From Polaribacter sp. (GTDB lineage: Bacteria > Bacteroidota > Bacteroidia > Flavobacteriales > Flavobacteriaceae): a DNA stretch of 47,095 nucleotides. Below are positions 1-47,095 of the stretch, one piece after another (the stretch's first letter is position 1; the number at the start of each line of letters is the position of its first letter). Location of the stretch: NCBI GenBank assembly GCA_018663625.1, contig JABJPX010000025.1, positions 1 through 47,095 of the forward strand, read 5' to 3'. The notes under the pieces are model-generated. The model was not told the DNA's origin. It searched no databases and saw only the letters and a program-made list of their open reading frames with translations. Both the position numbers and the translations under genes were made by a program.

Positions 1-2
1 CT

Positions 3-356
3 TCTAAAGTAGCAAAGCTAATTAGAGGTAAATACAAACCAAACTTTACTCCTCACGTAGATTGTGGAGACAACGTGGTTATTATCAACGCAGAAAAAAT
101 TGTTTTAACTGGAAAGAAATGGACTGAGAAGTCTTACATCCGTCATACGGGATATCCAGGAGGACAAAGATCGTTAACTGCAACAGAAATGTTTGAGAAA
201 GATCCTACAAGATTGATCGAAAAAGCAGTAAAAGGAATGTTGCCTAAAAATATTTTAGGAGCTGCACTTTACAGAAACTTGTATGTATATGCAGGAGGAG
301 AGCACAAACAAGCAGGTCAAGAACCTAAAGCTATTAACCTTAACGATCTTAAATAA
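3..356 (+). CDS. rplM: 50S ribosomal protein L13, 3' part
   Basis: This is the last 117 residues of ribosomal protein L13, an early-assembling 23S rRNA-binding protein of the large subunit. The frame is open from the window edge (codons start at base 3), so the true start lies upstream; the family is usually about 145-150 residues. The visible part carries the conserved VDCGDNVVIINAEK segment, the YPGG segment and the MLPKN segment with the following C-terminal helix. Its TAA stop overlaps the ATG of rpsI by one base (TAATG), which indicates translational coupling in the usual rplM-rpsI operon. Confidence 0.96.
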   Translation, partial: SKVAKLIRGKYKPNFTPHVDCGDNVVIINAEKIVLTGKKWTEKSYIRHTGYPGGQRSLTATEMFEKDPTRLIEKAVKGMLPKNILGAALYRNLYVYAGGEHKQAGQEPKAINLNDLK

Positions 357-742
357 TGGATATAGTACACAAAATCGGTAGAAGAAAAACAGCTGTAGCT
401 CGTATTTATCTTTCAGAAGGAAAAGGAAATATCACTGTAAACAAAAAAGACTACAAAGACTATTTCACAACAGGAACTTTACAATATAAAGTACAACAAC
501 CTTTAATGTTAACAGGAGACTTAGAATCTTATGATATCAAAGTAAATGTTTACGGAGGTGGTGTAACAGGTCAAGCAGAAGCAATTCGTTTGGCAATTAC
601 AAGAGCTTTAGTTGCAATTAACGAAGAACACAGATTAGTATTAAAACCAGAAGGTTTACTAACACGTGATCCTAGAATGGTTGAACGTAAGAAATTTGGT
701 CAGAAGAAAGCACGTAAAAAATTCCAATTCTCGAAACGTTAA
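356..742 (+). CDS. rpsI: 30S ribosomal protein S9
   Basis: S9 is a small-subunit head protein whose C-terminal tail reaches the P-site tRNA. The 128-residue product has the usual length, the N-terminal GRRKTAVARI motif, the central YGGG(V)TGQAEAIRL segment and the diagnostic basic end (KKARKKFQFSKR). The ATG overlaps the rplM stop by one base, so the start is secure. It belongs to the same transcript as rplM and possibly reads on into rpsB, 144 bp downstream, because no terminator is visible in between. Confidence 0.98.
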   Translation: MDIVHKIGRRKTAVARIYLSEGKGNITVNKKDYKDYFTTGTLQYKVQQPLMLTGDLESYDIKVNVYGGGVTGQAEAIRLAITRALVAINEEHRLVLKPEGLLTRDPRMVERKKFGQKKARKKFQFSKR

Positions 743-762
743 TCCTTCGACAAGTTCAGGAT
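743..762 (+). repeat. REP-like CCTTCGACAAG(T)TCAGG element
   Basis: Directly after the rpsI stop lies a copy of the CCTTCGACAAGNTCAGG-type sequence that I recall as a common dispersed intergenic repeat in many bacterial genomes, including flavobacteria. Only one clear copy is seen here. The short TCCTGA/TCAGGA hairpin at 29361 shares its TTCAGGA half. Calling it a repeat relies on memory of other genomes, not on copies in this window. Confidence 0.4.
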
Positions 763-819
763 TATGTTATTGGGAACTGTTATTATTACACATATTTAAT
801 ATTAAACAGTTTAGCATCT

Positions 820-854
820 AAATAAATAAGACTCGAAAGACTACTTATTTATTG
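820..854 (+). promoter_or_regulatory. Hairpin in the rpsB leader (candidate autoregulatory element)
   Basis: A perfect 10-bp inverted repeat (AATAAATAAG at 821-830, CTTATTTATT at 844-853) encloses a 13-nt apical part. That part can fold further as A-U, C-C mismatch, U-A, C-G closing a GAAA tetraloop. It sits 33 nt before the rpsB ATG in a 144-bp leader and has no T-tract, so it is unlikely to be a terminator. Ribosomal protein leaders often bind their own product. That role is an inference here. Confidence 0.45.
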
Positions 855-886
855 ATACAAAACAGAAAGTAAACACATTTAAAAAA

Positions 887-1735
887 ATGGCAAAAGTAAA
901 TATTCAAGAATTATTAGAAAATGGAGTACATTTTGGTCACTTAACTAGAAAGTGGAATCCAAACATGGCTCCTTATATTTATACAGAACGTAATGGTGTA
1001 CACATCATTGACTTGTATAAAACTGCTGCAAAAATAGAAGAAAGTGCAGACGCTTTGCAAAAAATTGCAAACTCTGGACGTAAGATTTTATTCGTTGCAA
1101 CAAAAAAGCAAGCAAAAGACATCGTTGCTGAAAAAGCAAAAGCTGTAGGTATGCCTTACATTACTGAAAGATGGCCTGGAGGAATGTTAACCAACTTTGT
1201 AACGATTCGTAAAGCTGTTAAGAAAATGGCAACGATCGATAGAATGAAGTTAGATGGTTCTTTTGAAGCATTGTCTAAAAGAGAGAAATTACAAATCAAT
1301 CGTCAGAGAGAGAAATTAGAAAAGAATTTAGGTTCTATTTCAGATATGACTCGTTTACCAGGTGCTTTATTTGTAGTAGATATCAAGAAAGAACACATTG
1401 CAGTTGCAGAAGCTATGAAATTGAACATTCCAATTTTTGCAATGGTAGATACAAACTCTGATCCTAGATTAGTAGATTATGTAATTCCAGCAAATGATGA
1501 TGCTTCTAAATCTATTGAAAGAGTATTAACGCACGTTTCTGATGCAATCGCTGAAGGTTTATCTAGCAGAAAAGCAGATAAAGAAAAAACGAAAGAAGCT
1601 CCAAAAACAGAAGCTGCAGTAGCATCAAAAGAAGCTCCAAAGGCGAAAAAAGTTAAAGAAGTTAAAGCAGATGCGAAAGAAGCTCCAAAAGCGGAAGAAG
1701 TAAAAGCAACAAGTTCTGAGGAAGAAACAAAATAA
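887..1735 (+). CDS. rpsB: 30S ribosomal protein S2
   Basis: S2 is a late-assembling small-subunit protein that contacts S1 and 16S rRNA. The first roughly 225 residues are canonical: GVHFGHLTRKWNPNMAPYI near the N-terminus, ERWPGGMLTNF and the IPIFAMVDTNSDP segment. The protein is 282 residues, longer than the roughly 230-255 usual for S2, because of a low-complexity Lys/Ala/Glu tail from about residue 228 with repeated KEAPK units. Such tails are frequent in Bacteroidota S2. It precedes tsf by 25 bp, the near-universal rpsB-tsf pair. The start is the first ATG after an A-rich leader. Confidence 0.98.
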   Translation: MAKVNIQELLENGVHFGHLTRKWNPNMAPYIYTERNGVHIIDLYKTAAKIEESADALQKIANSGRKILFVATKKQAKDIVAEKAKAVGMPYITERWPGGMLTNFVTIRKAVKKMATIDRMKLDGSFEALSKREKLQINRQREKLEKNLGSISDMTRLPGALFVVDIKKEHIAVAEAMKLNIPIFAMVDTNSDPRLVDYVIPANDDASKSIERVLTHVSDAIAEGLSSRKADKEKTKEAPKTEAAVASKEAPKAKKVKEVKADAKEAPKAEEVKATSSEEETK

Positions 1736-1760
1736 GTACAACTTTAAAAAATAAGATAAC

Positions 1761-2732
1761 ATGGAACCAGTAAAGATTAGTGCTGCTGATGTTAAAAAAT
1801 TAAGAGAAGCTACAGGAGCTGGAATGATGGACTGTAAAAAGGCATTGTTAGAAGCATCTGGAGATTTCGATAAAGCAATTGATGTTTTACGTAAAAAAGG
1901 TCAAAAAATTGCAGCAAAAAGAGCAGATAGAGATTCTACTGAAGGAGTTGCTGTAACAAGAATAAACGAAGATAACACTGTTGGTATAGCAATCGTTTTA
2001 GCTTGTGAAACTGATTTTGTTGGTAAAAATGAATCATTTGTAGCATTGGGTGGTCAGTTTGCAGACATCGCTTTAAATCACACAGATAAGGAGTCTTTCT
2101 TAGCTGCTGATTTTGGTGGAATGACTGTTGCAGACAAATTAGTTGAACAAACAGGTGTAATTGGTGAGAAATTAGAAATCACTTCTTTCGAAAGATTAGA
2201 AGCTTCTTATGTAGGTGCTTATACACATATTGGTAAAATTGCTGCATTAGTAGGTTTATCAAATGTTGTAGAAAACGCAGCTGTTTTATCAAAAGACGTT
2301 GCAATGCAAGTTGCCTCTATGGGTGCTACTTCTTTATCTTATAAAGATTTTGACCCTGCATTTGTTGCTGCAGAAACAGAAGCAAGAATTGCAGTTATCG
2401 AAAAAGATAATATTGAATTGGGAAGATTAGGGAAAACGTTGAAAAACGTTCCTCTATATATTTCAATGTCTCAATTATCTGATGCGGTAATGGCAGAAGC
2501 TGAAGAAGCTGCAAAAGCAGAATTGAAAGCAGAAGGGAAACCAGCACAAATTTGGGATCGTATCTTACCAGGAAAAATGGAAAGATTCATTTCAGACAAC
2601 ACTACTTTAGACACTGAGCAATGTTTGTTAGATCAAGCATTTATTAAAGACGAAAAGAAAAATGTTGCAACTTACGTTGAAACGTATGGTGATGTATCTG
2701 TAAGTGGCTTTAAAAGAGTTACACTCGGATAA
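1761..2732 (+). CDS. tsf: Elongation factor Ts
   Basis: EF-Ts is the nucleotide-exchange factor for EF-Tu in the cytoplasm. The 323-residue product begins with the UBA-like N-terminal domain containing KLREATGAGMMDCKKAL, followed by the TDFVGKNE motif that contacts EF-Tu. A long core ends with the family's C-terminal 'DQAFIKDEKKNV' type segment. It is 25 bp behind rpsB and ahead of a strong intrinsic terminator, so it closes the ribosomal transcript. Confidence 0.97.
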   Translation: MEPVKISAADVKKLREATGAGMMDCKKALLEASGDFDKAIDVLRKKGQKIAAKRADRDSTEGVAVTRINEDNTVGIAIVLACETDFVGKNESFVALGGQFADIALNHTDKESFLAADFGGMTVADKLVEQTGVIGEKLEITSFERLEASYVGAYTHIGKIAALVGLSNVVENAAVLSKDVAMQVASMGATSLSYKDFDPAFVAAETEARIAVIEKDNIELGRLGKTLKNVPLYISMSQLSDAVMAEAEEAAKAELKAEGKPAQIWDRILPGKMERFISDNTTLDTEQCLLDQAFIKDEKKNVATYVETYGDVSVSGFKRVTLG

Positions 2733-2754
2733 ACAATCCTTTTTAACATACTTC

Positions 2755-2785
2755 AAAACCTCGCAATTAATTGCGAGGTTTTTTT
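2755..2785 (+). terminator. Rho-independent terminator after tsf
   Basis: A 14-bp self-complementary stem (AAAACCTCGCAATT followed directly by its complement, 2755-2782) runs into seven Ts at 2779-2785. It lies 23 bp past the tsf stop and separates the ribosomal operon from pyrH. In practice the central AATT would form the loop. Confidence 0.93.
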
Positions 2786-2818
2786 ATTTGAAAAAAAAAG
2801 AAAATGAAAAAAAAACCG

Positions 2819-2826
2819 TAATTTTG
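2819..2826 (+). promoter_or_regulatory. pyrH promoter, minus-7 box TAATTTTG
   Basis: TAATTTTG matches the Bacteroidota minus-7 consensus TAnnTTTG and lies 19 bp before the pyrH ATG, just after the tsf terminator. The poly-A stretch upstream has no clear TTG at the expected minus-33 distance. Confidence 0.6.
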
Positions 2827-2845
2827 CGTAACTTTCAATAACACT

Positions 2846-3553
2846 ATGCACTACAAAAGAATTCTTTTAAAATTAAGTGGAGAAGCCTTAATGGGCGAAC
2901 GACAATACGGAATAGATCCAAAACGTCTAGCCGAATACGCCAAAGAAATAAAACAAGTGATAAACCAAGGCATCGAGGTTGCCATTGTAATTGGGGGTGG
3001 AAACATTTTTAGAGGTGTAGCAGGCGCAGCCAATGGCATGGATCGTGTACAAGGAGATCACATGGGCATGTTAGCAACCTGTATCAATGGTCTAGCACTG
3101 CAAAGTGCGCTAGAAGATGAAGGCATTATTACACGTTTGCAAACCGCTTTAGAAATTAAAGAGATTGCAGAACCATACATTAAAAGAAAAGCAATTCGCC
3201 ATTTAGAAAAAAAACGCGTAGTTATTTTTGGAGCGGGTACTGGAAACCCCTATTTCACAACAGACACCGCAGCAGTATTAAGAGCTATTGAAGTGAATGC
3301 AGATGCTATTTTAAAAGGAACTCGTGTCGATGGAATTTACAATGTAGATCCAGAAAAAGATAAAAATGCTTTGAAATATGAAACCATTACCTTTAAAGAA
3401 GTCATCGATAAAGGATTAAAAGTAATGGACATGACCGCATTTACATTAAGTGAAGAAAACAAATTACCCATCATCGTTTTTGATATGAATACCAATGGAA
3501 ATTTACTGAAATTAATTTCTGGAGAAAACATCGGAACGGTCGTTAGCAATTAA
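2846..3553 (+). CDS. pyrH: UMP kinase
   Basis: PyrH phosphorylates UMP to UDP with ATP in pyrimidine nucleotide synthesis. It is a cytoplasmic hexamer of the amino-acid kinase fold. The 235-residue product has the normal length. It shows [10 protein letters not shown] near the N-terminus (phosphate-binding Lys and Gly), [23 protein letters not shown] and [11 protein letters not shown] with the usual order and spacing. The start is the first ATG after a consensus minus-7 box. It is followed by frr after 26 bp, the common pyrH-frr pairing. Confidence 0.98.
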
Positions 3554-3579
3554 AATATAGGCTTTAAAATTTTCCAAAG

Positions 3580-4134
3580 ATGAACGAAGAAATTGAATTT
3601 ATTTTAGACAGTGCCAAAGAAGGGATGAATAGTGCCTTGGCTCATTTAGTAAAAGAATTACGCACCATTAGAGCTGGTAAAGCCACCCCTGCAATGCTAG
3701 GAAATGTAAAGGTAAATTATTATGGCGCATTGACTCCATTAAGTCAAATTGCAAATGTGAGCACGCCAGATCCACGAACCATTTCAGTTCAACCTTGGGA
3801 AAAAAACATGTTGCAAGAAATAGAAAAAGCAATTATGAACGCCAATCTTGGATTCAACCCCATGAATAACGGAGATGTGATTTTAATCAACGTTCCACCT
3901 TTGACAGAAGAAAGAAGACGCGATTTATCCAAACAGGCAAAAGCAGAAGCGGAACACGCAAAAGTGGGAATTAGAAATGCGCGTAAAGAAGCAAATAACG
4001 AAATTAAAAAAACAGACATTGCTGACGATATGAAAAAAGATACCGAAGCAATTGTTCAAAAATTAACGGATTCTTTTGTAAAAGAAATCGATGAAACCTT
4101 CAGCGTGAAGGAAAAAGAAATTATGACTGTATAA
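3580..4134 (+). CDS. frr: Ribosome recycling factor
   Basis: RRF, with EF-G, splits post-termination ribosomes. The 184-residue protein has the family length and motifs: VKELRTIRAGKATPAML near the N-terminus, the PDPRTISVQPWEKNMLQEIEKAI stretch split across the domain I/II hinge, and PPLTEERRRDL. It lies 26 bp downstream of pyrH and in front of an intrinsic terminator. Confidence 0.98.
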   Translation: MNEEIEFILDSAKEGMNSALAHLVKELRTIRAGKATPAMLGNVKVNYYGALTPLSQIANVSTPDPRTISVQPWEKNMLQEIEKAIMNANLGFNPMNNGDVILINVPPLTEERRRDLSKQAKAEAEHAKVGIRNARKEANNEIKKTDIADDMKKDTEAIVQKLTDSFVKEIDETFSVKEKEIMTV

Positions 4135-4153
4135 GCGAAATTAAGCTGATATT

Positions 4154-4189
4154 AAAAAAGGAGTGTATTCAAAAACGCTCCTTTTTTTT
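4154..4189 (+). terminator. Terminator after frr
   Basis: An A-tract, a GGAGTG/CGCTCC stem (one G-T pair) with an A-rich loop, and a run of eight or nine Ts follow the frr stop by about 20 bp. The A and T flanks extend the stem. Confidence 0.88.
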
Positions 4190-4215
4190 GTTAAAAACAC
4201 TTCTACAAATTTCGT

Positions 4216-4223
4216 TACCTTTG
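4216..4223 (+). promoter_or_regulatory. Minus-7 box TACCTTTG of the MMPL exporter gene
   Basis: TACCTTTG fits TAnnTTTG and lies 14 bp before the ATG at 4238, so the transcript would have a very short leader. A TTG at 4188-4190 is 25 bp upstream, farther than the usual 19 or so. Confidence 0.6.
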
Positions 4224-4237
4224 AAAAAATTTTCTGA

Positions 4238-6619
4238 ATGAGTTTCTGGACAAAAGTTGCGAGTATTATCTTACGAAACCGATACCTAGTTTTAATAATT
4301 ATAGCAGGTATTACTACTTTTTTAGCTTCACAAATGAAGTATATGAAATTCTCATATACAGAAGCAAACCTACTGCCAGAAAACCATATTGCTAATTTAG
4401 AATACAATAAATTTTTAGAAATTTTTGGTGAAGAAGGCAACCTCGTTATTCTTGGCGTCAAAGACCCTACAATCTTTACACCCAGAAAATTTAATGCTTG
4501 GAATAATTTAGTAGACAAATTTGATGATCGAGAAGAAATTGATTTTACACTTTCAATTGCAGACGTTCAAGAACTAAAAAAAGATAAAAAGAACAGAAAG
4601 TTTGTCTTAGAACCTTTATACGAGAAGGATCCAACCACAGAAAAAGAAGTTTTAGCCATAAAAAAACAACTTTTTGAAAAACTTCCTTTTTACGACAATT
4701 TACTATACAACAAAGAAACAGGCACGTTGCAAACGGCCATCTATATTAAAAAGGAAATCATAAACACCAAAGCGCGTAGAGCGTTTATTTTCAACTACCT
4801 AAAACCCACCATAGAACAGTTTGAAAAAGAAACAGGACTAAATGTTCGCGTTTCTGGAATGCCCTATATAAGAACTTTAAATGCTAAAAACATAAAAGAT
4901 GAAATGCAACTTTTTGTTGGGGGTGCCTTGGCAATAACAGCGCTTATTTTCTTTTTCTTTTTCCGTTCTTTTAGAGCCACTTTTATCACCCTTTTTGTAG
5001 TGATTATTGGAGTTGTATGGGCCTTTGGGTTTATTGGATGGTTTGGGTATGAAATCACAGTTTTATCGGCATTAATTCCGCCGTTAATCATTGTCATTGG
5101 AGTTCCAAATGCTGTTTTCCTAATTAATAAATACCAGCAAGAAATTAAAAAACACGGTCAACAAGCAAAGGCTTTACAACGTGTAATTACTAAAATTGGT
5201 AATGCCACATTAATGACCAATATCACCACTGCATCTGGTTTTGCCACCTTTGTTTTTGTAGACAGTAAACTATTGCGTGAATTTGGTATTTTGGCTTCTG
5301 TAAACATCATCAGTATTTTTATTTTGGCCTTATTAATTGTACCTGTTTTGTATAGTTTCATGCCACTTCCAAAAAAGAAGCACTTGAGTCATCTTGAAAC
5401 AAAGTGGATTGAAAACGTAGTAAACTGGATGGAAAAAATGGTAAAACACCGTAGAATTACCGTTTATTTTACAACTGTCATCATCATAATCGTTAGTATT
5501 ATAGGGGTTTATAAAATTAGAGTTTCTGGAAGTCTCATAGAAGACATGCCCAAGAGTATGGAATTTTACAAAGACATTAAATTCTTTGAAAAAGAATTTG
5601 GAGGGATCATGCCATTAGAAATTTTAATTGACACCAAAAAAGACAAAGGGGTCATGAAATTATCTGTACTTAAAAAGATGGATAAAATTAATGAAACAAT
5701 CGAATCGTTTCCAGAACTATCGAAACCTATATCTGTTGTAAATCTAGTAAAATACTCTAAACAGGCATATTACAAAGGAAATCCAAAGTACTACCAGTTG
5801 CCAACTGGACAAGAACAAAGTTATATTTTTGCCTATACAAAAAATTCAAATAGTGATGCGAGCATGCTAAAAACCTTTGTGGATTCTACAGGGCGTTATG
5901 CAAGAATCACAACGTTTATGAAAGACATTGGTACCGACAAAATGGATGTCATTCAAAAACGACTCAAAGCGGTTATTGACAAAGAATTTCCTTCAGAAAA
6001 ATATTCCGTTTCCATTACCGGAAAAGCATTGGTGTTTATAAAAGGAACGAATTTCTTAATTACCAATTTAGTCATCTCACTCTCATTGGCAATATTGCTA
6101 ATTGCATTGTTTATGGCTTGGATGTTTCGATCTCCTCAAATGATTTTAATTTCATTAATTCCAAACATACTACCATTGCTAATCACTGCCGGATTAATGG
6201 GGTATTTTAACATTCCTATAAAACCATCAACAATCTTAGTTTTTAGTATTGCTTTTGGAATTTCTGTAGATGATACCATACACTTTTTAGCAAAATACAG
6301 GCAAGAGTTACTTGCCAGCAAATGGAAAGTTAAGCCCTCTGTATATGCAGCATTAAGAGAAACTGGAGTCAGCATGTTTTACACTTCTATTGTATTATTT
6401 TTTGGGTTTCTGGTATTTACGTTATCTAGTTTTGGAGGTACAATTGCCTTAGGAGGTTTGGTTTCTGTGACCCTTCTTTTAGCCATGGTATCCAATTTAA
6501 TTTTACTACCATCTCTCTTGTTAACTTTTGAACGGAAAATTGCAAACAAAAAAGTATTTAAAGAGCCTTCGATGCGAATTTTCCCACCATCCCAAAAACC
6601 CAAGAAAGAAGCCAAGTAA
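4238..6619 (+). CDS. MMPL/RND-superfamily exporter
   Basis: This is a 793-residue inner-membrane protein of the RND superfamily, in the MMPL/Patched-like branch (COG1033). It has two homologous halves. TM1 is near residues 12-30, a large periplasmic loop follows, and five TM segments lie between about 222 and 365. Then TM7 is near 405, a second loop follows, and a last TM block spans about 605-765. The second half has FGISVDDTIHFLAKYRQEL, the usual proton-relay-type motif with two Asp. The first half has IGVPNAVFLINKY at the equivalent place and lacks those acidic residues. Substrates in this branch are often lipids or hopanoids, but nothing here fixes the substrate. It is monocistronic between two terminator/promoter units. 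Confidence 0.85.
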   Translation: MSFWTKVASIILRNRYLVLIIIAGITTFLASQMKYMKFSYTEANLLPENHIANLEYNKFLEIFGEEGNLVILGVKDPTIFTPRKFNAWNNLVDKFDDREEIDFTLSIADVQELKKDKKNRKFVLEPLYEKDPTTEKEVLAIKKQLFEKLPFYDNLLYNKETGTLQTAIYIKKEIINTKARRAFIFNYLKPTIEQFEKETGLNVRVSGMPYIRTLNAKNIKDEMQLFVGGALAITALIFFFFFRSFRATFITLFVVIIGVVWAFGFIGWFGYEITVLSALIPPLIIVIGVPNAVFLINKYQQEIKKHGQQAKALQRVITKIGNATLMTNITTASGFATFVFVDSKLLREFGILASVNIISIFILALLIVPVLYSFMPLPKKKHLSHLETKWIENVVNWMEKMVKHRRITVYFTTVIIIIVSIIGVYKIRVSGSLIEDMPKSMEFYKDIKFFEKEFGGIMPLEILIDTKKDKGVMKLSVLKKMDKINETIESFPELSKPISVVNLVKYSKQAYYKGNPKYYQLPTGQEQSYIFAYTKNSNSDASMLKTFVDSTGRYARITTFMKDIGTDKMDVIQKRLKAVIDKEFPSEKYSVSITGKALVFIKGTNFLITNLVISLSLAILLIALFMAWMFRSPQMILISLIPNILPLLITAGLMGYFNIPIKPSTILVFSIAFGISVDDTIHFLAKYRQELLASKWKVKPSVYAALRETGVSMFYTSIVLFFGFLVFTLSSFGGTIALGGLVSVTLLLAMVSNLILLPSLLLTFERKIANKKVFKEPSMRIFPPSQKPKKEAK

Positions 6620-6670
6620 TCCGCTGCTTTAAAGTGCAACATTTAATACTTAAATTTCCTTCAAAAAAAG

Positions 6671-6678
6671 TATATTTG
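6671..6678 (+). promoter_or_regulatory. asnS promoter, minus-7 box TATATTTG
   Basis: TATATTTG exactly fits TAnnTTTG and gives a predicted 5' leader of about 40 nt before asnS. No TTG stands at the expected minus-33 position. Confidence 0.6.
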
Positions 6679-6725
6679 TGGCTTTATTTATAGGAGTTCA
6701 TTCGCGTACATAATATTTTAGAAAG

Positions 6726-8159
6726 ATGATAGAAAGCAACATTGCCAAGATTTTAGAATCAGGTACAATTTTACAAGAAATAACAATAAAAGGCTGGGTG
6801 CGAACTTTTAGAAGCAATCGTTTTATTGCTGTAAATGATGGGTCTACAATTAAAAATATACAATGTGTTATCGATTTTGAAAACACTCCTGAGCATCTCT
6901 TAAAAAGAATTACAACAGGGGCTGCAATCGCAGTAAAAGGAACCTTATCAGAAAGTCAAGGAAAAGGACAATCTTTAGAAGTACAAGTAGCAGAGATTGA
7001 AATTTTGGGAGATTCCAATCCAGATGAATATCCGATTCAGCCGAAAAAGCACAGTTTCGAATTTTTACGAGAAAACGCCCATTTACGGGTACGTACAAGT
7101 ACCTTTAGTGCCGTAATGAGAGTGCGATCTGCCTTATCTTTTGGAGTGCATAAATATTTTCAAGAAAACGGTTTTAACTACGTAAACACACCGATCGTTA
7201 CAGGCTCGGATGCAGAAGGTGCTGGTGAAATTTTTAAAGTCACCACATTTGAAGACAATAAAGCACCAGTAACAGAAGATGGAAAAATTGATTACTCGAA
7301 AGATTTCTTCGGAAAAGAAGCAAATCTTACTGTTTCTGGACAATTAGAGGCAGAAACCTATGCGATGGCCTTAGGAAAAGTTTATACGTTTGGTCCTACT
7401 TTTAGAGCTGAAAACTCGAACACAACAAGACACTTAGCTGAGTTTTGGATGATTGAGCCAGAGGTTGCTTTTATGGATTTGGATGGAAACATGGATTTGT
7501 CCGAGGACTTTATAAAAACTGTTTTAACCTATGTCTTAGAAAACTGTAAAGACGATTTGGAGTTTTTAGACAATCGACTAACGCAAGAAGACAAAACAAA
7601 ACCACAAGCAGAAAGAAGCGAGATGTCTTTATTGGAAAAACTTCATTTTGTAGTTGACAATAACTTTAAAAGAGTTTCTTATACAGAAGCCATCGATATT
7701 TTAAGAAATTGCAAGCCAAACAAAAAGAAGAAATTTAAATATTTAATTAAAGAATGGGGAGCTGATTTACAATCTGAACACGAACGTTTTTTAGTTGAAA
7801 AACATTTCAAATGTCCTGTGATTTTATTTGACTATCCTGCAGATATTAAAGCGTTTTATATGCGTTTAAATGATGATGGAAAAACGGTAAGAGCTATGGA
7901 TGTTTTATTTCCAGGTATTGGAGAAATTGCTGGAGGTGCCCAACGTGAAGAACGTTACGATGTTTTAATTGAAAAAATGAAAGCATTGGATATTGATGAA
8001 AAAGAACTTTGGTGGTATTTAGATCTCCGTAAATTTGGTACAGCAGTACATTCTGGCTTTGGTTTAGGATTTGAAAGATTAGTTCAATTTACAACAGGAA
8101 TGAACAATATTAGAGATGTAATTCCATTCCCAAGAACGCCTCAAAATGCAGAATTTTAA
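6726..8159 (+). CDS. asnS: Asparagine--tRNA ligase
   Basis: AsnRS is a class IIb aminoacyl-tRNA synthetase that charges tRNA-Asn. The 477-residue product has an N-terminal OB-fold anticodon-binding domain (ITIKGWVRTFRSNRFIAVNDG, about residues 18-40). A class II core follows, with motif 2 (FGPTFRAENSNTTRHLAEFWM) and motif 3 (GFGLGFERLVQF) near the C-terminus. The insertion at about residues 270-340 is typical of bacterial AsnRS. rpoN follows after 23 bp. Confidence 0.97.
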   Translation: MIESNIAKILESGTILQEITIKGWVRTFRSNRFIAVNDGSTIKNIQCVIDFENTPEHLLKRITTGAAIAVKGTLSESQGKGQSLEVQVAEIEILGDSNPDEYPIQPKKHSFEFLRENAHLRVRTSTFSAVMRVRSALSFGVHKYFQENGFNYVNTPIVTGSDAEGAGEIFKVTTFEDNKAPVTEDGKIDYSKDFFGKEANLTVSGQLEAETYAMALGKVYTFGPTFRAENSNTTRHLAEFWMIEPEVAFMDLDGNMDLSEDFIKTVLTYVLENCKDDLEFLDNRLTQEDKTKPQAERSEMSLLEKLHFVVDNNFKRVSYTEAIDILRNCKPNKKKKFKYLIKEWGADLQSEHERFLVEKHFKCPVILFDYPADIKAFYMRLNDDGKTVRAMDVLFPGIGEIAGGAQREERYDVLIEKMKALDIDEKELWWYLDLRKFGTAVHSGFGLGFERLVQFTTGMNNIRDVIPFPRTPQNAEF

Positions 8160-8182
8160 ATAGATTATTGTATCTTTAATGT

Positions 8183-9640
8183 ATGTTAAAGCAAAGTTTA
8201 CATTATAAGCTCTTACAAAAATTATCTCCACAACAAATTCAGTTGATGAAGCTAATTCAATTGCCAACACAAGCCTTTGAAGAACGCATAAAACAAGAAA
8301 TAGAAGAGAACCCTGCTCTAGAAATCGGAAAGGAAGAACCAGAGTCTTTTGAGGATACTTTAGAAAATGAATATGATGACGTAGGTACCGAAAGTATCGA
8401 CACGGAAGACATCAATATTGATGAGTATTTAAGTGATGACGACATTCCAAGTTACAAAACGCAAGCAAATAATTACTCCGAAGACGACGAAGAAAAAAAT
8501 GTACCCTATGCAGCCGGCATTACTTTTCATCAATCTTTAAAGTCACAACTAGACACTTTTCGCTTCAATGAAGAAGAACGCTTAATTGCTGAATTCTTAG
8601 TGGGAAGTATTGATGACAGCGGTTATATAAGAAGGGATATTTTAGATCTGGTAGACGATTTAGCCTTTACTGCGAATGTTTTTACGACGGAAGAAAAGGT
8701 CATCACAATTTTAAAAAAAGTCATACATACTTTAGACCCAATTGGCGTAGGTGCAAGAGACTTAAAAGAGTGCTTAATCATCCAATTAAAGGGAAAAGAA
8801 AAAACAAAGATTCGGAAACTATCGATTGAAATTTTAGAGACTGCTTTTGATCACTTCGTAAAAAAACATTATCGCCAACTTCAAGAAAGATTTACCATTT
8901 CAGAAGAAGAATTGAAAGCAGTAACTGTTGAAATCTCAAAGCTAAATCCAAAACCGGGAAGCTCTTATGTAGGGAACAGTAAAATTGCAGAACAAATTGT
9001 GCCTGATTTTTCAATCAAAATTTTAGACGGTGAATTGGATTTATCATTGAACTCTAGAAATGCGCCCGAATTGCATATTTCAAGAGAATACAACAATATG
9101 CTAAAAGGATATCAAGAAGCTACTTCAAAAAGTAAGTCTCAAAAGGATGCTGTCTTTTTCATCAAACAAAAATTAGATGCTGCAAAATGGTTTATTGAAG
9201 CTATTAAACAACGGCAACAAACCTTATTGGTAACCATGAACACGATAATGCACTATCAACTTGATTATTTTTTATCTGGGGATGAACGCAAGTTGAAACC
9301 GATGATTTTAAAAGATATTGCAGATCAAATACAAATGGATATCTCTACCGTTTCTCGCGTTGCAAACAGCAAATATGTGTCAACGCCTTATGGGACAAAA
9401 TTGATTAAAGAATTCTTCTCTGAATCCATGAAAAACGATCAAGGCGAGGAGGTATCTACCAAAGAAATTAAGAAAATTCTTGAAACCGTTATTTCAAAAG
9501 AGGACAAACGGAAACCATTGACAGACGAAAAGTTAGCCCTTCTTCTAAAAGAGAAAGGATATCCTATTGCTCGAAGAACAATTGCAAAATATAGAGAACA
9601 ACTAGAGCTACCCGTTGCTCGTTTACGAAAAGAAATTTAG
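8183..9640 (+). CDS. rpoN: RNA polymerase sigma-54 factor
   Basis: Sigma-54 directs RNA polymerase to minus-24/minus-12 promoters that need AAA+ activators. The 485-residue protein has all regions: a Gln/Leu-rich region I (YKLLQKLSPQQIQLMKLIQL), a short acidic region II (about residues 50-105), the core-binding domain, an HTH with ISTVSRVANSKYV, and the RpoN box ARRTIAKYREQL close to the C-terminus. It follows asnS by 23 bp. A TATCTTTA box at 8171-8178 could give it a promoter of its own. The TAG stop shares its G with the GTG of the next gene. Confidence 0.97.
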   Translation: MLKQSLHYKLLQKLSPQQIQLMKLIQLPTQAFEERIKQEIEENPALEIGKEEPESFEDTLENEYDDVGTESIDTEDINIDEYLSDDDIPSYKTQANNYSEDDEEKNVPYAAGITFHQSLKSQLDTFRFNEEERLIAEFLVGSIDDSGYIRRDILDLVDDLAFTANVFTTEEKVITILKKVIHTLDPIGVGARDLKECLIIQLKGKEKTKIRKLSIEILETAFDHFVKKHYRQLQERFTISEEELKAVTVEISKLNPKPGSSYVGNSKIAEQIVPDFSIKILDGELDLSLNSRNAPELHISREYNNMLKGYQEATSKSKSQKDAVFFIKQKLDAAKWFIEAIKQRQQTLLVTMNTIMHYQLDYFLSGDERKLKPMILKDIADQIQMDISTVSRVANSKYVSTPYGTKLIKEFFSESMKNDQGEEVSTKEIKKILETVISKEDKRKPLTDEKLALLLKEKGYPIARRTIAKYREQLELPVARLRKEI

Positions 9641-10239
9641 TGAAATTTCAGAAATTAATATCGGTGTTATTACATCCAATTGTTTTGCCAACTATTGGTG
9701 TACTTCTGTACTTTTTAATGGTGCCTCACACCATCAAAAGTGAACAACGTTTTTTTATAATTGGGTTTGTTTTTACAACTACTTATTTAATTCCATTGGG
9801 AATTCTGATAATACTAAAAGGGCTGAAACTGATACATTCATTTAAACTCCACACAATTAAAGAACGAAAGATCCCACTATTTTTAATGATCTTATTCTTT
9901 ACTGTTTTAGGAAACGTTTTACTGAGCACTGTTGTTTTTAGAGATTTTGGAATGTTATTTTATGGAACGTCGTTCGGATTGATTCTAGTTTATCTATTCT
10001 CGATATTCAATATAAAAGTGAGTTTGCATTTACTTTCTATGGGAAGCATAGTTGGATTTTTTATTATAATGGGCATGGAATACATGACGCCTCTAACACA
10101 CATATTACTAATACTTATCCTATTTTCTGGGCTTTTGGCAAGTTCTAGACTGCATTTAAAAGCACATACTCCCAAAGAGGTATACTTAGGTTTTTTCTTT
10201 GGAATGATAACGCAAACAGCCGTTTATTATCTTCTATAA
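9640..10239 (+). CDS. PAP2-like integral membrane protein
   Basis: This 199-residue membrane protein has about six hydrophobic segments. It starts at a GTG overlapping the rpoN TAG by one base. I do not recognise a named family, but two parts resemble the PAP2 phosphatase signature. K69-x6-R76 recalls motif 1 (K-x6-RP, though P is Lys here), and S169-R170-x5-H176-x3-E180 recalls motif 3 (SR-x5-H-x3-D, with Glu for Asp). The middle PSGH motif is not visible, so a degenerate or divergent PAP2 relative is the best reading. It is coupled to rpoN and ends convergently, overlapping the next gene by 6 bp. Confidence 0.65.
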   Translation: MKFQKLISVLLHPIVLPTIGVLLYFLMVPHTIKSEQRFFIIGFVFTTTYLIPLGILIILKGLKLIHSFKLHTIKERKIPLFLMILFFTVLGNVLLSTVVFRDFGMLFYGTSFGLILVYLFSIFNIKVSLHLLSMGSIVGFFIIMGMEYMTPLTHILLILILFSGLLASSRLHLKAHTPKEVYLGFFFGMITQTAVYYLL

Positions 10240-10908
10240 AAAATAGAAAATCAATCCAAATTTTAAGGCTTTGCTATCAATCACTTCGTTGTTAATCTTA
10301 GCGTCTTTATAAATGGGAGATACTCCATAAAAAACATGAAAATTAAAAGTAGCATATCCCGCGGAAAGCGTCAGTCCATATTGTAGTTTATTGTAAGCAC
10401 TCACTTCTGAATAGGTTGTTTTAACCTGATTGGAAGCTATATTTTCAAAACTATTTGAAAAATTATACAGGAATTTAACTCCTGTATAAATCCTCCAAAA
10501 CTTGTATTTGTTCGCTGTGGAGGTTCTCCATCGGATTTCGAATGGAATTTCTAAATTATGTGAAAAATAGGTGTTTGAGGTCAAGGTATTGTCATTAGAA
10601 AATAGCGTAATGTTATTTAATTCTTCTACTTTTAATTTGTGATTATAAAAATCGAAACCGTAACCAAGTCCAAGTGCAAAAGAAAAAGTTCCTTTTTTAT
10701 TCAGAATAATATCTTTTAAAAAGCCTGAGGACAATCCATAGGAAAACCCACTTCGTGTAATTGTACTGGGCTGTTGATTCATTTGGTTGTAGGTCACTGC
10801 AAGATATATTTGATCGTCTGCATACCGATCACCCAGATTCAAAGAATCTTTTTGTGCGAATACTATCGGGGTACAAAACAGCAAAAAAGCAATTACTAAT
10901 TTATTCAT
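10234..10908 (-). CDS. PorT-like outer-membrane beta-barrel protein
   Basis: The preferred start (ATG at 10908) gives a 224-residue protein beginning with a signal peptide (MNKLVIAFLLFCTPIVFAQ); an upstream in-frame start would put twelve extra residues before that signal. The body alternates polar and hydrophobic residues and ends in an aromatic strand (KFGLIFYFL), as outer-membrane barrels do. The segment GDRYADDQIYLAVTYNQ resembles PorT/SprT of the type IX secretion system, but as I recall porT usually sits near ubiE, so this may be a paralogue. It is the last gene downstream of the ExbB/ExbD cluster, 115 bp after exbD. Its stop overlaps the convergent PAP2-like gene by 6 bp. Confidence 0.65.
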   Translation of the reverse strand: MNKLVIAFLLFCTPIVFAQKDSLNLGDRYADDQIYLAVTYNQMNQQPSTITRSGFSYGLSSGFLKDIILNKKGTFSFALGLGYGFDFYNHKLKVEELNNITLFSNDNTLTSNTYFSHNLEIPFEIRWRTSTANKYKFWRIYTGVKFLYNFSNSFENIASNQVKTTYSEVSAYNKLQYGLTLSAGYATFNFHVFYGVSPIYKDAKINNEVIDSKALKFGLIFYFL

Positions 10909-11023
10909 AATTTTAAAATGAATAGGAAAGGTACACAATTTCATGATTTTGATTCTATAAAATAAGGGAAAAAAAAAGCAACTCTAAAATAGAGTTGCTT
11001 TTGTGATTTAAAAATAAGGTGAC

Positions 11024-11491
11024 TTACTTAATATCTGTACCCGTGTTGGTTGAATAACTAACTTTAAGCGCATTTACATCTCTTAATTTCAATCGAATGT
11101 CGATAATAGTACCTACACTTGATTGTTTGTCTGCTTTGATAGAAGTAGTCATAAATGGAATTTCGTTTTCGGCAACTTTGGTTCTTGCATTGATAATAAA
11201 TGCAGGAACTTGATCTGCTGAAGCGATCTTGTCATTTAATTGAATTTTATTGTATCCAACACCATATTTTGTGTCTTTTGCTTTCCCAATATAAATGGTA
11301 CTTACTAAACTTTTATGCTCCAATTTCTTTACTTCTGTTGCAGAAGGTAAAGAGGGCGCTTCAATCTGTAAGCTTGTTTCTCTCATGGTTGTAGTAACCA
11401 TAAAAAAGAACAATAGCATAAAAACAATATCTGGTAATGCTGCAGTATTTACTGCAGGAATCCCTTTTTTTCTCTTTTTAAATTTAGACAT
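11024..11491 (-). CDS. ExbD/TolR-family biopolymer transport protein (second copy)
   Basis: This 155-residue protein has one TM helix near the N-terminus (LPDIVFMLLFFFMVTTTM) preceded by a basic cytoplasmic stretch, then a periplasmic domain. The Asp at the start of the helix is the conserved proton-carrying residue of ExbD/TolR. It lies 18 bp downstream of another exbD and should form a stator with the ExbB-type protein encoded two genes upstream. What it energises is not shown; the adjacent PorT-like barrel is a candidate partner. Confidence 0.9.
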   Translation of the reverse strand: MSKFKKRKKGIPAVNTAALPDIVFMLLFFFMVTTTMRETSLQIEAPSLPSATEVKKLEHKSLVSTIYIGKAKDTKYGVGYNKIQLNDKIASADQVPAFIINARTKVAENEIPFMTTSIKADKQSSVGTIIDIRLKLRDVNALKVSYSTNTGTDIK

Positions 11492-11509
11492 ACGTGTTAA
11501 ATTTTAAAA

Positions 11510-12136
11510 TTAGTTTGCCGATGTTGGCTCTGCATCAGAAATAATTTGAGGATATGCTGTTTTTATATCTTCCACTTTTTTCTTTAACTCTAAGTTATTT
11601 TTATCATCCTTATAAAGATTTTCAAGCTCTATATAGGACATTCCATAACGTTCTTTACATAATGCATTTCTTAACTCTGTGTATGCGCGAAGTAACTCAT
11701 TTTGTACAATTATGTATGTACCATATTCAGTTCCTCGGTCACTTTGCACAGAGATAATGGCTTTGTTTGGGTGATCTGAAGAGGTACTACTCTTCTCTCC
11801 TTTACAATAATCACAAGGTCCAGTAGATACACCATCTACCAATTTACCTTCACCTCCGCCATTGTCAATAAACTTCACAGCAGCATCTTTGATTTCTTTC
11901 ACATCCATTCTTTCGCCTTCTACTAAAAGCTCATTATTTCTGTTAATGTTCACTTCAAAGATATTTCTCTCCTTAATAACTGGAGGTACATAATCTGCTG
12001 GTGGTTTTTCAGACAATTTCTTAGAAATCCCTGAATCTACATTCATGGTAGTGGTTACTAAGAAAAAAATCAATAACAAGAAAGCAATATCTGCCATTGA
12101 GCCTGCATTAATTTCTGGAGTCTCTCTTCTTGCCAT
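11510..12136 (-). CDS. ExbD/TolR-family biopolymer transport protein (first copy)
   Basis: This is a 208-residue ExbD/TolR protein with a single TM helix (SMADIAFLLLIFFLVTTTM) bearing the key Asp at about residue 16. The periplasmic part carries an insertion containing a CDYC motif (C-x2-C) and a further Cys near ALCKE, which the second ExbD lacks. Disulfide or metal binding is possible but is inference. It starts 3 bp after the stop of the upstream 4-TM gene, so the cluster is one transcript. Confidence 0.9.
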   Translation of the reverse strand: MARRETPEINAGSMADIAFLLLIFFLVTTTMNVDSGISKKLSEKPPADYVPPVIKERNIFEVNINRNNELLVEGERMDVKEIKDAAVKFIDNGGGEGKLVDGVSTGPCDYCKGEKSSTSSDHPNKAIISVQSDRGTEYGTYIIVQNELLRAYTELRNALCKERYGMSYIELENLYKDDKNNLELKKKVEDIKTAYPQIISDAEPTSAN

Positions 12137-12139
12137 AAT

Positions 12140-12610
12140 TTATGATTTTATTAATCCTTTAACTAAGTCGTATACAAAAAATGCACTTGCTACTAAACCT
12201 AAAGCTACACTGAACCAAATACCGGTTCCGACCCATTGGTTGGTAGCTGTACCTGCGTCACCGCCTTCTAAAACAAGTCCTTGTGTATCAAGTACTGCTT
12301 CACTATCTGCGATTGAGTAAGAAATTACCAATACAACAGCTAAAAGTCCTAATCCTATTCCCATCTTCTTAAGATTTTGAGGATTCTTTATCACACTCCA
12401 TAACGAAAGCACTATTGCAATTGCAATAGCTGCGTATAATAAACCCGCCGAAAAGTAAACGATTGGGTTTACAACACTTTCTTGAATCGTTGCGTCACTC
12501 TCTAAAGCGTCCACATCTTCCATAAAAACTCTAATGAAAAGAATGGCACCTACAAGAGCTACAAAGGCTACGAATATGCTTAAATATTTTGCTAAATTAT
12601 TATCTTTCAT
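12140..12610 (-). CDS. Four-TM membrane protein in the ExbBD cluster, unknown function
   Basis: This 156-residue protein has four predicted TM helices: about residues 7-28, 49-70, 80-100 and 125-150. It has no motif I can assign. It sits between the ExbB-type and ExbD-type genes with gaps of 8 and 3 bp, so it probably acts with that proton-channel complex, perhaps as an extra membrane subunit. That role is inferred from position only. Confidence 0.75.
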   Translation of the reverse strand: MKDNNLAKYLSIFVAFVALVGAILFIRVFMEDVDALESDATIQESVVNPIVYFSAGLLYAAIAIAIVLSLWSVIKNPQNLKKMGIGLGLLAVVLVISYSIADSEAVLDTQGLVLEGGDAGTATNQWVGTGIWFSVALGLVASAFFVYDLVKGLIKS

Positions 12611-12618
12611 AATGATAA

Positions 12619-13341
12619 TTATTTTTTATATTTTACTAACAAATCGATTAAAGAGATAGAAGCGTCTTCCATATTATTAACGATACTATCTATTTTAGAT
12701 ACAATATAATTATAAAAAATTTGTAAAATAATCGCTACAACCAAACCAAATACAGTTGTTAAAAGAGCTACTTTAATACCCACAGCAACTACCCCTGGAG
12801 AGATATCATTTGCTACTGCAATCATATCAAAAGCTTTAATCATTCCAATTACAGTTCCCATGAAACCAAGCATTGGAGCTAAAGCGATAAATAAAGATAA
12901 CCAAGATACATTTTTCTCTAATTGTCCCATTTGAACACCACCATAAGAAACGACTGCTTTTTCTGCTGCATCAATTCCTTCGTCTACTCTATCTAAACCT
13001 TGATAAAAGATAGATGCTACAGGTCCTTTTGAATTTCTACAAACTTCTTTTGCAGCTTCTACTCCACCAGAGCTTAATGCTTCATCAACACTTGCCACTA
13101 ATTTCTTAGTATTTGTTGTTGCCATGTTTAAATAGATAATTCTTTCAATTGCAATGGCCAAACCTAAGATTAAGGCAACTAATACAATTCCCATAAATTG
13201 TGGGTCACCTTCAATAAAACGTTGTTTTAATTCTTGGTGGAAAGTTCTTTCTTCTGTGACTGCTCCTTGTGCAAAAGTTGATTGAATCGCTCCAAAAAAC
13301 ATAAATCCTGCGACAGTTAGGAAATTTACTACTTTTTTCAT
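12619..13341 (-). CDS. MotA/TolQ/ExbB proton-channel family protein
   Basis: This 240-residue inner-membrane protein is the proton-channel partner of the downstream ExbD proteins. It has an N-terminal signal-like segment ending FAQG. TM1 follows (FMGIVLVALILGLAIAIERI), then a cytoplasmic loop, TM2 (FIALAPMLGFMGTVIGMIKAF) and TM3 (VGIKVALLTTVFGLVVAIIL). The LGFMGTVIGMI and ALLTTVFG motifs are diagnostic of MotA/TolQ/ExbB. It is the first gene of a minus-strand operon. Confidence 0.92.
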   Translation of the reverse strand: MKKVVNFLTVAGFMFFGAIQSTFAQGAVTEERTFHQELKQRFIEGDPQFMGIVLVALILGLAIAIERIIYLNMATTNTKKLVASVDEALSSGGVEAAKEVCRNSKGPVASIFYQGLDRVDEGIDAAEKAVVSYGGVQMGQLEKNVSWLSLFIALAPMLGFMGTVIGMIKAFDMIAVANDISPGVVAVGIKVALLTTVFGLVVAIILQIFYNYIVSKIDSIVNNMEDASISLIDLLVKYKK

Positions 13342-13375
13342 CTTTGTTATAATTAATTTTTAATAGTTAAGGGTT

Positions 13376-13383
13376 TAAAGGTA
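13376..13383 (-). promoter_or_regulatory. Candidate minus-7 box TACCTTTA of the exbB operon
   Basis: On the minus strand TACCTTTA departs from TAnnTTTG at one base and lies 34 bp before the exbB start. It sits within the 266-bp gap between exbB and the upstream asparaginase. The rest of that gap is AT-rich with only a weak AATGGA/TCCATT hairpin (13534-13550) that might end the asparaginase transcript. Confidence 0.4.
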
Positions 13384-13607
13384 TAAATTTTCACTCTAAA
13401 AAAACGAATTTTGAAATGATTTTAAGACTTTTTACTTAAAAAACAAATTTTTAACCAGTTCGTTATTTAGAAGGGGCAATTAACAAAAAAATGTTGAGCA
13501 TTTAAAAAAAATGAAAGGTTTTTATAAAGAATTAATGGAAAAAATCCATTTTAATCTTTATGTAACAAAAAACAACTTTCTAAAAATACATCCTTTTTGC
13601 TGAATTC

Positions 13608-14639
13608 TTATGAAACCTCTCCTCGTAAAGACCTTTCAAAAAACATTTTAAAAGATTTTGACTCTAAATTCTCGCCCAACAAATACATCAATTTCGCAAT
13701 GGCGCTCTCTGTGGTAATATCTTTACCATTGACAACACCTATTTCTTTCAAAGCAACACTTGTCTCATAATGCCCTAAAATAACACTGCCTCCTACACAT
13801 TGTGTTACATTAACAATTTGTATGCCATTCTGTATAGAAATTTTTAATAAATTGAGAAACCACTCTTGAGTCAGTGCATTTCCTGCCCCATAGGTTTCTA
13901 AAACAACTCCTTTTAAACCTTTTATGTTTAAAATACTTTCAACAACATTTTTTGTGATGCCTGGAAAGAGTTTTAAAATGGCAATATTAGTATCTAATTT
14001 TTTTCGAACCACTAATTTTTCTACAATATCCTTCTGAGAATGTAATAAGTGTTCATTAAAATTTAAATGCACACCACTTTCTGCCAAGGGCGGGTAATTC
14101 ATAGACGTAAATGCTTCAAACTGTTCTGCATTTATTTTTGTAGTTCTATTGGCTCTGTAGAGTTTGTATTCAAAATACAAACCAACTTCTGAAATTATGG
14201 GTTTGCCATTTTTCTTTGCAGCGGCAATTTCAATCGTAGTAATCAAATTCTCTTTTGCGTCGGTTCGCAAATCTCCAATCGGCAATTGTGATCCCGTAAA
14301 AATAATGGGTTTCTGTAAATTTTCGAACATAAAACTAATGGCCGATGAGATATAAGACATCGTATCCGATCCTGTTAAAACAACAAAACCGTCATATTTT
14401 TCATAGTTCGCTTCAATGGTTTCAGCAATTTGCACATAATAGCCGGTATTCATGTTGGAAGAATCAATCAATTCTTCAAAAGAAAGACTATCGATATGAC
14501 ACTCTAATTGTTTCAATTCCGGAATTTTGTCTACGATTTGACTAAAATCAAAAACTTTTAGTGCCTTTGTTTTGTAGTCCTTTACCATTCCAATGGTACC
14601 CCCTGTGTACACAATCAAAATATTTGGTTTGTCGGTCAT
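13608..14639 (-). CDS. ansA: Type I (cytoplasmic) asparaginase
   Basis: Asparaginase hydrolyses L-asparagine to aspartate and ammonia. The ATG at 14639 gives 343 residues and places the first catalytic motif at the N-terminus as in homologues; a GTG seven codons upstream is the alternative. The nucleophile Thr lies in YTGGTIGM (T12). The second triad region reads LTGSDTM at residues 88-94, where most family members have HGTDT. D92 and the second Thr are kept, so activity is likely. There is no signal peptide, consistent with the cytoplasmic type. It is monocistronic on the minus strand. Confidence 0.9.
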   Translation of the reverse strand: MTDKPNILIVYTGGTIGMVKDYKTKALKVFDFSQIVDKIPELKQLECHIDSLSFEELIDSSNMNTGYYVQIAETIEANYEKYDGFVVLTGSDTMSYISSAISFMFENLQKPIIFTGSQLPIGDLRTDAKENLITTIEIAAAKKNGKPIISEVGLYFEYKLYRANRTTKINAEQFEAFTSMNYPPLAESGVHLNFNEHLLHSQKDIVEKLVVRKKLDTNIAILKLFPGITKNVVESILNIKGLKGVVLETYGAGNALTQEWFLNLLKISIQNGIQIVNVTQCVGGSVILGHYETSVALKEIGVVNGKDITTESAIAKLMYLLGENLESKSFKMFFERSLRGEVS

Positions 14640-14886
14640 TGTCTCATTTTTAAATTCCACAAAAAAGAAATTATTTGTGGGGGTAAATTTATCAAACTAA
14701 AATGAGATCGTCTTTGAAAAAGGGATAAATTGTAATGAAACCTTATAGTCCAGTAGTATTAACTCCTAAAATAGGGATGATAGATCTGTATTCTGATAAA
14801 AAAATCAACAAAATGAATATTAATTTGCAATACTTTTTATTCTATAAAAAAAGCGTTCTATTAATCAATATATAATCACCTATTAA

Positions 14887-15160
14887 TTTAGGCTAGGAAG
14901 TTCATTAAGAGTAACTAAATCTGAATTTGCTAAAAATAAAATAACAATCAGTCCAAGCCTTGTAGGTGGCTTTTTCAATAGTTCCTTAATGGATAAGTCG
15001 ATCGCTAAAAGCATCGTGATTTCCGATATTACTGGAAAAGAAATTATAAGATTTCAAGGTAACGAAAATTCAAACTGGTAGATCAATTACCAATAGAGGT
15101 TATATTGTTACTATTACCTACCAAAGCAATCACTTTTCGAGTACGTGTATCATAATGTAA
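14887..15160 (+). pseudogene. Decayed T9SS type A C-terminal sorting domain
   Basis: The frame open from 14887 to a TAG at 15079-15081 reads ITISPSLVGGFFNSS, then KSIVISDITGKEIIRF. This resembles the 'YPNP...' start and 'V.I.D..GK.I' strand of a type A sorting domain. After a +1 shift at about 15077 the sequence continues NRGYIVTITYQSNHFSS and CIIM, then a stop at 15158-15160. This matches the 'L.KGIY.V.I....... K.I' end of the same domain. No start, signal peptide or passenger is present. I read it as the last remnant of a lost secreted protein gene. Confidence 0.6.
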
Positions 15161-15174
15161 CGCATTAAAAATCT

Positions 15175-15214
15175 AAAAAAAACCTCCTTTTTGATGACTC
15201 AAAAAGGAGGTTTT
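15175..15214 (-). terminator. Terminator of lepA (works on either strand)
   Basis: A perfect 14-bp stem (15181-15194 with 15199-15212) and a 4-nt loop are flanked by A and T runs. On the minus strand it follows the lepA stop by about 33 bp and ends in six or more Ts (complement of 15175-15180). Confidence 0.92.
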
Positions 15215-15246
15215 GTATTTAGGTATATATATAAGTTGTAAATGAA

Positions 15247-17043
15247 TTAATCATTCAACTTTAAAACAGCCATAAATGCTTCTTGAGGAATTTCTACATT
15301 TCCTACTTGACGCATTCTTTTCTTCCCTTTTTTCTGCTTTTCCAATAACTTTCTTTTTCGAGAAATATCTCCTCCATAACATTTTGCAGTAACATCTTTA
15401 CGCAATGCTTTGGTAGTTTCTCTTGCAATAATTTTGGCCCCAATAGCTGCTTGAATCGGAATGTCAAACTGTTGTCTTGGGATTAATTGCTTTAGTTTTT
15501 CTACAATTTTCTTTCCAATCGTATAGGCATTATCGGCATGTAATAATGCAGATAGTGCATCTACTGGTGATCCATTTAATAAAATATCTACCCGCACTAA
15601 TTTTGACTCTCTCATTCCTATTGGAGAATAATCGAAAGAAGCATATCCTTTAGAAACTGTTTTTAATCGGTCGTAAAAATCGAAGACAATTTCCGCCAAT
15701 GGCATGTCAAAAGTCAATTCAACACGTTCAGTTGTTAAGTAAGTTTGATTGGTAATTTCTCCACGTTTTTCGATACACAAGCTCATTACTTGCCCTACAA
15801 AATCCGATTTTGTAATAATCGATGCTTTGATAAACGGCTCTTCTACACGATCTAATCGAGAAGGATCTGGCAAGTCTGTTGGATTGTTTAAAAGAATCAT
15901 TTCATCGGGATTCTTTTTTGTGTACGCATGGTAAGAAACATTGGGAACCGTTGTAATCACCGTCATGTTAAATTCACGTTCCAAACGTTCTTGAATAATT
16001 TCCATGTGCAACATCCCTAGAAAGCCACATCGAAAACCAAAACCTAAAGCGGCAGAACTTTCTGGTTGAAAAACCAAAGAAGCGTCATTCAATTGCAACT
16101 TCTCCATGGAGTAACGCAATTCTTCATAATCTTCTGTATCTACTGGATAAATCCCTGCAAAAACCATTGGCTTTACATCTTCAAAACCGTCTATAATTTC
16201 TGTTGTTGGGTTTACAGCATCTGTAATGGTATCTCCTACTTTTACTTCTTTTGCTGTTTTAATTCCTGTAATTAGATACCCAACATCTCCTGCTTTTACA
16301 GATTTTCTGACAACTTGTTCTAGTTTTAAAGTTCCTACCTCATCGGCAAAATACTCATTATTCGTTGCCATAAACTTAATACGCTGTCCTTTTTTAATTT
16401 CTCCGTTTAAAACTCTAAAATAGGTTTCAATACCTCTGTAGGAATTATAAACAGAATCAAAAATTAAAGCTTGTAATGGAGCATCAACATCTCCTTCTGG
16501 AGCCGGAATGCGATCTATAATTGCCTGAATAATATTATCAACACCAAAACCTGTTTTTCCACTTGCATGGATCACATCTTCTGGATCACAACCCAATAGG
16601 TCTACGATATCATCCGTTACTTCTTCTGGATTTGCAGAAGGTAAATCTACTTTATTTAAAACAGGAATAATTTCTAAATCGTTCTCTAAAGCCAAATACA
16701 AGTTCGAAATGGTTTGTGCTTGAATACTCTGCGCTGCATCTACAATAAGCAATGCCCCTTCACAGGCAGCGATAGAACGAGAAACTTCGTATGAAAAATC
16801 TACGTGACCCGGTGTATCAATTAAGTTTAAAACAAAGGGTTCTCCATTATGAATATAATCCATTTGAATGGCATGCGACTTGATGGTAATTCCACGTTCG
16901 CGTTCCAAATCCATACTATCTAATAACTGTGCTTTCTTTTCTCGATCGGTTACTGCGCCAGTATAATCTAACAATCTATCTGCTAATGTACTTTTACCAT
17001 GATCAATGTGTGCGATAATGCAAAAGTTTCGAATGTTCTTCAT
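15247..17043 (-). CDS. lepA: Elongation factor 4 (LepA) GTPase
   Basis: EF4 is a ribosome-bound GTPase related to EF-G, implicated in back-translocation and 30S biogenesis. The 598-residue product has the G1 P-loop AHIDHGKS at residues 11-18, switch II DTPGH, and G4 NKVD. It also has the EF-G-like domains and the LepA-specific C-terminal domain rich in basic residues ([19 protein letters not shown]). Length and motif order are standard. It is transcribed alone from a TATCTTTG promoter and ends at a strong hairpin. Confidence 0.98.
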
Positions 17044-17070
17044 TTGTTAAATTTGATTTCTTTAAAGCTG

Positions 17071-17078
17071 CAAAGATA
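17071..17078 (-). promoter_or_regulatory. lepA promoter, minus-7 box TATCTTTG
   Basis: The minus strand reads TATCTTTG 27 bp before the lepA ATG, an exact TAnnTTTG match. A TTG lies 24 bp further upstream, somewhat beyond the usual spacing. Confidence 0.6.
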
Positions 17079-17176
17079 GTTGTTTTGGGTTTAAAAAAGT
17101 TGCAATACAACAAACTTGCCGCCTTAAAAATTATTTTCTAAAAACTTTAATAAAAATAGGGAATCCTACTGCGCTT

Positions 17177-18274
17177 CTAATCTTGCCATTCTGCAATGAA
17201 TAAGTTGGTATCTCTACCTCCTCCATTGTTTCTATTGGATGAAAAAGCCAATTTTTTACCATCGTTAGAAAACACAGGAAACGCATCAAAAGTTTCTCCA
17301 TGGGTAACTCTTTCTAGGTTTTTTCCGTCAATATCTATTAAATATAAGTTGAAAGGAAACCCTCTTTCGGCTTCAAAATTAGAGGAGAATAAAATTTTCT
17401 TCCCAGATGGGTGAAAAAACGGACTCCAATTTGCGTTTCCTAAATCGGTTAGCTGACGAAGTTCAGAACCGTCTGCATTACAAATATATAGCTCCATTTC
17501 TGTAGGCTCTACCATGCCTTCTGCCAACAAATCTTTATACGCTTTGATGGCTTCCGGTGTTTTTGGTCTTGAAGAACGGAAAATGATTTTTGTTCCGTCT
17601 GGTGAGAAAAAAGCGCCTCCATCATAGCCCAATTCATCCGTAATTTGTTGTACATCGGACCCATCAATATTCATGGTGTACAATTCTAAATCGCCACTTC
17701 TGGTCGATGTAAACACAATTTTATCTCCTTTAGGCGACACCGTTGGTTCTGCATCGTAGCCTTTCTCGTTGGTCAATTGCTTAACAATATTTCCTTCTAA
17801 ATCGGCCACAAAAATGTCAAAACTATCATACACTGGCCAAATATATTTGCCGTTTTTACGCAAGGGAACCTCTGGACAATTATCGTCTACTAAATGTGTA
17901 GATGCATAAATAATGTGTTTATTATCCGGTAAGAAATAAGCACAAGTAGTACGTCCTTTTCCAGTTGAAATCATGGGTGGCATTTGTGTCTTAAAAGACG
18001 CATCTGCATTCATTAAAAACATTTGATCACAACTTACATTCCACGCTTTGTTATTGGATTGAAACACCAATTGTTGGTCATCAAAACTCCAATAAGCTTC
18101 TGCATTGTCACCTCCAAAAGTTACTTGTCGTAAACTTTTAAAATGTCCTTCTTCTGGATAAATTAAAGAAGCATTCGTAGCAACGTTGTCTGTTGATTTT
18201 GTATCAGTTATTTTTTTTTCGTTTTTACATGACATTAGCAGCAATGCAAATACAAATAGGGAAACAATTTTCAT
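17177..18274 (-). CDS. PD40/TolB-like beta-propeller lipoprotein
   Basis: This 365-residue protein starts with a lipoprotein signal peptide whose lipobox is LLMSC (Cys16). The mature part is a series of WD40-like (PD40) blades with the recurring pattern P-x-x-S-P-D/K-G-x-K-I-x-F-x-S. Examples are EPTVSPKGDKIVFTSTRSG, AFFSPDGTKIIFRSSR, PFFHPSGKKILFSSN and FPVFSNDGKKLAFSSNR. It resembles the TolB C-terminal propeller, but the N-terminal TolB domain is missing and no tol/pal genes are nearby. It is probably an anchored periplasmic or surface propeller of unknown ligand. It is divergent from the M28 peptidase gene, 44 bp away. Confidence 0.8.
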   Translation of the reverse strand: MKIVSLFVFALLLMSCKNEKKITDTKSTDNVATNASLIYPEEGHFKSLRQVTFGGDNAEAYWSFDDQQLVFQSNNKAWNVSCDQMFLMNADASFKTQMPPMISTGKGRTTCAYFLPDNKHIIYASTHLVDDNCPEVPLRKNGKYIWPVYDSFDIFVADLEGNIVKQLTNEKGYDAEPTVSPKGDKIVFTSTRSGDLELYTMNIDGSDVQQITDELGYDGGAFFSPDGTKIIFRSSRPKTPEAIKAYKDLLAEGMVEPTEMELYICNADGSELRQLTDLGNANWSPFFHPSGKKILFSSNFEAERGFPFNLYLIDIDGKNLERVTHGETFDAFPVFSNDGKKLAFSSNRNNGGGRDTNLFIAEWQD

Positions 18275-18318
18275 TTTCTTATTTATTAATTAACTTCGCG
18301 AAAATAATATTTATCATC

Positions 18319-19542
18319 ATGAGAAACCTCCTATTTTTAATCTTTTTGTCTTTTTTAATTTCCTGTAAACCAGAAATTAAAAAAGAAAACCGAATCCAAG
18401 AAGACGTTACTTATTTAGCTTCTGATGAGTTGGAAGGAAGACAAACGGGGACTAGCGGTGAAAAAAAAGCTGCAAAATACATTCAAAACCGATTTAAAGA
18501 ATTGGGGTTGGCTCCAAAAGGAACTCAAGGTTTTTTACAACCTTTTACTTTTATGCCAAAGACGAATCCGCATGGAGAAGTAAAATTTGATGTAAATGGA
18601 GATGGTACAATTACGGGAAATAATGTACTCGGTTTTATAGACAACAATGCAGAAAACACTGTTATTATAGGAGCACATTACGATCATTTAGGTTTTGGTG
18701 GCGAAGGCTCTTTATACAGAGACACTGTAAAAGCCATTCACAATGGTGCAGACGACAATGCGTCTGGCGTTGCCGTCATGTTAGATATTGCTGCAAAATT
18801 GAAAAACAAAAACACCCGTAACAATTATTTATTTATGGCCTTTTCGGGCGAGGAAATGGGACTATTAGGTTCAAATTATTTTGTAAAAAACCCAACTTTA
18901 GACCTCAAAAAAGTGTCTTATATGATGAATATGGACATGGTGGGGCGTTTAAAAAAAGACAGCACATTGGCGGTCTATGGAACAGGAACCTCTCCGATTT
19001 TTAAACAAGTTCTAAAAGCACATAATGATAGTTTTAAATTAGTACAACGTGAATCAGGCGTTGGACCAAGCGATCATACCAGTTTTTATTTGGCAGACAT
19101 TCCTGTTTTGCATTTTTTTACTGGGCAACACGAAGACTACCACAAACCCGGAGATGATTCAGAAAAACTGAATTACAATGGAATGAAAACACTTGGAAAG
19201 TACTTATTAGCCATCATTTCTGACTTGGACAATAATGGAAAGCTTCGTTTCAGAAAAACAAAAAATGAAAGTGAAGAAACACCACGATTTAAAGTTGGGC
19301 TTGGCGTAATTCCAGATTATTTATTTGATGGAAAAGGAATGCGTATTGATGGAATTTCTGAAGACAAACCGGCACAAAAAGCAGGGCTTCAAAAGGGAGA
19401 CATTGTCCTTCAATTAGGAGATAGCTTGGTGGTAGATATGATGAGTTATATGCGCGCTTTGTCTATATACAAAAAGGGAGATCAAACAAAAGTGATCGTA
19501 AAAAGAGCGAAAGAGGAACTAGAAAAGGAAATCCAATTTTAA
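18319..19542 (+). CDS. M28 family zinc aminopeptidase with PDZ domain, lipoprotein
   Basis: The ATG at 18319 gives a 407-residue protein that begins directly with a lipoprotein signal (LSFLISC, Cys15). Starts farther upstream would overlap the divergent gene and bury the signal. The M28 metal ligands are all visible: GAHYDHLG, GADDNASG, FSGEEMG, MNMDMVG and the late His in TGQHEDYH. A C-terminal PDZ domain follows (about residues 320-405, MRIDGISEDKPAQKAGLQKG). It likely trims peptides in the periplasm or at the surface. A possible minus-7 variant TAACTTCG lies at 18291-18298. Confidence 0.92.
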   Translation: MRNLLFLIFLSFLISCKPEIKKENRIQEDVTYLASDELEGRQTGTSGEKKAAKYIQNRFKELGLAPKGTQGFLQPFTFMPKTNPHGEVKFDVNGDGTITGNNVLGFIDNNAENTVIIGAHYDHLGFGGEGSLYRDTVKAIHNGADDNASGVAVMLDIAAKLKNKNTRNNYLFMAFSGEEMGLLGSNYFVKNPTLDLKKVSYMMNMDMVGRLKKDSTLAVYGTGTSPIFKQVLKAHNDSFKLVQRESGVGPSDHTSFYLADIPVLHFFTGQHEDYHKPGDDSEKLNYNGMKTLGKYLLAIISDLDNNGKLRFRKTKNESEETPRFKVGLGVIPDYLFDGKGMRIDGISEDKPAQKAGLQKGDIVLQLGDSLVVDMMSYMRALSIYKKGDQTKVIVKRAKEELEKEIQF

Positions 19543-19554
19543 AGGAAATAAGCT

Positions 19555-19562
19555 TATATTTG
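19555..19562 (+). promoter_or_regulatory. Promoter of the cytochrome/YceI operon, minus-7 box TATATTTG
   Basis: An exact TAnnTTTG match begins 12 bp past the peptidase stop and 28 bp before the ATG at 19583. This suggests a new transcript starts here and runs through the packed genes to dusB. Confidence 0.6.
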
Positions 19563-19582
19563 AGTGTTAAAGACTTTTGAAA

Positions 19583-19945
19583 ATGAGAATACTACATTAC
19601 AAACTACTGACGGTCAGTTTTTTTTGCCTATTTGCTGTGAACTGTACCACCACAGAAATACCTTTAGAAGAAGATCCTGCGCCTATTATAGCCTTAGTAA
19701 AGTACAATACCGATGTAAAAACTATTATAGACAACAACTGTTTGAATTGCCATGGAACTGCCACTCCAAGAATTGGCGGAATTCCCCTCTTCAACTATAC
19801 GCAAGTTAGAGAAGAAGCAGAATTTGGTTCCCTTATAAACAGAATGAATAGCACCACCAATCCTATGCCACAAAGCGGGATTTTATCCGCAGAAAAACTG
19901 GCTATTATTGACAAATGGAAAGCAGACGGATTCTTAGAAAATTAA
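19583..19945 (+). CDS. Small cytochrome c-like lipoprotein
   Basis: The ATG at 19583 gives 120 residues with a lipobox (LFAVNC, Cys21); a TTG two codons upstream is the only alternative. One haem-attachment motif, CLNCH (C53, C56, H57), follows an IIDNN segment. A later MNSTTNPMPQSG stretch can supply the distal Met ligand. The C-terminal 'LSAEKLAIIDKWKADGF' is typical of small c-type cytochrome domains. This suggests an anchored single-haem electron carrier. It heads a compact run with yceI, an OB-fold gene and a DUF5777 barrel gene. Confidence 0.8.
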   Translation: MRILHYKLLTVSFFCLFAVNCTTTEIPLEEDPAPIIALVKYNTDVKTIIDNNCLNCHGTATPRIGGIPLFNYTQVREEAEFGSLINRMNSTTNPMPQSGILSAEKLAIIDKWKADGFLEN

Positions 19946-19950
19946 ATCTC

Positions 19951-20493
19951 ATGAAAAAAGCGCTCTTTTTTTTATTCTTTTCTGTGTCAATTTCTGGGTT
20001 TTCTCAAACCTATTTTACACGCACAGGTACTACCAATTTCAAAGCCTCTGTAACAGCATTTGAACCCGTAGAAGCAACCAATAAGAGCACAACCGTTATT
20101 TTAAAAACCACTACTGGTGATCTTGCTGCTCAGTTATTTATGACTGCTTTTCAATTTAGAGTAGCACTCATGCAAGAACACTTTAATGAAAATTATATGG
20201 ATTCGAACAGGCATCCAAAAGCGGTTTTTAGAGGGAAATTAGCCGATTTCAATTTTACAGAAGTAAGCATACAAAAAGAATACAATCTTTCTGGAATACT
20301 CACGATTAGAGGCGTGAAAAAAGAAATAAACACTACCGCAACGGTAACACTTGAGGGAGATAAAATAATCCTTTCCTCAAAATTTACGGTTGCACCTCAA
20401 GATTTCAATATTGCCATTCCAAAGATTGTCCGTAAGAAAATTGCAGAGAACATTCACATCACATTGAACTATGAACTTGTCGAAAAAAAATAA
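19951..20493 (+). CDS. YceI-family periplasmic protein
   Basis: With the ATG at 19951 the product is 180 residues and starts with a signal peptide (FFLFFSVSISGFSQ). An earlier in-frame ATG at 19915 lies inside the cytochrome gene and would displace the signal. The domain has the YceI lipocalin-like pattern: a first strand with TNFKASVTAFEPVEA, HFNENYMDSNRHPKAVFRG, and L-x-IRGVKKEI near the C-terminal third. YceI proteins bind polyisoprenoid or other amphiphilic ligands. Its end overlaps the next gene by 23 bp. Confidence 0.88.
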   Translation: MKKALFFLFFSVSISGFSQTYFTRTGTTNFKASVTAFEPVEATNKSTTVILKTTTGDLAAQLFMTAFQFRVALMQEHFNENYMDSNRHPKAVFRGKLADFNFTEVSIQKEYNLSGILTIRGVKKEINTTATVTLEGDKIILSSKFTVAPQDFNIAIPKIVRKKIAENIHITLNYELVEKK

Positions 20494-20851
20494 ATTTATT
20501 GTATTCCTTCTTGCCATTTGCTGTTCTGGTTATGTTTACTATACCCATCTGATGAAACCACCAGCGAGCATCGAATCGAGACAAGTTGCTTTTACAGGAA
20601 CAGCTGCTGAATTTAGCCCAAAAGTTCAAGAAAATGCAAATGAGTGGCTAAACAATATTGTTGTTTTAGAAGGGGTTCTTACTTCTAAAGATGAAAATGG
20701 TATTACACTTAATAATAGGATTTATTGTCAGTTTAGTACAAGGCAAAAAATAGTGGTTGCAGAACAAACACTCCAAATTAAAGGTCGTTTTATTGGTTAT
20801 GACGATTTATTAAACGAACTAAAATTAGATCAATGTATTATTCAAAAATAA
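20471..20851 (+). CDS. OB-fold (tRNA_anti-like) exported small protein
   Basis: This 126-residue protein has an N-terminal hydrophobic segment that may be a lipoprotein signal (FLLAIC, then Cys). An OB-fold-like domain follows, of the type called tRNA_anti-like, with VVLEGVLTSKDENGITLNNRIYCQF and LQIKGRFIGYDDLLNELKLDQC. Function is unknown; an exported OB fold is unlikely to bind tRNA. It overlaps yceI by 23 bp and the next gene by 19 bp, so translation is coupled. Confidence 0.7.
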   Translation: MNLSKKNKFIVFLLAICCSGYVYYTHLMKPPASIESRQVAFTGTAAEFSPKVQENANEWLNNIVVLEGVLTSKDENGITLNNRIYCQFSTRQKIVVAEQTLQIKGRFIGYDDLLNELKLDQCIIQK

Positions 20852-21723
20852 AAAATAAGAATCGGAACTTCTTTCTTTTAGCATGTGCCCTTTTAAGTGT
20901 GTTCAGTTTAAAAGCACAAGATGAATTAATGGACGCGTTAGATGCTATTTCTGAAACGAAACCCTCCTTTGAACTTCCTGCTTTTAAAGCTATGAAAATC
21001 GGAAACTTACAATCTACAAAGATTGCTGCGAAAGGAGATTTATACCTCTATGTTTCCCATAGATTTGGATCTGTAAAAGACGGTTTTGAAACCTTTTTTG
21101 GCTTGGACAATGCAAATACAAACATTCAATTGGTCTATAGTTTTTGGGACGGTATTCAACTCAGTGCAAGCAGAGAATCGTTGAATCAAACCTATGCATC
21201 GGCCATTAAAATTCGATTGGCAAAACAATCCACCACCTTTCCATTGAACATTGCCTTTTACGGAACTGCAAATGTAAATGCAGCACTTGAAAAAGACAGA
21301 ATGCCCGATTTACAATTTGGAGATCGCATGAGTTATGCAGCGCAGTTCTTGGTCTCTAAAAGAATTTCAGAGAAGTTCTCTTTCTTAATGGCACCTAGTT
21401 ATGTGAGACAAAATTTACAAGACTTAAATGAAGTCGCTGTTGCAAATCACAATCAACTTTTAATGGGTTTTGGCGGAAGAATGAAAGTAAGCAAACGCGT
21501 AAGCATCAACATGGATTATGCCTATAATTTTCACAGAAATACAAATTCTATTTACAACAATCCACTAACGATTGGTATGGATTTAGAAACGGGCGGACAC
21601 GTTTTTCAATTGCTTTTCTCCAACGCACAGTCTACCAATGAACCTGGGTTTTTGAGCAATGCGGAGGGCGATTGGTCTAAGGGGGTTATTTTCTTCGGAT
21701 TTAACGTGGTACGTGTTTTTTAA
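20833..21723 (+). CDS. DUF5777 family beta-barrel protein
   Basis: This 296-residue protein has a signal peptide ending LKAQ. The body contains KIGNLQSTKIAAKGDLYLYVSHRFGS, which I recognise as the start of DUF5777 barrels, followed by alternating strands and a C-terminal aromatic strand (GFNVVRVF). It is probably an outer-membrane barrel. It overlaps the OB-fold gene by 19 bp. Grouping with a haem lipoprotein and YceI hints at a joint envelope redox or ligand-handling role, which is inference. Confidence 0.8.
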   Translation: MYYSKIKNKNRNFFLLACALLSVFSLKAQDELMDALDAISETKPSFELPAFKAMKIGNLQSTKIAAKGDLYLYVSHRFGSVKDGFETFFGLDNANTNIQLVYSFWDGIQLSASRESLNQTYASAIKIRLAKQSTTFPLNIAFYGTANVNAALEKDRMPDLQFGDRMSYAAQFLVSKRISEKFSFLMAPSYVRQNLQDLNEVAVANHNQLLMGFGGRMKVSKRVSINMDYAYNFHRNTNSIYNNPLTIGMDLETGGHVFQLLFSNAQSTNEPGFLSNAEGDWSKGVIFFGFNVVRVF

Positions 21724-21732
21724 GAACGATAA

Positions 21733-22134
21733 ATGACCCTTACAAAACAAGCATTGCGTACTAAAATACATTTGATCATTTCGGTCATCATTGTCATTCC
21801 TATTTCTTTGGTCTACGGATTCAATCCGGCTTCACAATTCGACATTCAGCTACAGACCATCGACGAACACAATTTTTTCAAGGCCATTATGGGATTGTAT
21901 CTTGGGTTTGCAATGCTGTGGATTCTCGGCATTTTTAAACAACACTACTTCAAAATTGCAGTGCTCACAAATATGGTGTTTATGCTCGGTTTAGGTTTTG
22001 GTAGATTGCTGAGTCTCTTTATAGACGGCACCCCAACATTCGGATTGCTTTTCGGAACTTTTGGAGAACTTTTTCTTGGTTGCTATGGAATTTGGGTTTT
22101 GAAGATTAAAAACACTAATTTCGCAGAAAAATAA
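21733..22134 (+). CDS. DUF4345-type four-TM membrane protein
   Basis: This 133-residue protein has four TM helices: about residues 10-30, 47-67, 73-95 and 103-125. The GLGFGRLLSLFIDGTPTFGLLFG segment matches the conserved R...S...DG.P pattern of DUF4345. Function is unknown. It lies 9 bp after the DUF5777 gene and 6 bp before dusB, so it is probably in the same transcript. Confidence 0.75.
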   Translation: MTLTKQALRTKIHLIISVIIVIPISLVYGFNPASQFDIQLQTIDEHNFFKAIMGLYLGFAMLWILGIFKQHYFKIAVLTNMVFMLGLGFGRLLSLFIDGTPTFGLLFGTFGELFLGCYGIWVLKIKNTNFAEK

Positions 22135-22140
22135 TCAGTT

Positions 22141-23142
22141 TTGGTAAAAATAGGCAACATAGAACTCCCCGATTTTCCGCTTTTATTAGCTCCAATGGAA
22201 GATGTTTCAGACCCTCCTTTTAGAGCTTTGTGCAAAGAAAACGGTGCAGATGTTGTGTATACTGAATTTATTTCTTCGGAAGGATTGATTCGTGATGCTG
22301 CAAAAAGTGTGATGAAATTAGACATCTATGAAAAAGAGCGTCCCGTTGGGATTCAAATTTTTGGCGCCAACTTAGATTCGATGCTGCGTACCATAGAAAT
22401 TGTTGAAAAATCCAATCCAGATATTATAGATATCAACTTTGGCTGCCCTGTAAAGAAAGTTGTTTCTAAAGGTGCAGGTGCAGGTATTTTAAAAGACATT
22501 GACTTAATGGTTTCACTTACCGAAGCCATGGTAAAACACACCGACTTACCCATTACAGTAAAAACCCGTTTGGGTTGGGACCACGATTCTATTCGCATTG
22601 TAGAAGTAGCAGAACGCTTGCAAGATGTGGGGTGTAAAGCCATTTCTATCCATGGTAGAACGCGTGCCCAAATGTATAAAGGCGATGCAGATTGGAAACC
22701 GATTGCTGAGGTAAAAAACAACCAAAGAATGCACATTCCTGTTTTTGGAAATGGAGACGTTACCTCCCCCGAAAGAGCGATGGAAATGCGTGACCGTTAT
22801 GGGCTTGATGGTGCGATGATTGGAAGGGCTTCTATTGGGTATCCTTGGTTTTTTAGAGAAGTAAAACATTTCTTTGAAACGGGAGAACACATGCAAAAAC
22901 CTACCATTGCAGAACGTACAGAAATGGCACGACGTCATTTGCAAATGGCCATTGACTGGAAAGGGGATGTTTTGGGTGTTTTTGAAACCCGAAGACATTA
23001 TACCAACTACTTCAAAGGAATCCCCCATTTTAAAGAACACCGCATGAAAATGGTGACTTCAGATGCCGCTAAAGATGTTTTCGCTGCCTTTGATGAGGTA
23101 CAAGAAAAATTTGGCAATATGATTATTCCAGATTTTAGTTAG
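22141..23142 (+). CDS. dusB: tRNA-dihydrouridine synthase (DusB-type)
   Basis: Dus enzymes reduce uridine to dihydrouridine in tRNA D-loops using FMN and NADPH. The start is TTG at 22141: an in-frame stop lies just upstream, and the first ATG encodes Met19, already inside the conserved LLLAPMEDVSDPPFR segment. The 333-residue product has FGANL, DINFGCPVKKVVSKGAGAG with catalytic Cys102, ITVKTRLGW, ISIHGRTRAQMYKG and GNGDV. It is the last gene of the run. Its final 75 bp have a diverged second copy at 23667-23740. Confidence 0.95.
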   Translation: MVKIGNIELPDFPLLLAPMEDVSDPPFRALCKENGADVVYTEFISSEGLIRDAAKSVMKLDIYEKERPVGIQIFGANLDSMLRTIEIVEKSNPDIIDINFGCPVKKVVSKGAGAGILKDIDLMVSLTEAMVKHTDLPITVKTRLGWDHDSIRIVEVAERLQDVGCKAISIHGRTRAQMYKGDADWKPIAEVKNNQRMHIPVFGNGDVTSPERAMEMRDRYGLDGAMIGRASIGYPWFFREVKHFFETGEHMQKPTIAERTEMARRHLQMAIDWKGDVLGVFETRRHYTNYFKGIPHFKEHRMKMVTSDAAKDVFAAFDEVQEKFGNMIIPDFS

Positions 23143-23173
23143 ACCCCTCCTTTATCACACAACTTTCTTAAAC
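23068..23173 (+). repeat. Copy A of the duplicated dusB/lipoprotein convergent junction
   Basis: The end of intact dusB (23068-23142) matches 23667-23740 at about 61 of 68 aligned bases after one indel. Beyond the dusB stop the similarity continues. On the minus strand this copy reads SCVIKEGSN-stop, against SFVIKEAAN-stop of the intact lipoprotein gene in copy B, and then decays through an in-frame TAA. So copy A holds a complete dusB end plus a fossil end of the lipoprotein gene. Confidence 0.8.
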
Positions 23174-23451
23174 CTTGCAAGATGCTCTTGCAAATCCTTT
23201 CAACAATTGGCATCTCCAATTGTTAAAAATTCGCTGACGCGATACATATCTATTTATTTTTTTGTATGTTTGATATTATAAACATATGTATATTCATTAA
23301 AAAGTAACGATATCCCGTAAATTGGGTGAGGATCTGAATACAAAATAGGATGATATAACGAGTTGCCAATAATTAACCAGTCACACTAAAAATAAAAGTA
23401 GGAAATAGAGTAAGATGCAAAGATTTAAAACAAGATGAAAAATAAGGAGTT
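23143..23451. other. Non-coding stretch after dusB
   Basis: This 309-bp stretch has the fossil lipoprotein tail (to about 23173) and two adjacent hairpins (23175-23224). It also has a possible TATGTTTG minus-7 box (23265-23272) and otherwise AT-rich sequence with no open frame longer than a few codons. An AAGGAG Shine-Dalgarno-like sequence at 23444-23449 precedes the ATG at 23452. Confidence 0.7.
23175..23224 (+). repeat. Two adjacent perfect hairpins
   Basis: TTGCAAGA-TGC-TCTTGCAA (23175-23193) is followed by AACAATTGG-CATCT-CCAATTGTT (23202-23224). Both stems are perfect. Neither has a T-tract on the plus strand, although the second is followed by an A-run. They may end dusB transcription weakly, or mark the edge of the insert between the duplicated junctions. 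Confidence 0.6.
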
Positions 23452-23658
23452 ATGATTATTCGTGATATAACAAATCAAAATATTACTTGTGGGAAAGATG
23501 ACTTTGAACAAATAGGATTTATAAAAATATTCCAAAAATCTGAATTAAAACTATCAAAAAATGTAACTATCGAAACAATTTTAAAAGTATTTAGAGCATT
23601 AAAAGCGAATGTGAAATTTAGTATTGAAATGAATGAATTTGATTTTAAAGTCGCATAA
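23452..23658 (+). CDS. Truncated HTH-regulator/antitoxin-like small protein
   Basis: This 68-residue ORF begins at an ATG preceded by AAGGAG. The part FQKSELKLSKNVTIETILKVFRALKANVKFSIEM resembles the C-terminal half of XRE/HigA-type regulators of Bacteroidota, where the last HTH helix is followed by 'NVTIETILKVFKALKA'. The N-terminal helices of the HTH are missing or scrambled and no toxin gene is adjacent. It may be a remnant and not a working gene. It sits in the roughly 0.5 kb insert between the two junction copies. Confidence 0.5.
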   Translation: MIIRDITNQNITCGKDDFEQIGFIKIFQKSELKLSKNVTIETILKVFRALKANVKFSIEMNEFDFKVA

Positions 23659-23666
23659 GCACTAAT

Positions 23667-23772
23667 GCTAAAATGCTTTCGCTGCTTTTGACGAGGTACA
23701 AGAAAAGTTTGACAATATGAGTCTTCCAGATTTTAGTTAGCAGCTTCTTTTATGACAAAACTTTTTACTACT
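23667..23772 (+). pseudogene. Copy B: fossil 3' end of dusB overlapping the lipoprotein gene end
   Basis: Bases 23677-23740 read AFAAFDEVQEKFDNMSLPDFS-stop on the plus strand, against VFAAFDEVQEKFGNMIIPDFS-stop for intact dusB. Many differences are synonymous (GCC/GCT, GAT/GAC, AAA/AAG), so this tail diverged under coding constraint before becoming a fossil. The last bases overlap the 3' end of the intact minus-strand lipoprotein gene. Only about 22 dusB codons are present. Confidence 0.8.
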
Positions 23773-24401
23773 TCCTCCAAAACAGGCAAATATGTTTCAA
23801 ATACCTTAGCGTCTGCCCCATATAAAATTTCATAGCCAATTTGGTCTTTAAACAAGAGAAAAACTACATTATTCGTAATCAGTGGTTTCTTTTGTTTGTC
23901 TAAAATAGCATCATTTTTGTAAGCATATTTAACAATATAGACCTTCCCATAACGGCTATGGTTTGTTTTTAACAACACGTAATTAAACGCTTTATTTCCG
24001 GACCACCTCTTTTTGTTTGAAATAAAAAAATGCATATAATCTTCTAAGGTAACTTCGGTTTTACAATGATTCCTCACACGAGTATTTGAGATACTTATAA
24101 AAGCAACATTTCTTTTCGGGTCGTCATTGTCTGGACGATGAAGTATTGGAGGATTACTTTCTAATGGTGTTTTTCTGTCGATAGAATAGCCAAGTGCTCC
24201 CGCCGTAGATTGATTGCTGTACCAACCGACTGGTTTTAAAGCAGTAAAATTTCTTACCTTTTTGGTACGTTGCAAACTGTCTAATTCTTGAAACGGATTC
24301 TTTTTACAGTTTACTTTTAAAACTGCACTACAGGAAAAAATAAAAAAAGATAACAGAAAAAGTAGGCCAACTTTCAGAACGAATTTCACGGTATTATTCA
24401 T
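23733..24401 (-). CDS. Lipoprotein of unknown function
   Basis: This 222-residue protein has a long N-terminal hydrophobic segment ending in a lipobox (FFIFSC, Cys24). The rest has no motif I recognise. It is basic, with two notable stretches, KPVGWYSNQSTAGALGYSIDRKTP and LFKDQIGYEILYGA. Its ATG overlaps the end of the upstream permease gene by 8 bp, so it is translationally coupled and may be a partner of that transporter. Its 3' end overlaps a fossil dusB tail. Confidence 0.65.
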   Translation of the reverse strand: MNNTVKFVLKVGLLFLLSFFIFSCSAVLKVNCKKNPFQELDSLQRTKKVRNFTALKPVGWYSNQSTAGALGYSIDRKTPLESNPPILHRPDNDDPKRNVAFISISNTRVRNHCKTEVTLEDYMHFFISNKKRWSGNKAFNYVLLKTNHSRYGKVYIVKYAYKNDAILDKQKKPLITNNVVFLLFKDQIGYEILYGADAKVFETYLPVLEEVVKSFVIKEAAN

Positions 24402-25596
24402 CTATAAACTCCTTAGAAATTCGGCTCCCTGCAATTTTAGAGGCTAAAAACCCTAAAATAGTAATGGTAAAAATGACAATAAACAGGTTTGAAAACCGAA
24501 ATTCAATTGGATACGGCATCTCTCCCACAATTTTAAACCAGCCAAACGCTTGCTGTAAAAAGACTAAAACAACCCCTATTGAAAGTCCAATTAGCATGCC
24601 AAAAAAAGTAAGTAAAAACCCTTGTAAAACAAAAATTCGTTTGATTTCTTTGATCGTAACGCCAAGGTTAAACAGTGTTTTTAGATTGCTTTTCTTTTCA
24701 ATAATCATCATGATAATCGCGCCAATAACATTGAACAATGCTATGATCACAATCAAGGTAAAAATAAGATAGGAAACAAAATTCTCTGTATTAATGACTT
24801 TATAATACAGTTCATTTAATTGTGCTTTGGTTTTTACTTGATAGGCAGTGCCTAACTGCTTTTGAAGTCGTCTTGCAACTGCATCGGCATCGGCATCTTT
24901 CACGAGCTTCAATTCCATAGCAGTAATTCTGTTCGACTCGAAATTCAACAGTTCTCTGGCCATTAGAGAATTCACAAAAACATATTTGTTTGCAAAATCT
25001 TCGGTTCCAGAATAGGTACCCACAATTTGAACATTTACTTTCGAAAACGCATTGTTTGCCGTCATGAATCGCACCCCTGGTTTTGGGACATATATTTCTA
25101 AAGGTTTGCCAAAATTGAGCACACCCAAAGAAAGTTTGTATGATATTCCATTGCCAATTACAGCCGTATTGAGATATCGATCGTCTAACCATGTTCCCAT
25201 GTCTAAGACGGAATCTATTTGTGTTATCTGATTGAAATTCCTATCGACTCCTTTTATAAAAGCAATGACTTCTTTGTTGTTGTACTTTAAAAAAACACGT
25301 TCTTCAATTACTTTAGAATTGATTGCTATGGAAGCATCCGCATCTAAAACCTTCGAAAAAGCATCGGTAACTAAAAAAGATTTCCCTTGGGTAGCTGTTA
25401 TTTTTATATCGGGGTCTGAAGCGTCTAACATGGCATAACTAAAAGTTCGCAAACCCGAAAAACCAGAAAGAATAATGAACAAAGCCAATGCGCCTACGAT
25501 GACCCCAAAAGAGGCAATGATCGTAATGATATTGATGGCATTATTGCTTGTTTTAGAAAATAAATACCGTTTTGCGATGTAGTAGGAAAAGTTCAA
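24394..25596 (-). CDS. LolC/E-like ABC transporter permease (FtsX domain)
   Basis: This 400-residue inner-membrane protein starts at TTG: an in-frame TAA lies two codons upstream, and the next Met is residue 56, beyond the first TM. TM1 is near residues 22-46. A periplasmic MacB-type domain follows, and three TM helices in the last 140 residues form the FtsX permease domain. It resembles LolC/LolE, which extract lipoproteins for outer-membrane transport. No ATPase gene is adjacent; in flavobacteria lolD is often elsewhere. It lies 46 bp downstream of rbfA and overlaps the lipoprotein gene. Confidence 0.82.
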   Translation of the reverse strand: MNFSYYIAKRYLFSKTSNNAINIITIIASFGVIVGALALFIILSGFSGLRTFSYAMLDASDPDIKITATQGKSFLVTDAFSKVLDADASIAINSKVIEERVFLKYNNKEVIAFIKGVDRNFNQITQIDSVLDMGTWLDDRYLNTAVIGNGISYKLSLGVLNFGKPLEIYVPKPGVRFMTANNAFSKVNVQIVGTYSGTEDFANKYVFVNSLMARELLNFESNRITAMELKLVKDADADAVARRLQKQLGTAYQVKTKAQLNELYYKVINTENFVSYLIFTLIVIIALFNVIGAIIMMIIEKKSNLKTLFNLGVTIKEIKRIFVLQGFLLTFFGMLIGLSIGVVLVFLQQAFGWFKIVGEMPYPIEFRFSNLFIVIFTITILGFLASKIAGSRISKEFIDE

Positions 25597-25642
25597 TTTT
25601 TAGTTTTGATAAAGTTGAAATATACCAAATAAAATTAACTTG

Positions 25643-26038
25643 TTAACTTCTTTTTCGTTTTGGAAGTATCGATGGATTTTCGATTGGGTTTTCATCTTGA
25701 CCGCTTAAAGATTTATCAATTTCTTCGATATAGTCTAACGTATCGTCCCCAAAAAACAATAATTCAGGCATTCTACGCAATTGATGTCTTGTTCTACGTG
25801 CCATTTCATGACGAATTAAGGGCGTATTGGATTGTACTCCTTTTACAATCTCATCTCTATTTTTAGATGGAAAAATACTTAAATACACTTTTGCAATTCC
25901 CAAATCTGAAGTTACATGTACTTTAGATACCGAAATAAGAATTCCTTTCATCCCGTCTTGAGCCGCTTTTTGCAAAACGTCTACCAAGTCTTTCTGAAGC
26001 ACTCCTGCAATTTTTCGCTGTCTGTTTGTTTCTTCCAT
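25643..26038 (-). CDS. rbfA: Ribosome-binding factor A
   Basis: RbfA is a KH-fold protein needed for 16S rRNA 5'-end maturation and cold adaptation. The 131-residue product has the N-terminal QRKIAGVLQKDL, the central VTSDLGIAKVYLSIF segment and 'RHQLRRMPELLFFGDDTLDY' near the C-terminus, in the right order and length. It leads a minus-strand operon with the LolE-like permease. Its minus-7 box ends only 4 nt before the ATG. Confidence 0.95.
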   Translation of the reverse strand: MEETNRQRKIAGVLQKDLVDVLQKAAQDGMKGILISVSKVHVTSDLGIAKVYLSIFPSKNRDEIVKGVQSNTPLIRHEMARRTRHQLRRMPELLFFGDDTLDYIEEIDKSLSGQDENPIENPSILPKRKRS

Positions 26039-26042
26039 GCCG

Positions 26043-26050
26043 CAAATTTA
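26043..26050 (-). promoter_or_regulatory. rbfA minus-7 box TAAATTTG, near-leaderless
   Basis: On the minus strand TAAATTTG fits the consensus exactly and is separated from the rbfA ATG by four bases (CGGC). If used, transcription would begin at or within a few bases of the start codon, giving a leaderless mRNA. Confidence 0.45.
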
Positions 26051-26168
26051 CGATAAAATACATTGGTGCCCATAAGATTCCGCTATTTGTTGCTGTAAAT
26101 TACACTTTATTTCATACCCTTTTGAGTAGAGAAAATCGTACGAGTTTCATTTTTTACCCAAAAAACAA

Positions 26169-26188
26169 TGCTAATTATAAAATTAGCA
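26169..26188 (+). repeat. Perfect 8-bp hairpin upstream of mce
   Basis: TGCTAATT-ATAA-AATTAGCA lies 54 bp before the mce start in a 204-bp divergent intergenic region. There is no T-tract. It could be an operator or leader hairpin; nothing in the sequence decides. Confidence 0.4.
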
Positions 26189-26242
26189 GACGGTAGCAGA
26201 AACTATCACACAGGACTGGACCTTTTTTTTTACATTTACAGT

Positions 26243-26647
26243 ATGAATAAAATAGAACATATTGGTATTGCCGTAAAAGACCTTGAAGCAGCGAATCAAG
26301 TTTATGCTGCACTCTTAGGAGTTGCTCATTACAAAACTGAAACGGTAGAAAGTGAAGGTGTGAATACCTCTTTTTTTAAAGCTGGTCCCAATAAAATAGA
26401 ACTTCTAGAAGCAACAAATCCAGAAAGCACGATTGCAAAATTCATTGCTAAAAAAGGCGAAGGGGTACATCATATCGCCTTTGCGGTATCAGACATCCAC
26501 TCGGAAATAGCCCGTTTAAAAACCGCCGGTTTTGTTGTTTTAAATCCCATTCCAAAAAAAGGTGCCGACAACAAACTCGTTGCCTTTTTACATCCAAAAG
26601 CTACCAACGGAGTTTTAATAGAGCTTTGTCAAGAAATAGAAGCATAA
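26243..26647 (+). CDS. mce: Methylmalonyl-CoA epimerase
   Basis: This enzyme interconverts the (R) and (S) forms of methylmalonyl-CoA in propionyl-CoA metabolism. The ATG at 26243 gives 134 residues, the family length, starting MNKIEHIGIAVKDL; earlier in-frame codons would add an unrelated leader. It is a vicinal-oxygen-chelate fold protein with metal ligands visible as His6 (EHIGIAV), the His in GVHHIAFAV, and the Glu in VLIELCQE. It stands alone between rbfA (divergent) and ftsX. Confidence 0.93.
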   Translation: MNKIEHIGIAVKDLEAANQVYAALLGVAHYKTETVESEGVNTSFFKAGPNKIELLEATNPESTIAKFIAKKGEGVHHIAFAVSDIHSEIARLKTAGFVVLNPIPKKGADNKLVAFLHPKATNGVLIELCQEIEA

Positions 26648-26740
26648 ATTTTAAGATTTAATTAAGGGATTCTATTTGTCTAGTCTTAAAATTCTAAATG
26701 CTTCTTTGTATATTGCCAGCTATTAATCGTTCGTAAAAAC

Positions 26741-27619
26741 ATGTCTTCCAAATTTAATACATACCAAAAAAGACGCTTAACCTCCTCTTACTTTTCTGTA
26801 GTCATTAGTATTTCTCTTGTGCTATTTATGGTAGGTGTTTTGGGATTGGTATTATTAAAATCGACCACCGTAGCGAATCATTTTAAAGAAAAAGTGGCCA
26901 TCAACCTCTTTCTAAAAGATGAAGTTTCAAAAAAACAGATTGATAAATTCTGTGCCTCTCTTCGAGAAGAAACCTTCACAAAAAGAATTGTTTACGTTTC
27001 TAAAAAACAAGCAGCAAGAGATTACAGCAGAGAAATTGGAGAAGATTTTTTAACTTTTTTAGGCGGAAATCCACTTAAAAACGGCATCGATATTTATTTA
27101 AAAGCAGACTTTGTTACCTCAGAGAAAATGCTGGATTTAGAAAAAAAATTCAATAAGAACCTCTTTGTTGCAGCAGTTTCTTATGACAAACCATTGATCG
27201 AATTGCTCACAAAAAACATCCAAAGAATTAGTTTTTGGTTGTTCATTTTATGTGGTTTTTTTGCGTTAATCGCCATTCTATTAATCAACAGCTCCATTCG
27301 ATTAACCATCTACTCAAAACGATTCAATATTAAAACCATGCAAATGGTGGGTGCTACAAAATCATTTATTCGAAAACCTTTTCTTAGGAGAAGTATTCGA
27401 TTGGGCATGATTGGCGCATTGATCTCTTTACTGGGTTTGGCAGTTATAATTTATTATTTAGACAAATACATTCCCGTTTTAGAATTGTTAAAAGATTATA
27501 AAACCCTCCTCTTTCTGATGAGTGGCGTGGTTATTTCTGCACTTGTAATAACATCATTAAGTACGTTTTTTGCAACGCAGCGCTTTTTAAATTTACGAAC
27601 AGACGAATTATATTATTAA
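26741..27619 (+). CDS. ftsX: Cell division protein FtsX
   Basis: FtsX is the membrane subunit that, with the ATPase FtsE, controls peptidoglycan hydrolases at the septum. The 292-residue product has a cytoplasmic N-terminus and TM1 near residues 20-43. An extracytoplasmic domain follows with VAINLFLKDEVSKKQID. Three C-terminal TM helices come after it, with the NIKTMQMVGATKSFIRKPF motif between TM2 and TM3. ftsE is not adjacent. It heads the conserved ftsX-DUF3098-uppP-truB run. Confidence 0.93.
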   Translation: MSSKFNTYQKRRLTSSYFSVVISISLVLFMVGVLGLVLLKSTTVANHFKEKVAINLFLKDEVSKKQIDKFCASLREETFTKRIVYVSKKQAARDYSREIGEDFLTFLGGNPLKNGIDIYLKADFVTSEKMLDLEKKFNKNLFVAAVSYDKPLIELLTKNIQRISFWLFILCGFFALIAILLINSSIRLTIYSKRFNIKTMQMVGATKSFIRKPFLRRSIRLGMIGALISLLGLAVIIYYLDKYIPVLELLKDYKTLLFLMSGVVISALVITSLSTFFATQRFLNLRTDELYY

Positions 27620-27621
27620 AT

Positions 27622-27864
27622 ATGAAGGCTAAAAAAGAAACAAAACAAGAATTTTTATTCGGTAAAAGAAACTATATTATTATGTTGGTGGGTTTATTTG
27701 TAATTGCCTTGGGCTTTGTTTTCATGGCAGGCGGAGGGAGTGATGATCCAGCTGTTTTTAACGAAGAAATCTACAATTGGCAAAGAATCCGATTAGCACC
27801 CACCTTAGTTATTATTGGATTGGGAATTGAAATCTACGCGATTTTAGCAAATCCTAAGCACTAG
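27622..27864 (+). CDS. DUF3098 two-TM protein
   Basis: This 80-residue protein has two TM helices (about residues 17-37 and 58-75) separated by a loop with GGGSDDPAVFNEEIYNWQRIRLAP, the hallmark of DUF3098. Function is unknown. It lies 2 bp after ftsX and 2 bp before uppP, so a role in envelope growth is plausible from context only. Confidence 0.85.
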   Translation: MKAKKETKQEFLFGKRNYIIMLVGLFVIALGFVFMAGGGSDDPAVFNEEIYNWQRIRLAPTLVIIGLGIEIYAILANPKH

Positions 27865-27866
27865 TT

Positions 27867-28661
27867 ATGACAATTATAGAATCTATAGTGCTTGGAATTA
27901 TACAAGGTTTTACAGAATTCTTACCCGTTTCTTCCAGTGGACACTTAGAATTGGCAAAAGTAATTTTAGGAGACACATCTGTGCCCGAAGAAAGCTTAAC
28001 ATTTACGGTTGTTTTACACTTTGCAACCGCATTGAGTACACTCGTAATTTTCAGAAAAGAAGTCCTCGAAATTTTTAGAGGGTTGTTTCAATTGAAATGG
28101 AATGAAGAAGCAAAATTTTCTTTAAAAATCATCCTTTCCATGATTCCAGCCGTATTTGTTGGATTGCTTTTTGAAGAACAATTGGCGGTTTTTTTCAGTG
28201 GAAATCTATTATTAGTTGGCCTTATGTTATTACTCACAGCGGTCCTACTGCTATTGGCTGATAAAGCAAAAAGTACCAACAAAAAAGTATCCTTTTCAAA
28301 CGCTATTCTTATTGGCGTATCACAAGCCATTGCCATGTTGCCAGGAATTTCTAGATCTGGAGCAACCATCTCTACTTCCGTTTTATTAGGAATAGACAGA
28401 ACAAAAGCAGCTCGTTTTTCTTTTTTAATGGTGGTTCCGTTAATCTTTGGTAAGATTGGAAAAGATGTATTAAGCGGTGATTTAAATTTTCAATCTTCAG
28501 AAATTATCACCATATCAGCAGGTTTTATTGCGGCTTTTGTAGCAGGATTACTCGCTTGCAAATGGATGATTTCTTTAGTGAAAAAGAGCAAGCTTTCTTA
28601 TTTCTCTTTGTATTGCGCAATCGTTGGAATTGCAGCAACATCTTATACTTTACTCCATTAA
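27867..28661 (+). CDS. uppP: Undecaprenyl-diphosphatase
   Basis: UppP (BacA) dephosphorylates undecaprenyl diphosphate in the cytoplasmic membrane so the lipid carrier can be reused for cell-wall synthesis. The 264-residue polytopic protein has both conserved motifs: FTEFLPVSSSGHLEL near the N-terminus and LPGISRSGATIS at about residue 153. The stop is immediately followed by the truB ATG. Confidence 0.96.
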   Translation: MTIIESIVLGIIQGFTEFLPVSSSGHLELAKVILGDTSVPEESLTFTVVLHFATALSTLVIFRKEVLEIFRGLFQLKWNEEAKFSLKIILSMIPAVFVGLLFEEQLAVFFSGNLLLVGLMLLLTAVLLLLADKAKSTNKKVSFSNAILIGVSQAIAMLPGISRSGATISTSVLLGIDRTKAARFSFLMVVPLIFGKIGKDVLSGDLNFQSSEIITISAGFIAAFVAGLLACKWMISLVKKSKLSYFSLYCAIVGIAATSYTLLH

Positions 28662-29354
28662 ATGACAGAAGAAGCTTACAAAAATGGTCAGGTATTACTG
28701 ATTGATAAACCGCTGGAATGGACTTCTTTTCAGGCGGTAAATAAAATTCGTTGGCACATCAAACAACGCTTTCAAATTAAAAAAATAAAGGTGGGCCATG
28801 CAGGAACTTTAGATCCACTAGCTTCGGGTTTGTTAATTATTTGTACTGGAAAACAGACCAAAGAAATTCATGTGTACCAAGGGCAGGAAAAGGAATATAC
28901 AGGTACTTTTACCATCGGTGCAACCACACCGAGTTACGATTTGGAAACTGAAATTGACAATACTTTTCCTACAGCACATATTACGAAAGAACTAATCCAC
29001 GATACTACGAAACAGTTTCTAGGCGAAATTGATCAAAAACCGCCTATTTTTTCAGCCATTAAAAAGGAAGGAAAACGATTGTATGAACTTGCAAGAAAGG
29101 GAGAAACTGCCGAAATAAAATCGAGAAAGGTAACGATTGATGAATTTGAAATTACTAACATCAATTTACCGAATATCGACTTTAGAGTGGTTTGTAGCAA
29201 AGGGACTTACATTCGTTCTTTGGCGTATGACTTCGGAAAAGCATTGCATTCTGGTGGGCATTTATCTGCATTGAGAAGAACTAAAATTGGCACTTTTTCT
29301 GTAGAAAAAGCAAAATCTATTGAAGATTTTATTAAAACATTAGAAGCGAAATAG
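28662..29354 (+). CDS. truB: tRNA pseudouridine(55) synthase
   Basis: TruB makes pseudouridine 55 in the tRNA T-loop. The 230-residue product begins with GQVLLIDKPLEWTSFQAVNKIR and contains GHAGTLDPLASGLLI with catalytic Asp51. It also has KPPIFSAIKKEGKRLYELARKG and CSKGTYIRSLAYDFG. It is shorter than E. coli TruB (about 310) because it lacks the C-terminal extra domain, as is common in Bacteroidota. It starts with zero gap after uppP. Confidence 0.96.
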   Translation: MTEEAYKNGQVLLIDKPLEWTSFQAVNKIRWHIKQRFQIKKIKVGHAGTLDPLASGLLIICTGKQTKEIHVYQGQEKEYTGTFTIGATTPSYDLETEIDNTFPTAHITKELIHDTTKQFLGEIDQKPPIFSAIKKEGKRLYELARKGETAEIKSRKVTIDEFEITNINLPNIDFRVVCSKGTYIRSLAYDFGKALHSGGHLSALRRTKIGTFSVEKAKSIEDFIKTLEAK

Positions 29355-29360
29355 TCTTTA

Positions 29361-29375
29361 TCCTGATGTTCAGGA
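29361..29375 (+). repeat. Small TCCTGA/TCAGGA hairpin between convergent genes
   Basis: A perfect 6-bp stem with a TGT loop lies in the 48-bp space between truB and the convergent crtY. There is no T-tract. It shares the TTCAGGA half with the element at 743-762. Confidence 0.35.
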
Positions 29376-29402
29376 ACTAAAATACATCATGAAAAATACT
29401 GC

Positions 29403-30539
29403 TTAAAGTTGCTTTATGCCCGAGCCTAAAAAAGGTTTCAACGGGAGGCTTTTCATAATTGAAATATCTTCAACAAGGGTGCTTTCATTGCCTAAAAAAG
29501 CAAGGATTTTTTTGGCGGGAATCTTCTGAAAAATTTTTGTGAATACTTCTTTCCCTGTTAGTTTCTTAGTCAATAAAACATCTAAAAGAGTTCGATCATA
29601 CCATTGATATACTTTGTCTTTGAAAGCAGTTGACGGATTTGGACGCTTACCTACTTCTAAATTATTTACAATTTCTGCAACGTTTTTTTGTATGAATTGA
29701 AAGGTATATCCGCTACTTGCTTTTGTAAATCCACCAGAAGTCCCCAAATTTATAACATTGGGTTTTGAGGTTTTTTCGAATTTCGCTAATGACATTGGAA
29801 TGACTCCAAACTCCTCGTGTTCAATGGTGTAATTATCGATTTTTAAGTCTTCTTTAATGTATTTTTTTAATGCAGTTACATAGGTTTCCTTTTCTAAAAC
29901 ACGTGGACTAAAAAGGGTGTATTCTACTAGTGCTTTTGTGGTAGATGTTGGCAAAACATACATAAATGTTGCACCTTGCTTTTGCGAAACACTAAAATCC
30001 ATAAGCCTTCCTGCTTTTGGATTAAAAACCGGTTTCTCAGATTGAATGACCCAACCTTTAAAATGCTGTAATAACGAATTTTGTTCGGTTATTTCTGGAT
30101 TGAATACATTGGTTGAGTTGAAAACATACCTCGCTGTATAGCTATTTTCTTGGGTCGTTATTACAGCAGATTCGGTTCCGGTATCAATCGCGGTTATGGT
30201 TTCTTGTAAAAAAGTTACGTTTTCAAATTTCTGAGCATAATTTAAAACAAAATTATAAAAATCCAGTCCCAAAATCATCTTATAGGTATAGGATTCTAAA
30301 TCGAGTTCTTTTTTAAAATCAGTAGATAGAAACTCTAAGGTATTCCATTTTGCGTGCACAATAGATTCAAACAAACCAGGTGTTTTCTCCCAAAAACACC
30401 ACGTTCTATCGTTGTTTTTTTTCTGTGCTTGATCAATTACTAAAATAGATTTATATTGTAATGAAGGCGACTGTAATAGTGAGTACAAAAGACTTAACCC
30501 TGCACAACCCGATCCTGCAATAATATAATCGTATTTCAT
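29403..30539 (-). CDS. crtY: Lycopene beta-cyclase
   Basis: CrtY forms the beta-ionone rings of beta-carotene from lycopene. The ATG at 30539 yields 378 residues beginning MKYDYIIAGSGCAGLSLLY, the FAD/NAD-binding Rossmann motif (GxGxxG). A start ten codons upstream would overlap the preceding gene and displace that motif. Further family features are DRTWCFWE and GTSGGFTKASSGYTF. No other carotenoid genes are adjacent. It follows a small unknown gene by 5 bp. The pathway would give the yellow-orange pigments common in marine flavobacteria. Confidence 0.9.
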   Translation of the reverse strand: MKYDYIIAGSGCAGLSLLYSLLQSPSLQYKSILVIDQAQKKNNDRTWCFWEKTPGLFESIVHAKWNTLEFLSTDFKKELDLESYTYKMILGLDFYNFVLNYAQKFENVTFLQETITAIDTGTESAVITTQENSYTARYVFNSTNVFNPEITEQNSLLQHFKGWVIQSEKPVFNPKAGRLMDFSVSQKQGATFMYVLPTSTTKALVEYTLFSPRVLEKETYVTALKKYIKEDLKIDNYTIEHEEFGVIPMSLAKFEKTSKPNVINLGTSGGFTKASSGYTFQFIQKNVAEIVNNLEVGKRPNPSTAFKDKVYQWYDRTLLDVLLTKKLTGKEVFTKIFQKIPAKKILAFLGNESTLVEDISIMKSLPLKPFLGSGIKQL

Positions 30540-30544
30540 AATTT

Positions 30545-31030
30545 TTATCTCAAAAAGCGATTGTACCAACTTTCTTCAATGGGCATTTCCCAATGATTGT
30601 CTAAGTCTTGTTTGATAGATATTAAGTTATCAAAAATAATTGATTTCCCTGTAAGTGCTTTATTTTTAAGTAATTTCTTGAAATCCTTAAGCTCTTTATA
30701 CTGAACAAACTCACCTTGCTTAAAGCATACATTCATTTTATCTAAAAGAGAAACATCATAGGTTTCTTGCAAACTTAAAATAAAAGAAACCGAAGTATCT
30801 ATATCTTCATTTGTGAGTGCTATGGCATCTACATCAACAATAAAAATAATAAATCGCTGATATAAAAACTGATAGGAAGCCTTAAAATTTTCATCTTCAG
30901 ATTTCCAGCTTTCAATAAAATTTTTAATCTTCTCTTCTATTTCTTCAATTTCATTTGGATAAAACTTTCTGTTGGATGGATATACCCATACTTTCGAGTT
31001 TTCTGGTAATGAATTATAGTCTACGTACAT
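30545..31030 (-). CDS. Conserved flavobacterial protein of unknown function
   Basis: This 161-residue soluble acidic protein has no signal peptide. I recall similar proteins labelled 'ABC transporter ATPase' in flavobacterial genomes, but no Walker A or signature motif exists here and that label is not supported. Visible features are an N-terminal WVYPSNRKFYPNEIEEIEEKI helix, FIIFIVDVDAIAL, and an invariant-looking tail HWEMPIEESWYNRFL. It is 5 bp upstream of crtY and probably cotranscribed. Confidence 0.7.
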   Translation of the reverse strand: MYVDYNSLPENSKVWVYPSNRKFYPNEIEEIEEKIKNFIESWKSEDENFKASYQFLYQRFIIFIVDVDAIALTNEDIDTSVSFILSLQETYDVSLLDKMNVCFKQGEFVQYKELKDFKKLLKNKALTGKSIIFDNLISIKQDLDNHWEMPIEESWYNRFLR

Positions 31031-31050
31031 TTTGATGCTTTAAGATGGGG

Positions 31051-31058
31051 CAAAGGTA
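31051..31058 (-). promoter_or_regulatory. Minus-7 box TACCTTTG upstream of the crtY operon
   Basis: The minus strand reads TACCTTTG 20 bp before the ATG at 31030, an exact consensus match. It would drive the unknown gene and crtY. No TTG is visible at the expected upstream distance. Confidence 0.55.
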
Positions 31059-31115
31059 TTAAAAAGAAAAACCGTTTGGTCTACATTTACATATCGGTTT
31101 TTTAAATGGGGTTTA

Positions 31116-31706
31116 TTATTTTTGCATATTTACAAAATCTTCTTGAACACTTTGTCCTTTATTTTTATTGTACCAAACTTGTAAATCTTGTTTAAACTGG
31201 GCATCGATGCTACCGTTTTTAGCTTTATAATCTGCCATCATTTCAGTGGCCAAAGTAGGTCTTGGTCCCCAAGTATGTTGTACATTATTTTGTGCATCCA
31301 ATAAAATTACTTTCGGAATGGATCTCCCTCCGTTGGTCAAAAATAAATCCATCAATTCAAGGTATTCATCACGAAGTACAATTTTTAAAGCAATGTTTTC
31401 GTTTTCAGCAGCCAACTTTTGAATGACAGGCAGGTTCTGCGCAGCGTCTCCACACCAACCTTCTGTAAGCACGAGCCATGTTTGTTTTTCTGTAATACTT
31501 TTGAAAACTGCTTTTGTTTCGTCAGAAATTTTTATGGTTTTATCTAAACGTTTCATTCGCCGATCGTTCAATAAACTATAATTTGTAAGGGCTTCGGATT
31601 GAATGGGTCCTGTAGATTTTCCAACGCTAAGTAGATCATGAACAAGTGTTCTGTATTCGGGGTAAGAAATTGCGTTCTCTAAAATTTTTGCGATTAATTG
31701 CTTCAT
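31116..31706 (-). CDS. Thioredoxin-like family protein with a single active-site Cys
   Basis: This 196-residue cytoplasmic protein has a thioredoxin-fold core at about residues 65-175. The active-site region reads EGWCGDAAQN: Cys85 is present, but the partner of the C-x-x-C motif is Ala88. The cis-Pro loop appears as GGRSIPKVI. Monothiol members of this family are frequent in Bacteroidota, and their redox role is unsettled. A helical N-terminal extension (residues 1-60) precedes the fold. It is monocistronic. Confidence 0.82.
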   Translation of the reverse strand: MKQLIAKILENAISYPEYRTLVHDLLSVGKSTGPIQSEALTNYSLLNDRRMKRLDKTIKISDETKAVFKSITEKQTWLVLTEGWCGDAAQNLPVIQKLAAENENIALKIVLRDEYLELMDLFLTNGGRSIPKVILLDAQNNVQHTWGPRPTLATEMMADYKAKNGSIDAQFKQDLQVWYNKNKGQSVQEDFVNMQK

Positions 31707-31747
31707 GCGAGTTGGAAGTGTATGTATTTTTCGAATGCTATATTCTA

Positions 31748-31755
31748 CAAAAATA
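31748..31755 (-). promoter_or_regulatory. Minus-7 box TATTTTTG of the thioredoxin-like gene
   Basis: TATTTTTG on the minus strand fits TAnnTTTG and lies 41 bp before the ATG at 31706. A TTG stands 15 bp upstream, a little short of the usual spacing. Confidence 0.45.
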
Positions 31756-31775
31756 CCTCTAAATTTATAGCAATT

Positions 31776-32720
31776 TTACTTTTTTTGAATATGATTTAGA
31801 ATATCTTTTGTCATGGTTTTTAGATTGAATTCGTGCTGCCAATTCCAATCTATTCGAGCTTCAGAGTCGTCAATAGATTGCGGCCAACTGTCGGCTATTT
31901 TTTGACGGAAATCGGGTTGGTAGCTAATTTCAAAATCAGGAAGGTGTTTTTTAATTTCTTCAGAAATTTCTTCAGGTGTAAAATCGAATGCAGCAAGATT
32001 ATAAGAAGATCGTATTTTGATACTACTCTTATCTGCTTGCATTAGTGCGATGGTTGCATTTACAGCATCTTCCATATACATCATTGGCAAGCGGGTGTCT
32101 TTCGATAAAAAACATTCATATTTCCTGTCTTTTACCGCCTTAAAATAGATATCAATGGCATAATCTGTTGTACCTCCACCGGGTTTCGTCTTCCAAGAAA
32201 TAACCCCTGGATATCGTAAACTTCTTACATCTACACCATATTGTTGGTGGTAATAATTACACCAAAACTCACCAGCAAGTTTGCTAATTCCGTAAACCGT
32301 GGAAGGTTCCATAATGGTTTTTTGACGGGTATTTATCTTGGGAGTCGTAGGTCCAAAAACAGCAATAGAACTTGGCCAATAGATTTTTTGGATGTGCTTC
32401 TCTTTTGCCAAATCTAACACTGCCAAAATTGAATTCATATTTAGATTCCATGCCTTCTCTGGGTATTTCTCAGCAGTTACAGATAACATTGCTGCCAACA
32501 AATACACCTGAGTCACTTGGTGTTTTTGAACCACTTTTAAAATGGCTTCTTTATTGGACGCATCTAAGATTTCAAAAGGGGCTAGCTCTGAGATTCCTGA
32601 GGCAGGGGCTCGGATGTCGGATGCAATTACAGCATCGTTCCCATAAATACTTCTTAATTTCTGAGTTAATTCTGTCCCTATTTGACCACAAGCGCCAAGA
32701 ATTAGAATACATTCCTTCAT
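31776..32720 (-). CDS. tdh: L-threonine 3-dehydrogenase, SDR type
   Basis: This enzyme oxidises L-threonine to 2-amino-3-ketobutyrate with NAD. The ATG at 32720 gives 314 residues starting at the Rossmann motif ILGACGQIGTEL; an upstream in-frame start would add ten residues before it. It has SSIAVFGPTTPKINT, the catalytic YGISK, and RYPGVISWKTKPGGGTTDYA. These distinguish the SDR-type threonine dehydrogenase from related UDP-galactose epimerases. kbl is not in the window. The promoter region carries two 16-bp direct repeats. Confidence 0.9.
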   Translation of the reverse strand: MKECILILGACGQIGTELTQKLRSIYGNDAVIASDIRAPASGISELAPFEILDASNKEAILKVVQKHQVTQVYLLAAMLSVTAEKYPEKAWNLNMNSILAVLDLAKEKHIQKIYWPSSIAVFGPTTPKINTRQKTIMEPSTVYGISKLAGEFWCNYYHQQYGVDVRSLRYPGVISWKTKPGGGTTDYAIDIYFKAVKDRKYECFLSKDTRLPMMYMEDAVNATIALMQADKSSIKIRSSYNLAAFDFTPEEISEEIKKHLPDFEISYQPDFRQKIADSWPQSIDDSEARIDWNWQHEFNLKTMTKDILNHIQKK

Positions 32721-32747
32721 TATATATAATTCAATTTTACACCGAAT

Positions 32748-32755
32748 CAAAGGTA
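32748..32755 (-). promoter_or_regulatory. tdh promoter, minus-7 box TACCTTTG
   Basis: TACCTTTG on the minus strand lies 27 bp before the tdh ATG. There is no TTG at minus-33; instead that position overlaps the first of two direct repeats, which suggests an activator-dependent promoter. Confidence 0.55.
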
Positions 32756-32763
32756 CTTAATTT

Positions 32764-32809
32764 AAGTATTCTTAAAAAATAAATTATCTATTAAAGTATT
32801 CTTAAAAAA
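32764..32809. repeat. Two identical 16-bp direct repeats upstream of tdh
   Basis: AAGTATTCTTAAAAAA occurs exactly at 32764-32779 and 32794-32809, a 30-bp period or close to three helical turns. The copies lie 8 and 38 bp upstream of the tdh minus-7 box. Each has partial dyad character around AAGTATTCTT. They look like tandem regulator sites, and the regulator is unknown. Confidence 0.6.
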
Positions 32810-32911
32810 GCGTTGTTTTTTACTAAGTGTATTAAACTTCATAAAATTTCCCCTTTTTTAAAAATAATTATTTTAATAATGAGTACTTTAGCAAAGTGAA
32901 ATTTCTTTTTT

Positions 32912-33601
32912 GTGAAAAAATATTATGCGCTCTTATCGATATTAATTTTATGTTTTTGTTCAACAAAAGAACAAGAAACAGAGAAGTTGCCCGTAAAAAA
33001 AGCCAAATTAAGTATTGCCTTAGCTCATAAGACACCTATCAAGATAGAGGAATCCTTTTTAGAGTATGTAGAAAACTGGAAAGAATACAAGTTGGTCGAA
33101 GAATTTGCTAGAAAATTTCATAAAACTTCTCCTAACGAAGCGTTAAGCAATGCCCTTGAGATGAAAAGTCTTGTTACCAATTTAAAAGACAGTATCAAAC
33201 CTACAATTTTTAACACACCTTCTTTTAACGCACGCATCAATGTGCTTTTTAGTGAAGCAGAAAGATTGGCCGATATTACCTTTATTCCTGCGATTAAAAC
33301 CACCGAAATAAATGAGCAAGTTGAAAAAACATTGGATGCTTTCTCTGCATTAAACGCAAAAATAAATACGGTTTTATCTCAGAAAAAATTTGAAGATGCT
33401 ATTGGAATTTCTAGCAAATTCATTGGATTAGACACTACAAAAATGGATCGAATTTCCAAAAAAACAGTCGCTGTTTTTGATAAAAAAATAAAGACGAAAA
33501 GAGCCCCAAATAAAAAAGTTAAAATCGATAAAAATATTTTACCCGATTACAAAAACACCCAACGAAAAAAAGGCTTTCAAAAAGTAAAAATTAATAATTA
33601 A
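32912..33601 (+). CDS. Lipoprotein of unknown function
   Basis: The start is GTG at 32912, directly giving a short lipoprotein signal (SILILCFC, with two candidate Cys). The 229-residue product is mostly helical, with several Ser/Lys-rich amphipathic stretches in the middle and a strongly basic C-terminal tail from about residue 190 (KKIKTKRAPNKKVKIDK). I do not recognise a family. It is 2 bp upstream of another small lipoprotein gene. Confidence 0.65.
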   Translation: MKKYYALLSILILCFCSTKEQETEKLPVKKAKLSIALAHKTPIKIEESFLEYVENWKEYKLVEEFARKFHKTSPNEALSNALEMKSLVTNLKDSIKPTIFNTPSFNARINVLFSEAERLADITFIPAIKTTEINEQVEKTLDAFSALNAKINTVLSQKKFEDAIGISSKFIGLDTTKMDRISKKTVAVFDKKIKTKRAPNKKVKIDKNILPDYKNTQRKKGFQKVKINN

Positions 33602-33603
33602 TA

Positions 33604-34080
33604 ATGAAAAGGACATTCTTATTTCTATTTATTTCATTGTTTTTACAAAACTGTAAACAACAAGTTCCTGTTACAAAAGATGCTGCAATAAAAAAGGAAG
33701 TAGCAGCGGTTTTAAATAACTGGCACCAAGCGGCTACAGATGCTAATTTTGAAAACTACTTTTCTAAAATGGATAGTATCTCGGTATTTATTGGGACAGA
33801 TGCTTCTGAAAACTGGACGAAAGAACAATTTTCAAACTTCAGTGAACCCTATTTTGACAAGGGCAAGGCATGGGATTTTAAAACCATCGAAAGAAACATA
33901 TACATTAGTAAAAATAAAGACGTTGTTTGGTTTGACGAACTGCTCGCTACTTGGATGGGTAAGTGTAGGGGTTCTGGTGTACTAGAGAAAAACAACACGC
34001 AATGGAAAATAAAACAGTATGTTTTATCCGTTACGATACCCAATGACAGCATCCAAAAAGTAATAAAATTAAAAAAATAG
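33604..34080 (+). CDS. SnoaL/NTF2-like (DUF4440-type) lipoprotein
   Basis: This 158-residue protein has a lipoprotein signal ending LFLQNC. The mature part looks like an NTF2-like cone fold of the SnoaL/DUF4440 type: a helix with VAAVLNNWHQAATDANFENYF, then VFIGTDASENWTKEQF, and strand-rich VVWFDELLATWMGKCRGSGVLEKNNTQWKIKQYVLS. Such domains serve as binding scaffolds or enzymes, and the ligand is unknown. It lies between an unknown lipoprotein gene (2 bp) and the large secreted protein gene (31 bp). Confidence 0.75.
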   Translation: MKRTFLFLFISLFLQNCKQQVPVTKDAAIKKEVAAVLNNWHQAATDANFENYFSKMDSISVFIGTDASENWTKEQFSNFSEPYFDKGKAWDFKTIERNIYISKNKDVVWFDELLATWMGKCRGSGVLEKNNTQWKIKQYVLSVTIPNDSIQKVIKLKK

Positions 34081-34111
34081 ATAAATAACAAAACTATTAA
34101 CTTACACTATT

Positions 34112-37100
34112 ATGAAAAAAATAATACCCCTTTTATTCAGCCTATTTACTGTTGGGATTTTTGCCCAAGTAATTCAAAGAAATGCTCCCTGGATTGCAGA
34201 AACAGCACTTAAAGGCAAGCAAACAATTACCTTAGAAGATGCAAAAGATGCTGCCATGCAGTATTTCACAACCATCGATAAAGACAAAAAAGGAAGTGGT
34301 TTGAAACCTTTTGAGAGATGGAATTATCACTGGAGTCATTACACCAAAGCAGATGGAACCATTGCGCCTGCCAGTGATTTGTGGAGTGCTTGGAAAGCAA
34401 AAAATGCAATGAACAATAACCAAGAAGCAAGAACGGACGAAAGTAGTTGGACGTCTTTAGGACCCTATTCACATACAAACACTGCATCCTGGTCTCCAGG
34501 ACAAGGAAGAGTGAATGCAATTACTGTAGATCCTAGTGATGGAAACACCTATTATGTAGGCGCACCTGCTGGGGGAATTTGGAAATCGACCGATGCAGGT
34601 GTCAATTGGGAACCATTAACAGATTATTTGCCCCAAATTGGTGTTTCTGGAATTGCAGTGCATCCAACAGACCCACAAACAATATACATTGCTACGGGGG
34701 ATGATGATGCTGGAGATTCTTATTCTGTGGGTGTTTTTAAATCTACCGATGGGGGTGCCACTTGGAACAATACCGGAAGTTTGACTGGAAATCCAAATTC
34801 TATGAATGACATTTACATTCACCCAACCGACAACGAAACCGTTCTGGTTGCCACCAGTTCTGGCGTGCATAAAACCACCAACGGAGGGACTAGCTGGTCA
34901 CGAAAACTCTCTGGGAATATTAGAGATTTAAAAATGAGACCCAATGACCCGACCGTATGGTATGCGGCAAGTAATAATACTTTTTATAAGTCGTCAGATT
35001 CGGGTGAATCTTTTCAAAACATACAAATTCCAGCCTTATTTAATTCTCAAAGAATTGTGATGGATGTAACTGCAAAAGACCCTGACTATGTGTATTTTGT
35101 AAGTGCAGGAAGTGCCGGTAGTTTTAATGGTGTTTGGAAATCGACAAACTCTGGAGATTCTTTTACACAAACGGCAGAAACCGATGATATTTTTGAAAGC
35201 ACACAAGCATGGTATGACCTTGCGTTAACGGTTTCAGACAAAGATGTGAATAAGGTATATGTAGGGGTTTTAAATATTTGGTCATCTACCGATGGAGGAG
35301 ATAATTTTACGAAATTAAATAACTGGAGTTCTCCAGATACAGAATCGTACACGCATGCTGACATTCATATTTTACGTTTTATCGATGGAAAGTTTTTTGC
35401 GGGAACCGATGGAGGAATTTATGTTTCTACAAACCACGGAACCAACTTCACCGATTTAACGGAGAACTTGGACATCAGTCAATTTTATAAAATATCGGTT
35501 GCACAACAAAATTCAGGAAATATTGTTGGTGGGCTTCAAGACAATGGAGGCTATGCTTTTTCCAACAACGAATGGAATAACTATCACGGAGCAGATGGTA
35601 TGGATGCCGCTGTAAGTGGAACAGACCCTAATACCTATTATGGCTTTATTCAAAATGGTGGAAGTCTTTACATTACGAATAACGGAGGGCTTTCTAGAAG
35701 TGGTTCTGTGTCCAGTCCAGATGGAGAAACTGGAAACTGGGTAACTCCTTTGGTGTCGGATAGTCAAGGAACTATTTATGCCGGTTATGGAGAAGTTTAT
35801 AAACTCATAGAAGAGCCAGGATCGATATCATGGGAACAAGTCTCTACAAATAACTTTGGGGGACGTTTGACCCACCTAGAAATAGATCCGAATGATGATA
35901 ATAATATCTATGCGACATTGGGTGGTACCCTATACCGTAGTACAGACGCAGGGGTTACATTTACAAACATTCAGAGCTTTTTTGGGGAAACCATTAATAG
36001 TATCGAAATCAATAATAATGACTCAAACATCGCTTATATTACGACAAACGGAAATGTTAAAAAATCAACAAACATTTTAAACGGTGTTGTCAACTTTACA
36101 GACATTACAGCCAATCTACCTTCTGAAAGTAAATTGATCGCAAGACACCATGCAAGAAGTGGAAAAAATACGGTGTATGTAGGAACCGCATTGGGGGTGT
36201 ATTTCATTAATGATGATACGACTAGCTGGGAAACTTTTGACAACAACTTACCCAACGTAGCGGTAAGAGACTTAGAAGTAAACGAAGAAGATTCTAAATT
36301 GTTTGCAGCTACCTATGGAAGAGGTGTTTTTTCAACCGACATTCCTAGAATTTTACCTCCAACAGATGTAAAGTTAATTGCCATTAACAATCCAAATGGG
36401 ATTGCTTGTAGCACCACGTTTGTCCCAGAAATTATTGCTTCAAACCAAGGAACAAATCCAATTACAGTCATTGATATCGAATATACAATCGATGGTGTCT
36501 TGGAAGATTATCAATGGACTGGAAGTTTAGGTTCTGAGGAATCGGTTTCGATAGCACTGCCTGCAGTAACGCTCGCAACCGGAAATCACGACATAAAAGT
36601 AACAACACTTGTTACAGACGATGCCTATGACACCAACAATGAGAAAGAAGTTTCTTTTATTGTAAACAATACCAATAACAGTCCTACAACAGTAAATTCA
36701 TTTGAAAATTCCGGAACAGATTCGTTTCTTATTGAAACCATTGGTACCGATGATGATTTATGGGAATTGGGAAGACCAAGTGGAACTTTATTAAACATGA
36801 CCGGCACAGGAGACAATGTCTATGCAACGAACAAAGGTGGTGAGCATACCGTTTTAACTACTAGTTATTTGTATTCAAAATGTATTGACCTGTCTTTATT
36901 AGCAGATCCTGTTTTAAGCTTTAAAATGGCTTTTGACATTGAACAAGATTGGGATTACTTACTTGTTGAATACTCTACAACGGGTGCTGATTGGACAATT
37001 TTAGGGACTGCTGCAGATCCAAACTGGTACAACAGTGCATCTACAGCAAATGGAATTCCTGGAGCACAATGGACAGGTGAAGGAGAAGATACGGATGCAG

Positions 37101-37516
37101 AAGGAAATACCAACGCAACACTGAGAGAATATAGCTATGATTTGGCAGCGTTTACCAATGAAACAAACATTGTTTTCAGGTTTAAGTTTTTCTCCGACCA
37201 AGCAGTGGTTGAAGAAGGAGCATTGATTGACGATTGGGTAATTAACGGAACTTCTTTAAGTGTAAACAACCCAGAATTGCAAAGTTCATTTGCAGTATAT
37301 CCAAATCCATCCAATGAAATTTTTAATTTAACTTGGACGGAACAAGGTGCTGCAGCTATTGTCATTTATGATTATACGGGAAAACTCATTCTAAAGAAAA
37401 CACAAATAACGGATGGAAAATACATGCTGAATTTAAACGGATTTAGTAAAGGCTTGTACTTCGCAAAAATTAATGTGAACGGAAAACAAGCAACCAAAAA
37501 AATCATTTTAGAATAG
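34112..37516 (+). CDS. Secreted Asp-box (BNR/sortilin-like) protein with T9SS type A sorting domain
   Basis: This 1134-residue exported protein has a signal peptide of about 19 residues (ending FAQ). Residues about 110-740 form propeller blades with at least eight Asp-box motifs of the S-T/S-D-x-G-x-x-W/F type, such as STDAGVNWE, STDGGATWN, TTNGGTSWS and STNSGDSFTQ. One or two beta-sandwich domains follow (about 750-1045). The last 75 residues are a type A sorting domain: VYPNPSNEIF, then IYDYTGKLIL, then GLYFAKI and KKIILE. It is predicted to cross the outer membrane by the type IX system. Propellers of this kind occur in sialidases, xyloglucanases and sortilins; substrate and enzymatic activity are not evident. 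Confidence 0.9.
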   Translation: MKKIIPLLFSLFTVGIFAQVIQRNAPWIAETALKGKQTITLEDAKDAAMQYFTTIDKDKKGSGLKPFERWNYHWSHYTKADGTIAPASDLWSAWKAKNAMNNNQEARTDESSWTSLGPYSHTNTASWSPGQGRVNAITVDPSDGNTYYVGAPAGGIWKSTDAGVNWEPLTDYLPQIGVSGIAVHPTDPQTIYIATGDDDAGDSYSVGVFKSTDGGATWNNTGSLTGNPNSMNDIYIHPTDNETVLVATSSGVHKTTNGGTSWSRKLSGNIRDLKMRPNDPTVWYAASNNTFYKSSDSGESFQNIQIPALFNSQRIVMDVTAKDPDYVYFVSAGSAGSFNGVWKSTNSGDSFTQTAETDDIFESTQAWYDLALTVSDKDVNKVYVGVLNIWSSTDGGDNFTKLNNWSSPDTESYTHADIHILRFIDGKFFAGTDGGIYVSTNHGTNFTDLTENLDISQFYKISVAQQNSGNIVGGLQDNGGYAFSNNEWNNYHGADGMDAAVSGTDPNTYYGFIQNGGSLYITNNGGLSRSGSVSSPDGETGNWVTPLVSDSQGTIYAGYGEVYKLIEEPGSISWEQVSTNNFGGRLTHLEIDPNDDNNIYATLGGTLYRSTDAGVTFTNIQSFFGETINSIEINNNDSNIAYITTNGNVKKSTNILNGVVNFTDITANLPSESKLIARHHARSGKNTVYVGTALGVYFINDDTTSWETFDNNLPNVAVRDLEVNEEDSKLFAATYGRGVFSTDIPRILPPTDVKLIAINNPNGIACSTTFVPEIIASNQGTNPITVIDIEYTIDGVLEDYQWTGSLGSEESVSIALPAVTLATGNHDIKVTTLVTDDAYDTNNEKEVSFIVNNTNNSPTTVNSFENSGTDSFLIETIGTDDDLWELGRPSGTLLNMTGTGDNVYATNKGGEHTVLTTSYLYSKCIDLSLLADPVLSFKMAFDIEQDWDYLLVEYSTTGADWTILGTAADPNWYNSASTANGIPGAQWTGEGEDTDAEGNTNATLREYSYDLAAFTNETNIVFRFKFFSDQAVVEEGALIDDWVINGTSLSVNNPELQSSFAVYPNPSNEIFNLTWTEQGAAAIVIYDYTGKLILKKTQITDGKYMLNLNGFSKGLYFAKINVNGKQATKKIILE

Positions 37517-37533
37517 GACTTCTAAACAGCAAT

Positions 37534-37570
37534 TAAAAAAAAGAGCTTCACAATGTGAAGCTCTTTTTTT
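37534..37570 (+). terminator. Bidirectional terminator between the secreted protein gene and recX
   Basis: GAGCTTCAC-AAT-GTGAAGCTC (37543-37563) is flanked by an A-run and a T-run, so it can end transcription from both sides. It follows the plus-strand stop by 27 bp. Its T-run reaches the 3' end of recX on the other strand. Confidence 0.9.
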
Positions 37571-38046
37571 TATGCTAAAACATCTTTTACTGTTTTAAAA
37601 ATCAATTCAGTTTCAAAACCTTTTCGCATTAAAAAATCGATGAGTTTTTGTTTTCTTTTGTAGGGATTTGCTTCTGTAAGCACTGCATTTCTATTTTCTG
37701 TAATCCTATATATAGTGGCTATGTACTCTTCTGGATCAATTTCCTTTAAAGCTGTTTTTATATTGTAGGCAGAAATATCTCTAAATTTGAGTTCTCTAAC
37801 AATTCGTTGTTTTCCCCAACTTTTAATTCGGAATTTCCCACGGGCATAACTTTTAGAAAAGCGCTCTTCGTTTAAAAAATTGTCTTTCATCAAACTTAAT
37901 AAAATAAGTTCTCGCGCTTCTGGAATCAAATTATAATCGCGCATTTTCTGCTCAATTTCTTTGTGACACCGATCTTGATACACGCAATATTGCTCTAGCT
38001 TTCGCTGGAGTTGATCGACCGTAAACGATTTTTTCTTATCAATCAT
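37570..38046 (-). CDS. recX: Regulatory protein RecX
   Basis: RecX binds RecA filaments and modulates recombination and SOS. The 158-residue product has the three-helix repeats typical of RecX: EARELILLSLMKDNFLNEERFSKSYARGKFRIKSWGKQRI, then VRELKFRDIS, and a C-terminal KRKQKLIDFLMRKGFE. recA is not adjacent. It lies just downstream of the efflux operon but is separated from it by a hairpin terminator. Confidence 0.93.
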   Translation of the reverse strand: MIDKKKSFTVDQLQRKLEQYCVYQDRCHKEIEQKMRDYNLIPEARELILLSLMKDNFLNEERFSKSYARGKFRIKSWGKQRIVRELKFRDISAYNIKTALKEIDPEEYIATIYRITENRNAVLTEANPYKRKQKLIDFLMRKGFETELIFKTVKDVLA

Positions 38047-38060
38047 GCTTTTAAAAATAC

Positions 38061-38099
38061 AAAAAGAGAATGTAATCTACACAAGAACATTCTCTTTTT
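38061..38099 (-). terminator. Terminator of the RND efflux operon
   Basis: A 13-bp perfect stem (AAAAAGAGAATGT at 38061-38073, complement at 38087-38099) with a 13-nt loop has A/T runs on both sides. On the minus strand it follows the RND pump gene and precedes recX by 15 bp, so recX needs readthrough or a promoter inside this short gap. Confidence 0.88.
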
Positions 38100-38132
38100 T
38101 AATAGGGTATTAAAATCCCAATGCCTCGTTTG

Positions 38133-41100
38133 TTAATTGAGTTCGTTATTTTTTAATTGTCCTTTCATTCTCATCTTTAACTTCGTAATTAAGAAGAATA
38201 AAATGGGCACAACGATTAAGGTTAAAAAAGTTGCAATGAACAATCCATAAATAACGGTTTTGGCCAAGGGCCCCCAGAAAACAACATTGTCTCCTCCCAT
38301 ATACACATGAGCATCAAACTCACTAAAGAGTGTGAAAAAGTTAATATTTAATCCGATTGCCAATGGAATCAATCCTAAAATGGTGGTAATTGCGGTTAAT
38401 AACACGGGGCGTAAACGGGCTTTTCCTGCTTTTACGATGGTGTCATACAAAGACTGTAAAGGAAGGAAGTTTTCTTTAGAAATACCGTCTTGTTGTTTTC
38501 TTCTTTCAATTAACAACTCTGTATAATCTAATAGAACCACCCCATTGTTTACCACAATACCCGCAAGGGAAATAATCCCTACCATGGTCATCATAATCAC
38601 AAAAGGAGCGCCGGTAATTACCAAACCACCAAAGACACCAATAAAACTTAAAAAGATGGCCAACATGATGATTCCTGGTTTTGAAACTGAATTGAATTGG
38701 AAAATTAAGATAAAGAAAATTAAGAGTAATCCAGTAAAAAAGGCACCTACCAAAAAGGTCATTTGTTTGTTTTGCTCTTCTATTTGTCCTGTATAATCTA
38801 TTTTAATTCCTTTGGGCAAGTCTTTAAAATTCTTCATTACATTTTGAATTCTGCCGACCACTACTCCAGCATCAGTTTCTCCTGGTGATAGTGCAGAATA
38901 GACCGTCACAACACGCTTTACGTTTTTATGCTTAATGGCACTAAAACCAGAACTGTTTTTCTGAGTTGCGACTGCGGAAACTGGAATTTCTTTAATTTTA
39001 CCGGTTGCCTGGTCTCTAAAGGTTATTTTCTGATTGAAAACGGCACTTTTATCATAACGATCGTCTTTGTTAAAACGCACATAAATATCATAGTCTTCGC
39101 CATTTTCTTTATAAATACCGGCTTTGTTTCCAAAAATAGCGCCTCTTAATTGTTGCCCTACTTGCCCAGTACTCACTCCCAATTCTCCTGCTTTTTTACG
39201 ATCTACCAACACCTGCATTCCGGGTTTGGATTTGTTCACATCAATCTTTAATTCGTCGACACCTAAAATACTTTGGGTATTTAGATAATCGCGCATTCGT
39301 TCTGCTGTGAATATTAATTCTTCGTAATCTTCTCCATTCAATTCGATGTTAATCGGTGATCCTGCTGGTGGGCCATTGGCATCTTTTTCTACTGAGATTA
39401 AGACTCCTGGATAAATACCCACCAAAGCGGCTTGTACTTTTTGTCGTAAGATTTCACTGTCTTCACCTTTTCGGTACTTGTATTCTCGCATGGATGCGGT
39501 AATTTTTCCTTTGTGTGGCATCTCTGCTGAGGAACCTCCATCTGTTTGTGGATTTCCAGCCCCCTCTCCTACTTGAGAAACCGTGCTTTCTACCATGAAG
39601 TTATACCCATTATCCGTATACATTTCTTGGTTTAAAACGCTGGATACTTTTTTCTCTATTTGTTGTGTTATTTGATTTGTTTTTTCAATATCGGTTCCTT
39701 CTGGATATTCGATATACACAATAATCTGGTTGGGTTTGTTGTCTGGAAAGAACTCTACTTTGGTTCTTTGAGATTCTAATGATATGTCAAAAACTTTCAC
39801 CGCTGCAACCAATAATAAAACGGTTGAAAAAACTAAAAAATATGGTACCCAACCTGTTAACGCTCTTTTCAATTGCCTTTCATACCAGTTTTCTAAAGAA
39901 ACTAAGGTGTTTTTCTGAAAATAATTTGCAGCTTTTCTCAATACCAATCGGTAAACCCATAGCATGATTGCAGTAAAAATAATAAGGGTTCCCAAGGCGT
40001 TGTAATCGCCTCCAAAGAAGAAAATAGCAAACCCAACAATGGCCATAATACCCGTCAATCGAAGGATGTTTTTTATTGGCATGTCTTTATCTTCTGTGTT
40101 CATAAATTGAGACACCAACACGGAATTAAAGAAGATCGCTACAAATAAGGAAGATCCTAGTACAATGGATAGGGTGATTGGTAGAATGACCATAAACTGC
40201 CCCATAATTCCAGGCCAAAGTCCTAAGGGAATAAATGCGGCTACGGTGGTTGCTGTTGAAATAATAATTGGAAACGCAATTTCTCCAATTCCCTTTTTGG
40301 CAGCTTCAATTCGGGTCATTCCCTCCTCGTCCATTAAGCGATATACGTTTTCAACAACAACAATTCCGTTGTCTACCAGCATTCCGAGTCCCATAATCAA
40401 CCCGAACAATACCATCGTGTTTAAGGTATACCCTAAAGCACCTAATATCATTAAGGACATGAACATGGACATTGGGATGGCAAAACCAACAAAAATGGCA
40501 TTTTTAAATCCTAAGAAAAACATCAATACAATGACCACCAAAATCACCCCAAAAATAATATTGTTCACCAAATCGTCTACTTGACCAATGGTTTTTGGAG
40601 ATTGATCGTTGGCGATGGTTACTTTTAAATCTGATGGAAAATTGTTTTCACGAGCCGCTTTTACAATGGCCCCTACTTTGTCTGCAGCAGCCACCATATT
40701 TTCTCCTGATCTTTTCTTTACGTCTAACATGACCACTGGCGCACCGTTTTCTCTTGCGTAGGTAGTTTTGTCTTTGTCTTTAAAAGAAATGGTTGCAATG
40801 TCTTTTAAATAGATAGGATTTCCTTTTTCTGCTTTAATTACAAAATCTCCTAAATCTGATGGCTGGTTTATTTCACCTATAATTCGGATGGTTCTTCTTT
40901 GTTGACTGGTAATAAAATTCCCGGCAGACATGGTTATATTTCCACGGCTGATGGCACTCGAAATATCGTCAAAACTTACTTTTGAAGCCATCATCTTGTA
41001 AATATCTACGGCTACTTCCACTTCTTTGTCTTGAGCTCCACGAATGTCTACTTTCTTGATTTCTGTTAAATCTTCAATTTCGTCTTGTAGGTATTCTCCA

Positions 41101-41615
41101 TATTCTTTTAATTTGGAAACCGGATAATTCCCTGAAATGTTGATGTTTAAAATAGGTACTTCTTCAGACATGCTCAATTCAAAAACATTGGGCGTCACTT
41201 TTGCTCCGTTAAAAGTAGGCCAATCTTCCCCTGCGGTTTCTTGGTCTATTTCATCTTTTACTTTCTGTTTTGCTTTGTCTACTGGTATTTTTTCATCAAA
41301 TTCGACGGTAATAATCGAATAATCTTCTTGTGATGTGGAGGTAATTTTCACCACATTACTCACCGATTTTAATTTATCTTCTAAGGGATTGGTAATGAGT
41401 TTCTCAATATCTTCTGCAGTATTTCCTGGATATACAGAACTAATGTAAATCTTGGTTTCGTTGATCTCCGGGAAATTTTCTCGGGGCATTGTAAAGTAGG
41501 CTGAAATTCCGAAATACAACATTAAAAACATCAAAACATAAATGGTTGTTTTGTTCTTTATTGCCCAAGAAGAGAGTTGAAACTCTTTATCTATTGCTGT
41601 CTTTTTATTGTTCAT
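38133..41615 (-). CDS. Efflux RND transporter permease (HAE1/AcrB type)
   Basis: This is the inner-membrane proton-driven pump of a tripartite efflux system, 1160 residues. It has TM1 at about 20-38 and two large periplasmic loops. The conserved GLGMLVDNGIVVVENVYRL is in the first TM block and GIVVNNGVVLLDYTELL in the second. Between TM6 and TM7 it has an insert of about 60 residues with two extra hydrophobic stretches (LTGIMAIVGFAIFFFGG and LGTLIIFTAIMLWVYRLVL), so 14 membrane spans are predicted instead of 12. Its start overlaps the adaptor gene end by 11 bp. Substrates are unknown. Confidence 0.93.
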   Translation of the reverse strand: MNNKKTAIDKEFQLSSWAIKNKTTIYVLMFLMLYFGISAYFTMPRENFPEINETKIYISSVYPGNTAEDIEKLITNPLEDKLKSVSNVVKITSTSQEDYSIITVEFDEKIPVDKAKQKVKDEIDQETAGEDWPTFNGAKVTPNVFELSMSEEVPILNINISGNYPVSKLKEYGEYLQDEIEDLTEIKKVDIRGAQDKEVEVAVDIYKMMASKVSFDDISSAISRGNITMSAGNFITSQQRRTIRIIGEINQPSDLGDFVIKAEKGNPIYLKDIATISFKDKDKTTYARENGAPVVMLDVKKRSGENMVAAADKVGAIVKAARENNFPSDLKVTIANDQSPKTIGQVDDLVNNIIFGVILVVIVLMFFLGFKNAIFVGFAIPMSMFMSLMILGALGYTLNTMVLFGLIMGLGMLVDNGIVVVENVYRLMDEEGMTRIEAAKKGIGEIAFPIIISTATTVAAFIPLGLWPGIMGQFMVILPITLSIVLGSSLFVAIFFNSVLVSQFMNTEDKDMPIKNILRLTGIMAIVGFAIFFFGGDYNALGTLIIFTAIMLWVYRLVLRKAANYFQKNTLVSLENWYERQLKRALTGWVPYFLVFSTVLLLVAAVKVFDISLESQRTKVEFFPDNKPNQIIVYIEYPEGTDIEKTNQITQQIEKKVSSVLNQEMYTDNGYNFMVESTVSQVGEGAGNPQTDGGSSAEMPHKGKITASMREYKYRKGEDSEILRQKVQAALVGIYPGVLISVEKDANGPPAGSPINIELNGEDYEELIFTAERMRDYLNTQSILGVDELKIDVNKSKPGMQVLVDRKKAGELGVSTGQVGQQLRGAIFGNKAGIYKENGEDYDIYVRFNKDDRYDKSAVFNQKITFRDQATGKIKEIPVSAVATQKNSSGFSAIKHKNVKRVVTVYSALSPGETDAGVVVGRIQNVMKNFKDLPKGIKIDYTGQIEEQNKQMTFLVGAFFTGLLLIFFILIFQFNSVSKPGIIMLAIFLSFIGVFGGLVITGAPFVIMMTMVGIISLAGIVVNNGVVLLDYTELLIERRKQQDGISKENFLPLQSLYDTIVKAGKARLRPVLLTAITTILGLIPLAIGLNINFFTLFSEFDAHVYMGGDNVVFWGPLAKTVIYGLFIATFLTLIVVPILFFLITKLKMRMKGQLKNNELN

Positions 41616-42798
41616 TGTATTCCTTTTTATTGATCACTTTTACAACTTGACCGTTATTCACGCTTCTTGCCCCTTCGATGATAATTTCTGCGTCTGCGGT
41701 TAGATTTTTAACAACTTCAATAAGGTCTCCTTGTGTTTTACCAGTTTCAATAATGCGTCTTTTTGCAATAGCTTTTTGGTCTTTTTTATCGGTAACAACA
41801 TACACAAACTGCGCACCTTCTGCGTTTTCTGAAATAATAGATTGCGGAATTAAAATGGCTTTGGGATTGGTGTAATCATTCAATTTTAACCGTGCCGTTA
41901 GATTCGGTTTGATGTTTCCATTTGAATTTGGAACGTCAATTTCTATTTTAAAGGACCTGTTGTTTGGGTTGATAAAGTTTCCAACTTGTCGAATCGTAGA
42001 CTGCATCGTTTGGTTCAGAATCGGAAAATTTACTTCTACCGTTTTATTTTTGGTAATGCTACGGATATAGGTTTCTGGAACTTCTGTTTCTATGTACATG
42101 TTCGAAAGATTTACAATTCTAAAAATTTCAGAACCTTGTCCGGGAGCTACAACAACTCCTTTTTCTTTAAAAACAGCGTCTATAACTCCTGAAAAGGGAG
42201 CAGTCACCACCGATTTTTGAAGTTGTTGCTTTAATTGACTTACGGCGCTTTTTTGAGATTCATAGGCGGTTTTGGTTTGCAAAAACTGAATCTCGGAGCC
42301 AATTTTTTGTGCCCACAATCGTTGCTGGCGCTCATAGGTTGTTTTTGCCAATTGTACATTGGTTTCTAACTGTGCCAATTGTTGCGACATTCCTCCGTCA
42401 TCAATCGATGCTAAAATTTGCCCTTGCTTTACTCGCTGTCCTTCTTTGACCAAAACACTTTTTAAAATTCCTGGAATCTCTGGGTAAACCAACACATTTT
42501 GTTTTGTTTTTACATTTCCTTGCAGTGCTATAAAGTGGGTAAAAACTTGTTCTTTTACTTTAAGAGTAGTAATCAGCGGGACGTTTTTATCTTTATCTAA
42601 AGAATCTAACTTGTCGTTTATCTTTATTAAATCTTGCGTCAATGCTTGTTGTTGTAGATCAATTTCGGACTTCTTGGCTTTTATTTGCTTCAAGTCATTT
42701 GATGCCAAAATCGTATTTAAAGAAATCTCTTTTTGCTCTCCACAAGAGGCTAACAACAGTGCGGTAAATAATGTTAAATATATATTTTTCATGATCAT
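41605..42798 (-). CDS. Efflux RND transporter periplasmic adaptor subunit
   Basis: This 397-residue membrane-fusion protein links pump and outer-membrane channel. It has a lipoprotein signal (LLLASC); a second ATG two codons in (42792) is an equally good start. The coiled-coil hairpin (about residues 35-70 and 140-195) interrupts the lipoyl domain, with VLVKEGQRVKQGQILASID before it and VVTAPFSGVIDAVFKEKGVVVAPGQ after it. Beta-barrel and membrane-proximal domains follow. It lies 3 bp after tolC and overlaps the pump gene by 11 bp. Confidence 0.94.
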   Translation of the reverse strand: MIMKNIYLTLFTALLLASCGEQKEISLNTILASNDLKQIKAKKSEIDLQQQALTQDLIKINDKLDSLDKDKNVPLITTLKVKEQVFTHFIALQGNVKTKQNVLVYPEIPGILKSVLVKEGQRVKQGQILASIDDGGMSQQLAQLETNVQLAKTTYERQQRLWAQKIGSEIQFLQTKTAYESQKSAVSQLKQQLQKSVVTAPFSGVIDAVFKEKGVVVAPGQGSEIFRIVNLSNMYIETEVPETYIRSITKNKTVEVNFPILNQTMQSTIRQVGNFINPNNRSFKIEIDVPNSNGNIKPNLTARLKLNDYTNPKAILIPQSIISENAEGAQFVYVVTDKKDQKAIAKRRIIETGKTQGDLIEVVKNLTADAEIIIEGARSVNNGQVVKVINKKEYNEQ

Positions 42799-42801
42799 TT
42801 T

Positions 42802-44139
42802 TTATTTGTTGGATACGTTTAAGGCGTTTTCTAAGGCTACTTTTTTAGCAATTACATCCAACATCGATTGTACATAATTTTGCTGCTGAGTATATAACTG
42901 ATTTTGTGCTTGCAACAAATCGAAGCTTGATGAGATGCCCTCAAAAAACTTAATGCGTTGCTTTTTTTCGATGCGCTCGGACAATTGAACGTTTCTTTTT
43001 GCAGTGGTGTAATTTTCGACACTGAGTTGATACTCATTTTTTGCTTTCTGCGCCATTAAACTTAAACGCTGCTTGGTTTCTTCTAAACGAATATCTGAGG
43101 TTTCTAAAGCAATTCTGGCCTGCGCCGTTCTTGCTTTTCTGGAAAAACTACTAAAAATAGGTACTTTTAAGCTGACTCCTAACAGAGAGGAATCGAACCA
43201 TTGTTGGCTTCTATTAAAAAAGCTAAAGGAATCGGAAAAGGCTTGATTTCCATAGTTGACAAATGCGGACAAACTGGGTAAGGCTTTGCTTCTCTCGAGT
43301 TGCATGAGTAAGCGTTTTGATTCTCGATCGTTTTCTGCAATTTTAAAATCGATATGATTGGAAAAATTAAAGGTTTCTGAAAGGAGTCCCAGGTCGATAT
43401 TCGTTGTTGCCAAGGTATCTAAACTATCGGTTAACACTAAGACGGTGTTGATGGAATTCCCCAATGCCAAATTTAACATTTGATAGGCAATGCCTTTCAT
43501 TTTCTCGAGATTATTCCGCTGATTTTTTAAAGTACCTAAAGTAATTTCTAATTGCTCAACATCTTCTTGCTCGTTAAATCCATTTTCGTAAATCTTTTGA
43601 GCATCGTGTAAATTTTTCTCTAAAATATTTACATTTCCAGCTAAAATAAGCAAGCTTTTTTCAGCAACTAAAACGGCTCCATAGGCATTTACTACAGCTT
43701 CTCTAGTTAATATCTCCGTTTTCTCATTGGCTTGTTCTGAAATTTTTAAATAGGCTTTTGATGCTTGCAATGCGACCAGATAAGACCCATCAAAAATTAA
43801 TTGTGACAGGGTAACCGATGCGCTAAGATTCTGTTTTTTTCCAAAGACAAATTGCTCATCAATTCCGTCATCATTAAAATCGGCCAAACTTACGGGTTGT
43901 TTTAAGAAATTCTGATAGTCAAAACTTGCGTTTATCTGTGGCAATCCAGTAGCGGAAGTTTCTCTAACGGTTTCTTTTGCAGAGGAAATTCCGTTTTTTG
44001 AGGCCTTGGTGTTGTAACTATTTTCGATGGCAAAATCAATCGCTTCGTTTAGGGAGATGCGCATGCTTTTTTCTTGGGCATGAAGGCCTAAACCCCAAAT
44101 AATTACAAAAAATAGGACTAATTTTTGTTTCATTTTCAT
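42802..44139 (-). CDS. TolC-family outer-membrane efflux protein
   Basis: This 445-residue protein has a signal peptide ending LGLHAQ, then two OEP repeats of long helices with short strands: ISLNEAIDFAIENSYNTKASKNGISSAKETV first, and the second half with KTEYQLS-like heptads and the SSFDLLQAQNQLYTQQQNYVQSMLD segment. It forms the trimeric exit duct of the efflux system. Its ATG overlaps the tetR stop (ATGA), so it is translationally coupled to its regulator. Confidence 0.93.
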   Translation of the reverse strand: MKMKQKLVLFFVIIWGLGLHAQEKSMRISLNEAIDFAIENSYNTKASKNGISSAKETVRETSATGLPQINASFDYQNFLKQPVSLADFNDDGIDEQFVFGKKQNLSASVTLSQLIFDGSYLVALQASKAYLKISEQANEKTEILTREAVVNAYGAVLVAEKSLLILAGNVNILEKNLHDAQKIYENGFNEQEDVEQLEITLGTLKNQRNNLEKMKGIAYQMLNLALGNSINTVLVLTDSLDTLATTNIDLGLLSETFNFSNHIDFKIAENDRESKRLLMQLERSKALPSLSAFVNYGNQAFSDSFSFFNRSQQWFDSSLLGVSLKVPIFSSFSRKARTAQARIALETSDIRLEETKQRLSLMAQKAKNEYQLSVENYTTAKRNVQLSERIEKKQRIKFFEGISSSFDLLQAQNQLYTQQQNYVQSMLDVIAKKVALENALNVSNK

Positions 44140-44735
44140 TTTTTTGTCAATTGAGTTTCTAATTGTTTAATTCCTTTTTCTGTTGCTATTCCTCTTAAAT
44201 GATATTCTAAGTAATAATCCATAAGTGTATTCATGGAGTACTTTTTTAACGGGAACAGTTCTTGGTCTTTTATCCCCACCATTCCATTAAAATACATTCT
44301 ACTAATAAAATCTTTGTCAATGGATTCTCGGAACAATCCAGATTGGATGCCCCGTTCTAAATTATCTTGAATGGTTTCGTGCATCATATGAAACTGCTTT
44401 TGTTTTAAGGATGCATATATCTTCGGATAGTATTTTTGCAATTGATAAACAGGGGATGATTTTTCATCATTTAAATGGTCTAAAACGGCCCTTTTAATGA
44501 AAAAAAGTTCATCAATTGGATTTAGTTTTCGTGCACATATTTCATCGATACTGTTGCAAATAGTATCAAACATAAACCCTGTTACGGCATCTACAAGGCT
44601 GGTTTTATTAGTGAAATACTTGTAAATGGTTTTTTTAGAAACCCCCAATGCATTCGCAATCTCGTCCATAGTAACGCTCTTAAAACCTAGGTTTAAAAAG
44701 AGTTCTTTAGATTTTTCTAAAATTTTTTGTTTCAT
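44136..44735 (-). CDS. TetR/AcrR-family repressor of the efflux operon
   Basis: The ATG at 44735 gives 199 residues starting with the DNA-binding domain: KILEKSKELFLNLGFKSVTMDEIANALGVSKKTIYKYFTNK (residues 4-44), a textbook TetR HTH. An upstream in-frame start would put 13 more residues through the promoter and is rejected. The C-terminal ligand-binding domain is helical and unassigned. It is the first gene of tetR-tolC-adaptor-pump, and a dyad over its own promoter argues for autorepression of the whole operon. Confidence 0.93.
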   Translation of the reverse strand: MKQKILEKSKELFLNLGFKSVTMDEIANALGVSKKTIYKYFTNKTSLVDAVTGFMFDTICNSIDEICARKLNPIDELFFIKRAVLDHLNDEKSSPVYQLQKYYPKIYASLKQKQFHMMHETIQDNLERGIQSGLFRESIDKDFISRMYFNGMVGIKDQELFPLKKYSMNTLMDYYLEYHLRGIATEKGIKQLETQLTKK

Positions 44736-44744
44736 AATCGAGCG

Positions 44745-44774
44745 CAAAGATACACTTGGAAACTTTAGAAACAA
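44745..44774 (-). promoter_or_regulatory. Promoter of the tetR-efflux operon (TTG / 19 bp / TATCTTTG)
   Basis: On the minus strand a TTG (44774-44772) and TATCTTTG (44752-44745) are separated by exactly 19 bp, a full match to the Bacteroidota minus-33/minus-7 arrangement. The minus-7 box lies 9 bp before the tetR ATG, so the leader is only a few bases. It is the best promoter in the window. Confidence 0.8.
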
Positions 44775-44786
44775 TAATAGTTTCCA
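44757..44786. promoter_or_regulatory. TetR-type operator dyad over the minus-33 element
   Basis: TGGAAACT (44757-44764) and AGTTTCCA (44779-44786) form a perfect 8-bp inverted repeat with a 14-bp spacer, 30 bp in total. It is centred on the minus-33 TTG of the tetR promoter. Arm centres are 22 bp apart, about two helical turns, comparable to long TetR-family operators. Binding here would block RNA polymerase. It also lies 72 bp upstream of the divergent polyprenyl synthase gene. Confidence 0.7.
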
Positions 44787-44858
44787 CAGTTTTACAATTA
44801 TTTAACATTTCATTCTTACGACAAATTTCTTTATATTATTTTTACAAAAAAATTAAAG

Positions 44859-45830
44859 GTGGACATACTACATTATCAAAAGGAGTTTCTAAACTATTTG
44901 GAATCTAAAAATTGGATTGATGAGCCTAAAAACTTGTACGAACCTATTGATTACATCTTAAAATTGGGCGGAAAAAGAATTCGACCTGTACTGACTTTAA
45001 TGACTGCCGATATTTTTTCTGCAGATTTTAAAAAAGCCTTACCCGCTTCATTGGCAGTAGAGGTTTTCCATAACTTTACTTTGGTACATGATGACATTAT
45101 GGATGCAGCACCTTTGCGAAGAGGGAAAGCAACGGTTCATGAAAAATGGGATACCAATACGGGAATTCTTTCTGGTGATGCTATGCTCATTTTGGCATAT
45201 CAATATTTTGAAAACTATGACCCAGTTGTCTTTCAGAAGCTCGCAAAATTATTTAGCAGAACGGCTTTAGAGGTTTGTGACGGACAACAGTTGGATGTTG
45301 ATTTTGAAACGAGAAATGATGTCACCATACCAGAATACATTAATATGATTCGTTTAAAAACTTCTGTTTTGGTAGCCGCAGCACTACAAATGGGGGCTAT
45401 TGTTGCAGAAACTTCTGAAGAGAATGCGCAATTAATTTATGATTTTGGATTGAATTTAGGGTTGGCTTTTCAATTGCAAGATGATTATTTGGATACTTTT
45501 GGGGACCCTGAAACGTTTGGAAAACAGATTGCAGGAGATATTATTGAAAATAAAAAAACATTCTTATATTTAAAATGTTTGGCCATTGCGAATAAAGAAG
45601 ATCAGCAAAAATTGGCTTTTTTCTACAAACAAAAACTGGAAGAAAACTCCATAAAAATAGCAGAAGTTACGCGCATTTTTGAATTGTATGACATTCCCAC
45701 ATTGGTCAAAGAGCAAATAAACAAGTACACTGAAAAGGCTTTTGAAACCTTGGAAGGAATGAAAATCGAAACGGAAAGCAAACAAAATTTAAAGAATTTT
45801 GGGCTTTGGTTGATGAATCGATCAGTGTAA
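44859..45830 (+). CDS. Polyprenyl diphosphate synthase (isoprenyl chain elongation)
   Basis: This enzyme condenses isopentenyl diphosphate onto allylic diphosphates. The start is a GTG at 44859, preceded by AAAG. The 323-residue product has LGGKRIRPVL (residues 36-45), the first Asp-rich motif DDIMD (78-82) followed by PLRRGKATVHEKW, and the second motif FQLQDDYLD near residue 210. The residues before the first DDxxD are not bulky in a way that lets me fix product length: farnesyl, geranylgeranyl or a longer quinone tail are all possible. A link to the carotenoid or menaquinone pathway is plausible. Confidence 0.9.
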   Translation: MDILHYQKEFLNYLESKNWIDEPKNLYEPIDYILKLGGKRIRPVLTLMTADIFSADFKKALPASLAVEVFHNFTLVHDDIMDAAPLRRGKATVHEKWDTNTGILSGDAMLILAYQYFENYDPVVFQKLAKLFSRTALEVCDGQQLDVDFETRNDVTIPEYINMIRLKTSVLVAAALQMGAIVAETSEENAQLIYDFGLNLGLAFQLQDDYLDTFGDPETFGKQIAGDIIENKKTFLYLKCLAIANKEDQQKLAFFYKQKLEENSIKIAEVTRIFELYDIPTLVKEQINKYTEKAFETLEGMKIETESKQNLKNFGLWLMNRSV

Positions 45831-45871
45831 TAATTTTTTCGATTATAGGGATAACTATTTAAAAATAATAG

Positions 45872-45879
45872 TACATTTG
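45872..45879 (+). promoter_or_regulatory. Minus-7 box TACATTTG of the tRNA gene
   Basis: TACATTTG fits TAnnTTTG and lies 14 bp before the first tRNA base, a sensible distance for a short 5' leader. Confidence 0.6.
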
Positions 45880-45893
45880 CCCACCAATATTTC

Positions 45894-45967
45894 GGTCCCA
45901 TAGCTCAGTTGGTTAGAGCATCTGACTCATAATCAGAGGGTCCTTGGTTCGAGCCCAAGTGGGACCA
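45894..45967 (+). tRNA. tRNA with CAT anticodon (elongator Met or lysidine-type Ile2)
   Basis: This is a complete cloverleaf. The acceptor arms are GGTCCCA (45894-45900) and TGGGACC (45960-45966) with discriminator A. The D arm is GCTC/GAGC. The anticodon stem is TCTGA/TCAGA with loop CTCATAA (anticodon 45928-45930), the variable loop GGGTC, and the T arm CTTGG-TTCGAGC-CCAAG. The 3' CCA is not encoded. It is not initiator-like, because the first acceptor pair is G-C. A CAT anticodon can be read as Met, or as Ile after TilS converts C34 to lysidine; the sequence alone does not settle this. Confidence 0.95.
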
Positions 45968-45979
45968 CATTATAAAACC

Positions 45980-46008
45980 AAGCCTTACAGCAATGTAGGG
46001 CTTTTTTT
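45980..46008 (+). terminator. tRNA terminator with GCAA tetraloop
   Basis: A 10-bp stem (45980-45989 with 45994-46003, one G-T pair) is closed by a GCAA loop and followed by Ts through 46008. It starts 12 bp after the tRNA. Confidence 0.9.
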
Positions 46009-46025
46009 GTAGTAGTTATACATCT

Positions 46026-46069
46026 CAAATATACTAAAAAAGTGGTTAACTGCCACTTTACTGCCACTT
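46026..46069. promoter_or_regulatory. Direct and inverted repeats with a minus-strand minus-7 box next to the tRNA
   Basis: ACTGCCACTT occurs twice with an 11-bp period (46049-46058, 46060-46069). An inverted partner, AAAGTGG at 46039-46045, pairs with CCACTTT at 46053-46059. On the minus strand a TATATTTG box (46026-46033) leads to an ATG at 46023 after two bases, but that frame stops after 12 codons. It looks like a leftover operator and promoter of a gene no longer present. A former integrase is one possibility. Confidence 0.4.
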
Positions 46070-46094
46070 ATATGACAATTATGATAAGAATAAA

Positions 46095-46110
46095 ACTAAA
46101 CCATAGGCAT
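46095..46110 (+). repeat. Direct repeat copy 1 (ACTAAACCATAGGCAT)
   Basis: First of three copies of a 14-16 bp sequence in the last kilobase. It is followed by TTCTTCTC. It lies 81 bp before the MORN-repeat lipoprotein gene. Confidence 0.75.
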
Positions 46111-46171
46111 TTCTTCTCCCTCGTTCAATTCTGTTATTTCTAAACCTCTTAAACAGGTTAGATACTTTTCT

Positions 46172-46179
46172 TATATTTG
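46172..46179 (+). promoter_or_regulatory. Minus-7 box TATATTTG of the MORN-repeat gene
   Basis: An exact TAnnTTTG match 12 bp before the ATG at 46192. It shows that this small gene has its own promoter lying downstream of repeat copy 1. Confidence 0.6.
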
Positions 46180-46191
46180 AAAAAAGATATT

Positions 46192-46659
46192 ATGAAAACA
46201 TTAGTAAGAAATATCATAATTTTAGTTTGTTTAATCTTATTTTTAAGTTGTTCTGTTACAAAGATTAAAATCTCTGAAAATCCAAAACTTGGCTATATTC
46301 AAACTAATTATATTAGTGGTCAGCTAAAAAACAAAACGTATATGAAAATTGATACTTTAGGTAACTGGATTTATAATGGTATTTCAAAATCTTATTATAA
46401 AAATGGTCAGCTAAAGTCTGAAGGGAACTTCAAAAATAATAAACAAGATGGTCAATGGAGGTCGTATTATGATAACGGTCGGTTAAAGTCTAAGGTATAC
46501 TACAAAGACGGAAAAGAAGATGGTTTATCTAATTTTTATTACAAAAACGGGCAGTTAAAGCAAAAAACAAACAATAATAATGATAAGCCAGGTGGAATTC
46601 CAGCTGGATTTTGGGAAAATGGAAGTTCTAGAAGACAGATTAAACCAATAAAAAACTAA
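46192..46659 (+). CDS. MORN-repeat (YwqK-like) lipoprotein
   Basis: The ATG at 46192 gives 155 residues; a TTG five codons upstream lies within the minus-7 box and is rejected. It has a lipoprotein signal (CLILFLSC, Cys21), then MORN-2 type repeats of about 22 residues with the pattern YY-K/D-NG-Q/R-LK-S-x-x-x-Y/F-K-x-x-K-x-D-G. Examples are SYYKNGQLKSEG, SYYDNGRLKSKV and FYYKNGQLKQKT. Similar proteins are called YwqK-family antitoxins, but here the signal peptide points to an envelope protein and no toxin is visible. It is flanked by repeat copies 1 and 2. Confidence 0.82.
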   Translation: MKTLVRNIIILVCLILFLSCSVTKIKISENPKLGYIQTNYISGQLKNKTYMKIDTLGNWIYNGISKSYYKNGQLKSEGNFKNNKQDGQWRSYYDNGRLKSKVYYKDGKEDGLSNFYYKNGQLKQKTNNNNDKPGGIPAGFWENGSSRRQIKPIKN

Positions 46660-46697
46660 TAGTTTATAGTTAAAACAAAAGAATTTTATAGACAACC

Positions 46698-46713
46698 ACT
46701 AAACCATAGGCAT
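46698..46713 (+). repeat. Direct repeat copy 2 (ACTAAACCATAGGCAT)
   Basis: Identical over 16 bp to copy 1 and continuing ATATCTTTTTC. It lies 39 bp after the MORN gene stop and 35 bp before the next ATG. Confidence 0.75.
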
Positions 46714-46748
46714 ATCTTTTTCTTTTAAAATTTTTGTAAATTGTAGGT

Positions 46749-47078
46749 ATGAAAAAGCTGTTATTTCTTTTATTATTTATTCCACTTGTTTCTTTAGGAC
46801 AGAAAATATATAGCGTTAATTATTCCTCAAGGTCAGACATAAAAGTTTATGTTGTTGACTACGAATCTCAAAGTGATTTAAAGGTCTACAAAGTTAATTC
46901 TGTATCAAAAGCAAGAGGAAACGAAGGATTATGGTATTTTGTTGACAATAAATCTCAAGCTGATAAAAAAATTTTTTTTGTAGATTATGTATCTCGTTCT
47001 GACTTAAAGGTATTTTTTGTTAAATATAAGTCTCGAGCAGGCTGGAGAAATAACTCTAAAAAGCATCTTATTTATTAA
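46749..47078 (+). CDS. Exported DUF6150-like repeat protein
   Basis: This 109-residue protein has a cleavable signal peptide (LLLFIPLVSLGQ). The mature part consists of about five short repeats of the form I/V-Y/F-x-V-x-Y-x-S-R/Q-S/A-D-x-K-V: YSVNYSSRSDIKV, YVVDYESQSDLKV, YKVNSVSKA (degenerate), FVDNKSQADKKI and FVDYVSRSDLKV. I associate this pattern with DUF6150, function unknown, probably a small all-beta repeat fold. Its TAA stop lies inside repeat copy 3. Confidence 0.75.
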   Translation: MKKLLFLLLFIPLVSLGQKIYSVNYSSRSDIKVYVVDYESQSDLKVYKVNSVSKARGNEGLWYFVDNKSQADKKIFFVDYVSRSDLKVFFVKYKSRAGWRNNSKKHLIY

Positions 47079-47089
47079 ACCATAGGCAT
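47076..47089 (+). repeat. Direct repeat copy 3 (TAAACCATAGGCAT)
   Basis: A 14-bp exact match to copies 1 and 2, continuing ATATCCTC to the window end. It contains the stop codon of the preceding gene. The array may continue past the window. Confidence 0.75.
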
Positions 47090-47095
47090 ATCCTC

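Follow-up and report, generated by a model that had tools for sequence, protein, structure and literature searches.

Small genes for secreted proteins that lie one by one between copies of a short direct repeat, next to a tRNA gene, raise the question of whether the repeat is a recombination site and the locus an array of gene cassettes. We found such an arrangement at the end of a 47,095-nucleotide stretch of DNA from Polaribacter sp. (the window), which is the entire contig C73 of a draft genome of 2.13 Mb in 80 contigs. Judging from sequence comparisons, we consider it quite probable that each of the three repeats copies the 3' tail of an integrase gene and is a predicted attachment site for the swapping of cassettes, and that the window likely holds the start of a cassette array anchored at tRNA-Met.

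The repeat in the window and the draft genome

The original prediction described one repeat occurring three times on one strand in the last kilobase, with a single small exported-protein gene in each interval and a tRNA gene at the border, and these observations held (Table 1). In the window sequence, exact copies of ACTAAACCATAGGCAT were found at 46095 and 46698, and the third copy, ATTAAACCATAGGCAT at 47074, showed 1 mismatch to ACTAAACCATAGGCAT. With up to 3 mismatches allowed, the window contained 3 copies compared with a shuffle mean of 0.54, and 3 of 100 shuffles reached 3; therefore, the copy number by itself is weak evidence. The near-exactness of the copies, their common strand and their clustering are not due to chance. 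A genome search for the repeat, also proposed in the original prediction, revealed that the exact 13-mer AAACCATAGGCAT was confined to the three window places in the whole draft genome. When the search accepted 17-base matches with at most 3 mismatches, it gave 9 places in the genome, compared with 2 for the reversed control, and one of the six matches beyond the window, at position 229 of contig C13, was a decayed site. The similarity had been said to continue past the core; it does, but in a manner that depends on the copy, as copy 1 runs into a remnant of an integrase C-terminus and copy 2 into a leader that reaches the start codon. As had been noted, the contig stops at the third copy.

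Table 1. Features at the right end of the window.
Feature	Position	Strand	Evidence
Polyprenyl synthetase gene, chromosomal flank upstream of tRNA	44859..45830	+	PF00348 E 1e-75
tRNA-Met(CAT), predicted island anchor (attB)	45894..45968	+	ARAGORN; 126 bp before copy 1
Terminator-like hairpin 3' of tRNA	45980..46003	+	Pattern scan, consensus match only
Direct repeat ACTGCCACTT, two copies at 11-bp pitch; arm-type integrase binding sites predicted for tRNA-side end	46049..46069	+	Sequence
Terminal part of a truncated cassette gene, joined to arm repeats	46070..46094	+	By-eye comparison with ctatatgacaattatgaaaagaataac and variants in L029, L066, L117, L119
Site 1, core TAAACCATAGGCATTTC 46097-46113	46095..46125	+	Sequence
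Integrase C-terminus remnant, 24 codons and stop, EKYLTCLRGLEITELNEGEEMPMV	46096..46170	-	Translation; matches integrase C-termini
TATATTTG, putative -7 promoter motif of Bacteroidota type, before MORN gene	46172..46179	+	Sequence
Cassette 1: MORN_2 lipoprotein-like gene, 155 aa	46192..46659	+	PF07661 E 8e-15
Site 2, core TAAACCATAGGCATATC 46700-46716, then leader up to start codon	46698..46728	+	Sequence
Cassette 2: DUF6150 secreted-protein gene, 109 aa	46749..47078	+	PF19647 E 7e-24
Site 3, core TAAACCATAGGCATATC 47076-47092, cut by contig end	47074..47095	+	Sequence

The polyprenyl synthetase gene and the tRNA, used together as a query, matched in 49 of 50 genomes of the same genus, partially in some. 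Among the matches listed, the site 1 region showed approximately 71-88% identity over approximately 50-120 bases to many other sites and leaders, the end of cassette 1 with its site was 95% identical over 58 bases in locus L103, and a homologue of cassette 2 with 68% identity and the same end base was present in L042, with a piece in L063. The leader type of site 2 was present, by word match, at 20 of 199 non-integrase sites, and site 3 opens with the stop codon TAA of cassette 2. We take TATATTTG to be a putative -7 motif of the Bacteroidota type. Direct repeats like those on the tRNA side of the window were seen by eye in related islands, either after the tRNA or between the integrase gene and the tRNA duplicate.

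The site as the 3' end of an integrase gene

Read as its reverse complement, the repeat corresponds to the final codons of a tyrosine-recombinase gene, whose product ends in EEDMPMV before the stop. The original prediction had noticed a near-integron core in the repeat consensus; the sequence is instead the integrase gene's own 3' end. Upon comparison of 174 other unique sites with 53 integrase-attached sites, the match was 0.86-1.00 at the non-wobble positions from 0 to 27. Of the 28 four-fold columns, the Pro345 wobble base within the core varied least, and among 58 two-fold columns the Asp343 wobble base shared first place for fixation; Glu341 and Glu342 were variable. Conservation was limited to one arm of the site, with the left flank hardly conserved.

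The integrase tail in a genus from a different family reads MPKV before the stop, and the same base change was present in both further copies read; in G827, another genome of this genus, the common core was found at one place and the integrase tail lies beyond the contig end. Own-tail repeats were absent at the distant relatives, namely 7 viral and 3 class-level integrases (this test leaves out L109, where the reading ran past the locus end). Likewise, further copies were not found at the tail-bearing integrases of L090, L198, L202, L203, L207 and L208, with little flank in some of the latter five, and the exact 23-base form of the site was not found in viral contigs. Four of the viral distant relatives had the tail EDMPTL, and therefore the conservation of the tail may be partly for the protein.

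PF00589 was detected in 29 of 29 integrases. R207, K235, R298, H321 and Y330 were invariant and correspond to the catalytic R, K, R, H and Y residues of a tyrosine recombinase; Tyr295 presumably sits where box II usually has His. The predicted structural model contained an extra N-terminal β domain, which we read as a putative arm-binding domain. The best Foldseek E-value match of the model was the integron integrase 2a3v, and Foldseek and a PDB sequence search together placed the protein as a tyrosine recombinase and no finer. The integrases are mosaics, with nearly identical catalytic halves and unrelated N-terminal halves; in particular, two islands whose integrases have unrelated N-termini shared a catalytic half of approximately 500 bases at 93-100% identity. 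Among 41 integrase frames ending at a site, 39 were open for at least 320 codons (the set was chosen for at least 200 open codons). One integrase had 3140 relatives at E <= 1e-20, a count of homology that sets tails aside.

Cassette arrays, tRNA islands and exchange inside the core

Arrays of such sites were found in related Bacteroidota, mostly Flavobacteriaceae, with mostly single small genes between the sites, and in some relatives an intact integrase gene supplies the last site of the array with its 3' end. The 97 site-to-site intervals had a median length of 918 bp, and 60 of them contained one large ORF. Most cassette ORFs (140 of 172) lay on the site strand, and the stop codon of the interval gene was the core TAA in 29 of 86 intervals. 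The motif TANNTTTG was present in 24 of 93 cassette leaders, compared with 6-9 for three control patterns; a promoter motif directly following the site thus seems to be part of the cassettes, and the leaders may function as promoters. Within 8 kb of the 41 integrase frames (at least 200 open codons), 31 same-strand and 4 opposite-strand sites were found on the 3' side and 6 on the 5' side; 24 frames had no further 3'-side site within this distance, 14 of them with at least 4 kb searched. At 45 of the 199 non-integrase sites, similarity to the integrase extended over at least 100 bases, and at 13 over at least 300 bases, which suggests integrase decay as the origin of some units; new cassettes may be born by the loss of integrase bodies. 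The remnants were shorter than 30 bases at 12 sites and showed modes at 30-49 (62 sites) and 60-79 bases (56 sites); the sites were detected by a 20-base core, so remnants below that length are hardly visible.

Many of the arrays lie 3' of a tRNA gene on the same strand. In complete islands, the 3' part of the tRNA is duplicated so that it stands at both ends, with the integrase gene beside one of them, as evident from the alignments of L066, L067 and L089 and from L201, a complete 7.15-kb island with tRNA-Met at both ends. A tRNA end was located within 400 bp of the integrase start in 22 of 34 loci, with a score cut set by eye. The cassette array or repeat-mediated island at a tRNA border that had been suggested for the window is thus the arrangement that its relatives display, including the terminal tyrosine recombinase. 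For the window, only the tRNA side was found. The right end of the G426 Met-island had no tRNA-Met duplicate, and no empty tRNA-Met locus with the right flank of the window's island was present among the fetched loci. In the same genome, contig C13 contains, in addition to its decayed site, an integrase remnant and a flanking glutathione peroxidase gene, and we predict from its sequence that it carries the right end of the window's array. This remnant was all that was found of the recombinase in the draft genome, where no intact integrase was detected at the thresholds used; the array may therefore be inactive or served in trans. The integrase could also lie in the assembly gap between the two contigs. 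The recombinase expected at the array end was therefore found in relatives, but in the window's genome only as a remnant.

The relatives also revealed how neighbouring units change. In 62 pairs of sites, both members had the same cassette end on the left, and in 53 of these pairs the right flanks were unrelated; of the other nine, 7 had integrase sequence on the right in both members and 2 belonged to a 13.7-kb stretch that is identical in two records. In L075 and L076, a cassette end that was 94% identical over 300 bases lies beside the integrase in one locus and is separated from it by a 1.8-kb extra unit in the other. The position of the exchange was analysed with 43 pairs in 20 cassette families, weighted by family, with L124 (identical to L125 over 13,683 bases) and approximately 18 other loci repeating the same places dropped. 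Positions -1, 0 and +4 followed the left cassette at 0.94 (bootstrap 0.88-1.00; random 0.66), whereas the pooled wobble positions 17, 20, 23, 26 and 28 did not (0.58, 0.49-0.68; random 0.51). Identity with the left neighbour held through site position +4 and was largely gone by +17, which indicates exchange inside the core, a mark of site-specific recombination. At the single wobble positions 17 and 26, left-partner identity was 0.67 and 0.68 compared with random values of 0.51 and 0.46, so some exchange further right is possible. As read from these comparisons, cassettes have been reassorted at the core.

Alternative explanations, known systems and proposed mechanism

Accretion and decay, in which tRNA-integrating elements were stacked and mostly lost their integrase bodies, leaving 3'-end scars between the cargo with no exchange at the scars, would account for integrase remnants of many lengths, for the frequent occurrence of an open integrase and cargo without a further site (24/41) and for the 24-codon remnant at copy 1. 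We nevertheless regard it as unlikely, as the remnant lengths are bimodal and show no smooth decay (within the limits of the 20-base search), and the shared cassette ends with changed right neighbours and identity lost in the core, in 20 families, need recombination at the site. Homologous recombination by RecA or transformation between integrase 3'-end repeats of 30-75 bp, with no role for the integrase at the sites, seems more doubtful still. Repeats of this length could act as short homology, the nearly identical catalytic halves beside unrelated N-termini suggest whole-block exchange, and identity is slightly raised at positions 17 and 26; yet breaks would be expected anywhere along the repeat, linkage is mostly lost from +4 to +17, and unrelated genes that end exactly at the core and the fixed core wobble bases are left unexplained. 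The original prediction had also offered a shared regulatory element, an operator or promoter ahead of each small secreted-protein gene. The motif in the leaders and the common direction of the ORFs are consistent with it, and a promoter role may exist alongside recombination; as the whole explanation it is very improbable, since the conserved part codes, on the opposite strand, for the end of an integrase, often provides the stop codon of the preceding gene, and undergoes an exchange inside the core that regulation does not explain.

Least credible of all is a true integron, or a CALIN, with unusual attC sites. As in integrons, there is a tyrosine recombinase, with 2a3v as its closest structural match by E-value, and mostly single-gene cassettes, mostly in one orientation and many of unknown function, are exchanged as units at a short shared site. 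However, membership of the IntI family was rejected, as two integrases scored 18.5 and 28.3 bits against the NCBIfam integron integrase model TIGR02249 (cut-off 265) and the extra N-terminal β domain is predicted. None of the four sites tested folds into an attC hairpin on either strand (z -0.83 to +1.09), in agreement with the original prediction; these sites are the coding 3' end of the integrase, and their left flank is hardly conserved. In integrons, the attI platform adjoins the start of intI, whereas here the sites lie mostly 3' of the integrase gene (35 compared with 6 on the 5' side), with the array at its 3' end. Unlike integrons, these islands lie in tRNA genes and their cassettes appear to carry promoters.

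Our preferred reading, integrase-tail sites that exchange cassettes, resembles several other systems in part. Cis-mobilizable elements and ICE accretion involve att-flanked units without a recombinase that form tandem stacks and are mobilised in trans; recombinase-less units in tandem are found here as well, but they are mostly approximately 0.5-1.8 kb long, and the shared site is in the integrase gene and not in a host gene. Tycheposons are tRNA-anchored islands of marine plankton with a tyrosine recombinase and cargo, and this general form was found here, as a resemblance only. Tycheposons are named in PMC10872708 and PMC12416821, and the descriptions in the parts of these papers drawn on here contain no integrase-tail repeat or single-gene cassette array. 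The additive flexible genomic islands of Alteromonas (PMC4119200) and Methylophilaceae (PMC10872708) share the tRNA anchor and strain-variable cassettes in marine or freshwater bacteria; the Methylophilaceae islands go with a short repeat equal to the last 20 bases of tRNA-Lys, whereas here the repeat is the integrase 3' end and the units are mostly single small genes. According to the relevant sections of PMC8371274, the suicidal integrases of archaea (SSV, pTN3, pT26-2) occur in archaea only and carry att inside the integrase gene, which is split on integration; the histories of their N- and C-terminal halves and of att differ, and chimeric integrases were proposed. Here, too, the putative att would be inside the integrase gene, with the last codons as the site and the core wobble bases fixed, but the split was not found: frames that end at sites are open and exchange falls at +4 to +17. 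The site spans the last codons and the stop, and therefore the integrase stays whole. The CTnDOT, Tn1549 and lambda integrases, arm-binding-domain tyrosine recombinases treated in PMC8138268, share the three-domain form and arm-type direct repeats predicted here; they are set apart by description, as cassette arrays at the end of their own gene are not described in the portion of that paper used, which also reports an IntI-specific insertion in the catalytic domain of IntI. No description of an integrase-tail cassette system was found in the open-licence literature searched.

In the relatives, the tRNA is followed by arm-type direct repeats and then by repeated units of site, leader and small gene; at the array end, the last site coincides with the 3' end of an antisense integrase gene, beyond which come more arm repeats and the tRNA duplicate. 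The integrase would integrate the island at the tRNA, and the same enzyme would recombine two double-stranded sites of 17-30 bp, so that a cassette is inserted or excised, probably through circular intermediates. With exchange inside the core, the left cassette would donate the integrase's last codon and stop, leaving the enzyme unbroken. With a confidence slightly better than even, we propose a second, integron-independent cassette system, in which the universal site of an arm-binding tyrosine recombinase is the 3' end of the gene that encodes it, and each capture rewrites the final codon and stop of that gene but leaves the enzyme intact. One cassette currency would be common to islands at five or more tRNAs, because the site-reading catalytic half swaps between integrases with unrelated tRNA-targeting halves, and the system would spread small proteins, most of them secreted or located in the membrane, among marine Flavobacteriaceae and related bacteria.

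If this is true, integrons would not be the sole bacterial route to stocking and shuffling single-gene cassettes, and the system would provide a bacterial case of an attachment site within the coding sequence of its own integrase, as well as a natural experiment in recombinase domain swapping. A cassette pool without IntI and attC would be expected to be missed by integron-finding programs, and the fixed site would ease the harvest of cassettes from metagenomes; the 3140 integrase relatives, counted with tails aside, hint at a large pool. Marine Flavobacteriaceae are major degraders of algal polymers, and they would own a separate pool of cassettes.

The repeat of the window and the 3' end of an integrase gene

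The original prediction placed three copies of a repeat in the last kilobase of the window, and all were present; those at 46095 and 46698 were exact, and that at 47074 carried one mismatch. As also proposed, each interval held one small exported-protein gene (a MORN_2 gene, then a DUF6150 gene, both with lipoprotein- or secretion-like N-termini), and a tRNA-Met(CAT) ended 126 bp ahead of copy 1. A whole-genome search revealed that the exact 13-mer core was absent elsewhere in the 2.13-Mb, 80-contig genome, in which the window is the complete contig C73. Among 397 family genomes searched, copies were clustered in a few small genomes (for example, 17 in G136, 11 in G324 and 11 in G361), with 0 for the reversed control. 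At position 8910 of L034 (L numbers denote loci fetched from relatives), the reverse strand of the copy was an open frame ending in RHSGAIEIFKRTGSLTKLQKAMGHSSINVSLTYLRGLEIADLKEEDMPMV and a stop codon, which encoded a tyrosine recombinase (PF00589). This identifies the repeat as the last codons and stop codon of the integrase gene, read in reverse complement. In the window, copy 1 retained 24 integrase codons (ending in LTCLRGLEITELNEGEEMPMV and the stop codon), and copy 2 belonged to a second leader type leading directly to the DUF6150 start codon; the stop codon of the DUF6150 gene was the TAA of the next core.

We compared 227 unique sites taken from the fetched loci; 53 were attached to an integrase and 174 were not. 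Counting along the site, with the integrase encoded on the opposite strand, the unattached sites matched the integrase 3' end at 0.86-1.00 over the non-wobble positions 0 to 27 (TAAACCATAGGCATATCTTCTTCTTTTA). Beyond 27, the match was roughly 0.5-0.8 until about +72, with lower values at wobble positions (third codon bases of the integrase tail), and decreased thereafter; little conservation was present left of -3. The length of the integrase-like stretch at 199 non-integrase sites showed modes of 30-49 bases (62 sites) and 60-79 bases (56 sites), with 12 sites below 30 and 45 of at least 100 bases. The fetched loci contained 219 sites versus 4 for the reversed core, which is not an unbiased rate because the loci were fetched for carrying a site or an integrase. 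A class-level draw of 395 genomes gave a 17-base match at ≤1 mismatch at 29 places in 21 genomes, compared with 10 places in 9 genomes for the control, indicating that the site is rare outside the family.

The coding end also showed constraint at the DNA level. Across 27 integrases, the Pro345 wobble base (CCT in 26 of 27) ranked first in fixation among 28 conserved four-fold columns, and the Asp343 wobble base (GAT in 27 of 27) was joint first among 58 two-fold columns; those of the nearby Glu341, Glu342 and Lys340 varied (0.50, 0.67 and 0.74; median 0.72). Judged from these codons, the core-forming stretch of the gene is frozen, as expected of an attachment site. A genus belonging to a different family had the integrase tail MPKV followed by the stop codon, and both further copies read (genomes G539 and G503) shared the change TAAACCTTAGG. 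This match between tail and copies is only suggestive of a tail-site link, because a third genome of the genus, G827, had the common core at one place and an integrase tail that ran off the contig.

Cassette arrays and tRNA-bordered islands

The 97 same-strand site-to-site intervals had a median length of 918 bp, and further copies mostly surrounded single genes, as 60 of these intervals contained one large ORF. Cassette ORFs, located between two sites, followed the site direction in 140 of 172 cases, and the TAA of the next core was the stop codon in 29 of 86 intervals. By a crude test, a hydrophobic N-terminus was found in 101 of 140 same-strand cassette ORFs versus 22 of 48 ORFs from the chromosomal part of the window (17 of 32 for those under 300 aa). 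The cargo was diverse: with 145 of 166 listed ORFs scanned, 87 Pfam families were matched, the commonest in 5 proteins. A -7-like motif, TANNTTTG, was present in 24 of 93 leaders, with 6-9 for three control patterns, and the leaders may function as promoters. One unit between two sites (L034:5361-7183) held umuDC-like genes, recognised by eye, on the opposite strand, which is unusually large cargo and of a DNA-repair type. In L147 and L071, a membrane-protein family starting like MKKKYIIRYSLEFLVIVLGISLSFYIE was repeated inside single arrays (8 members in the two loci), which suggests cassette amplification and divergence.

Within 8 kb of 41 integrase frames (selected for 200 or more open codons; 39 had 320 or more), the 3' side carried 31 same-strand and 4 opposite sites, and the 5' side carried 6. 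A further 3'-side site was present for 17 frames and none within 8 kb for 24; for 10 of the latter, the flank was shorter than 3 kb. An integrase of this kind, with the site, also occurred in L108 (OMJU01000117.1), titled Candidatus Rokubacteria and possibly a mis-binned contig.

Along the tRNA direction, the order was tRNA, terminator, direct repeats with a pitch of 11-13 bp, cassettes, last site, antisense integrase, further direct repeats and a tRNA duplicate, which was nearly full length in L066 and identical from the D arm on in L067 and L089. In 22 of 34 loci, a tRNA end lay within 400 bp of where the integrase starts (cut-off by eye); five kinds lay near integrase starts (initiator-like Met, Met, Ala, His and Asn), and L109 had a tRNA-Phe. 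Judging from the tRNA duplication, the element of the relatives is a tRNA-integrated island. No transfer or replication gene was recognised by eye among the ORFs of the complete island in L201. The duplicate in L074 (9600-10000 and 14004-14078) was a hybrid that read as Met through CTCATAA and then as initiator-like Met, which suggests either exchange in the anticodon loop during the tRNA reaction or a cross between two islands.

Features of the complete island in locus L201
Feature	Position	Note
Complete island		7.15 kb; tRNA-Met at both ends
tRNA-Met	6309-6383	
Sites	8616, 11044, 12276	
Integrase	12275-13336	minus strand
Shortened tRNA-Met duplicate	13392-13461	

For the island of the window itself, a gene-plus-tRNA query found a match, sometimes partial, in 49 of 50 genomes from the same genus, and 20 orthologous stretches were fetched. 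G426 (L147) had an array of 15 forward sites at ≤5 mismatches within about 11 kb; G433 (L155) had an array of 6 sites that finished at the 3' end of an integrase with an interrupted frame; and G423 (L148) had no sites at ≤5 mismatches. Six other stretches carried the same kind of small gene soon after the tRNA (read by eye), and in the remainder the scan could show near-exact sites only. Another contig of the window's genome, C13, started within an array (L171:1-330). It carried a cassette gene ending in LFRLNSECN and the stop codon, followed by a decayed site (position 229), the remnant of an integrase and a gene for glutathione peroxidase; the peroxidase was 92% identical to the one encoded in the right flank of the G426 array. 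From this start and the shared flank, the array most likely spans the C73-C13 gap, with the assembly broken inside it and the contigs being neighbours. The predicted tyrosine recombinase at the array end was borne out in relatives, in some of which the last site is the integrase 3' end; the window's genome showed the remnant only. No intact integrase was found in its draft contigs. A copy may lie between C73 and C13; failing that, the array would have no integrase to serve it or would depend on one acting in trans. By comparison, G426 carries an open integrase at another locus (L066).

Cassette reassortment, the exchange interval and integrase mosaics

Sixty-two site pairs from different loci shared a cassette end, defined as left 60 bases at least 80% identical, and in 53 the right flanks were no more alike than background. 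The other nine comprised seven pairs with integrase sequence on the right in both members and two from L124 and L125 (a UBA2000 contig and OX044355.1). These two loci were identical across 13,683 bases, including the array, and represent either one organism recorded twice or a very recent transfer. The DUF6150 cassette end of the window was found again in L042 and L063, and that of the MORN cassette, site included, in L103 (95% over 58 bases). A difference by one whole unit, of the kind that the original prediction suggested testing for, was seen in L075 and L076: the two share a cassette end (94% identity across 300 bases), which lies directly beside the integrase site in L075, and in L076 one 1.82-kb unit carrying a 580-aa gene separates the two. 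These loci make a natural before-and-after pair.

The exchange point was examined in 43 same-left, different-right pairs, weighted by 20 cassette families. Identity at -1, 0 and +4 was 0.94 (0.88-1.00; random 0.66) and fell to 0.58 (0.49-0.68; random 0.51) at wobble positions 17, 20, 23, 26 and 28, placing most exchange between +4 and +17. Recombination using the whole 30-75-base homology would spread its breakpoints more widely than seen. Positions 17 and 26 alone gave 0.67 and 0.68 (random 0.51 and 0.46), so the exchange may have fallen further right in a minority of cases, or the paired sites may be related by descent.

The integrases were mosaic. Median identity in 151 pairs of different tRNA class was 73% for catalytic halves and 25% for N-terminal halves, compared with 78% and 45% in 39 pairs of the same class. 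The extreme pair, L067 (initiator-like Met; 10001-11044) and L081 (Ala; 5887-6909), shared 21% and 97% identity in the N-terminal and catalytic halves, respectively, and a DNA block 93-100% identical (60-column windows) from about 500 bases before the stop codon through it. Similarly, L065:10001-11044 and L079:6866-7885, with unrelated N-terminal halves and different tRNA targets, showed 81-98% DNA identity over the 3' ~500 bases (60-column windows). The putative site-reading catalytic part moves as a site-bounded block, and the putative tRNA-choosing half differs. N-terminal halves corresponded loosely to tRNA class: identity within a class fell as low as 19%, and L074, the locus with the hybrid duplicate, was a member of every pair at the lowest values. 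The predicted structure (mean pLDDT 86.7, pTM 0.58) contained an N-terminal beta-sheet domain, which we read as arm-binding, a helical domain, read as core-binding, and a catalytic domain, with low confidence for the last 11 residues. Viral contigs L175, L176, L177 and L179 encoded distant integrases (26-27% identity) ending in LKIEDMPTL, resembling EEDMPMV; no tail repeats were present nearby.

Known systems and a proposed mechanism

The system works like an integron; a true integron was rejected because three tested features failed (integrase family, attC fold at the four sites examined, and platform position). Additive islands with repeats of a tRNA end have been reported for Methylophilaceae (PMC10872708), and another study (PMC8371274) places att sites within integrase genes in archaea and calls splitting of the own gene exclusive to them. 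No description of integrase-tail cassette arrays was found in the open-licence literature searched, and an earlier one elsewhere is possible.

We propose that the integrase most likely recombines site-specifically at a double-stranded site made by the 3' end of its own gene, that cassettes may move as circles, and that arrays with no integrase may be served in trans. The site, the array anatomy, the reassortment, the exchange interval and the mosaics are observed, and catalysis, circles, promoter activity and service in trans are inferred. The one-sided site conservation, the integrase frames with no further site, the integrase-like stretches of at least 100 bases and the missing integrase of the window's genome count against this mechanism. 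As exchange takes place to the right of +4, the cassette on the left supplies the last codon and stop of the integrase, and each incoming cassette would restore both.
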